Source of the DNA: a virus
Strand: one strand, 5' to 3'
Length of the DNA stretch: 31,185 nucleotides
IMG/VR virus record: IMGVR_UViG_3300034068_000633
Location: 1 to 31,185 of that record
Shown piece after piece: positions 1 through 31,185 of the stretch (its first letter is position 1; the number at the start of each line of letters is the position of its first letter). Below the pieces are notes generated by a model that was not told the origin of the DNA, ran no database searches, and worked only from the letters and a program-made list of their open reading frames with translations. Both the position numbers and the translations under genes were made by a program.

Positions 1-1596
1 CATACTGGTGATGGAGAAATTGGTTCTTATCAAGTATCGTTTGAAGGTTATTACTGTATAGACCCTAATTCTCCAAGACGTAATCCGGCATTAGTGAATA
101 AACCGAAACAAATACCTGGAGGTGTTGGGTATCAATTAAACACAGGTAATCCTATTATTGATAAGTTTGTTTATGGTGTTGCAAAAGACCAAAGAGGTAC
201 TGATTACACAGATGTAGGGGTACAAATGGATAGTAATAAAGTTATAACTGAGTTTGATTGTAATGATAAAAAAATACAATTTTCACTATCAACTAATGCT
301 TGGAGTTATGATGATATAGTACCATATATTAACCCTGAATATTTTAGTTGGGCAATTCCAGGACCGGAACAAAATAAAATAGTTTTAACTACAGATCCCG
401 ATTTTAATGATAATGGTAAAAGTGACAATAGTATCCAAGGTGCACCTAATCGTAATTTATTAGAAGATAGTGTAAGTAACAATAGAATCAGAGGTTTTAG
501 ACATAATTTATTAACTGAAGAACAAACTTTATGGATAGGTGCGGAAGACCCTGATGTTGGGTTGATACAAAAGGCATTAAAGTTAAGACCTGTTGATAAC
601 AAATTTGGAAAAGACACTCAAAAAGCGGTAATTAAATTCCAAACAACTGAAGGAGCTAAACTTCCAACACCATTAAGAACTGATGGAGTTGTTGATGATG
701 CAACTTTAGAGGCAATAATAGGTACTGAAGCCTTTAACGCACGGAATGTTTTACCCGCATCTGCAACAGAATTACCCGCATCTGCAACAGAATACACAAG
801 ACCTTTAACGCTTAAAAGTACGGGTCCTGATGTTGTTGCAATACAAACAAAATTAGGTATTAGTACTAAAGGTGGTTATGGTCCTGAAACGCAAAAAGCG
901 GTATTAGCTTTCCAACAAAAAGATACTAACTTGGAAGATACGGGTGATGTTGATGAGTTAACATTTAAAAAAATTATGGCTTATGATGCTGCATCACCTA
1001 TAAAGTATTCGGGTAGAAAACATAATTATACGACAAAGGATGAAGGTAAATGGATTAAAGTATCTCCTAATACTAGTGATACACAACTAAGTGATAATAA
1101 TGGGTACTTTAAAATTTTAAATGTTTTAGATGAATATAATGTAGTGATTGATGCTGAATATAAAAACGTTGGTGGTGGTGGATCAACACAAAAAGTTTTA
1201 TTTGGTGAAGACGCAAAAGAGGGTACTGACCAGGTTATTAGAGGTGGTGGTTCAGGTGGTTCAGGTGGTACAGGTGGTACAGGTGGTACAGGTGGTACAG
1301 GTGGTAGAGGTAGAAGAAGTGGAGTAGTAGGTGGTGGTGGAGGAGGAGGAGGTAATGTAGATCCTGAAAGACAAAGACAAAGAGATTTACGTAAAAAAGA
1401 AATGTGTGATGCTTTAAGACAAGTAAAACAATATTTAAATAACACTAAAGATGCGGGATTAACCGTCGATTGTAAAAGAGATCAAAATACAAGAAATCAA
1501 ATTATGATGGCTCTTACAGGTGGATCTTCAACTGGAGGGGGAGGAGCTGAAGAACCAAAGGTATCAACACCGGGAGGAAATGTAAGAATATATTAA
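1..1596 (+). CDS. Peptidoglycan-binding virion/tail-associated protein (5' partial)
   Basis: The frame is open from base 1 (HTGDGEIGSYQ...), so the gene starts outside the window; the GTG at 94 is only an internal codon. At least 531 residues are visible. Two peptidoglycan-binding (PGBD-1 type) domains are seen: the first at about 536-720 (WIGAEDPDVGLIQKALKL ... FGKDTQKAVIKFQ), the second at about 805-975 (STGPDVVAIQTKLG ... YGPETQKAVLAFQQK). They are joined by an exact 21-bp duplication (751-792) encoding LPASATE twice. A later small domain (about 990-1210) leads into a Gly/Ser/Thr-rich linker (1231-1355), then a charged helix (PERQRQRDLRKKEMC) and a Gly-rich tail. This architecture fits a cell-wall-contacting virion protein or lysin accessory; no catalytic motif is visible in the part present. 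The gene ends in a terminator at 1621-1643. Confidence 0.75.
   Translation, partial: HTGDGEIGSYQVSFEGYYCIDPNSPRRNPALVNKPKQIPGGVGYQLNTGNPIIDKFVYGVAKDQRGTDYTDVGVQMDSNKVITEFDCNDKKIQFSLSTNAWSYDDIVPYINPEYFSWAIPGPEQNKIVLTTDPDFNDNGKSDNSIQGAPNRNLLEDSVSNNRIRGFRHNLLTEEQTLWIGAEDPDVGLIQKALKLRPVDNKFGKDTQKAVIKFQTTEGAKLPTPLRTDGVVDDATLEAIIGTEAFNARNVLPASATELPASATEYTRPLTLKSTGPDVVAIQTKLGISTKGGYGPETQKAVLAFQQKDTNLEDTGDVDELTFKKIMAYDAASPIKYSGRKHNYTTKDEGKWIKVSPNTSDTQLSDNNGYFKILNVLDEYNVVIDAEYKNVGGGGSTQKVLFGEDAKEGTDQVIRGGGSGGSGGTGGTGGTGGTGGRGRRSGVVGGGGGGGGNVDPERQRQRDLRKKEMCDALRQVKQYLNNTKDAGLTVDCKRDQNTRNQIMMALTGGSSTGGGGAEEPKVSTPGGNVRIY
751..792 (+). repeat. Exact 21-bp tandem duplication
   Basis: The unit TTACCCGCATCTGCAACAGA+A occurs twice head to tail (751-771, 772-792), encoding LPASATE-LPASATE. 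It lies in the linker between the two peptidoglycan-binding domains, so it lengthens the spacer without breaking the frame. Confidence 0.95.
1252..1305 (+). repeat. 9-bp tandem repeat coding for a Gly-rich linker
   Basis: Six near-identical 9-bp units (TCAGGTGGT or ACAGGTGGT) encode (S/T)GG repeats. They are followed by GRGRRSG and a poly-Gly run up to about 1355. This is a flexible linker within the 5'-partial protein and a likely site of length change. Confidence 0.9.
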
Positions 1597-1620
1597 TAGT
1601 TAAAACTAAAAATTTATTAA

Positions 1621-1643
1621 GGGAGAGAGATCTCCCTTTTTTT
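1621..1643 (+). terminator. Rho-independent terminator
   Basis: GGGAGA-GAGA-TCTCCC forms a 6-bp stem with a 4-nt loop, followed directly by seven T residues. It sits 25 bp after the stop of the first gene and before the host-type promoter at 1656. Confidence 0.85.
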
Positions 1644-1655
1644 ATGATATTTTTT

Positions 1656-1686
1656 TTTGTATATTCCAATTAAAGCGTTATATTTG
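1656..1686 (+). promoter_or_regulatory. Bacteroidota-type promoter (TTTG-N19-TATATTTG)
   Basis: The -33 box TTTG (1656-1659) and -7 box TATATTTG (1679-1686) are separated by exactly 19 nt, a perfect match to the Bacteroidota primary-sigma consensus. The -7 box ends 4 nt before the ATG at 1691, so the transcript should begin at or within a base or two of the start codon. Confidence 0.85.
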
Positions 1687-1690
1687 TGGT

Positions 1691-1903
1691 ATGAAAATAA
1701 CAAAGAAAGAACAATTATTTATGGAACTCTTGGAAAAAGAAGGGGTTGTTTGGGTTTTTGATCACATTTTGTTAGATACTAAAGATAAAAAAGGATATGA
1801 CAAGGTTATTGGGTATAAGGCTTGGAACATTGCGTATGACTTGTTAAAGAAAGGTTTGATAAAAGTTAACCCTGACAATAAATCTGGTTGGGTAAAAAAT
1901 TAA
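1691..1903 (+). CDS. Small hypothetical protein
   Basis: 70 residues, not recognised. It is charged (MKITKKEQLFMELLEKEG...) and predicted mixed helix/strand. The pattern of two helices then a Gly-turn could be a small winged-helix-like fold, but no diagnostic motif is present. The start is fixed by the promoter ending 4 nt upstream. It is the first gene of a tight set with the kinase at 1907 (3-nt gap) and the phosphoesterase at 2312, and probably shares their transcript. Confidence 0.7.
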   Translation: MKITKKEQLFMELLEKEGVVWVFDHILLDTKDKKGYDKVIGYKAWNIAYDLLKKGLIKVNPDNKSGWVKN

Positions 1904-1906
1904 GTT

Positions 1907-2308
1907 ATGGAAAAAATATTATATATTGTTAGAGGTGTGCCTGGATCAGGTAAATCTACGTTTGCTAAATCATTAGGTGGTGCTCATTTTGAGACTGATA
2001 TGTTCTTTATGGATAATGGTGAATATAAATTTGACTTCACCAAAATAAAGGAAGCACATAAGTGGTGTCAAGATAGTGTTAATACTGCGATGATATTAAA
2101 TCATACCGCAAATATTAATAACGTAATTGTTGTTTCAAACACATTTACTCAAGAATGGGAAATGAAACCGTATTTTGATATGGCGGAAATATTTGATTAT
2201 AAAGTGTTTTGTTTGATTGTTGAGAATAGACATGGTGGGATTAATCAACACGGAGTCCCTGAAGATAAGATACAGTTAATGAAAGATAGATTTGAAATTA
2301 AAATTTAA
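1907..2308 (+). CDS. P-loop kinase, AAA_33 / N4BP2L1-like (putative polynucleotide 5'-kinase)
   Basis: 133 residues. The Walker A motif GVPGSGKST is at residues 10-18. The rest follows the NEDD4-binding-protein-2-like kinase pattern: an acidic ETD segment near residue 30, a helix with EAHKWCQ, VSNTFTQEWEMKPY near residues 83-96 (lid/substrate region), and the C-terminal HGVPEDKIQLMKDRFE. This family is related to the kinase domain of T4 polynucleotide kinase, which phosphorylates 5'-OH ends of DNA or RNA. The next gene is a metallophosphoesterase and an RNA ligase follows 2.7 kb later, which favours a nucleic-acid end-healing role. The exact substrate (RNA, DNA or a nucleotide) cannot be told from sequence. 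Confidence 0.75.
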   Translation: MEKILYIVRGVPGSGKSTFAKSLGGAHFETDMFFMDNGEYKFDFTKIKEAHKWCQDSVNTAMILNHTANINNVIVVSNTFTQEWEMKPYFDMAEIFDYKVFCLIVENRHGGINQHGVPEDKIQLMKDRFEIKI

Positions 2309-2311
2309 GAA

Positions 2312-2965
2312 ATGAAATTTGATAAAATATTAACGACAGGTAGAGTGTGGGTCACATCAGATCCCCACTACAACCATAAAAACATTTGTAGAGGTGTAAC
2401 TGATTGGAGAACTACTGATGGGAAAGTGCCAGACCATAGTACAAGAAATTTCCCAACGTTAGAACTAATGAATAACGCATTGGTTGATAACATCAACTCT
2501 AAAGTTGGTCAAGACGACACTTTAATTATGTTGGGTGACGTTGCTTTTGGTGGTTTTGAGTTTATTAGAATCTTCTTGGACCGATTGGTATGTAAAAACA
2601 TTCACTTGGTTCTTGGTAATCACGATCACCATATCAAAAACAATAGAGATGGCATTAAAGATATGTTCTTATCTGTTAGTGATTACCTACAGGTTAACAT
2701 TGGTGGAGAAAACTTTGTGATGACTCACTATCCATTTGAAAGTTGGAATGGTCTTAATAAAGGGGTGGTTCACCTTCACGGACACGTTCACTTACCGGCA
2801 AGTAGAAAATGGGGTAAAGGTAAAAGATTGGACGTTGGTGTGGATGGAAACAACCTCCAACCATATAGTATTACCGAGATTGTACACATGATGGATAAAA
2901 GAAATATTGTCTCTGAGATGAACGATGATCACCATTTAGATGATATTGTTGGGGTTGTGGGTTAA
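2312..2965 (+). CDS. Calcineurin-like metallophosphoesterase
   Basis: 217 residues with all family motifs in order: SDPHYNHKN (about residue 16), LGDVAFGG, VLGNHDHH, MTHYPF and HLHGHVH. These provide the Asp, His and Asn ligands of a two-metal centre. Such enzymes cleave phosphomonoesters or phosphodiesters, including 2',3'-cyclic or 3'-phosphate RNA ends. It lies 3 nt after the P-loop kinase, so kinase plus phosphatase are co-transcribed, the same activity pair found fused in T4 Pnkp and bacterial Pnkp. The C-terminus (after about residue 195) is an Asp/His-rich tail. The phosphoesterase call is firm; the RNA-repair role is inference from neighbours. Confidence 0.9.
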   Translation: MKFDKILTTGRVWVTSDPHYNHKNICRGVTDWRTTDGKVPDHSTRNFPTLELMNNALVDNINSKVGQDDTLIMLGDVAFGGFEFIRIFLDRLVCKNIHLVLGNHDHHIKNNRDGIKDMFLSVSDYLQVNIGGENFVMTHYPFESWNGLNKGVVHLHGHVHLPASRKWGKGKRLDVGVDGNNLQPYSITEIVHMMDKRNIVSEMNDDHHLDDIVGVVG

Positions 2966-2980
2966 ATTACAACTCCAACA

Positions 2981-2988
2981 TATTTATA
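2981..2988 (+). promoter_or_regulatory. Putative phage late promoter TATTTATA
   Basis: TATTTATA lies 3 nt before the ATG at 2992. The same octamer (last base A or T) precedes eight other genes in this window on both strands, at 3-20 nt from the start codon. Confidence 0.6.
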
Positions 2989-2991
2989 TGT

Positions 2992-4227
2992 ATGAAGATT
3001 ATATTAACAGAAACACAATACAAAATACTTAACGAAGCGTTAGGGGTTCCTGAAGGTATTTTAGATACTGCATCAGATTTATATGAAATAGTTGAAAATT
3101 TAATTAAGGGAATTGATTATAAAAAAGACGAATATATTTTTAACCAAAGTGTTGATTTAACTATTTCGGATTATCAGATTGATTCACTTGATCTTCATGT
3201 TAATGTTGAGCATATTCCAGGTTATGATGGGAAGGCTGAACTTGCATCTATGGCTATGGGTCAAAATTTTAATTATAATAGAAAAATACAATTAAAAGTT
3301 CAGTTATTAGATACTGAAATAGAATTACATATAACATTTGTCGTTGGTAATGAATGGGAACCTGAAGATTTATATGAAAGATTTACACAAGATCGTGTTG
3401 AAACTGAATCCACTTTGGCTCATGAGTTAAAACATAAGTACGACAAACAGAAAAAACAATTTGATTTAATTGGTAAAGACGCTCAATACCAAACTTACTC
3501 TAAAGGAAATTTAAGGTTTGGAATACCTGAGATTGACCATAAGTTTATGAGGTACAATTATTTTATGCAAGTTGCCGAAAGTTTAGTTAGACCAACTGAA
3601 CTTGCGTCAAGAATGAGACAAAGGAAAATTTTAAAATCTAAGTTTTTAAATTTCCTTAAAGAAGACAGATCATTTAAAGAGATTTTAGAAATTAGGGATT
3701 ATAGTTTTGAAAAGTTAATTGATGGTTTAAAAGAACAAATGGATAGAGTGGATGCGTTAATTAAACATATTGGACAATATAATGAAAATTTAACTGAAGA
3801 CGAAAAGATTAAAATAACATTAAAATTAGTTTATGTGAACTTGGTGAATAATAACGTTGAGTTATTTGATCAAATGACATCAACACCTTTAGACAGATAT
3901 GGTATTAGGGCTTTATTTAATAATGCATTTGGTGGTGGATTACTTCCGCAAGATGAAGAAGAAAAAAACTTACAAAAAGTAAGACAAAAATTCATCAACT
4001 ATTTGACAAAGTATGATGATGATCCTATTATGTTCTTTAAAGATATATGTAAACAATTATCTGACGACGCAAACAAAATTATTAAAAAACTAGGTAAACT
4101 TTACGCAATGGCAGAAGACGATCAACCAATGAATGAATCTATAATCAATTGGGAACTTCATCAACAACTGATGGAAAAAAAATACGGTAAAAGAAAAATA
4201 GAAACCGAATTTAAATTCAAAAAATAG
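2992..4227 (+). CDS. Late protein with HExxH (metallopeptidase-like) motif
   Basis: 411 residues. An HELKH motif at 144-148, preceded by ESTLA, has the form of a gluzincin zinc-binding helix; PTELASR at 201-207 could supply the third ligand (Glu203). The N-terminus MKIILTETQYKILNE ends in an L-N-E that resembles the cleavable tag seen on other late proteins here. The C-terminal half is helical and charged and carries no recognised domain. It is driven by its own late-type promoter and does not overlap its neighbours, which suggests a virion or late accessory protein rather than part of the early cluster. Protease activity is inferred only from the zinc-type motif. Confidence 0.6.
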   Translation: MKIILTETQYKILNEALGVPEGILDTASDLYEIVENLIKGIDYKKDEYIFNQSVDLTISDYQIDSLDLHVNVEHIPGYDGKAELASMAMGQNFNYNRKIQLKVQLLDTEIELHITFVVGNEWEPEDLYERFTQDRVETESTLAHELKHKYDKQKKQFDLIGKDAQYQTYSKGNLRFGIPEIDHKFMRYNYFMQVAESLVRPTELASRMRQRKILKSKFLNFLKEDRSFKEILEIRDYSFEKLIDGLKEQMDRVDALIKHIGQYNENLTEDEKIKITLKLVYVNLVNNNVELFDQMTSTPLDRYGIRALFNNAFGGGLLPQDEEEKNLQKVRQKFINYLTKYDDDPIMFFKDICKQLSDDANKIIKKLGKLYAMAEDDQPMNESIINWELHQQLMEKKYGKRKIETEFKFKK

Positions 4228-4259
4228 TTTGTCAAATCCAAATTAATTTATTACCTTTG
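4228..4259 (+). promoter_or_regulatory. Bacteroidota-type promoter (TTTG-N20-TACCTTTG)
   Basis: TTTG at 4228-4231 and TACCTTTG at 4252-4259, spacing 20. The -7 box ends 5 nt before the ATG at 4265, again predicting a leaderless or near-leaderless mRNA. Confidence 0.8.
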
Positions 4260-4264
4260 TTTCT

Positions 4265-4498
4265 ATGTGGACAACTAAAGAAACTAAAAGGGAATATCGT
4301 GGTGTAATAATCACAAAGTTTGAAGGATCAAAAGTCAAAGATTATTTCAGACGTAGAGACCCGCGCACATTTCAGAAAGACGATAAGAGATTCACTAAGT
4401 GGCAATCATATGTTGTTAACATTAATGATGTTAAATATGACTTTGAAAAGTTGAAAGATGCAAAAGAATATGTTGATTCAATCTTAGATAAGAAATGA
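4265..4498 (+). CDS. Small hypothetical protein
   Basis: 77 residues, basic and unrecognised. The middle is Arg/Lys-rich (YFRRRDPRTFQKDDKRFTKW), followed by a short strand-helix end (AKEYVDSILDKK). It is the first gene after the host-type promoter. Its stop overlaps the next start by 4 nt (ATGA), indicating translational coupling. Confidence 0.7.
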   Translation: MWTTKETKREYRGVIITKFEGSKVKDYFRRRDPRTFQKDDKRFTKWQSYVVNINDVKYDFEKLKDAKEYVDSILDKK

Positions 4499-4677
4499 AA
4501 AAACCCTGTAAAGAATGTCCTCATACCATTCGTAACCGACATAATGATATGATTGTAGAGTTTGGTAAAAGAACGGGAAAGAAACATAATTGTCATATGA
4601 CGGAAGGAAAAAAAGATTTGTGGAATATAACTAATAAAAAATTGGAATGTTATGGATCAAAAGAAGAGAGAAACTAA
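4495..4677 (+). CDS. Small Cys/His protein, DUF6283-like
   Basis: 60 residues. The pattern PCKECPH near the N-terminus, HNCH in the middle and LECYGS near the end gives a likely metal-binding set of Cys and His residues. This spacing resembles the DUF6283 family seen in phages (CxxCP ... CH ... C); that assignment is from memory of the pattern and is tentative. It begins by ATGA overlap with the gene before and overlaps the next by 26 nt. Confidence 0.6.
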   Translation: MKKPCKECPHTIRNRHNDMIVEFGKRTGKKHNCHMTEGKKDLWNITNKKLECYGSKEERN

Positions 4678-5023
4678 ATTTGGAACTTATATAGAAATGG
4701 AAACAGAAACTAATGTAAAGAAAACCGGTGATAAGATCACAAGGTTTGTTGAAAGATTGAAAAAAATTGGAATTGAAGTTAAACTTTCAGGTAATTACCC
4801 GTGGGTTTATATTGATGAAATCTGTGGTATCAGAGTAAAAGAAAAGTTTGCGGGAAATCACGGATTTACTATAATTTTTCTTCCTGTGAGAAACGATACA
4901 CCACCATCTGATTTTACAGATATCAAAGAGACGTTCAAGTTAATTAGAAAATATAGTAGAGAGGCTCTTTTGATAAAAATGATGGAAGAGGATCAAAAAA
5001 ACGGATTGTATGATATTAATTAA
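4652..5023 (+). CDS. Hypothetical protein
   Basis: 123 residues with no recognised domain. The core ERLKKIGIEVKLSGNYPWVY and the following NHGFTIIFLP segment suggest a compact alpha/beta fold. The ATG at 4652 gives a 26-nt overlap with the previous gene; an internal ATG at 4697 would remove it and cannot be excluded. Next comes the RNA ligase after a 10-nt A-rich gap, in the same transcription unit. Confidence 0.65.
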   Translation: MDQKKRETKFGTYIEMETETNVKKTGDKITRFVERLKKIGIEVKLSGNYPWVYIDEICGIRVKEKFAGNHGFTIIFLPVRNDTPPSDFTDIKETFKLIRKYSREALLIKMMEEDQKNGLYDIN

Positions 5024-5033
5024 AAAATAAGAA

Positions 5034-6167
5034 ATGGAAAATTTAAATAGTGTATGTTATGTTGGAATAATCGGAGAGATTATACCAATAGAAGGTGCGG
5101 ATAACATTGAACTTGCATTGGTTGGTGGTTGGCAAGCCATTACTAAGAAAGGTGAATACAGTGTTGGTGATAAGGTTGTTGTTGCAACTACCGATGCGGT
5201 AATCCCCGTTGAATTATCTGATTTAATGGGTGTAACTAATTACCTAAGAAAAGGTCAAAGAGTTCGTACCGTTAAACTTCGTAAAGTTTACTCTGAGTGT
5301 TTAATTATGAGTAAGAATACTATTCCTGCTTTAAGAAAATACCCCACTCTTACAGAAGGAGAAGATTTAATGGAACTATTAGGTATCACCAAATACGAAC
5401 CACCAGTTAAGATGGTTGAGATGAGTGTTGGGGGTAGAAAATTCAAGTACCACCAAAACCCTAACTTCCACGTTTACTACAAATTCCCAAATATGAAAAA
5501 TGTACCGGATATGTTTAATGAGGACGATGAGGTATGTATTACTCGTAAATTACACGGGACCAATGCTCGTTACGGAATTGTAAGGAAGAAAAAACTTTCA
5601 TTCTTAGATAAGATTCGTGGATGGTTTGGTAATCAATGGATTGGATATGAATATGTTGTGGGTAGCCATAATGTAGAAAAAGGTTCTGATTCACAAGGAT
5701 TTTATGATAGAAATGTGTGGGAAGACATAGCAATAAAATACGATATTCGTAGAAAACTTTGGGATCACGTTAAAGATGTTTATTCACCTGATGGGATAGG
5801 TTCTGGTTTTATTATCTATGGTGAGATCTTCGGACACGGAATCCAAAAGAATTATGATTATGGTTTAACGGAGATTCGTTTTGCTGGTTTTGATGTTGAG
5901 GTTGATGGACATTATGAAGATAATTTAAGTCAAACAACACACTTCCAATGTTTAGAATTAGATGAGGTTGAAACATTATATTCAGGTCCTTGGTCAAAAG
6001 AAAAACAAGATAAATACGTGTTCGGTAACTATATTCAAGGGACTAAAGTTCCTCACGAAGGTGTTGTTGTTAAATCTTTGGATGGTAGTAGACACAAAAT
6101 TGCTAAAATCATTAACCCTGATTATTTGATAGCAAGTGAGAAAAATAATTACGGTGATTCACATTAA
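5034..6167 (+). CDS. RNA ligase, DRB0094/Rnl5 type with N-terminal OB domain
   Basis: 377 residues. Residues 1-110 form an OB-like domain (VCYVGIIGEIIPIEGADNIEL ... GDKVVVATTDAVIP), as in Deinococcus DraRnl. The nucleotidyltransferase domain follows: motif I KLHGTN with the predicted AMP-accepting Lys172, a motif with YGEIFG near residue 262, motif IV EGVVVKS (342-348) and motif V around HKIAKIINPDYL. The family seals RNA 3'-OH/5'-phosphate ends, often within duplexes, through enzyme-AMP. Length and order match complete Rnl5 proteins, with no truncation. The kinase and phosphoesterase at 1907-2965 could prepare the ends it joins. Confidence 0.88.
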   Translation: MENLNSVCYVGIIGEIIPIEGADNIELALVGGWQAITKKGEYSVGDKVVVATTDAVIPVELSDLMGVTNYLRKGQRVRTVKLRKVYSECLIMSKNTIPALRKYPTLTEGEDLMELLGITKYEPPVKMVEMSVGGRKFKYHQNPNFHVYYKFPNMKNVPDMFNEDDEVCITRKLHGTNARYGIVRKKKLSFLDKIRGWFGNQWIGYEYVVGSHNVEKGSDSQGFYDRNVWEDIAIKYDIRRKLWDHVKDVYSPDGIGSGFIIYGEIFGHGIQKNYDYGLTEIRFAGFDVEVDGHYEDNLSQTTHFQCLELDEVETLYSGPWSKEKQDKYVFGNYIQGTKVPHEGVVVKSLDGSRHKIAKIINPDYLIASEKNNYGDSH

Positions 6168-6206
6168 AATATATTAATTTATATTAGTTTTTTTCTATTA
6201 GTAATA

Positions 6207-6214
6207 TATTTATA
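6207..6214 (+). promoter_or_regulatory. Putative phage late promoter TATTTATA
   Basis: TATTTATA is 4 nt before the ATG at 6219. The wider string GTAATATATTTATA is identical to that upstream of the GIY-YIG endonuclease (16854-16867). Confidence 0.6.
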
Positions 6215-6218
6215 TTAT

Positions 6219-6389
6219 ATGGGACGATTAAAAAAATACAAAACGGAAGAGGAGAAAAAAGAGGCTCAAAAAAAATGGGCTAATCAGTATTACCATCGTA
6301 ACAAAGAACGAATAAATAAAATTGCTATGGAGAAATATTATGAACTACAAAAAAGTGTACGACCAGATAATCCTGAGGGCGAAGAGTGA
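6219..6389 (+). CDS. Small basic protein preceding the HNH endonuclease
   Basis: 56 residues, MGRLKKYKTEEEKKEAQKKW..., rich in Lys, Glu, Tyr and Asn, predicted almost entirely helical. Such basic leader segments often precede or fuse to phage homing endonucleases. It directly follows a late-type promoter and overlaps the HNH gene by 50 nt in another frame, so it is probably the first part of the same insertion. It could be a DNA-binding partner, or a former N-terminal domain separated by frameshift; the sequence does not decide. Confidence 0.6.
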   Translation: MGRLKKYKTEEEKKEAQKKWANQYYHRNKERINKIAMEKYYELQKSVRPDNPEGEE

Positions 6390-7062
6390 AAATAGAATTA
6401 AAAATTGTGGGGTATACTATGAATCACACCACATAATCCCAAAATGTTTGGGTGGTGAAGGAAAAACTGTAGAGTGGAAAACACACCCAAACATTGTATT
6501 ATTAACAGCAAAGGAACATTTTATTGCTCATTTATTACTTTGTGAGATACATCCTGATGAATACAAATTGAAATTTGCGTTATGGGGTATGTGTAACCAA
6601 GATAGGAATGGTATGAGATATAAAGTAAACTCAAGACAATACCAAAGGATCCGAAACGAGTTCTCAAAGTTAATCTCAAAAAAATACAAAGGTCGTCCTG
6701 CTCATAATAAAGGAAAACCAAATCCAAAAACCGCATTATCTAAAATAGGCATACCAAGACCAGATTTATCGGAAAGAAATAGGTTAAGAAAGGGAACACC
6801 TAAAAACATTCCTGAGGGATATGTAAGCCCTTTAAAAGGTGTAAAACAAAGTGATGATTTAATAAAAAAACGATCGGAGTCAAAAAAGAGAAATGGTAAA
6901 TGTGTTCTACAATTTGATTTAGATGGTAATTTTTTAAAAAAATATGATTGTATGACTGATGCCTTTAATTGGATGAAGGACAATAATATTAAAGGTGATA
7001 TTAAATCTAATTTATCAAATAAAACAAAAAAATCGGGCGGATTTATTTGGAAGTATGAATAA
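6340..7062 (+). CDS. HNH homing endonuclease with NUMOD1-type C-terminus
   Basis: 240 residues from the ATG at 6340 (an upstream in-frame TTG at 6322 would add six residues). The HNH core is ESHHIIPKCLGG (about residues 28-39), then NIVLLTAKEHFIAH with the conserved Asn and final His. A Lys/Gly/Pro-rich linker follows (KGRPAHNKGKPNPK), then a C-terminal DNA-binding segment VLQFDLDGNFLKKYD ... SGGFIWKYE of NUMOD1 type. The last part is shared with the GIY-YIG enzyme at 16872. These genes are selfish elements that cut unoccupied alleles. It sits between two early clusters and carries its own late-type promoter. Confidence 0.87.
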   Translation: MNYKKVYDQIILRAKSENRIKNCGVYYESHHIIPKCLGGEGKTVEWKTHPNIVLLTAKEHFIAHLLLCEIHPDEYKLKFALWGMCNQDRNGMRYKVNSRQYQRIRNEFSKLISKKYKGRPAHNKGKPNPKTALSKIGIPRPDLSERNRLRKGTPKNIPEGYVSPLKGVKQSDDLIKKRSESKKRNGKCVLQFDLDGNFLKKYDCMTDAFNWMKDNNIKGDIKSNLSNKTKKSGGFIWKYE

Positions 7063-7089
7063 TTTTACTTATTATTAAAAAAATAACAG

Positions 7090-7362
7090 ATGGCTTGGAT
7101 AAATGTTAATATTGATTTAGATGATATCTATGACGAAATGGATCGTCAAGATAAAATGGGTATGGCGGAATTGTTATATGATGATGGTATTTTAGATGAA
7201 CATATAAATCCTAATATACGTAAAGTAGTTAGAGGAGAACAAGAATCGCCAGGTGAAGAAGAGTTGAGAGACAACTTAACCAAGATATGGAACTCATATC
7301 ATCAATTAACAAACGAAGAGGAAGAATTGATTAAGAAAATTGCAGATAGATTACCTTTATAA
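7090..7362 (+). CDS. Small acidic hypothetical protein
   Basis: 90 residues, strongly acidic (DLDDIYDEMDRQDK, ESPGEEELRDN). No recognised domain; predicted mostly helical. Its stop codon overlaps the next start (TAATG at 7360-7364), so the two are translationally coupled. Confidence 0.65.
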   Translation: MAWINVNIDLDDIYDEMDRQDKMGMAELLYDDGILDEHINPNIRKVVRGEQESPGEEELRDNLTKIWNSYHQLTNEEEELIKKIADRLPL

Positions 7363-7562
7363 TGAAACAGGAGTTAAACACGTTTGCATTCTTTTCAAAG
7401 AACCTTTTATTTTACGCCATTATGATATGGATTGAAAAAGATTACAATCCACTTAATTGGTGGTTATTCAGTGGATTCTTTCAAATTGTAATAACAATAG
7501 TTTTTGAATTATATATACTTGGAACATCATTAGAAGAAAAAAATATAGAAAATGGGAATTAA
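7362..7562 (+). CDS. Small membrane protein
   Basis: 66 residues with two likely membrane segments, about residues 9-24 (FFSKNLLFYAIMIWI) and 32-54 (WWLFSGFFQIVITIVFELYIL), and a charged C-terminus. Overlaps the gene before by one base and the next by 11 nt. A small two-span phage protein could be a holin, an exclusion factor or a host-membrane modifier; nothing in the sequence selects between these. Confidence 0.65.
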   Translation: MKQELNTFAFFSKNLLFYAIMIWIEKDYNPLNWWLFSGFFQIVITIVFELYILGTSLEEKNIENGN

Positions 7563-8547
7563 AAAAATTAAAAAAGAAAACGAATTAGTTAATATTAGTT
7601 TAATTGATTTGATGGGTAAACTAGATACTAGTAGTACTAAAAAATACACTCAATTTTTGGTTAAAATACTTATAAAAAGTTTTAACAACGATTCGAAATA
7701 TGTACTTAAAGAAGCGTCACCAAGAGAAAGAAAACTTGATGAGGTTTTAGGTGATAATAGTTTTGATAGTTGGATGACAAAGAGATTGATTGGACACCTG
7801 TATGGTTGGGATGAGATGAATTTATTTGTTGAGTTTTGTGACTATATGGAGAGAGGTTTAACTAATGAAAAAGACATTAGTAAATACGATAGTTGGGATA
7901 TGGTCTCAAGTGAGGTGTATATGGCTAAGAATCGTGATCTATTTAAAAAGGCAAAAAAAGAAGTAAAAGTTGTTTATGAGGATGATCAATATTTATGTAT
8001 TAAACCATTAACATATGAAGCATCTGTATCTTATGGGTATCAAACAAAATGGTGTACTGCTTCAGTTCATGACCCTAGTTACTTTTATAATCACTCAAGA
8101 GATGGAGTACTTGTATATGTAATTGATAAAATAAATAATTTTAAATTTGGGTTTTTCCATGGTAAACAACAAATTCATATCTACGATCAAAAAGATGATA
8201 GAATAGATTCAATGGAGACAGGACTTCCGTTTGAATTATTACATAAGTTGTTTAGTGAAATAAAATCTGATGTTAAAGATAAAAATTTTAACTATAAGTT
8301 ATTTAGTGAAAGTGAATTGGAAAAGTTAAAAAAATATCGTGGGTATGAGGAGCCGGAAGAAGAAATGGTTGGTCGTGAAGAACCAATACCGGTAGAAATG
8401 ATGGGGGAGGGGATAATAAATCATGTACAAGAAAGAACCAATGACCTGGGCATTATTCAAGATGAAGGGTTAGAATATTTAAGACAAAGATTACAGACAT
8501 TAAGACCAAGAAACCCTATTGAGGTTGGTGATGATTTACCAATTTAA
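7552..8547 (+). CDS. Phage hypothetical protein with TKWCTA motif
   Basis: 331 residues. The central part contains YGYQTKWCTAS, then FYNHSRDGVLVYVIDK and KFGFFHGKQQIHIYDQKDD. This KWC(T/I)A ... YVI.D pattern is a conserved block in uncharacterised proteins of large phages. The C-terminal third is Glu/Pro-rich and then helical, ending RPRNPIEVGDDLPI. No enzymatic motif is named with confidence. It is the last large gene of its cluster; only the 63-residue gene lies between it and the terminator. Confidence 0.6.
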   Translation: MGIKKIKKENELVNISLIDLMGKLDTSSTKKYTQFLVKILIKSFNNDSKYVLKEASPRERKLDEVLGDNSFDSWMTKRLIGHLYGWDEMNLFVEFCDYMERGLTNEKDISKYDSWDMVSSEVYMAKNRDLFKKAKKEVKVVYEDDQYLCIKPLTYEASVSYGYQTKWCTASVHDPSYFYNHSRDGVLVYVIDKINNFKFGFFHGKQQIHIYDQKDDRIDSMETGLPFELLHKLFSEIKSDVKDKNFNYKLFSESELEKLKKYRGYEEPEEEMVGREEPIPVEMMGEGIINHVQERTNDLGIIQDEGLEYLRQRLQTLRPRNPIEVGDDLPI

Positions 8548-8558
8548 AAAAATATAAT

Positions 8559-8750
8559 ATGAAAACATTTACATTAGATGATGATCAGGTTAAAAAATTG
8601 GATGAGTGGAAAGAACACATAAAGGTTATCTACGGTGAATATGGTCAGTATGAATATAAATTCACCTCAAATGGTATTGGACAAATAGTAGAGGTCTATA
8701 GTAAATTAGCAAATGCAACTTTAGATCTTACAGATGTGAGTAAATGGTAA
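8559..8750 (+). CDS. Small hypothetical protein
   Basis: 63 residues, unrecognised: MKTFTLDDDQVKKLDEWKEHIKV... The N-terminal helix with acidic and Lys residues precedes a strand-rich end. Start is preceded by an A-rich leader, the usual initiation context here. It is followed by a terminator. Confidence 0.6.
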   Translation: MKTFTLDDDQVKKLDEWKEHIKVIYGEYGQYEYKFTSNGIGQIVEVYSKLANATLDLTDVSKW

Positions 8751-8761
8751 AACAAATTATA

Positions 8762-8792
8762 AAACCCCCTTCATTTTGATGGGGGTTTCTAT
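8762..8792 (+). terminator. Rho-independent terminator
   Basis: AAACCCCC (8762-8769) pairs with GGGGGTTT (8781-8788), with a TCA/TGA extension inside the loop region, followed by a T-rich stretch. It ends the cluster before the late promoter at 8802. Confidence 0.8.
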
Positions 8793-8801
8793 TTTATCAC
8801 A

Positions 8802-8809
8802 TATTTATA
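8802..8809 (+). promoter_or_regulatory. Putative phage late promoter TATTTATA
   Basis: TATTTATA is 13 nt before the ATG at 8823, directly after a terminator, so it should serve this gene alone. Confidence 0.6.
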
Positions 8810-8822
8810 TTAAAAACATTTT

Positions 8823-10319
8823 ATGAAAGATAAAAAACTTATACTTGAGGAGTTAAATAGGATTAAAAACCTTATGGGTTACGATCGTTCTAAGACATTA
8901 AATGAACAAGAAGGTTATGAAGGTTATGCTGATATATTAAAAAGTTTAGATAGTGATTCCGGTACTAATATTTATGGGACTTCAGATGGTAAACCAAGAA
9001 GATTTAGGACACCAGATGGTGATATTTTTGATTCTGCCGTTGATAAAGGAAAAACACCTAAAGGTTCAAAATGGATTAATAAACCTGAAAAGGTTATTGA
9101 TGCGGTAAAAGATGTTGCGTCTAATAAAAACGTTCAAACTGCAACAAACACTGTTGGAGGAGGTAAAGTAGTAAAATCAGTCACAGGTATAGGAAAAAAT
9201 GCTGCGTCAAGTGCTGAAGTTGCAGGAGCCGAATCTGCGGTAGGTGCTGAAGTTGCGGGAGCGGAAGCTGCGGTAGGAGCGGAAGCTGCGGTAGGAGCAG
9301 AAGCTGCGGCGGTAGGTGCGGAAACTGCGGCGGTAGTAGGAGGAGCGGAAACCGCGGCAGTAGTAGGAGGAGCGGAAGCTGCGGCGGTGGTAGGAGGAGC
9401 GGAAGCTGCGGCGGTGGTAGGTACTGAGGTCGCGGTAGGGGCAGGAGCGGCCGCTGCGGTTGGTGGTGGTGAAGCGGCAGCGGCTGCGGCTACTTTTTTA
9501 GGTTTAGGTCCTGTTGGTTGGGCAATAATTGGTGTTGCGAGTATCGCGGCTTTAGGTGTTTGGGCGTACACAAAAGACGATAAAATGGGTATGGTTGAAA
9601 AATTATTTGATATTTGTCAATCAAGTAGTGACAAGGATAAGTGGAAAAGATATATGAGTGATACAGAGGTTAAAAAGAATTCAGGGATATTATATCATGC
9701 CATGGAAGGTTTGGGTACAGATGAAGAAGCGGTTTACGGTGTATTCAAATCATTTAAAAGTCCTGGTGATTTTTGTGCGGTAGGTGAAAAATATGAAAAT
9801 ACATTTGGAGAATCTTTGTTAGAGGCGTTAAATGGTGATTTTGATTATGGTTGGGAAGGCATTGCTGAACCATTAGTTGATATGACTAAAAAATACGCAC
9901 AAACTGAATCTGAAGAATATTGTAAAGATCACGTTGAAGAATGTGCTGAGAATTTAAAAAAATATTGTAAAAAAATACCTAACGATCCTAAATGTAACGT
10001 TTTACAATCAGAAGATTTATTAGTAAAGGCTAAAAAATGTGGTCATAAATCTGTGGAAGATTATAAAAACTCTGATTGGAAATGTGATCCAAGTTCATCA
10101 GGTGGTGGTAATGACGGGACAGGAAAAAGTGAGTATGTGAATTGTAATGGTGAATATCATAAAGGATGTAAAGGACCAAGAATAGTGCAATTACAAAAAT
10201 GTTTAGGTGTTGGTGTTGATGGTAAGTTCGGAGAAGAAACGGAAAAGGCATTAGAAGAAAAAACAAAGAACAAAACCATCAATGACGAAGATGTTAAGAA
10301 AATATGTGGTAAAAAGTAA
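8823..10319 (+). CDS. Late virion-type protein: Ala/Gly repeats, membrane segment, annexin-like module, peptidoglycan-binding domain
   Basis: 498 residues. The N-terminal tag MKDKKLILEELNRIKNLMGY leads to KTLNEQ (L-N-E at 26-28). Residues about 132-222 are Ala/Gly/Val repeats (AAVVGGAEA units) written in GC-rich codons. A hydrophobic segment at 227-250 (GPVGWAIIGVASIAALGVWAY) could span a membrane. Residues about 286-341 (AMEGLGTDEEAVY ... TFGESLLEALNGDFD) resemble an annexin repeat. The C-terminus (about 438-497) is a Cys-containing peptidoglycan-binding domain (IVQLQKCLGVGVDGKFGEETEKAL). This set fits a packaged protein that meets membrane and cell wall on infection, or a lysis protein. It is bounded by terminators on both sides. 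Confidence 0.7.
   Translation: MKDKKLILEELNRIKNLMGYDRSKTLNEQEGYEGYADILKSLDSDSGTNIYGTSDGKPRRFRTPDGDIFDSAVDKGKTPKGSKWINKPEKVIDAVKDVASNKNVQTATNTVGGGKVVKSVTGIGKNAASSAEVAGAESAVGAEVAGAEAAVGAEAAVGAEAAAVGAETAAVVGGAETAAVVGGAEAAAVVGGAEAAAVVGTEVAVGAGAAAAVGGGEAAAAAATFLGLGPVGWAIIGVASIAALGVWAYTKDDKMGMVEKLFDICQSSSDKDKWKRYMSDTEVKKNSGILYHAMEGLGTDEEAVYGVFKSFKSPGDFCAVGEKYENTFGESLLEALNGDFDYGWEGIAEPLVDMTKKYAQTESEEYCKDHVEECAENLKKYCKKIPNDPKCNVLQSEDLLVKAKKCGHKSVEDYKNSDWKCDPSSSGGGNDGTGKSEYVNCNGEYHKGCKGPRIVQLQKCLGVGVDGKFGEETEKALEEKTKNKTINDEDVKKICGKK
9217..9490 (+). repeat. GC-rich Ala/Val/Gly/Glu coding repeats
   Basis: Degenerate tandem units of 18 to 27 nt (for example GCGGCGGTGGTAGGAGGAGC followed by GGAAGCT) encode VGAEAA and AAVVGGAEA. 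The base composition is far more GC-rich than the flanking DNA. The variation in unit length suggests slippage or unequal recombination. Confidence 0.85.
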
Positions 10320-10336
10320 AATATTAACACATTTTT

Positions 10337-10367
10337 AAACCCCATCTTACCAGGTGGGGTTTTTTAT
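10337..10367 (+). terminator. Rho-independent terminator
   Basis: AAACCCCA (10337-10344) pairs with TGGGGTTT (10355-10362), 10-nt loop, followed by a T run. It closes the late gene at 8823-10319. Confidence 0.85.
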
Positions 10368-10382
10368 TTGGAATTAATTCAC

Positions 10383-10390
10383 TATATTTG
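10383..10390 (+). promoter_or_regulatory. Host-type -7 box TATATTTG
   Basis: TATATTTG ends 4 nt before the ATG at 10395, the same geometry as at 1679, 20654 and 25390. A perfect TTTG -33 box at the right distance is not present; that region is the T tract of the terminator. Confidence 0.55.
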
Positions 10391-10394
10391 CAAT

Positions 10395-10508
10395 ATGGTA
10401 GGACTTATACTTTTTTTGTTAATCATAATAATCTCTGTTTTTATGGGGAAAATTAATAAAGATAAGGACCATCCATTTAATAAGTTTATAAATGATAGGA
10501 GAAAATAA
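10395..10508 (+). CDS. Very small membrane protein
   Basis: 37 residues. Residues 2-17 are purely hydrophobic (VGLILFLLIIIISVF), followed by a Lys/Asp/Arg-rich tail (KINKDKDHPF). This is a single-span small protein. Its start lies 4 nt after the -7 box, and it overlaps the next gene by 17 nt in another frame. It could be a small lysis or exclusion factor; function unknown. Confidence 0.55.
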   Translation: MVGLILFLLIIIISVFMGKINKDKDHPFNKFINDRRK

Positions 10509-10767
10509 AATATTTGTTATTTTAAATTTTTTAGATACACATTATGGTGAATTAGTGTGTAGTCCAAAAAATCTTTGTTATCATAAAGAAGGTGAGATTT
10601 ATTTTAGATTTAACATAAAAGAAAAGGTTATATATTTGGAATATAAAAATTTTGTTCAACCAATATGTAAAGCGTTAAACATTGATGATGAAATGTTAGA
10701 TGACTTATATGAGATAATTGAAGAATGGATTGAATATGTTTTTAAAATTAAAGGATCAATAATGTAA
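10492..10767 (+). CDS. Hypothetical protein
   Basis: 91 residues, not recognised. Contains ILNFLDTHYGELVCSPKNLC, then strands and an acidic C-terminal helix (DDLYEIIEEWIEYVFKI). It overlaps the small membrane protein and lies 2 nt before the HAD phosphatase gene, in the same transcript. Confidence 0.65.
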   Translation: MIGENKIFVILNFLDTHYGELVCSPKNLCYHKEGEIYFRFNIKEKVIYLEYKNFVQPICKALNIDDEMLDDLYEIIEEWIEYVFKIKGSIM

Positions 10768-10769
10768 TT

Positions 10770-11354
10770 ATGAAAGTATTAGTTCTAGATAACGATGGTG
10801 TAATTTGTCTCTCCAACAATTGGGGTGGACGAACAAAGAAATGGGCGAAATATCGTTCAGCAAATCCTGATTCAAGTAAGGAACGTAAAGATGCTCCGGT
10901 ATCTGTAAGATTTGATGACTTTGATAAGAAAGCGGTTAAAATCCTTAATGAGATCCTTGAAGAGACAGGTGCTGAAATTGTTGTATCGTCTGATTGGAAA
11001 TTACACGCAACTCTTGAAGAACTTGGTGACTACTACGAAAGTCAGGGGATCATCAAACGACCAATTGCGGTAACTACTAATCTTGGTCAGTGTACTTGGT
11101 ATAACGATCAAGTTTGGGTTTGGTCACCAAGATGGAATTTGGAAATGACTCGTGTTATTGAGATTACCCAATACCTACACGATCACCCTGAAGTAACACA
11201 TTGGGTTGCGGTTGACGATCTTAATATGGGTAAGAATGGTGAGGACTGGAAAAACTGGGGAATTGATAATTTTGTTTTAACTCCAAAAAGTAGTGAAGGT
11301 ATTAAACAATTAAGTATTAAAGAAAAAATATTAAAGTTTCTGAGAGATGAGTAA
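10770..11354 (+). CDS. HAD-family phosphatase, SAK RNA-repair type
   Basis: 194 residues. HAD motif I is LDNDGVI (nucleophile Asp7, then Asp9), motif II is IVVSSDWK, and the late acidic motif is WVAVDDLN. The IVVSSDW spacing, long loops and final NFVLTPKSSEGI match the HAD domain first described in Swiss-Army-Knife (SAK) RNA repair proteins, which is predicted to act on 2' or 3' phosphates at RNA ends. The HAD call is firm and the SAK subtype is a judgement from pattern. It overlaps the next gene by 8 nt. Together with the kinase, ligase and CCA-type enzyme it supports an RNA-repair theme. Confidence 0.75.
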   Translation: MKVLVLDNDGVICLSNNWGGRTKKWAKYRSANPDSSKERKDAPVSVRFDDFDKKAVKILNEILEETGAEIVVSSDWKLHATLEELGDYYESQGIIKRPIAVTTNLGQCTWYNDQVWVWSPRWNLEMTRVIEITQYLHDHPEVTHWVAVDDLNMGKNGEDWKNWGIDNFVLTPKSSEGIKQLSIKEKILKFLRDE

Positions 11355-11733
11355 AGATGAAATGAATGAATTTCTTGAATCTATAGGCGGGCTTGAGAAT
11401 GGGTATTACTCAGACAGACCAACTATTAAACACTGCGAGGTGTTTGATGTTGATAGTGGATGGTACCCATTGATTAAAGAACTGATTGAAGATCTAATAA
11501 AACTTGGTTGGGACAAACAATTATGTCAGGTTAAAGAAAAGTTTGGTGGGTTAAGATTTTACATCAATGCCGGATCTGATGAAATTTTTAAAAGAATAAC
11601 ATTGGCTGAAAATCAAAGTTATGAGATTTGTGAAACCTGTGGGGAAAAGGGAGATATGAGAACAGATATTGGTTGGTATAGAACATTATGTAATAAACAT
11701 TATGAAGAACATAAATCAAATATTCAGAAATAA
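11347..11733 (+). CDS. Conserved phage protein with C-terminal zinc-binding Cys/His motif
   Basis: 128 residues. The central CQVKEKFGGLRFYI and C-terminal ICETCGEKGDM ... TLCNKHYEEH blocks are a recurring pair in phage and prophage proteins of unknown function. CxxC plus C..H would bind one zinc. The start overlaps the HAD gene by 8 nt. Confidence 0.65.
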   Translation: MSKDEMNEFLESIGGLENGYYSDRPTIKHCEVFDVDSGWYPLIKELIEDLIKLGWDKQLCQVKEKFGGLRFYINAGSDEIFKRITLAENQSYEICETCGEKGDMRTDIGWYRTLCNKHYEEHKSNIQK

Positions 11734-11743
11734 TAAACATCTA

Positions 11744-12016
11744 ATGGATGAACCTGAAGTTCAAGAACTTGTTGAGTACACAAGAGAACTTGAAGACGAG
11801 GTACTTCAAAGGAAGATTGAGGATTCATACGATAAAGAACATATGTTAAGATCTATGTTATTGGATATATTAACAAGTTGTCGTGACATGGAGGAAACAA
11901 ACGAATTATCAAAAAGATATCCTGGTATGTACGAAAAATGTGATTCTGAATCTTTAATTAAAAATTTAAAGAATTATATTATGGATATGAACGCAAAAAA
12001 TGATTTAAGGATATGA
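11744..12016 (+). CDS. Helical hypothetical protein
   Basis: 90 residues from the ATG at 11744 (MDEPEVQELVEYTREL...); the frame opens earlier inside the previous gene, but this start avoids a 65-nt overlap. It is charged and predicted all-helical, with no known domain. The ATGA overlap with the next gene at 12013 indicates coupling. Confidence 0.6.
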   Translation: MDEPEVQELVEYTRELEDEVLQRKIEDSYDKEHMLRSMLLDILTSCRDMEETNELSKRYPGMYEKCDSESLIKNLKNYIMDMNAKNDLRI

Positions 12017-12324
12017 ATAAGATTGGTTTAAGTGAAAATTGTTTTGGTGTTGATGTTGAGATAGATGATGAATCATTATTTATCCATGAGTACGACAATA
12101 GGAGTCCTGAGATAATAAATGATTTGCAGGATAAATTGATTGATAACCTAAGATCAATAAAAAATAAATTAAGTATGAATGATTGGACAGAGATTGTTCA
12201 TTTGATTCTCAATCATGGAGATGAGTTTGAGTATGATGTTGAGAATTCAACGGATTACGAATCTTGTGATCAGTGTGGTAATTGGAATCATAATCATATA
12301 TATAACAGAAAAAAAAATGAGTAG
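12013..12324 (+). CDS. Small hypothetical protein with CxxC motif
   Basis: 103 residues. N-terminal strands (GVDVEIDDESLFIHEYD) and a helix lead to a C-terminal CDQCGNWNHNH segment that could bind one metal ion with its Cys and His residues. Not recognised. Overlaps neighbours by 4 nt and 8 nt. Confidence 0.6.
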   Translation: MNKIGLSENCFGVDVEIDDESLFIHEYDNRSPEIINDLQDKLIDNLRSIKNKLSMNDWTEIVHLILNHGDEFEYDVENSTDYESCDQCGNWNHNHIYNRKKNE

Positions 12325-12619
12325 AGTAAAATTATTTGTAATTGATGAGAAACCTTATCTTGGATCAACGGAAGAAATTTTTGTTGGGGATGACGCTATT
12401 GTAACGGTAAACGGACAATATCCAATGATTGTTAAGTGTGAAAACGAAACAGTATTAAATTTGATTAAGGATCCAAAATTAACCTTAACAAAAAGTTTTA
12501 AGATCCATGCAAGACCAGATAAGTTGAAACTAACCCCTGAGGATATTGATAGAATATTATCTATTGATGAAGGTGTATGTGAGGTTGAAAATTTTGAAGG
12601 TAGTATTAGGTTTATCTAA
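12317..12619 (+). CDS. Hypothetical protein
   Basis: 100 residues from the ATG at 12317, after a run of seven A (MSRVKLFVIDEKPYLGS...). The open frame extends upstream, but that part is the shadow of the previous gene. Strand-rich N-terminus, then LTPEDIDRILSIDEG helix. No family recognised. Confidence 0.55.
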   Translation: MSRVKLFVIDEKPYLGSTEEIFVGDDAIVTVNGQYPMIVKCENETVLNLIKDPKLTLTKSFKIHARPDKLKLTPEDIDRILSIDEGVCEVENFEGSIRFI

Positions 12620-12629
12620 AAATAATTCA

Positions 12630-12637
12630 TATCTTTG
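12630..12637 (+). promoter_or_regulatory. Host-type -7 box TATCTTTG
   Basis: TATCTTTG matches TAnnTTTG and ends 13 nt before the ATG at 12651. No good -33 TTTG is seen at 19-20 nt, so the promoter is weak or needs help. Confidence 0.45.
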
Positions 12638-12650
12638 ATAAAAATAAGAT

Positions 12651-12875
12651 ATGGTGAAAAAAGCTGAAATATTGAGTCAGGAGTTTAAACTCACGTTTGC
12701 GCAAGATTCGGACTGCCTTAGTACGGAAGATCAATTCTTAACAATCAAAACTGATAACGGTGGTGGTGGTGACTTCTTTGTAATTGAAACAGAAAGATGG
12801 TCGTTTGATTCCTTTGATGAGTTAATTGAGTTGTTTAATAAGTTTAAAGAAAAACACGAAAAAATCAAAGAATAA
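12651..12875 (+). CDS. Small hypothetical protein
   Basis: 74 residues: strand-rich centre with a Gly run (TDNGGGGDFFVIETE) and an acidic/basic C-terminal helix (FDELIELFNKFKEKHEK). No family recognised. It is followed after 5 nt by two lipoprotein genes. Confidence 0.6.
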   Translation: MVKKAEILSQEFKLTFAQDSDCLSTEDQFLTIKTDNGGGGDFFVIETERWSFDSFDELIELFNKFKEKHEKIKE

Positions 12876-12880
12876 AATTT

Positions 12881-13126
12881 ATGAAAAAATTAATGTTTAT
12901 TATGTTATTGGGTATAACTTCCTGTACCATGAAAGAATATAAGTATGAAATTCATGGTAAAGTTAATGTTTCTACTTCAGGTTCAAACCAAATGAGAGAT
13001 GCGATATGGTTAACGGACACAATTAGTTTTGATGGTGATACCGCATATTACTTTAATAGTGACGGGTCTCAGGTAAGAATTAGTCCACCATATACTTTAA
13101 TTAACAAATCTTTAAATAAAAAATAG
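12881..13126 (+). CDS. Phage-encoded lipoprotein
   Basis: 81 residues. The N-terminus MKKLMFIMLLGITSC is a type II signal peptide with lipobox ITSC, so Cys15 should be lipidated. The mature part is about 67 residues, strand-rich (KVNVSTSGSNQ, DTAYYFNSDGSQ). Short phage lipoproteins are known to block the receptor of further phages (for example T5 Llp); that role is inference here. It lies 4 nt before a second lipoprotein gene. Confidence 0.7.
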   Translation: MKKLMFIMLLGITSCTMKEYKYEIHGKVNVSTSGSNQMRDAIWLTDTISFDGDTAYYFNSDGSQVRISPPYTLINKSLNKK

Positions 13127-13130
13127 TAAA

Positions 13131-13394
13131 ATGAAAAAAGTTTTTTTAGCAATTTTAATGGGTGTTATGATAACATCTTGTACAGAAAATTCAAGAGTTA
13201 GAAACTTTGGAGGGGATGGAACCCTTAGATTACCAAAAGGACAAAAGTTGGTTAATATTACTTGGAAAGAAACTCAGCTTTGGTATTTAACAAGACCAAT
13301 GACATCAAAGGACTCTTGTCAAACATATACATTTCAGGAAGAATCGTCTTTGGGTTTGATAGAAGGAACGTACACAATAATTGAAACTAAGTAA
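13131..13394 (+). CDS. Phage-encoded lipoprotein
   Basis: 87 residues with signal peptide MKKVFLAILMGVMITSC (Cys17 in the lipobox). The mature domain has LPKGQKLVNITWKETQLWYL and TYTFQEESSLGLIEGTYTI, a small beta domain that I have seen in many phage proteins without known function. It is paired with the lipoprotein before it. A role at the host surface (exclusion or membrane modification) is plausible but not shown. Confidence 0.72.
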   Translation: MKKVFLAILMGVMITSCTENSRVRNFGGDGTLRLPKGQKLVNITWKETQLWYLTRPMTSKDSCQTYTFQEESSLGLIEGTYTIIETK

Positions 13395-13395
13395 T

Positions 13396-14130
13396 ATGAG
13401 TTTATTTAAAATTTATGAGGTAGGTGGAAAAGTTAGAGATGAGATCTTAGGTCTTCAATCTAAAGACGTTGACTATGTTGCGGTTCCAAGTGATACGTTA
13501 TTGGAAAAGTACAAAAGTGCTCATGAAATGTTTGTTATTTTGGAGACATTCCTTACTAATGAAAAGTTTGAGATATTTCTTTCAACTCCTGATTGTTTCA
13601 CTGTTAGAGCTAAGTTCCCTAAGGATCACAAATATCAAGGTGTTGCAGACTTTGTAATGGCTCGTAAAGAGATTGGGTATGTGGAAGGTACAAGAACACC
13701 TATCGTTGTTCCAGGAACCCTTAAAGATGATTTGGAACGTAGGGATTTCACTGTTAACGCAATGGCAAAAGATGATGATGGTGAGATTATAGATTTGTTT
13801 GATGGAATGAAGGATTTAGGGAAGATGGTTTTAAGTACACCACTACCAACAAAACAAACATTTGATGATGATCCACTTCGTGTCTTAAGAGCAATTAGAT
13901 TTGCAATCACAAAAGGGTTTAGTTTGAAACACTTGGATTACTACATCAACAACTACAATTACGAAACAAAGATGAAGGTTGTTTCTTCTGAAAGAATCCG
14001 TGAGGAGTTGTTGAAATGTTTCAAACACGACACCATGTTGACTTTGGATATGTTAAACGATTACCCAACGTTAAAGAGATATATTTTTGAAAACAAATTA
14101 ATGTGGTTAAAACCCACAATGGAAATTTAA
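13396..14130 (+). CDS. Class II CCA-adding enzyme / poly(A)-polymerase-type nucleotidyltransferase
   Basis: 244 residues from the ATG at 13396. The head-domain motifs of the family are all present: VGGKVRDEILG (residues 9-19), KDVDYV with catalytic Asp24 and Asp26, RRDFTVNAMA, IIDLFDGMKDL and DDPLRVLRAIRFA. The C-terminal body/tail domains of cellular enzymes (about 400 residues) are missing, so this is a compact phage form. The family adds CCA or A residues to tRNA or other RNA 3' ends. It would restore tRNA 3' ends after damage, in line with the RNA ligase and end-processing enzymes in this window. Confidence 0.88.
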   Translation: MSLFKIYEVGGKVRDEILGLQSKDVDYVAVPSDTLLEKYKSAHEMFVILETFLTNEKFEIFLSTPDCFTVRAKFPKDHKYQGVADFVMARKEIGYVEGTRTPIVVPGTLKDDLERRDFTVNAMAKDDDGEIIDLFDGMKDLGKMVLSTPLPTKQTFDDDPLRVLRAIRFAITKGFSLKHLDYYINNYNYETKMKVVSSERIREELLKCFKHDTMLTLDMLNDYPTLKRYIFENKLMWLKPTMEI

Positions 14131-14136
14131 TAAATT

Positions 14137-14376
14137 ATGGAAAATAGAAGTAAACATTACGGAGACGTAGACAAATGGGTAAGAAAAGTAATTGATTCAT
14201 GTGAGACATATGAACAAACTTTTGGTGTAAGAAGTTTGATACTTAATTTTGAGGGTCAAATGTATCGTAATAAAGTTGATCATAACTTAATTTGGTCTGT
14301 TAGATCTTCTTTAGATTTAGAATTGAAATTTAAACGAGATGAACTAAGAAAAAAACAATTAGAGAATGAAGTTTGA
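14137..14376 (+). CDS. Small conserved phage protein
   Basis: 79 residues: WVRKVIDSCETYEQTFGVRSLI ... IWSVRSSLDLELKFKRDELRKKQ. Similar W..KVI.SC.T.EQ proteins are common in phages but have no assigned function. Predicted all-helical and highly charged. It lies 6 nt after the nucleotidyltransferase gene. Confidence 0.65.
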   Translation: MENRSKHYGDVDKWVRKVIDSCETYEQTFGVRSLILNFEGQMYRNKVDHNLIWSVRSSLDLELKFKRDELRKKQLENEV

Positions 14377-14404
14377 AATTATATAAAATGGAAAGTAATA
14401 GAAT

Positions 14405-15022
14405 ATGAATTTTACGAATAGAGAACAGATTGGTGATTTCATTAAGTTTCATAACTTAAATGGAATTGGTGTTGAATTAGGATCCTTCAAAGGGCAATTT
14501 GCGAACACAATATTAAACAATTGGGGTGGAACCTTATTGATGGTTGATGTATGGAGAGAATTACCTCATCAGGAGTATGATGATGTCTCAAACCATAGAG
14601 AACACATTGACGCATATTCTCAGGCTATGGATAACATTAAGGGATTTGAAGATCGTGCTTATATGTTAAGAATGAAGGGTGAACACGCTTGTAATTTCAT
14701 TGAGGATAAATCATTAGATTTTGTGTATATTGATGCTAACCACACATATCAGGCAGTTAAAGAAGATATTAGATTATGGTACCCTAAGGTTAAGTCGGGT
14801 GGTTTGATTATGGGTCATGATTATTTATCTGATTATTTTTATGAGGGTCAAATTGAAAAGGATCAACCTTTATATACTTTCCCTGATGGACAACCTGAGA
14901 AGTCAACATATACAGGAATGTTTGGTGTTAACCCGGCAGTGGATGAATTCTGTCTTAACAACGGATATAAAGTAAATAAAACCGATGAGTTTCTTGCCAG
15001 TTGGTGGTTCATTAAAAAATAG
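14405..15022 (+). CDS. SAM-dependent methyltransferase (Methyltransf_24 type)
   Basis: 205 residues. The SAM-binding loop GVELGSFKGQFA is at about residues 22-33, the acidic second motif is LMVDVWRE, and LDFVYIDANHTYQAVKEDI with GGLIMGHDY forms the later motifs of the family. These enzymes often act on sugars or small molecules in glycan biosynthesis. The next gene, 3 nt away, is a glycosyltransferase, so a shared job in glycan or DNA-base decoration is likely. The substrate is unknown. Confidence 0.85.
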   Translation: MNFTNREQIGDFIKFHNLNGIGVELGSFKGQFANTILNNWGGTLLMVDVWRELPHQEYDDVSNHREHIDAYSQAMDNIKGFEDRAYMLRMKGEHACNFIEDKSLDFVYIDANHTYQAVKEDIRLWYPKVKSGGLIMGHDYLSDYFYEGQIEKDQPLYTFPDGQPEKSTYTGMFGVNPAVDEFCLNNGYKVNKTDEFLASWWFIKK

Positions 15023-15025
15023 TTT

Positions 15026-16156
15026 ATGGAAAATAGGATATCAATTATACTTCATTGTACTGAGAATTATTTACAGAACTCTTTGAATTTAGTTAAGTCA
15101 TTAAATCTATATCATAATAATTTAGATTTTTATTTATACACACTTAATTTTAAATATAATTCTGAAATACCAAACTTAACCACGGTTCCTGTTGAATCAT
15201 TAAGTATTGAAAATGATATGAATTTTCTTGGAAACAAAAACGATGTATCCAACAAGAATATGTTTAAGTCAGTGTTCTTCAAAAGTAAGGTAGTATTACA
15301 TACGTTAGAGCATCTTAATTTAGATCAGGCAATATACATTGATTCTGATATGGTACCAACAGGTGATATATCAGAACTATTTAAATATTTTGATCAGGTT
15401 GAGGATTATCCTTTAATCCAACAGGGATTGTTTGAGTATCAAATAAATTACGGTAGAGGTAATCCATTCCACAATGGGGGTTTTGATGAAACAAATATTT
15501 TGGAATATCCATTGATGAAAATGAACCATATACCGGTAAAGAATAGAACACATTATTCAGTTACATCTGTTATGGTTTATAATAAAAATTGTAAACAATT
15601 CCTCAAAGAATACGACTGGTTAAACGAGTTTGCATTTAATTTGGATCTTGAAGAAATTAAGTTTTACTATCCATTTAGTGATGAGACAACCATGAATGTT
15701 TTATTGTGGAAATACAAGTACAACAAAAGATTACCATTTTTACAGATGAACATTGATGATATTAATAATGTTAAAGAATATTATGAATCAAACTATGAGA
15801 ATGAAAAAGAGGTGACATCTTATGTTAGAGTTCCTAGTAAAGAAAAGAGAAGAGACATATTATTTTTCCATGGGGCTAAAGGTGAGTTGTCAAATGAAAT
15901 TGTAACATTACAAAATAATGTTTTTAACTCAAGAATAGATTTAGATGAAAATAGATATTACATTTCAAGTAATATAGATTTTGATAGAGAGTTAAGTATT
16001 ATTTTTTACGATGGTGATAATTTTATATATTCTTCAGTAAGTCACATAAAAAAAGGTTTTGAATATTGGTTTTCACCTGGTAGACACCTAAATACGGTAA
16101 ATGACTTAAATGTTAAAATTTACGATGGTTATAGATTGATATATAAAAAAGTGTAA
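15026..16156 (+). CDS. GT-A type glycosyltransferase (GT8-like)
   Basis: 376 residues. The N-terminal Rossmann-like part is followed by IYIDSDMVPTGDISELF, with a DxD metal/nucleotide-sugar motif at Asp106-Asp108. HYSVTSVMVYNKNCKQFL and FSDETTMNVLLWKYKYN follow, as in GT8-type enzymes. The last 100 residues are a separate strand-rich domain (RYYISSNIDFDRELSI ...). It would transfer a sugar to phage DNA, a virion protein or host glycans. It is co-transcribed with the methyltransferase. Confidence 0.75.
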   Translation: MENRISIILHCTENYLQNSLNLVKSLNLYHNNLDFYLYTLNFKYNSEIPNLTTVPVESLSIENDMNFLGNKNDVSNKNMFKSVFFKSKVVLHTLEHLNLDQAIYIDSDMVPTGDISELFKYFDQVEDYPLIQQGLFEYQINYGRGNPFHNGGFDETNILEYPLMKMNHIPVKNRTHYSVTSVMVYNKNCKQFLKEYDWLNEFAFNLDLEEIKFYYPFSDETTMNVLLWKYKYNKRLPFLQMNIDDINNVKEYYESNYENEKEVTSYVRVPSKEKRRDILFFHGAKGELSNEIVTLQNNVFNSRIDLDENRYYISSNIDFDRELSIIFYDGDNFIYSSVSHIKKGFEYWFSPGRHLNTVNDLNVKIYDGYRLIYKKV

Positions 16157-16186
16157 AATAAATTAGATTGGTACTGATAATATTTG

Positions 16187-16194
16187 TATATTTG
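16187..16194 (+). promoter_or_regulatory. Host-type -7 box TATATTTG
   Basis: TATATTTG matches the -7 consensus; the nearest -33-like ATTG is at a short 16-nt spacing. A TATTTATA also lies at 16203-16210, 11 nt before the ATG at 16222, so this gene may have both an early and a late start. Confidence 0.5.
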
Positions 16195-16202
16195 TAAAAT
16201 AT

Positions 16203-16210
16203 TATTTATA
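16203..16210 (+). promoter_or_regulatory. Possible late promoter TATTTATA
   Basis: Exact TATTTATA 11 nt upstream of the ATG at 16222 and 9 nt downstream of a host-type -7 box. Weaker than the other late sites because the gene is not clearly late. Confidence 0.35.
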
Positions 16211-16221
16211 GAAATACAAAC

Positions 16222-16821
16222 ATGATTAACAATATTGAACTTATAAAACCATTACTTAACTTCACTGACGATGGTGATTTCTATATGTTGTATGTATTCA
16301 AACGTAAGAAAGATCAACCTGAAGGTGAGAGAGACAACCACCAATCAGTTCGTACCATCAAAACTTATTGTGTTGATTCTATTGAATACTTGGAGAAACG
16401 ATATGATGAGATTAAACAACTTTGTGAGATGTTTAAGGCTCGTGCATACATTCACGTTCAGAAACAAAACCATAAGGATGTTTCATTGGAGATGATGATG
16501 TCCTTGGCTGAAAGAATTAAAAACGGACAACACATTCAGAAAGGTTTGTTTGACTCAGTTGTTGGACAAATAAAGACCAACGAGAAGAGGTGGATTGTTG
16601 ATGTTGATAGTAAGGACAACAAAGAGTTATTAAAGGTTAAACTTGCAATTGACAGTTGTGCTCCTTTTGGGAAAGATAAAATCATAAGTGAAATCCCTAC
16701 CAAAAACGGATATCATTTGATTACCGATAGATTTGATGTCTTGCAGTTTAGTAATGTATATCCTGATATAGATATTGTAAAAAAAAACCCAACATTATTA
16801 TATTATCCTAAATCATTATAA
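16222..16821 (+). CDS. Phage protein with primase-polymerase-like (AEP) motifs
   Basis: 199 residues. RWIVDVDSKD (Asp127, Asp129) resembles AEP motif I (DxD). KNGYHLIT (His165) resembles motif II (sxH), and PDIDIVK (Asp182/Asp184) could be motif III. The preceding ARAYIHVQKQNHKDVSLEM segment also occurs in AEP-like phage proteins I recall. The protein is short for a full primase, so it may be a reduced catalytic core or an inactive relative. The AEP call is inference from motif order and spacing only. Confidence 0.45.
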   Translation: MINNIELIKPLLNFTDDGDFYMLYVFKRKKDQPEGERDNHQSVRTIKTYCVDSIEYLEKRYDEIKQLCEMFKARAYIHVQKQNHKDVSLEMMMSLAERIKNGQHIQKGLFDSVVGQIKTNEKRWIVDVDSKDNKELLKVKLAIDSCAPFGKDKIISEIPTKNGYHLITDRFDVLQFSNVYPDIDIVKKNPTLLYYPKSL

Positions 16822-16859
16822 TTTATAACATTTAAATTTTTCTTTTGGATGTCGTAATA

Positions 16860-16867
16860 TATTTATA
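16860..16867 (+). promoter_or_regulatory. Putative phage late promoter TATTTATA
   Basis: TATTTATA ends 4 nt before the ATG at 16872, in the same GTAATATATTTATA string as at 6201-6214 upstream of the HNH gene. Confidence 0.6.
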
Positions 16868-16871
16868 AGAT

Positions 16872-17615
16872 ATGTATCATTATGTTTATAAATTAGAATT
16901 ACCGAAAACAAAAGAATTTTATTTTGGTAGTAGAACATCTAAAGTTGAACCAACTAAAGATGTTTATTATATGGGGTCTATGAGGTCTTGGAAAACAGAT
17001 AAAAAAAAATTAATTAAAACTATTATTAAATGTGATTTTATTAATAGAGAAGATTGTATTAGATATGAACGAGAGTTAATCATTGAACATATTTCCGATA
17101 AATTAAACAGGAATGCCCATATTCCTGATGTTGGTTTTAAAACTGTTGGTTTGGGACAATATATGGGTGAAAATGGTAAAGTTTATAGAGTACCAAAAGA
17201 TGATGAGTTAGTTTTGAATGGGACATTAAAACCATTTTGGTACGGTAGGAAACATAATGAAGAGTCAAAAAAGAAAATGAGTCAATCAGCTCTTGGTAAA
17301 AAAATTACCGATGAAACAAAAAAGAAGATGAGTGAATTTTGGAAGGGTAAATTAAAGACCTCCGAAACAAAAACTAAAATGAGTGAATCCGCAAAGGGTA
17401 AAAATAATAATTATAAAAGATATTTAGAACGAACCGGATTACCTCACGCTAAATCTAAACCTGTTTTACAATTTTCATTAGACAATGAATTTATTAAAGA
17501 ATGGACGAATGCTTTAATTGCTTCAAAAGAATTAGAATTATCTTACAAAGCAATAAATAATTGTTTAAGGAAAGGATATAAAAAGTCACAAGGTTTTATT
17601 TGGAAATACAAATAA
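16872..17615 (+). CDS. GIY-YIG-type homing endonuclease with NUMOD3 and NUMOD1 motifs
   Basis: 247 residues. The N-terminal nuclease domain has YHYVYKLELPKTKEFYFGSRTSK (the variant Y-V-Y ... Y-F-G of GIY-YIG enzymes) and a later helix YERELIIEHI that could hold the metal-binding Glu. Residues about 128-185 carry NUMOD3-type repeats (GRKHNEESKKKMSQSALGK, ITDETKKKMSEFWKGK, TSETKTKMSESAKGK). The C-terminus KPVLQFSLDNEFIKEW ... KSQGFIWKYK is NUMOD1-like and matches the end of the HNH enzyme at 6340. It sits immediately upstream of the repeat-array gene and has its own late-type promoter. Confidence 0.82.
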   Translation: MYHYVYKLELPKTKEFYFGSRTSKVEPTKDVYYMGSMRSWKTDKKKLIKTIIKCDFINREDCIRYERELIIEHISDKLNRNAHIPDVGFKTVGLGQYMGENGKVYRVPKDDELVLNGTLKPFWYGRKHNEESKKKMSQSALGKKITDETKKKMSEFWKGKLKTSETKTKMSESAKGKNNNYKRYLERTGLPHAKSKPVLQFSLDNEFIKEWTNALIASKELELSYKAINNCLRKGYKKSQGFIWKYK

Positions 17616-17630
17616 TTTTTAGTATCTTTA
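17599..17630 (+). promoter_or_regulatory. Bacteroidota-type promoter (TTTG-N20-TATCTTTA)
   Basis: TTTG at 17599-17602 and TATCTTTA at 17623-17630 (one mismatch to TAnnTTTG), spacing 20. It would start transcription about 38 nt before the ATG of the repeat-array gene. Confidence 0.6.
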
Positions 17631-17672
17631 AGAAATATAAATAAGTTTTATATTACCCAAATACATTAGAAA

Positions 17673-19571
17673 ATGGATTATAAAAAAATAAAAAGAAAAG
17701 AATGTTTATTTGAGATCATTAATGATGTCACAAATGGCATGGACATATACAACCATAATGGATCTTTTTGGTTAATTAATACCGAAGAATTAAAATGGAT
17801 GGTTGAATTTACTAAAGAAAAAACATTGTGGTATAACTACAATTTATTTAAATCTTTATTTAAGGGAATATCTTTAGATCTTATGGAAAATCAAGAATAT
17901 ATAACCGAATGGTTTGAGTCAAGATTTCTTAAACCTGAGGTGGTTGAAGATACCATTCAAAATGGGGTGAGACACACCAGCATAACAAATGCTAATGCTG
18001 AGAAAAGAGTTGAAGATACCATTCAAAATGGGGTGAAACACACCGAAGAAAGTAATCCGTGGATGTGCATGGGTGTTGAAGATACCATTCAAAATGGGGT
18101 GAAACACACCAATAAAGCGATTATCCGTATTAATAGTGTAGTTGAAGATACCATTCAAAATGGGGTAAAACACACCAATCGTACGTTGGAACCATTGAGC
18201 ATTATAGTTGAAGACACCATTCAAAATGGGGTTAGATACACCTCTACTTACTATTCTGAACAACCCGATTCAGTTGAAGATACCATTCAAAATGGGGTGA
18301 AACTCACCTCAGATATAGGGAAAGAGAACGCAACACGAGTTGAAGATACCATTCAAAATGGGGTGAAACACATCAAGGTAAATCATCATCCATTGCATCA
18401 GATAGTTGAAGACACCATTCAAAATGGGGTGAAACGCACCAGAAGGAACTTCAGGAAGAAACACCAAAGAGTTGAAGACACCATTCAAAATGGGGTGAAA
18501 CGCACATCTACGGTTGGTCATCTTCATCCGGAACTGGTTGGAGATATTATTCAAAATGGGGTGAAATACACCCGAATGATAGAGGAAGAAGATTCGTTTG
18601 AGGTTGAAGATGCCATTCAAAATGGGATAAAATACATCTCCAGTTCTGTTGGAAACTGTAAATATGATGTTGAAGATATCATTCAAAATGGGGTGAAAGA
18701 AACCATCCAAAATGGACAAAAGAACAAGTTGAGAGTTAAAGATACCATTCAAAATGGGGTGAAGGAAACTGAATTACATAAAGGGGTTAGACCATTGGCA
18801 GTTGAAGATACCATTCAAAATGGGGTGAAACGCACCAATCGTTCAAGTACAGATTGTCCCAAAAGCGTTGAAAATACCATTCAAAATGGGGTGAAGTACG
18901 CCTTTCCATTGTCAAAACTGACAGTCACTTCAGTTGAAGATACCATTCAAAATGGGGTTAAAGAGATCGGGGATATTTGTCTACGACGAAGCAGCGTTGT
19001 TAAAGACACCATTCAAAATGGAGTTAAACACACCGTTATTGGTGACATCTTTAATGATTGTGCGGTTGAAGATACCATTCAAAATGGGGTGAAACACATC
19101 GAGATTGGGTGGGCACAATATAATAAAGTTGAAGATGCTATTAAAAATGGGGTGAAAAACACCAGTCCAAAGATTTTTGAAAATAAGAAGCTTGTTGAAG
19201 ATACCATTCAAAATGGGGTGAAAAACACCCTGTTTTTGCCTGAATCGATTCAATCAGGAGTTGAAGATACCATTCAAAATGGGGTGAGAAATATTTCCCC
19301 AATGACACAATATATTGATTGGCAAGTTGAAGAAATAATCCAAAATGGGGTGAAAAACACCATAGATCTTAAACTTTCACGAGAAAACACTGTTAAAGAT
19401 ACCATTCAAAATGGGGTGAAACACACTGAAGATGGTGATTGGTTAGATGGTGATGAAAGGTTTAATGATATTATCCAAAATGGGGTGAAACACACTTTAG
19501 GGACAGAATATATGCAAAAATCAATGGTTAATGATGTTATTGAAAATGGTATGATTAATTTAAAGAAATAA
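17673..19571 (+). CDS. Repeat-array protein: unique N-terminal domain plus 25 V-E-D-T-I-Q-N-G-V-K-H-T units
   Basis: 632 residues. Residues 1-90 are a non-repetitive domain (IINDVTNGMDIYNHNGSFWLI; TLWYNYNLFKSLF; NQEYITEWFESRF) with no recognised function. From residue 91 to 630 the protein is 25 copies of a 12-residue unit, consensus VEDTIQNGVKHT, separated by 24 variable segments. Twenty-two of these are exactly 10 residues; one is 9 and one 11. The variable segments share no similarity and range from basic (RRNFRKKHQR) to acidic (RMIEEEDSFE). The frame is open throughout and the other two forward frames are stopped inside the repeat itself, so it is read as coding. The DNA has CRISPR-like 36/30 architecture (see the repeat entry). 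Function unknown; repeats may be structural with variable peptides displayed between them. Confidence 0.8.
   Translation: MDYKKIKRKECLFEIINDVTNGMDIYNHNGSFWLINTEELKWMVEFTKEKTLWYNYNLFKSLFKGISLDLMENQEYITEWFESRFLKPEVVEDTIQNGVRHTSITNANAEKRVEDTIQNGVKHTEESNPWMCMGVEDTIQNGVKHTNKAIIRINSVVEDTIQNGVKHTNRTLEPLSIIVEDTIQNGVRYTSTYYSEQPDSVEDTIQNGVKLTSDIGKENATRVEDTIQNGVKHIKVNHHPLHQIVEDTIQNGVKRTRRNFRKKHQRVEDTIQNGVKRTSTVGHLHPELVGDIIQNGVKYTRMIEEEDSFEVEDAIQNGIKYISSSVGNCKYDVEDIIQNGVKETIQNGQKNKLRVKDTIQNGVKETELHKGVRPLAVEDTIQNGVKRTNRSSTDCPKSVENTIQNGVKYAFPLSKLTVTSVEDTIQNGVKEIGDICLRRSSVVKDTIQNGVKHTVIGDIFNDCAVEDTIQNGVKHIEIGWAQYNKVEDAIKNGVKNTSPKIFENKKLVEDTIQNGVKNTLFLPESIQSGVEDTIQNGVRNISPMTQYIDWQVEEIIQNGVKNTIDLKLSRENTVKDTIQNGVKHTEDGDWLDGDERFNDIIQNGVKHTLGTEYMQKSMVNDVIENGMINLKK
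17943..19562 (+). repeat. CRISPR-like interspersed array: 25 x 36 nt with 24 x about 30 nt spacers, inside an ORF
   Basis: The 36-nt unit begins GTTGAAGATACC, has core CCATTCAAAATGG and ends GTGAAACACACC. Unit starts are 17943, 18009, 18075, 18141, 18207, 18273, 18339, 18405, 18471, 18537, 18603, 18669, 18735, 18801, 18867, 18933, 18999, 19065, 19128, 19194, 19260, 19326, 19392, 19461 and 19527. Period is 66 nt except 63 once (after 19065) and 69 once (after 19392). Units near the 5' end are almost identical; those toward the 3' end are degenerate, the last most of all. Synonymous sites are conserved (Asn AAT in 25/25, Gly GGG in 23/25). CCATT-CAA-AATGG can form a hairpin. Spacers are unrelated to each other. 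No cas gene is in the window, so this is called a repeat, not CRISPR. Confidence 0.9.
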
Positions 19572-19574
19572 AAA

Positions 19575-19961
19575 ATGATAAAAAGAGAACACTTACAATT
19601 TATTTACAATCGTCTTATTAACATATACGGTGAAAAACCTACCTATGACTACATGATCAGATTAAAAGTCATATTGGATGAAATTGAATTAAAGGAAATT
19701 AATGACAACATTAATAGGATGAAAGTTGAAAACAATGAAAGATCTGAAGTAATTGTTAAATGTGTTGACAATTGTACCTGTATGTCTGTTGACAAGTTCA
19801 ATGATGATACCGATTATTACATAACGTTTTATAAAACTTATGGGAATAAATCTTTGTGGAATAGAGTTAAGGAAGCTTGGAAAACCATTAGAGGTTTAAA
19901 CTCAGATTTAAATGAAATTGTTTTAACCAAAGAAGATTATCAAAAATTAAGAAATTTTTAA
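19575..19961 (+). CDS. Conserved phage hypothetical protein
   Basis: 128 residues. N-terminal helices (IYNRLINIYGEKPTYDYMIRL) then a domain CVDNCTCMSVDKFNDDTDYYITFY ... NRVKEAWKTIRGLNSDLNEIVLTKEDYQKL. The second half resembles a small domain found in many phage genomes without assigned function. It starts 3 nt after the repeat-array gene and may be co-transcribed with it. Confidence 0.65.
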   Translation: MIKREHLQFIYNRLINIYGEKPTYDYMIRLKVILDEIELKEINDNINRMKVENNERSEVIVKCVDNCTCMSVDKFNDDTDYYITFYKTYGNKSLWNRVKEAWKTIRGLNSDLNEIVLTKEDYQKLRNF

Positions 19962-19963
19962 AT

Positions 19964-20101
19964 ATGGTCAAAAAAACTTTTTATCAGATTAATAAATGGT
20001 TTGAATTAAATCTTGGTTGGTTTTTTGTGAACGGAATAAAACAAGAAGTTTGGGAAGAATACTTACGTAAAAAATATAAAAATGGAAATAGAAAAATTTG
20101 A
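19964..20101 (+). CDS. Very small hypothetical protein
   Basis: 45 residues: MVKKTFYQINKWFELNLGWFFVNG, then a basic tail (YLRKKYKNGNRKI). An aromatic-rich middle may associate with the membrane. It starts 2 nt after the previous stop and overlaps the next gene by 20 nt, the usual packing here. Confidence 0.5.
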   Translation: MVKKTFYQINKWFELNLGWFFVNGIKQEVWEEYLRKKYKNGNRKI

Positions 20102-20342
20102 ACAGGCAAAAATAATCAAAGAAAATCTTGATAGATTGGAAAGACAAAAATACAAACTAGAAGGTGCTCTTAAAGGTTGTGGGTTGGGGGTAAAAATTGA
20201 GTTTACGAATCCTGGACCGTTTATGGTAAAAGGTGATGTAAGTTTTAATAACAAGGAGATTATCATAGAAATGATATCCAAAGAACTTGAAAGATTGAAT
20301 AAAGAAATAGAATTGGTAAATAAAGAATTTGAGTTAATATAA
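20082..20342 (+). CDS. Coiled-coil small protein
   Basis: 86 residues. Two long charged helices with heptad-like spacing (IIKENLDRLERQKYKLEGAL and ISKELERLNKEIELVNKEF) flank a short strand-rich centre (KIEFTNPGPFMVKGDV). Likely an antiparallel helical hairpin or dimer. Function unknown. Confidence 0.65.
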   Translation: MEIEKFEQAKIIKENLDRLERQKYKLEGALKGCGLGVKIEFTNPGPFMVKGDVSFNNKEIIIEMISKELERLNKEIELVNKEFELI

Positions 20343-20347
20343 TTGAA

Positions 20348-20650
20348 ATGGATAAACTACAACAACTATGTAAGTATATCTACGATTCTTCTGTTATGAG
20401 TTATAATGGTAAAACCAACCCTAACAAACAGGTTCTTAACATTAAACAATTGATCTTAACTTATATTAAGAATGAAATAACACCATGTGAACTAACGGAT
20501 CAGGAAAAAATATCTTACATTATTGATAATGAAATGGAAATTACTCTTGCGGTTTCAAAAGGTCATCAAGCCAATAATGGTGATCAATATCAGGAAGCAA
20601 GAGTTAAGATTAAAGAATATCGGTTAGAATTAGGTTTAATAAAAAAATAA
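20348..20650 (+). CDS. Hypothetical protein
   Basis: 100 residues, helical and charged; not recognised (MDKLQQLCKYIYDSSVMSY ... QYQEARVKIKEYRLELGL). Starts 5 nt after the coiled-coil gene. Its 3' end overlaps the -33 region of the next host-type promoter. Confidence 0.6.
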   Translation: MDKLQQLCKYIYDSSVMSYNGKTNPNKQVLNIKQLILTYIKNEITPCELTDQEKISYIIDNEMEITLAVSKGHQANNGDQYQEARVKIKEYRLELGLIKK

Positions 20651-20653
20651 AAG

Positions 20654-20661
20654 TATATTTG
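20654..20661 (+). promoter_or_regulatory. Host-type -7 box TATATTTG
   Basis: TATATTTG ends 4 nt before the ATG at 20666. A -33-like TTAG lies 20 nt upstream, inside the preceding gene. Confidence 0.6.
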
Positions 20662-20665
20662 TAAT

Positions 20666-21076
20666 ATGGACAAAGTTAGAATTTATTTAGATGATGTAAG
20701 AACGCCAGTGGATCCAAGTTGGATCGTTGTACGTTCTTATGATGAGTTCGTTCAAAAGATCAACTCAATTGGGTTGGAGAATATTGAATTAATATCGTTG
20801 GATCACGACTTAGGTGATAGTGCGATGGCGGAATGGCACTACGGTGTTGTGAAAAACTACATAATCAATTACGATAACATCACTGAGAAAACTGGTATGG
20901 ATTGCACCAAATGGTTGGTTAACCAATGGTTGGATGGTAAACCTGTAGTAGAAGTTGTGATCCACTCTGCAAATGCCGTAGGTAGCGGTAATATGATGGG
21001 ATACATCAACAATTACAGACACTTGAATAGAATGCCTCAGAATTGTGTGAGAGTTCATATAGAACACACCGTATAA
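20666..21076 (+). CDS. Cyclic-phosphate-processing receiver-like (cREC) protein
   Basis: 136 residues. IYLDDVRTP (Asp9-Asp10), a VRSYDEF segment, LISLDHDLGD and VVIHSANAVGSGNM match the cREC family, a receiver-like fold in which the acidic residues and the HSAN motif replace the phospho-acceptor site. The family was named for predicted processing of cyclic-phosphate RNA or nucleotide ends in RNA repair and conflict systems. The assignment is from motif recall. The gene has its own host-type promoter with leaderless geometry. Confidence 0.7.
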   Translation: MDKVRIYLDDVRTPVDPSWIVVRSYDEFVQKINSIGLENIELISLDHDLGDSAMAEWHYGVVKNYIINYDNITEKTGMDCTKWLVNQWLDGKPVVEVVIHSANAVGSGNMMGYINNYRHLNRMPQNCVRVHIEHTV

Positions 21077-21081
21077 AACAA

Positions 21082-21171
21082 ATGAAGAAGATAAAGATTT
21101 ATTTGTTTGTCTGTTTGTACTATCTTAATGTGGTAAAACAATCTATATTAAATATATTTTTAAAGAAATGA
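21082..21171 (+). CDS. Very small hydrophobic peptide
   Basis: 29 residues, MKKIKIYLFVCLYYLNVVKQ..., hydrophobic centre between Lys-rich ends. It fills the gap between two genes and its stop overlaps the next start (ATGA at 21168), a common coupling here. Its reality rests only on this context, so confidence is low. Confidence 0.35.
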   Translation: MKKIKIYLFVCLYYLNVVKQSILNIFLKK

Positions 21172-21410
21172 GTGATTTAGAAAGATTAGAAAATCAATTA
21201 GAGGAAATTGAAATGGTTCGTTATAGAATGGAGAATGAAGGTTTCCACTATTGTTTCAAACATTACTCATCATTCAAAGAAGTTCAGGATGAAAAGTTCC
21301 ACGAACTGAGAAGAAAGTATTTGGAGGTATCTCATGAACTTGATGAATATGTCCATTCAACGATCAACACATTGAGAGATAAAATTGATGGATTGGAAGA
21401 CATCAATTAA
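21168..21410 (+). CDS. Small coiled-coil phage protein
   Basis: 80 residues, almost all helix: LENQLEEIEMVRYRMENEGFHYC ... HELRRKYLEVSHELDEYVHS. The EGF(H/D)YCF.HYSSF.E block recurs in proteins of many large phages, function unknown. Confidence 0.65.
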   Translation: MSDLERLENQLEEIEMVRYRMENEGFHYCFKHYSSFKEVQDEKFHELRRKYLEVSHELDEYVHSTINTLRDKIDGLEDIN

Positions 21411-21424
21411 ATAAATAAAATAAT

Positions 21425-21739
21425 ATGACACTAGGAGAATTTATTAAGAACTTTAGTCATAACAATATCATTAGGTTACATTACAAGGAACCTAGTGGTA
21501 CTGGACTTGTATTGAGAGATTGGAACGATGTTTCAATGGACCACGAGATTTTAAAAGGTAAGGGTAAAAACCGACATTACATTAACAATGAGGTATTGGG
21601 ACTAACGGGAATTAATTTCGGACAGGGATATACTCATTATCCTGAAGCAATTAACATAGTAATTGAGAGATTAGAAAACCAACCTATGATTGAGGAAACT
21701 CCTGACGAAACTGAATTTAATACCGAAAGTTGTGAATAA
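21425..21739 (+). CDS. Conserved phage hypothetical protein
   Basis: 104 residues. TLGEFIKNFSHNNIIRLHYKE, MDHEILKGKGKNRHYINNEVLG and YPEAINIVIE form a small conserved protein that I recognise from several large phages but cannot assign a function. It lies 22 nt before thymidylate synthase. Confidence 0.65.
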   Translation: MTLGEFIKNFSHNNIIRLHYKEPSGTGLVLRDWNDVSMDHEILKGKGKNRHYINNEVLGLTGINFGQGYTHYPEAINIVIERLENQPMIEETPDETEFNTESCE

Positions 21740-21761
21740 ATTAGATAAACAATAGAAAAAT

Positions 21762-22814
21762 ATGAACAACCTAGATAAATCATACCAATCACTCCTTCAA
21801 GACATTCTTGATAACGGAGTAAAAAAAGAAACTAGAAACGGAGGAACATTATCTGTATTCGGTAGACAGATTCGTCATAATATGAAAGATGGATTTCCAC
21901 TTCTTACAACCAAGAAGATGGCTTGGAAAACTATGGTAACTGAATTACTATGGTTTTTAAGAGGTGATACCAACATCAAATACCTTGTTGATAATGATTG
22001 TCATATTTGGGATGGTGATGCTTATAAGAGATATGTTGATAGTGATGAAGTAAGATGGCCAAAGAGTAAAGAAGATTTTATTGAACATATCAAAACAGAT
22101 GATGAGTTTGCTAGAAAGTGGGGTGATTTAGGTCCTGTGTATGGTAAGCAATGGAGAAGTTGGCATACAGGTTGGGATGTAGTTGAAGATAAGAGTAAAG
22201 AGGCAGGTGTAAGAAGGATTGAGTACGGAATTGACCAAATCGCAAACCTAATCCGTGACCTTAAAACAAACCCAGACTCAAGACGATTGATGGTTAATGC
22301 TTATAATATTGGAGAACTGGACACGATGGTGCTTCCACCTTGTCATTATGGATTTCAATGTTATACAAGAGAGTTGAGTTTGGAGGAAAGATATGAGTTG
22401 ATGAAAAAATTAGATAACTGGGTGTCAGTTCATTACAAAGAACCTAAAACAATGGAATATATGGATAAACATAATATTCCAACCAGAGCAATCTCTTTAA
22501 TGTGGGTCCAACGCAGTGTCGATTCGGCACTTGGATGGCCGTATAACGTCAGCTCATATTCTTTGTTACTTATGATGTTGGCAAAACAAGTCAATATGGT
22601 TCCTGATGAGGTTATTTGTAGTTTAGGTGATTGTCATATCTACTTAAATCATATAGATGGTGTTAAAGAACAATTAACAAGGGAGTCATATCCATTACCG
22701 AATGTTAGATTATCTGAAAGGGCAGTAAATGATATTTCAGAATATACTTTGGATGATATTGTTTTAGAAAATTATCAATCACACCCAAAAATATATTTCC
22801 CGTTATCAAATTAA
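21762..22814 (+). CDS. thyA: Thymidylate synthase
   Basis: 350 residues, versus about 264 for E. coli ThyA. It converts dUMP to dTMP with methylene-tetrahydrofolate and raises the dTTP pool for phage DNA. Visible: FGRQIRHNMKDGFPLLTTKK near the N-terminus, WGDLGPVYGKQWRSW, the active site LPPCHYGFQ with Cys194, and the C-terminal LGDCHIYLNHIDGVKEQL. The extra length comes from insertions before residue 125, at about 135-160, and between the Cys loop and RSVDSALGWPYN (about 202-235, LEERYELMKKLDNWVSVHYKE). No key residue is missing, so it should be active. Confidence 0.95.
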   Translation: MNNLDKSYQSLLQDILDNGVKKETRNGGTLSVFGRQIRHNMKDGFPLLTTKKMAWKTMVTELLWFLRGDTNIKYLVDNDCHIWDGDAYKRYVDSDEVRWPKSKEDFIEHIKTDDEFARKWGDLGPVYGKQWRSWHTGWDVVEDKSKEAGVRRIEYGIDQIANLIRDLKTNPDSRRLMVNAYNIGELDTMVLPPCHYGFQCYTRELSLEERYELMKKLDNWVSVHYKEPKTMEYMDKHNIPTRAISLMWVQRSVDSALGWPYNVSSYSLLLMMLAKQVNMVPDEVICSLGDCHIYLNHIDGVKEQLTRESYPLPNVRLSERAVNDISEYTLDDIVLENYQSHPKIYFPLSN

Positions 22815-22868
22815 TTTTAGGTACACACTGATGATTTATGGTGTCAGTATTCTGATTTACCAAGTGTA

Positions 22869-23285
22869 ATGTCTTACGATATGCCAAAAGAAAATAAATA
22901 CCCCGATAATGCAGTATGGAGTGAGGAGAAGGGTTATTATGCCCATCTTCTTCCATATGCAACAAATGTTGGGTCTCCGGTCATAATTCCTGATAATGTA
23001 TCAACTTGGAAAAATGAAAAGATCCTTAAAACCAATCATTACTTCAATAAAAGGTATGATGAGATAAAGGAAGAGTATAATAAATTGGTTGATGAGTTTG
23101 AGTGGAATAGAATGGTTTACTCATCAAATTACAATTTCCAACCTGTTGTTGGGGAAAAATATTACCTATACCGTAGAAATAATGGGGAATATTTCTTATC
23201 ATTAATAAGACCAACTGAATGGAGACAAGAGTTTGTTGGGGAGTTTGAACTGGACTCAGAAAATAAATGGATTAAAAAAAATTAA
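22869..23285 (+). CDS. DUF2452-family protein
   Basis: 138 residues. HLLPYATNVGSPVIIPDNV, then a helix (YDEIKEEYNKLVDEF), then FQPVVGEKYYLYRR and LSLIRPTEW match the layout of DUF2452 proteins (LPYA..VG.PVI.P ... F.P..G..YYLY ... LS.I.P.EW). Known members occur in bacteria and phages without characterised function. The ATG at 22869 is used; the frame is open back to 22824 but lacks an ATG there. Confidence 0.75.
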   Translation: MSYDMPKENKYPDNAVWSEEKGYYAHLLPYATNVGSPVIIPDNVSTWKNEKILKTNHYFNKRYDEIKEEYNKLVDEFEWNRMVYSSNYNFQPVVGEKYYLYRRNNGEYFLSLIRPTEWRQEFVGEFELDSENKWIKKN

Positions 23286-23286
23286 A

Positions 23287-23919
23287 ATGTCAAAATTAAA
23301 CGAAAACATTGAATTATTTAAGTGTTATGTGAGAGCATCACACTTCACAAAAAAAGAAGAAGATAAGGACGATTATCACAAAGCTTATGCATTTGCAGTT
23401 CAATCATTGGCGGGTAAAATATTAACATTTCATGTTATGACTGATTATGGAATGTTAAGATCAAGAGTCCCAATATCTGAAATTTTTATGGAAATACCTA
23501 AAAATGATATTCCATTTGATTTTAAACAATTATGGGATTGTTTCTCTGAAAATGTAAGTGTTATTACCTATGATTATCTTTATGAAAAAAGATGTCAGGT
23601 CGCATTAAAAGACGGGTCAAAAGTTTGGGCTACTTATCTTATGACAGTAGACTGGTATAGAAATCCATATTCTGATGAACCATCTGATTATAAGTGTGGG
23701 CATATACTAATTGCGGATGATGGTTATCTACTTTGTCAACCTAACAACAGAATATATTGGAAAGATTCAAATTGGGTGACCAAACCATTCCCAATAGAAC
23801 CATCAAGTTTAAAAGTTGATACACACATTGAGTCAGTGGAAGCTCAATCGGATAAATGGGTATCTGAAGATTCAAACAACTATTATTACGAAATAAAAAA
23901 CACAGAAAATAAATTATAA
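23287..23919 (+). CDS. Hypothetical protein
   Basis: 210 residues from the ATG at 23287 (MSKLNENIELFKCYVRASHF...); the frame extends into the previous gene but that part is its shadow. Contains a beta-rich, Trp-rich C-terminal half (KVWATYLMTVDWYRNPY, CQPNNRIYWKDSNWVTKPF). No domain recognised. It starts 1 nt after DUF2452 and ends 4 nt before clpP. Confidence 0.6.
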   Translation: MSKLNENIELFKCYVRASHFTKKEEDKDDYHKAYAFAVQSLAGKILTFHVMTDYGMLRSRVPISEIFMEIPKNDIPFDFKQLWDCFSENVSVITYDYLYEKRCQVALKDGSKVWATYLMTVDWYRNPYSDEPSDYKCGHILIADDGYLLCQPNNRIYWKDSNWVTKPFPIEPSSLKVDTHIESVEAQSDKWVSEDSNNYYYEIKNTENKL

Positions 23920-23923
23920 TATT

Positions 23924-24652
23924 ATGAATTACGGAAAAGAGTTTAGAAGTTTTGCAAAAAGCGAAGGGATTAGTTCAATGGCATTAGATCAGTTTGAAGC
24001 GTCATTAACACCATACATTTTGGAGGAAAGAGAGTTACGTGCGACTCAAATTGATATCTTCTCAAGGTTGATGCGTGATCGTATATTATGGTTATCAGGA
24101 CCTGTAAATCAAAATATGTCTGATATTGTACAAGCTCAATTATTGTTTTTGGATTCTGTGGAGAAGAAAGACATTACGTTGTATCTTAATAGTCCTGGAG
24201 GATCTGTGATGTGTGGTCTTGGTATTGTTGACCTTATGAACTATGTTAGTTCTGATATTGTCACAACTAATTTAGGTATGTGTGCATCAATGGGATCTGT
24301 TTTACTTTCTTCAGGTACCAAAGGTAAAAGATCATCTTTAATTCATTCTAAAGTAATGACTCACCAAGTAAGTCATGGTACACAAGGAAACATTCAAGAC
24401 ACACGTATTGATCAGATGGAAGGTGAAAAATACAATTACATCTTATTTAAAATTTTGGCTGAGAATTGTGGAAAAACATTCCAAGAGGTGTTGGACTTCT
24501 CTGAAAGAGACAGATGGTATAACTCAGATGAGGCAATGGAGTTTGGGTTAATAGATGAAGTTATTGGAGTTGATAAAAGTAAGAGTATTACAAATTACTT
24601 AGATGGATTTGATGAATACTATAAAAAGGAAGTATTAAAAATTAAAAAATAA
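23924..24652 (+). CDS. clpP: ClpP-like serine protease
   Basis: 242 residues. The catalytic triad is complete and correctly spaced: Ser122 in GMCASMGS, His147 in MTHQVSHG, Asp196 in ERDRWY (spacings of 25 and 49 as in E. coli ClpP). The N-terminus MNYGKEF ... LTPYILEERELRATQIDIFSRLMRDRI closely follows flavobacterial ClpP. ClpP forms two seven-membered rings fed by ClpX or ClpA. A phage copy may redirect host proteolysis or serve in head maturation. No Clp ATPase gene is in the window. The likely source is a Bacteroidota host. Confidence 0.92.
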   Translation: MNYGKEFRSFAKSEGISSMALDQFEASLTPYILEERELRATQIDIFSRLMRDRILWLSGPVNQNMSDIVQAQLLFLDSVEKKDITLYLNSPGGSVMCGLGIVDLMNYVSSDIVTTNLGMCASMGSVLLSSGTKGKRSSLIHSKVMTHQVSHGTQGNIQDTRIDQMEGEKYNYILFKILAENCGKTFQEVLDFSERDRWYNSDEAMEFGLIDEVIGVDKSKSITNYLDGFDEYYKKEVLKIKK

Positions 24653-24657
24653 AAAAA

Positions 24658-24978
24658 ATGACAGAAAAAATAATTTTAAAAGAAACGGTTACTACGGGTA
24701 GACCTGTAGTAGAAAAAAAACCAAAAAAAAGGACTTATAAACCTAGAAAGAAAAAAGTAATAACTGAAGAAAATTTGGATAATCATCAAGTTGATAACTC
24801 AGAAAAACCATATGTTACAAAAAGTGAAGAAAATAAAATAGTAAAGAAGGTTGGCAAATATTGTATTGGTGCTGGCGAAGGGTTTTGTATTCATTTTGAG
24901 AAAAAACCAAATTGGTTACATAGAAAATGTATGAAACTATTTCTAGGATGGAAGTGGAACGATTATAAAACTAAATAA
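24658..24978 (+). CDS. Basic hypothetical protein with Cys-containing C-terminus
   Basis: 106 residues. The N-terminal half is a disordered Lys-rich tail (VEKKPKKRTYKPRKKKV), followed by a compact end KYCIGAGEGFCIHFEKKPNWLHRKC ending in Trp-rich residues. The basic tail suggests nucleic-acid binding; no family is recognised. Start after AAAAAA, 5 nt after clpP. Confidence 0.55.
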   Translation: MTEKIILKETVTTGRPVVEKKPKKRTYKPRKKKVITEENLDNHQVDNSEKPYVTKSEENKIVKKVGKYCIGAGEGFCIHFEKKPNWLHRKCMKLFLGWKWNDYKTK

Positions 24979-24991
24979 AAAAATTAGTGTA

Positions 24992-25384
24992 ATGGGTAAA
25001 ATAAATGTCATTGATGATTTAAAAGGTAATTACGAATATTACCTTACCATCGGGAAACTTAGAAAGTTTTTGGAGGATCATCCTGAATTACCTGATGATG
25101 CTCTTGTTCTTGCCCAAAGAGTTGAAGATAAGTATTATGAGCAACACGGATGGGGTGTGGTATTGAAAGAAGGAGAACAGTATAATATGTCTATGACCCA
25201 TAATGCCCGAATGGAAGAAGAAATCCAAAGGAGAAAGAATGGAGAAGAACCAATGTACTATGTGGATGATCCTTCAAAACATATTCATGAGTTAACTGAT
25301 GATTTGAAAGACCAATACCATCCTGCATTTTGTTGTGTAAAATATACAGATGACGACAATCTTTATTTGGATTTACACTATTAA
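24992..25384 (+). CDS. Hypothetical protein
   Basis: 130 residues. YYLTIGKLRKFLEDHPELPDDALVL is a motif seen at the start of many phage and plasmid small proteins; then VEDKYYEQHGWGVVL and an acidic C-terminus (YTDDDNLYLDLHY). Function unknown. The last bases hold the -33 box of the next gene's promoter. Confidence 0.6.
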   Translation: MGKINVIDDLKGNYEYYLTIGKLRKFLEDHPELPDDALVLAQRVEDKYYEQHGWGVVLKEGEQYNMSMTHNARMEEEIQRRKNGEEPMYYVDDPSKHIHELTDDLKDQYHPAFCCVKYTDDDNLYLDLHY

Positions 25385-25397
25385 TTTTGTATATTTG
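25366..25397 (+). promoter_or_regulatory. Bacteroidota-type promoter (TTTG-N20-TATATTTG)
   Basis: TTTG at 25366-25369 and TATATTTG at 25390-25397, spacing 20. The box ends 4 nt before the ATG at 25402 and so argues for that start rather than the in-frame TTG at 25387, which lies upstream of the predicted +1. Confidence 0.85.
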
Positions 25398-25401
25398 TAT
25401 T

Positions 25402-26094
25402 ATGAAATTAACTATCATATCAGACACACACGGAAAACACAAACACGTACACCACGATTTACCTGGTGGTGATTTGTTAATCCATGCGGGTGATATTAGT
25501 TCTATGGGTTACGAACACGAGATACGTGAGTTTGCTGCTTGGTACGATAAAATCGTAACCTATGACCATAAAGTATTCATTGCAGGTAATCATGATTGGG
25601 GTTTTCAAAACAATGTTGAGAAAGTAAAAGATATATTAACAGGGTACAAGACTATTGAATACGTCCAAGATGAGTTAATGACTACACAAGATGGTGATGG
25701 TCCTGAAGTTAAAATTTGGGGATCTCCTTGGCAACCTGAGTTCTACAATTGGGCATTTAACTTACCACGAAATGGTGAAGAGTTGAAAGCAAAATGGGAT
25801 ATGATTCCTGAAGGTATTGATATATTGATTACTCACGGACCGGCTTGGGGAATATTAGATGATGTTGAAGGTAACCGCAATGTTCACTTGGGTTGTGAAT
25901 TACTTGCGGAGAGAATCAAACAAATCAAACCTAAGATCCATATCTGTGGTCATATCCATACTGGTCATGGACACTACTTTGATGGTCACACACACTACTT
26001 CAATGCGTCTGTATTGAACGAACGATATCTTTATTCACATACTCCATGGAATATTGATTGGGACCCTATAACTAACGAAATTAAATTTATATAA
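25402..26094 (+). CDS. Metallophosphoesterase, MPPED-like
   Basis: 230 residues from the ATG at 25402. The motifs ISDTHGKH, IHAGDISS, IAGNHDWG, ITHGPAWG and CGHIHTGHG provide the full set of metal ligands. The GPAWG and HTGHG forms are those of class III/MPPED-type enzymes, which hydrolyse cyclic nucleotides or other phosphodiesters in characterised members. It is a different subtype from the enzyme at 2312. It overlaps the next gene by one base (TAATG). Candidate targets include host cyclic-nucleotide defence signals or RNA ends; not decided by sequence. Confidence 0.9.
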   Translation: MKLTIISDTHGKHKHVHHDLPGGDLLIHAGDISSMGYEHEIREFAAWYDKIVTYDHKVFIAGNHDWGFQNNVEKVKDILTGYKTIEYVQDELMTTQDGDGPEVKIWGSPWQPEFYNWAFNLPRNGEELKAKWDMIPEGIDILITHGPAWGILDDVEGNRNVHLGCELLAERIKQIKPKIHICGHIHTGHGHYFDGHTHYFNASVLNERYLYSHTPWNIDWDPITNEIKFI

Positions 26095-26594
26095 TGGAAC
26101 AACCAAGAATAATCAACAACAGAATATTCTATGATGAGAGAGGATCATTTAGTCCTCTTTCGTTGTTTGAATTAGACAAGGAATGGAAACAAAGTAATAT
26201 TAGCGTGAACCCAAAAAAGTTTACATTAAGAGGATTACATTATCAAACAGGAGAAACCTCCCAAGCAAAATTGGTAAAGGTCATTAATGGTAGAATTTTA
26301 GATTTTGTGGTGGATTTAAGGAAACCACTTAGATCGTATAATAACTGCCAATTTTTTGAAATGAAAGGTGGTGATGAATTAATTGTCCCAAGAGGGTTTG
26401 CTCATGGGTTCATAACATTGGAAGAAAATACTATAGTACAATATTTGGTTGATAATGATTACAGTCCAAAAACTGAAGGATCGTTATTGTGGTCTTCATT
26501 TTCTGAGATTAAAAATGAGATATTAAGGTTAGATAGTACGTTTGATGAATCTAGTATTATTATATCAGAAAAGGATTTGGTTGTAAAATCATAA
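26094..26594 (+). CDS. rfbC: dTDP-4-dehydrorhamnose 3,5-epimerase-like protein (RmlC/RfbC)
   Basis: 166 residues, slightly shorter than the usual 180. The family motifs are present: YDERGSFSPLSL, TLRGLHYQ with the active-site His, AKLVKVINGRILDFVVDLR, PRGFAHGF and YSPKTEGSLLW. RmlC epimerises the dTDP-sugar intermediate of rhamnose synthesis. No RmlA, B or D gene is seen here, so it may use host intermediates or belong to a sugar-epimerase variant. With the glycosyltransferase and methyltransferase at 14405-16156 it suggests glycan decoration. Confidence 0.88.
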   Translation: MEQPRIINNRIFYDERGSFSPLSLFELDKEWKQSNISVNPKKFTLRGLHYQTGETSQAKLVKVINGRILDFVVDLRKPLRSYNNCQFFEMKGGDELIVPRGFAHGFITLEENTIVQYLVDNDYSPKTEGSLLWSSFSEIKNEILRLDSTFDESSIIISEKDLVVKS

Positions 26595-26603
26595 ACTTGA
26601 GTA

Positions 26604-26611
26604 TATTTATT
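26604..26611 (+). promoter_or_regulatory. Putative phage late promoter TATTTATT
   Basis: TATTTATT lies 11 nt before the ATG at 26623. It has one change from TATTTATA at the last base, as at 28805 and 30806. Confidence 0.55.
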
Positions 26612-26622
26612 AATAAAAAACT

Positions 26623-27111
26623 ATGGAAAAAAATCTAACAGAAAAATTGTTTGAAGAATTAAAAAAACAAGGTTTATACGAACAGGAAGATACAATTGAA
26701 GACAAAGATGACAATAATGAAAATGATTCAGAGTCCGAAGGAAGTAATGATCAGTTTTGTGAAATAGTTTGTAAGTTATTACATTCACAAACACAAGTAC
26801 ATATCCTTCATTTACAAACAACTTCATATTCAGAACATAAAGCACTACAAAAATATTATGAAGGTATAGATGGATTAGTTGACGGGTTAGTTGAATCATA
26901 TCAGGGTAAACACGGATTAGTTAAAAATTACAAAACTTTTGATATGGTTGATTATAAGTCAAATGATCAATTAATTAAGTACTTTAAAGAGTTATTGGAT
27001 GTTATTTCTGATAATCGTGATTCAGTTAAAGAAAGTTATTTGCAGAACCAAATTGATACTGTAGAAGAACTAATAAATTCTACTCTTTACAAATTAAAAT
27101 TTCTTAAATAA
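26623..27111 (+). CDS. Ferritin/Dps-like helical protein with late N-terminal tag
   Basis: 162 residues. The tag MEKNLTEKLFEELKKQGLYEQE (L-Y-E at 18-20) is followed by an acidic linker, then LLHSQTQVHILHLQTTSYSEHKALQKYYEGIDGLVDGLVES. That block has the HWxxxGxxFxxxHxxFxxLYxxxxxxxDxxxE layout of Dps/ferritin four-helix proteins; His and Glu positions could bind metal. It resembles the phage family DUF5856 as I recall it, a tentative name. The late promoter and tag suggest packaging in the head, perhaps for DNA protection. Confidence 0.6.
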   Translation: MEKNLTEKLFEELKKQGLYEQEDTIEDKDDNNENDSESEGSNDQFCEIVCKLLHSQTQVHILHLQTTSYSEHKALQKYYEGIDGLVDGLVESYQGKHGLVKNYKTFDMVDYKSNDQLIKYFKELLDVISDNRDSVKESYLQNQIDTVEELINSTLYKLKFLK

Positions 27112-27459
27112 ATGATTAAGTCAACTTTGAATGAGAATGAACAAATATCTTCACAACACGAAGATATAGATAGTAAATTGTTTTATTTCTTAATTAGAAG
27201 ACTTAAGGTTAACGAAAGAAAGATAGGTGATGACTGGGGAGGATTAAAAGTTAAGGAATACAAATTTGAAGGGTTGCCAGGATATGGGTTTAATGGGTAT
27301 ATGTCAAAAAAAGACATGGAAAATAGTATTGTAAATATGTTATATGAAAATGATATGACTGATTATGTTTACGATATGGATGAACAAGATCCTGAAAGAG
27401 TAAAAATTATTAGGACAATAAGAAAATTTTTAAATTTTATGTTGTCAGATCAAAAATAA
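27112..27459 (+). CDS. Hypothetical protein co-transcribed with the Dps-like gene
   Basis: 115 residues. Starts directly after the previous stop (TAA-ATG). Begins MIKSTLNENEQ, with an L-N-E at 6-8 like the other tagged late proteins. The rest is mixed (GLPGYGFNGYMSKKD, an acidic DEQDPERVK) and unrecognised. Confidence 0.6.
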   Translation: MIKSTLNENEQISSQHEDIDSKLFYFLIRRLKVNERKIGDDWGGLKVKEYKFEGLPGYGFNGYMSKKDMENSIVNMLYENDMTDYVYDMDEQDPERVKIIRTIRKFLNFMLSDQK

Positions 27460-27472
27460 ATTCGTACATTTG
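27441..27472 (+). promoter_or_regulatory. Bacteroidota-type promoter (GTTG-N20-TACATTTG)
   Basis: GTTG at 27441-27444 (one mismatch) and TACATTTG at 27465-27472, spacing 20. The predicted leader is about 30 nt and almost pure A (AAAACAAAAAAATAAAAAA), the favoured initiation context in Bacteroidota. Confidence 0.7.
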
Positions 27473-27505
27473 TAGAAGTATTAATTAAAACAAAAAAATA
27501 AAAAA

Positions 27506-27742
27506 ATGGTAAAAGGTTCAACAAAAGGTCGTTACATTTGTAAAGTTGGTTTTTTAGATGTTTATGCGATGGAAGCTATTAAAAAACAATCTGGGAAAGG
27601 TGATAACAAAGAAGTCGCTTCAACTACTTATCAAATCGTACATGGTAAGAAGATTAAAGAACGTGGTCTTAAAAACAAAGACATGGCGGTTGAGAAAGCC
27701 TTGGAATTGTTAGGTGATAAAAGAGTTAACTACGGGTTATAA
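27506..27742 (+). CDS. Small basic hypothetical protein
   Basis: 78 residues, Lys/Gly-rich (MVKGSTKGRYICKVGFLDVYA; KKIKERGLKNKDMAVEKALELLG). The fold is probably strand-strand-helix. Not recognised. It has its own host-type promoter and A-rich leader and ends at a terminator, so it is a single-gene unit that may be strongly expressed. Confidence 0.65.
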   Translation: MVKGSTKGRYICKVGFLDVYAMEAIKKQSGKGDNKEVASTTYQIVHGKKIKERGLKNKDMAVEKALELLGDKRVNYGL

Positions 27743-27761
27743 AATTAAGGATTGTAAAAAT

Positions 27762-27789
27762 AAAGTCGGACTTAGATCCGACTTTTTTA
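27762..27789. terminator. Bidirectional rho-independent terminator
   Basis: AAAGTCGGA (27762-27770) pairs with TCCGACTTT (27777-27785) around a 6-nt loop. A-rich on the left and T-rich on the right, it works for both strands. It separates the convergent genes ending at 27742 (+) and 27787 (-). Confidence 0.88.
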
Positions 27790-28758
27790 TTTTTTAAAAG
27801 ATATGTTAACTATTATACTTTCGGATAGATCTCTACCTAACATTTCAGTAAATGATCTTTCAAAGTGTGAATTAACTGAGGTTTTTAAATATTCTTCAGT
27901 GACACCAACCATATTACCTGTAAAGAAATCACCTGATTCTCTATCTATTTTGTTATCAATTATCTTATCAACTTTAACAATGTTTATGTCTACCTCAGGC
28001 ATTTTCTCATTGAATCTAACTCCTGTGTAGTAAAACGATAATCTTAATCTTGGGAACCAACCAACTCTGATTGTTTGTAAAGTATGTGAGTCAATCAATT
28101 TATCAATTGATTCAGTAAAATTGTTATTTTTATTTACAACTAATTGTTCTGGACTAATAGAACCACGTCTTATCTGATCCATCTCATTACGATCACAAAT
28201 CAACATTTGTTTTCCTATCTTACTATTCCATCTTGTTGGTCTTGTATTCCTCATCTGTTTAGATGTGGATGATGAATATGAATTAGAAGTTTCAAACCAT
28301 TTTTTATATTTGTAAATGTATATAGGATACCAATTATATGAAAGAACGACATAACCCCAATCACCTTTACCGTCTTGTTCCCATCTACCTTCTAAGTTAG
28401 ATCCTTTAAATGGTAGTAGTTCTGAGACTCTTTCGGATGCGTTTGTGTTGGTTACCTTTTTAGTTTTTAAGTTGTGATATTGTTTAAGTTCACTTGTTTT
28501 AGTGTCCTCGTATCTGCCATCTTCTCTATAATTCTGAGTGTACCTATTTGAAAGTTCGGTATAGTCCTCAGGTTTAAAACCAAATGAAGACATATTACTT
28601 TGGATAAATTTACTTAACTTTTCTGATGATGGTTGAGCGGATTCTTTAAACTCGTTTAAAAATTTAAAGAATATTATTTCTCTTTTGGTAAAAGCCTTAT
28701 CGTCAACCTCTTCCAACAATACTCTTTTTATAATACTATGTAATTTAATATCTTTCAT
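27787..28758 (-). CDS. Late protein with N-terminal tag, unknown function
   Basis: 323 residues on the minus strand. The N-terminus MKDIKLHSIIKRVLLEE is an amphipathic helix ending in L-L-E (14-16), like the other tagged late proteins. The middle has a Tyr-rich stretch (YVVLSYNWYPIYIYKYKKWF) and the C-terminal half alternates strands and helices (IRVGWFPRLRLSFYYTGV). No family recognised. TATTTATA stands 6 nt upstream of its start on the same strand. Confidence 0.65.
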   Translation of the reverse strand: MKDIKLHSIIKRVLLEEVDDKAFTKREIIFFKFLNEFKESAQPSSEKLSKFIQSNMSSFGFKPEDYTELSNRYTQNYREDGRYEDTKTSELKQYHNLKTKKVTNTNASERVSELLPFKGSNLEGRWEQDGKGDWGYVVLSYNWYPIYIYKYKKWFETSNSYSSSTSKQMRNTRPTRWNSKIGKQMLICDRNEMDQIRRGSISPEQLVVNKNNNFTESIDKLIDSHTLQTIRVGWFPRLRLSFYYTGVRFNEKMPEVDINIVKVDKIIDNKIDRESGDFFTGNMVGVTEEYLKTSVNSHFERSFTEMLGRDLSESIIVNISFKK

Positions 28759-28764
28759 ACTTTA

Positions 28765-28772
28765 TATAAATA
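28765..28772 (-). promoter_or_regulatory. Putative phage late promoter TATTTATA (minus strand)
   Basis: On the minus strand TATTTATA lies 6 nt before the ATG whose first base is 28758. The motif keeps its orientation relative to the gene, which argues against mere AT-richness. Confidence 0.6.
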
Positions 28773-28804
28773 TATTAAAAATCATAGTTTTTAGTATATG
28801 GTAA

Positions 28805-28812
28805 TATTTATT
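28805..28812 (+). promoter_or_regulatory. Putative phage late promoter TATTTATT
   Basis: TATTTATT lies 20 nt before the ATG at 28833, the longest gap of the set. It is divergent from the minus-strand late promoter at 28765; the two are 32 bp apart. Confidence 0.5.
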
Positions 28813-28832
28813 ATATAAGAATTAAAAATATT

Positions 28833-30599
28833 ATGGACAATAGGTTAAATTATTACTTATCTAAAGTTGAAAGACAATTAGATTTTCATAGGGGATTACA
28901 TTTATTTGAGATGGAGACAAATCCTAACTTCACAAATAAAGCGGTATTCCTAAAGGAAAGTCAGAATGAGTACATTACTAATTTATTTGGTAATAATAAA
29001 ACTATTAGAGAGAGTTACGAAAGGGAGTTTAATGGTGACGTAATTGTTGAATCAACATTCAATCCTAAAAATGAGGTTGATAAATTCTTTTCGTTTCTAA
29101 AAGAAAGTTTTGTAAATGAAGTTACAAAGTCAAATATATTATCTGAAGAAGAAGACGACGATTGGTCGGGATGGGGATGGATTAAAGATATTGATAAAAA
29201 AATTGATGCTGAAAATCAAAAAAGAAATGACGCTCTTGCAAAAATGACACCTGAACAAAAGGCGGCGTTTTTAAAGAGTGAGGCTGATATTAAAGCTAAA
29301 AATGATAGTGCGGCATATTCTGTTGTTAATGCGTTAAAAAGGGCGTTTGATCTTGATGGTGATAACGTATTTGATGACTACGACGGAACAAATGAAGATG
29401 ATGCGGTTAAAGCAATAGATCTTATTGTAAATAAAAATATTTTAGATAAAGTTAATGAAATAATTGCATATCAAATTAAACCATATGGAAATCTTAGAGC
29501 TTGGCTTAATGCTGAGATGTCAGACTTTGATCCGACTCAATACCGAGCAATTTGGAAAAGATTAGAAGGTTTGGGTTATAGTGGAGCCAATTATAATACT
29601 TTTTTAGCGGCTGCGGGTGCTGGTGTTGATTTGGTTAAAAAAGGTTTTACATGGTTAAAAGAAAAAGGAATACCTTGGTTCTTTGAACAAATGAGAGATA
29701 TTCTTATGAGTACAGGTGGGGCAATACTACAAACATTATTAGATTATACAGGTGTTGGGGCACTTGGGGTTACCGCGGCATGGGCGGCATTAACATTATT
29801 TGATGTATCACAAATTGCTTCAGGTATTGGTTCTTGGGGTAAATTATTTTTTAGCGTAATTGGTCTATGTACTGCGGGGGCATTAGCAAAAATCATTGGT
29901 AAGTTCCTAAAACCATTTTTTGGGGCGGGAGGCACAATTGGTTCATTTTTTCAAAAGATTGCCAAACAATCTTGGTTTATTAAATACGTTAAACCTTGGG
30001 TTAGTAAGATTGGTGGTGCGTTGAGTTGGGCGGCGGGTCTAATAAAACAAGCGGGTACATGGGTAGTTGAAAAACTTGGTGCGACAACTATTGGTGGCAT
30101 GGTTACTAAAGCTGCTGCGTGGATGGAACAACTTTTCCAAGGTATAGTGAAATGGTCTGGTACGGGAGCTGCGTCGGAAACCAAACTTGCGACCGATCTT
30201 GGAATTAAAAAATTGACTCAAGATCAAATTAAAGCAGATGCTAAAAAAATAACACAGAAAGTTATATACGATCCGGCTAAAGATAAAGTAAAAGGATACA
30301 CTGCGGACGCTACGGGTTATGTTGCTGGTGATAAAGCAAAGACCGCACTTGAATTAGGTTATGGTATTGGGGATTATAAAAAAATACTTACAAAAGATTT
30401 TAAAGGGGCGGTTAAATCAGGTGATTATGCAAAAACTGCGGATAAAGGATATAAAGCATATGATCAATTTGGTAAACTTATAGACAAAGGAACCCAACTT
30501 GCTAGTAATGATGATAATGTGGTCAAAAAAGCTAATGATATGGTTAAAGGAGTTACCTCTAAAGCGATTACTAATAATTATGTTCAAAAACGTGCATAA
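28833..30599 (+). CDS. Large late virion-type protein with annexin-like module and hydrophobic helices
   Basis: 588 residues. The N-terminus (MDNRLNYYLSKVERQLDFHR...) reaches HLFEME (L-F-E at 24-26). An acidic Trp-rich patch (EEEDDDWSGWGW) is at about 105-116. Residues about 166-233 (LKRAFDLDGDNVFDDYDGTNEDDAVKAI as two parts, then EIIAYQIKPYGNLRAWLNAEMSDFD) resemble an annexin repeat like that of the 8823 gene. From about 265 to 455 lie several long, Gly/Ala/Trp-rich amphipathic helices (GVGALGVTAAWAALTLFD; FFGAGGTIGSFF). The end is a Lys/Ala/Tyr-rich helix. Likely an internal head or ejected protein that meets the host membrane; inferred from composition and promoter. Confidence 0.6.
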   Translation: MDNRLNYYLSKVERQLDFHRGLHLFEMETNPNFTNKAVFLKESQNEYITNLFGNNKTIRESYEREFNGDVIVESTFNPKNEVDKFFSFLKESFVNEVTKSNILSEEEDDDWSGWGWIKDIDKKIDAENQKRNDALAKMTPEQKAAFLKSEADIKAKNDSAAYSVVNALKRAFDLDGDNVFDDYDGTNEDDAVKAIDLIVNKNILDKVNEIIAYQIKPYGNLRAWLNAEMSDFDPTQYRAIWKRLEGLGYSGANYNTFLAAAGAGVDLVKKGFTWLKEKGIPWFFEQMRDILMSTGGAILQTLLDYTGVGALGVTAAWAALTLFDVSQIASGIGSWGKLFFSVIGLCTAGALAKIIGKFLKPFFGAGGTIGSFFQKIAKQSWFIKYVKPWVSKIGGALSWAAGLIKQAGTWVVEKLGATTIGGMVTKAAAWMEQLFQGIVKWSGTGAASETKLATDLGIKKLTQDQIKADAKKITQKVIYDPAKDKVKGYTADATGYVAGDKAKTALELGYGIGDYKKILTKDFKGAVKSGDYAKTADKGYKAYDQFGKLIDKGTQLASNDDNVVKKANDMVKGVTSKAITNNYVQKRA

Positions 30600-30600
30600 C

Positions 30601-30801
30601 CTATTTTTTGGTATGGTTATCCCAAAACTTTTTTAGTTCTACTTTATTATATTTTTTGGATTTGTTATCCCAACCACATGAATGGCATAAATAAGGATGT
30701 TTATCATCCTTTTCTTTTTTCCATGAGTGATCACATTTTGAACAATGGATCTTATTTCCAAATAGTATATCGGCTTGTTTCTCTGTGATTATAATTTTCA
30801 T
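30601..30801 (-). CDS. Small zinc-ribbon protein with late N-terminal segment
   Basis: 66 residues on the minus strand. MKIIITEKQADILFGNK resembles the start of the 2992 gene (MKIILTETQYKIL). It is followed by a zinc ribbon: HCSKCDHSW ... YLCHSCGWDN (two CxxC pairs). The stop is 1 nt from the stop of the convergent 588-residue gene. A late-type promoter is upstream on the same strand. Confidence 0.7.
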   Translation of the reverse strand: MKIIITEKQADILFGNKIHCSKCDHSWKKEKDDKHPYLCHSCGWDNKSKKYNKVELKKFWDNHTKK

Positions 30802-30805
30802 ATAT

Positions 30806-30813
30806 AATAAATA
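30806..30813 (-). promoter_or_regulatory. Putative phage late promoter TATTTATT (minus strand)
   Basis: On the minus strand TATTTATT ends 4 nt before the ATG of the zinc-ribbon gene (first base 30801). Confidence 0.55.
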
Positions 30814-30864
30814 TCACTACAATTCCATTATAAAATTCACTATTATATAAAAAAATCATTTATC

Positions 30865-31185
30865 ATGGCACACCCATTAATACACGCAAAAAGTTCAGTT
30901 AAGAAATACGGAGGTAAAGAAGAAGATTATATCCATTTACATAATTGGTTGGATGAGACCAAAGCATGGGTTGGAAATTCTTTACACAGGATGTTTAGAC
31001 ATCATTCAGAGGGTATTTTTGAGATGGAAAAGATATTTGGGTCCTCATTCATCAATAGTGATGGTAAAGTCGTTTATACACGATATGTGGGGGAAGATCA
31101 CATCAAAGAAGATTGTAATAATTATATTCCAAGTGCTCACGATTGGATAAAGGCTATTGAGGCAAATGAAAGACCAATGTGGATG
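30865..31185 (+). CDS. DUF6915-like protein (3' partial)
   Basis: The frame is open from the ATG at 30865 to the end of the window, 107 residues. MAHPLIHAKSSVKKYGGKEEDYIHLHNW, RMFRHHSEGIFEMEKIFG, NSDGKVVYTRYVGEDHIKEDC and IPSAHDWIKAI match the DUF6915 pattern as I recall it (HP..HA.SS...GG...DY...H.W.D.SK, HH.EGIF..E..FG, GE.H..ED). His-rich positions suggest metal binding. No clear TATTTAT motif precedes it; TATTATATA upstream may be a weak variant. Confidence 0.72.
   Translation, partial: MAHPLIHAKSSVKKYGGKEEDYIHLHNWLDETKAWVGNSLHRMFRHHSEGIFEMEKIFGSSFINSDGKVVYTRYVGEDHIKEDCNNYIPSAHDWIKAIEANERPMWM

Follow-up and report, generated by a model that had tools for sequence, protein, structure and literature searches.

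A predicted phage gene family with a CRISPR-like array of exchangeable peptide segments in its reading frame

RNA-based anti-CRISPRs are phage-borne mimics of CRISPR repeats that block interference by binding Cas proteins. In multi-core RiPP precursors such as those of the cyanobactins, short constant and hypervariable peptides alternate behind a conserved N-terminal part, and diversity-generating retroelements create adenine-directed point variation by means of a template repeat and a reverse transcriptase. The type VI-B (Cas13b) CRISPR arrays of Bacteroidota combine 36-nt repeats with 30-nt, nearly all-different spacers and have one fresh and one degenerate end. Coding tandem repeats can also take on this appearance, and in PMC5294841 sdrC of S. 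aureus is reported among false CRISPRs. This paper, PMC5395568 and PMC8092290 served as background.

The locus described here was found in the window, the whole 31,185-nt stretch of viral DNA that was analysed. A sequence-only reading had described 25 units of 36 nt and 24 spacers, 22 of them of 30 nt, one of 27 nt and one of 33 nt, within a 632-codon gene, and our analysis confirmed this layout (Table 1). The units start at 17943, 18009 and so on to 19527, and a program-listed entry at 18693, within unit 12, was not counted. Each unit joins a constant 12-residue block (36 nt) to a 10-residue segment (30 nt) unlike the neighbouring segments. As in a CRISPR array, the direct repeats are near-identical and the spacers are unique and of uniform length. 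A degenerate form of the repeat matched 13 times in the window and never in 100 shuffles, and Rfam gave no match in positions 17000-20000. The description of the 36 nt as near-constant holds for the block in general but not for every unit, as the window repeats decay toward the C-terminus, codon 11 is variable and the spacer part of unit 12 is itself repeat-like. That the array is an assembly artefact of one contig is countered by 18 IMG/VR contigs that carry the gene; across these and the window, which come from samples that are not necessarily independent, only three nucleotide sites differ.

Table 1. Position of the array gene and its parts in the window
Feature	Coordinates	Strand	Description
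Array gene	17673..19571	+	632 codons and stop; same ORF in 18 IMG/VR contigs
N-terminal domain	17673..17942	+	90 codons ahead of unit 1
Array	17943..19571	+	25 constant 36-nt blocks (VEDTIQNGVKHT) and 24 variable segments
N-proximal array, units 1-11	17943..18668	+	Part differing most from relative L027
Distal array, units 12-25	18669..19571	+	Spacers common to L027, order kept
Unit 12 spacer (IQNGQKNKLR)	18705..18734	+	Partly repeat-like itself
Unit 14 repeat	18801..18836	+	Exact point of the L028 switch; candidate recombination junction

Judged by comparison of the sequences collected, the gene belongs to a new phage gene family with a protein-coding modular array. Selection by motif-spacing or N-terminal-motif rules gave 104 distinct ORFs from uncultured, mostly freshwater-type phages, with 69 independent arrays and 945 units; a later profile found at least 3 units in 101 of these ORFs and no unit in one. 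A DNA-pattern scan of cellular genomes gave no array, the 17 stretches from genome contigs holding one match each. We take the array to be coding because the repeat-to-repeat distances in fetched phage loci, measured at the DNA level, are multiples of 3 in 600 of 600 cases and 599 of 600 spacers are free of in-frame stops, against a compositional expectation of 48% for 30-mers. The claim of an array set in frame behind a 90-codon N-terminal part was borne out, in the window and, for the frame, across the family. The spacers proved mutually unrelated, as had been claimed: adjacent 30-nt spacers (280 pairs from the 69 independent arrays) differ at a mean of 21.6 of 30 positions, compared with 21.7 between arrays. 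Those spacers that are similar to one another appear to be under purifying selection, with a dN/dS of 0.54 over 46 non-overlapping pairs (0.49 for the 21 pairs in which both members are N-proximal and 0.54 for the 15 in which both are distal). The peptides VEDTIQNG, IQNGVK and DTIQNGVK occurred in no paper of the open-access literature searched, and searches for coding CRISPR-like arrays and phage hypervariable repeat proteins returned nothing alike among the titles found.

The organisation of the protein, with a conserved N-terminal part and alternating constant and variable peptides, is that of the RiPP precursors. The phage array differs in its 25 cassettes and in its folded N-terminal domain of ~88 residues, and no maturation enzyme was recognised among the window proteins scanned. 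The AlphaFold2 model of this domain is confident and indicates a folded unit of about 88 residues (helix, four strands, helix, helix; residues 1-88; ten-residue block pLDDT 75-96). The tail that follows is probably long and disordered; pLDDT was below 50 throughout residues 89-190, a weak indication because the low values fall on repeats with a 33-row alignment. Fold searches with the N-terminal domain returned nothing from the PDB at E <= 0.001 and three matches from BFVD at the same threshold, all of them uncharacterised proteins of uncultured phages. The best PDB score in a second look, Z 3.7, leaves room for a known fold. Pfam and PHROGs gave no match on the domain, which in the window's version reached a best E of 0.24 when run alone against PHROGs; the whole protein matched PHROGs families of unknown function, the best being phrog_3806 (E 2.5e-5), over the array. 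The start of the gene in L101 had no match in the phage collection. Two candidate identities were set aside. For dodecin (PF07311) the whole-protein score of 34.5 exceeds the cut-off of 22.5, yet no single stretch passes the threshold, and even the best one spans just 21 of 64 positions. Weak whole-protein similarity to 49 phage records, at less than 60% identity and many of them tape measure proteins, was read as coiled or repetitive resemblance rather than common descent.

The constant block is largely homogeneous at the DNA level. Its DNA is nearly the same, rare codons included, across phages with about 50% identity between their N-terminal domains. Among 56 independent arrays of at least 6 units, the modal codons 1-9 are the same in 36 (with GAT or GAC as codon 3), all codons but 11 are the same in 26, and single codons agree in 46-56; against a homogeneous block, at least one of codons 1-9 is off consensus in 20. 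In the 17 arrays found via the N-terminal protein alone, Thr at codon 4 is encoded by ACC in 92% of cases, Gly by GGG in 63% and Val by GTG in 56%, whereas phage genes other than the array use these codons at 14%, 10% and 11%; the figures are limited to these arrays because the DNA-pattern search, with at least 119 stretches, selects on the DNA itself. Repeats next to each other differ less (7.66 differences) than they would in a permuted order, with 0 of 1000 permutations as low, and the sense-strand fold of the block is no better than that of shuffles. In protein, the oldest core of the block is I-x-N-G-V-K. The false CRISPRs of the sdrC type share with this gene a repeat-spacer look within an ORF; as described in PMC5294841, what is predicted there as a CRISPR is a tandem repeat, whereas the spacers of the phage array are unrelated and its block DNA is kept across phages.

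Comparison of close relatives indicates that unit content changes by gain, loss and reordering. L027 is 99.8% identical to the window over one 5.2-kb stretch and 90-94% over other long stretches. It has 18 spacers, 14 of which are common to the window's 24; four are absent from the window, ten window spacers are absent from L027, among them spacers 18-20 in the distal part, and one shared spacer has moved. L027 also has a private repeat variant, KLT, which is doubled beside MDIAYNMGDQ, a spacer absent from the window. L028 is 99.9% identical to the window from unit 14 on and has a different left arm, which spans just 390 nt at the contig end. Recombination at the block is the probable cause of this turnover; no product of it was seen directly, and the sole exact junction, that of L028, could be an assembly chimera. 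Since the 18 near-identical contigs contain no spacer change, the population they represent does not turn its units over rapidly. Hypervariable segments within a phage protein are also a property of diversity-generating retroelements. The segments of the phage array, however, differ wholly rather than by point mutation: the spacers shared by L027 and the window are identical save for 1 of 423 nt and the others are wholly different. With no spacer variation in the 18 contigs, and no reverse transcriptase recognised by Pfam in a scan of 31 window proteins, the array was rejected as a retroelement target.

Mean spacer sharing falls from about 55% at an N-terminal DNA identity of at least 95% to at most 3% below 75%. 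Slowly diverging duplicates, which the sequence-only reading had named as the mark of an ordinary repeat protein, were found between arrays but hardly within them. A relative within 9 differences exists in another independent array for 132 of 414 spacers, compared with 0 of 414 in the null, a count that re-uses sequences, unlike the non-overlapping pairs of the dN/dS set. Within arrays only 4 of 3661 pairs are duplicates, which, set against the expectation for unequal crossing-over, calls for another segment source or for selection against redundancy. The arrays are also polar. By fifths from the N- to the C-terminus, mismatch to the consensus is 3.0, 2.9, 3.5, 5.7 and 7.9 of 32 positions in arrays of at least 8 units, and in the same arrays spacer sharing climbs from 29% in the N-terminal to 54% in the C-terminal fifth. 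The units nearest the N-terminus thus appear to be the freshest and the last units the furthest from the consensus, the distal units keeping the protein-level motif with phage-like codons.

We consider it probable, though well short of certain, that the gene encodes a modular array of peptides that is translated and whose units turn over through recombination at the block. This is close to the earlier proposal of stored variable decapeptides diversified by recombination, which is the best supported of those made, through the coding evidence, the unit changes and the purifying selection, with recombination itself as the inferred part. The block would have two roles, as a short motif in the protein and as 36 bp of shared homology in the DNA for the gain, loss and reordering of units and their exchange between arrays. 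Homology at the block would leave blocks alike across phages and peptides not. New units would enter mainly in the N-proximal half, and older ones would decay toward the C-terminus, retaining only the motif at the protein level. Inside the infected cell the tail would, we infer, serve as a multivalent set of short linear motifs, with counter-defence or host takeover as its probable role.

The claimed likeness to type VI-B arrays also held. The phage array shares their 36-nt repeat and 30-nt spacer, their nearly all-different spacers and their contrast of one fresh and one degenerate end, and the block matches the VI-B repeat of F. columnare, in register and on the crRNA-complementary strand, at 25 of 36 positions (0 of 2,000,000 shuffles). 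The comparison repeats are those of Bacteroidota, which may not be the host. The Cas13b family search found 12 of 320 genomes in the family of G001 and 7 of 397 Flavobacteriaceae, 6 of the latter above the cut-off. Four of the 18 Cas13b regions retrieved (L229, L243, L254 and L259) gave no array; the 12-repeat set leaves out L240 (37-nt repeat), L258 (lone candidate repeat) and L241 (close to L235), and the 11-repeat profile also leaves out L242. Three Weeksellaceae VI-B repeats, read next to Cas13b genes, match the block at 22, 23 and 22 of 36 positions (0 of 1000 shuffles each). An 8-repeat VI-B profile scores the block above all 2.38 million background 36-mers, and with the 11-repeat profile 5 of 2.35 million score as high. 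Against the 12 repeats the block is more similar than random synonymous codings (summed identity p 0.0005, duplex energy p 0.0075); these repeats are mutually related and their tests not independent, and single-repeat tests vary (identity p 0.057 for L255 and 0.089 for L257; duplex p >0.05 for 6 of 12). The resemblance exceeds chance, partly via synonymous codons.

This resemblance is the basis of two related readings. One is a dual-coded counter-defence locus, in which a block kept or copied in VI-B-like (partly II-C-like) form would let the mRNA interfere with host CRISPR RNAs and the translated spacers would serve as an exchangeable peptide library; we find it possible but doubtful. If true, amino acids would here carry a memory or library in the manner of CRISPR. 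The other, which we regard as unlikely, is mimicry at the RNA level: the 25 stretches of the sense mRNA, partly complementary to host crRNA repeats, would soak these up or cause their misprocessing, or, in a variant, the minus strand would yield decoy crRNAs, the frame being kept in either case as the protein has its own use. Besides the F. columnare and Weeksellaceae matches, the geometry and the excess over synonymous codings, mimicry is favoured by a window neighbourhood rich in RNA-repair genes and by a VI-B-likeness that is highest in N-proximal units (7.8, 8.2, 4.4, -4.0 and -11.2 by fifths, N to C).

The match is clear, however, only in the first 24 nt of the block (20 of 24 identities with F. 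columnare); the last 12 nt give 5 of 12 with F. columnare (p 0.16) and with L237 (p 0.30), and a weak 7 of 12 with L257 (p 0.04). The L240 repeat is weaker, with 19 identities, a value reached by 5 of 1000 shuffles, and L258, at 15 of 36, is no match. The equally high background scores and the uneven single tests on related repeats also weigh against mimicry. The minus-strand block folds no better than shuffles (z -0.42, compared with -2.53 for a real VI-B repeat) and ends in CACC rather than CAAC, unlike the VI-B hairpin with its paired GTTG/CAAC ends, features that speak against a working crRNA and against the mimicry proposed from the sequence alone. By our reading of PMC8092290, the fresh units would sit on the VI-B leader-distal side, and the polarity of the phage array would be inverted relative to the VI-B leader. 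In further contrast to VI-B arrays, the phage array is in reading frame, is fused to a domain and has spacer peptides under apparent purifying selection, and no protospacer was found. RNA-based anti-CRISPRs are likewise CRISPR-repeat-like phage DNA, from which this array differs in being multi-copy, coding and on the strand opposite the VI-B crRNA. VI-B array patterns occurred in 0 of 397 Flavobacteriaceae and in 2 of 395 Bacteroidota genomes, as single, chance-like matches. The search for a phage-encoded, tracrRNA-like anti-repeat outside arrays reached no more than 18 of 24, a value that the shuffled control also gave, one truncated contig-end unit aside. Pfam found no Cas family among 31 window proteins and the array gene on this 31-kb fragment, and PADLOC matched one of 10 window proteins, weakly and in part, to Cas8a (E 0.002, 15.8 bits).

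Improbable in our view is an array built by capture, in which a host Cas1-Cas2 or similar integrase would insert pieces of ~30 bp while duplicating the block, and only stop-free, in-frame insertions would survive. The geometry, the nearly all-different spacers, the N-to-C polarity and the doubled KLT variant before MDIAYNMGDQ in L027 all fit. Spacers are richer than phage proteins in His, Arg, Trp and Cys, and their phage-unlike codon usage and GC (38%, compared with 32%) are not expected from slow evolution inside the array gene. Over 3124 codons their synonymous codons are nearer random-frame DNA (log2 likelihood -4784) than phage genes (-5039), and their codon-junction dinucleotides resemble phage DNA, both as capture would have it. 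An EM estimate of single-spacer reading frames gave a frame-0 weight of 0.55 with the phage model, a value between those of simulated random capture (0.34) and coding (0.97). Against capture, the purine overdispersion of two-strand DNA is absent: the spacer ratio is 1.02, and 0 of 150 simulated capture sets were as low, for phage or Bacteroidota DNA (150 sets per source). A GC ratio this low came up in 2% and 7% of sets, and the A/C ratio was ordinary. This disfavours capture from the two strands of genomic DNA; single-frame sets can show purine ratios near 1, and one-strand capture would be compatible. No source was found either. Neighbouring phage DNA was rejected, the best being a 19-nt exact match in 1.27 Mb of non-array phage DNA, where 34, 10, 5 and 1 spacers reached 30, 32, 34 and 36 bits, a slight excess over reversed controls (20, 4, 2 and 0). 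Four spacer cores occurred in IMG/VR only in contigs carrying their own array. The window array had four matches in 395 Bacteroidota genomes, none convincing: three lie on or across repeats and the fourth, an exact match of 24 AT-rich nucleotides within spacer 19, may be chance. Phages and plasmids gave partial matches only, read as AT-rich chance. Of the proposal of captured spacers under a coding constraint, the constraint stands.

An ordinary tandem-repeat gene, with a block conserved for structure, free-drifting linkers as spacers and a coincidental likeness to CRISPR, would fit the protein motif and phage-like codons of the distal units and the identical or gradually diverged relatives of 132 of 414 spacers, but is very improbable given a rare-codon block kept as DNA across phages with very different N-terminal domains, whole-spacer differences that adjoin identical shared spacers, purifying selection on similar spacers, and a content of His, Arg, Trp and Cys unlike that of usual linkers.

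The family suggests an unrecognised means by which viruses gather and exchange short peptides and perhaps also disturb bacterial CRISPR. If the translated-array reading is right, this would be a viral array as orderly as CRISPR yet read as protein, with 10-residue peptides traded between phages, and it would allow a direct study of how segments that are unrelated yet keep the frame come to enter a gene. Owing to the VI-B likeness of the block, it becomes possible to test for a new form of CRISPR interference or for the exaptation of a CRISPR array.

The array gene of the window encodes an N-terminal domain of ~90 residues followed by 25 units, in which a constant 12-residue block (36 nt) alternates with a 10-residue variable segment, the spacer. 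The variable segments are 30 nt long in 22 of 24 cases, with one of 27 nt and one of 33 nt. The same gene is carried by 18 IMG/VR contigs with 3 nucleotide differences from the window in total, all three variant sites falling in the last two units; related but differing arrays are present in two relatives, phage loci L027 and L028. With a 33-sequence alignment, AlphaFold2 folded residues 1-88 with confidence but not the five array units included in the model. Searches of the PDB with the N-terminal domain model returned no significant match, and the domain's three significant viral-model matches are all uncharacterised proteins of uncultured phages.

The observation made in the sequence-only reading is borne out and extends further than first described. 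Used as an IMG/VR query, the N-terminal domain retrieved 57 loci, and a degenerate version of the 36-nt block retrieved at least 119 stretches. Among the matches listed, 104 distinct ORFs with 945 units were extracted; 101 of the 104 hold three or more units, the unit-to-unit distance is exactly 22 residues in 621 of 842 cases, and removal of near copies left 69 independent arrays. Family contigs reach 272 kb, some with several N-terminal domains or arrays. A scan of cellular genome contigs with the block DNA pattern yielded 17 isolated matches but not one array. Since a phage collection gave weak matches only (many in tape measure proteins) and no match to the start of the gene at family locus L101, the family is known here only from uncultured phages. 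Loci L207, L155, L089, L105 and L141 encode a related N-terminal domain but few units or none, and in some of them there is one degenerate motif, for example ESVLRNGVKKT; the family thus includes members that have no array.

A frame-blind, DNA-level scan of the fetched phage loci yielded 600 distinct repeat-to-repeat segments. All 600 spacings were multiples of three, and an in-frame stop was absent from 599 segments, against 48% expected for a 30-mer from base composition. Between similar spacers of different arrays dN/dS was 0.54 (46 non-overlapping pairs), with values of 0.49 where both were N-proximal (21 pairs) and 0.54 where both were distal (15 pairs). The array is coding, and on this test the gene falls outside the CRISPR arrays.

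At the DNA level the block acts as a module. Its consensus is GTT GAA GAY ACC ATT CAA AAT GGG GTG AAA, a variable codon 11, then ACC. Among 56 independent arrays that have at least six units, the modal codons match at positions 1-9 in 36 and everywhere but codon 11 in 26, with single-codon agreement in 46 to 56 arrays. Despite these shared codons, the N-terminal domains aligned are only 43-66% identical to that of the window (32 sequences). In 17 arrays found without the DNA pattern, ACC makes up 92% of Thr at codon 4, with GGG at 63% and GTG at 56%; in other phage genes these codons stand at 14%, 10% and 11%. Mismatch to the consensus, by fifths from N- to C-terminal in arrays of at least 8 units, is 3.0, 2.9, 3.5, 5.7 and 7.9 of 32 positions, and distal units often retain I-x-N-G-V-K with ordinary phage codons. 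Neighbouring repeats resemble each other more than they would in permuted order; neighbouring spacers are no closer than random ones.

The 36/30 geometry and GTTG start had been likened to those of Bacteroidota type VI-B and some type II CRISPR arrays; in sequence, the block does resemble type VI-B repeats. Its reverse complement matches the F. columnare VI-B repeat, as given in PMC5395568, at 25 of 36 positions, equalled by none of 2,000,000 shuffles, and eleven VI-B repeats beside Cas13b genes share 20-24 of 36 positions with register and orientation unchanged. The 37-nt repeat of the bacterial region L240 matches more weakly, and the lone candidate at L258 does not match. Against an 8-repeat VI-B profile, none of 2.38 million background 36-mers reaches the block's score; when the profile holds 11 more diverse repeats, 5 of 2.35 million reach it. 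Versions of the block recoded at random with synonymous codons are less VI-B-like (summed p 0.0005) and pair more poorly with crRNA (summed p 0.0075), a result that is not seen for every repeat and that draws on VI-B repeats not independent of one another. Only the first 24 nt of the block carry the match: 20/24 for F. columnare VI-B, 19/24 for the Cas13b-associated region L237 and 14/24 for L257, with 16/24 for a 46-nt F. psychrophilum repeat and 11/24 for F. columnare II-C. Leader-distal motifs common to II-C and VI-B repeats across species are described in PMC8092290. The VI-B arrays of three bacterial regions (L236, L237, L242) have a truncated repeat in common at one end (TTGTGAATACCCTTCAAATGCT). 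CRISPR mimicry by the block is thus a serious rival, and not our main reading, because this likeness is accompanied by features that speak against crRNA function: the block folds no better than shuffles, it ends in CACC where the VI-B repeat has CAAC, and the fresh end of the array corresponds, by our reading of PMC8092290, to the VI-B leader-distal side.

Unit content differs between relatives. Over one 5.2-kb stretch L027 and the window agree at 99.8%, and over further long stretches at 90-94%. L027 shares 14 of its 18 spacers with the window, which has 24, and the shared spacers differ at 1 of 423 nt; 4 of L027 are absent from the window, 10 window spacers are absent from L027, and EGSNPWMCMG sits at another place. 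Starting exactly at the first base of unit 14, L028 matches the window at 99.9%, and to the left of that base it differs; the switch is likely a recombination junction, or possibly a chimeric contig end. Across all array gene pairs, mean spacer sharing is ~55% at N-terminal DNA identity of at least 95% and at most 3% below 75%. For 132 of 414 spacers (49 of them identical), a different independent array holds a relative with at most 9 differences, against 0/414 in a codon-shuffled null, so that part of the spacer pool is old and exchanged. Duplicates inside arrays of at least 5 units are few (4/3661 pairs). A PFF-QD-Y-like segment lies just after the N-terminal domain in L053, L111, L157, L182, L048 and L049, family loci whose arrays otherwise differ; its recurrence suggests that junction units are exchanged.

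Capture of spacers, also raised in the sequence-only reading, was at first suggested by 324 single spacers whose synonymous codon usage resembles that of random-frame DNA more than that of phage genes, together with a GC content of 38% versus 32%. A set of pieces drawn from the two strands, however, has a wider spread of purine content than a set of independent codons. The spacer purine variation ratio was 1.02, and none of 150 simulated capture sets from either source was as low, which counts against both-strand capture; one-strand capture is compatible with the purines. GC variation was low and less decisive (2% and 7% of simulated sets), and A/C variation was not unusual. No convincing source match for the window array was found in phages, plasmids and 395 Bacteroidota genomes; 1.27 Mb of non-array phage DNA held only a slight excess of short spacer matches over reversed controls, and the four spacer cores looked for in IMG/VR turned up solely in contigs carrying the array to which each belongs.

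Features of the window, with positions in nucleotides
Feature	Position	Strand	Remarks
Array gene	17673-19571	+	632 residues
RNA-repair type genes	1907-6167, 10770-11354, 13381-14130, 20666-21076		kinase-like AAA_33, RNA ligase, HAD_SAK_2, CCA-adding head domain, cREC
Homing-endonuclease-like genes (NUMOD motifs)	16872-17615, 6322-7062		one immediately upstream of array gene
Thymidylate synthase N-terminus	21762-21830		SLLQDILDNGVKKETRNGG; protein-level likeness to constant block
Tandem repeats, two other phage proteins	9211-9421, 1246-1322		Ala/Glu/Val-rich and Gly-Thr; ordinary tandem repeats

The source samples are presumably freshwater, and Shine-Dalgarno-like sites, found before 1 of 40 window genes (background 9%), are scarce enough to be compatible with a Bacteroidota host. 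The window also encodes thymidylate synthase, whose block-like N-terminus is probably a common helix-cap motif, and a Clp-type protease. Of the 69 array neighbourhoods, 18, 16 and 10 hold homologues of ORF 20348, ThyA and ORF 16222, counts that include the window's own relative and were taken where many loci are too short to show these genes; the homing-endonuclease-like gene upstream of the array has a homologue near just 3 of 69, again counting that relative. The nucleotidyltransferase head domain is of the CCA-adding kind, and HAD_SAK_2 and cREC are RNA-repair-type domains; genes of this type would suit a phage facing an RNA-cleaving defence. The array is CRISPR-like in layout and turnover, though not a CRISPR array, and with moderate confidence we regard the array gene as categorically new.
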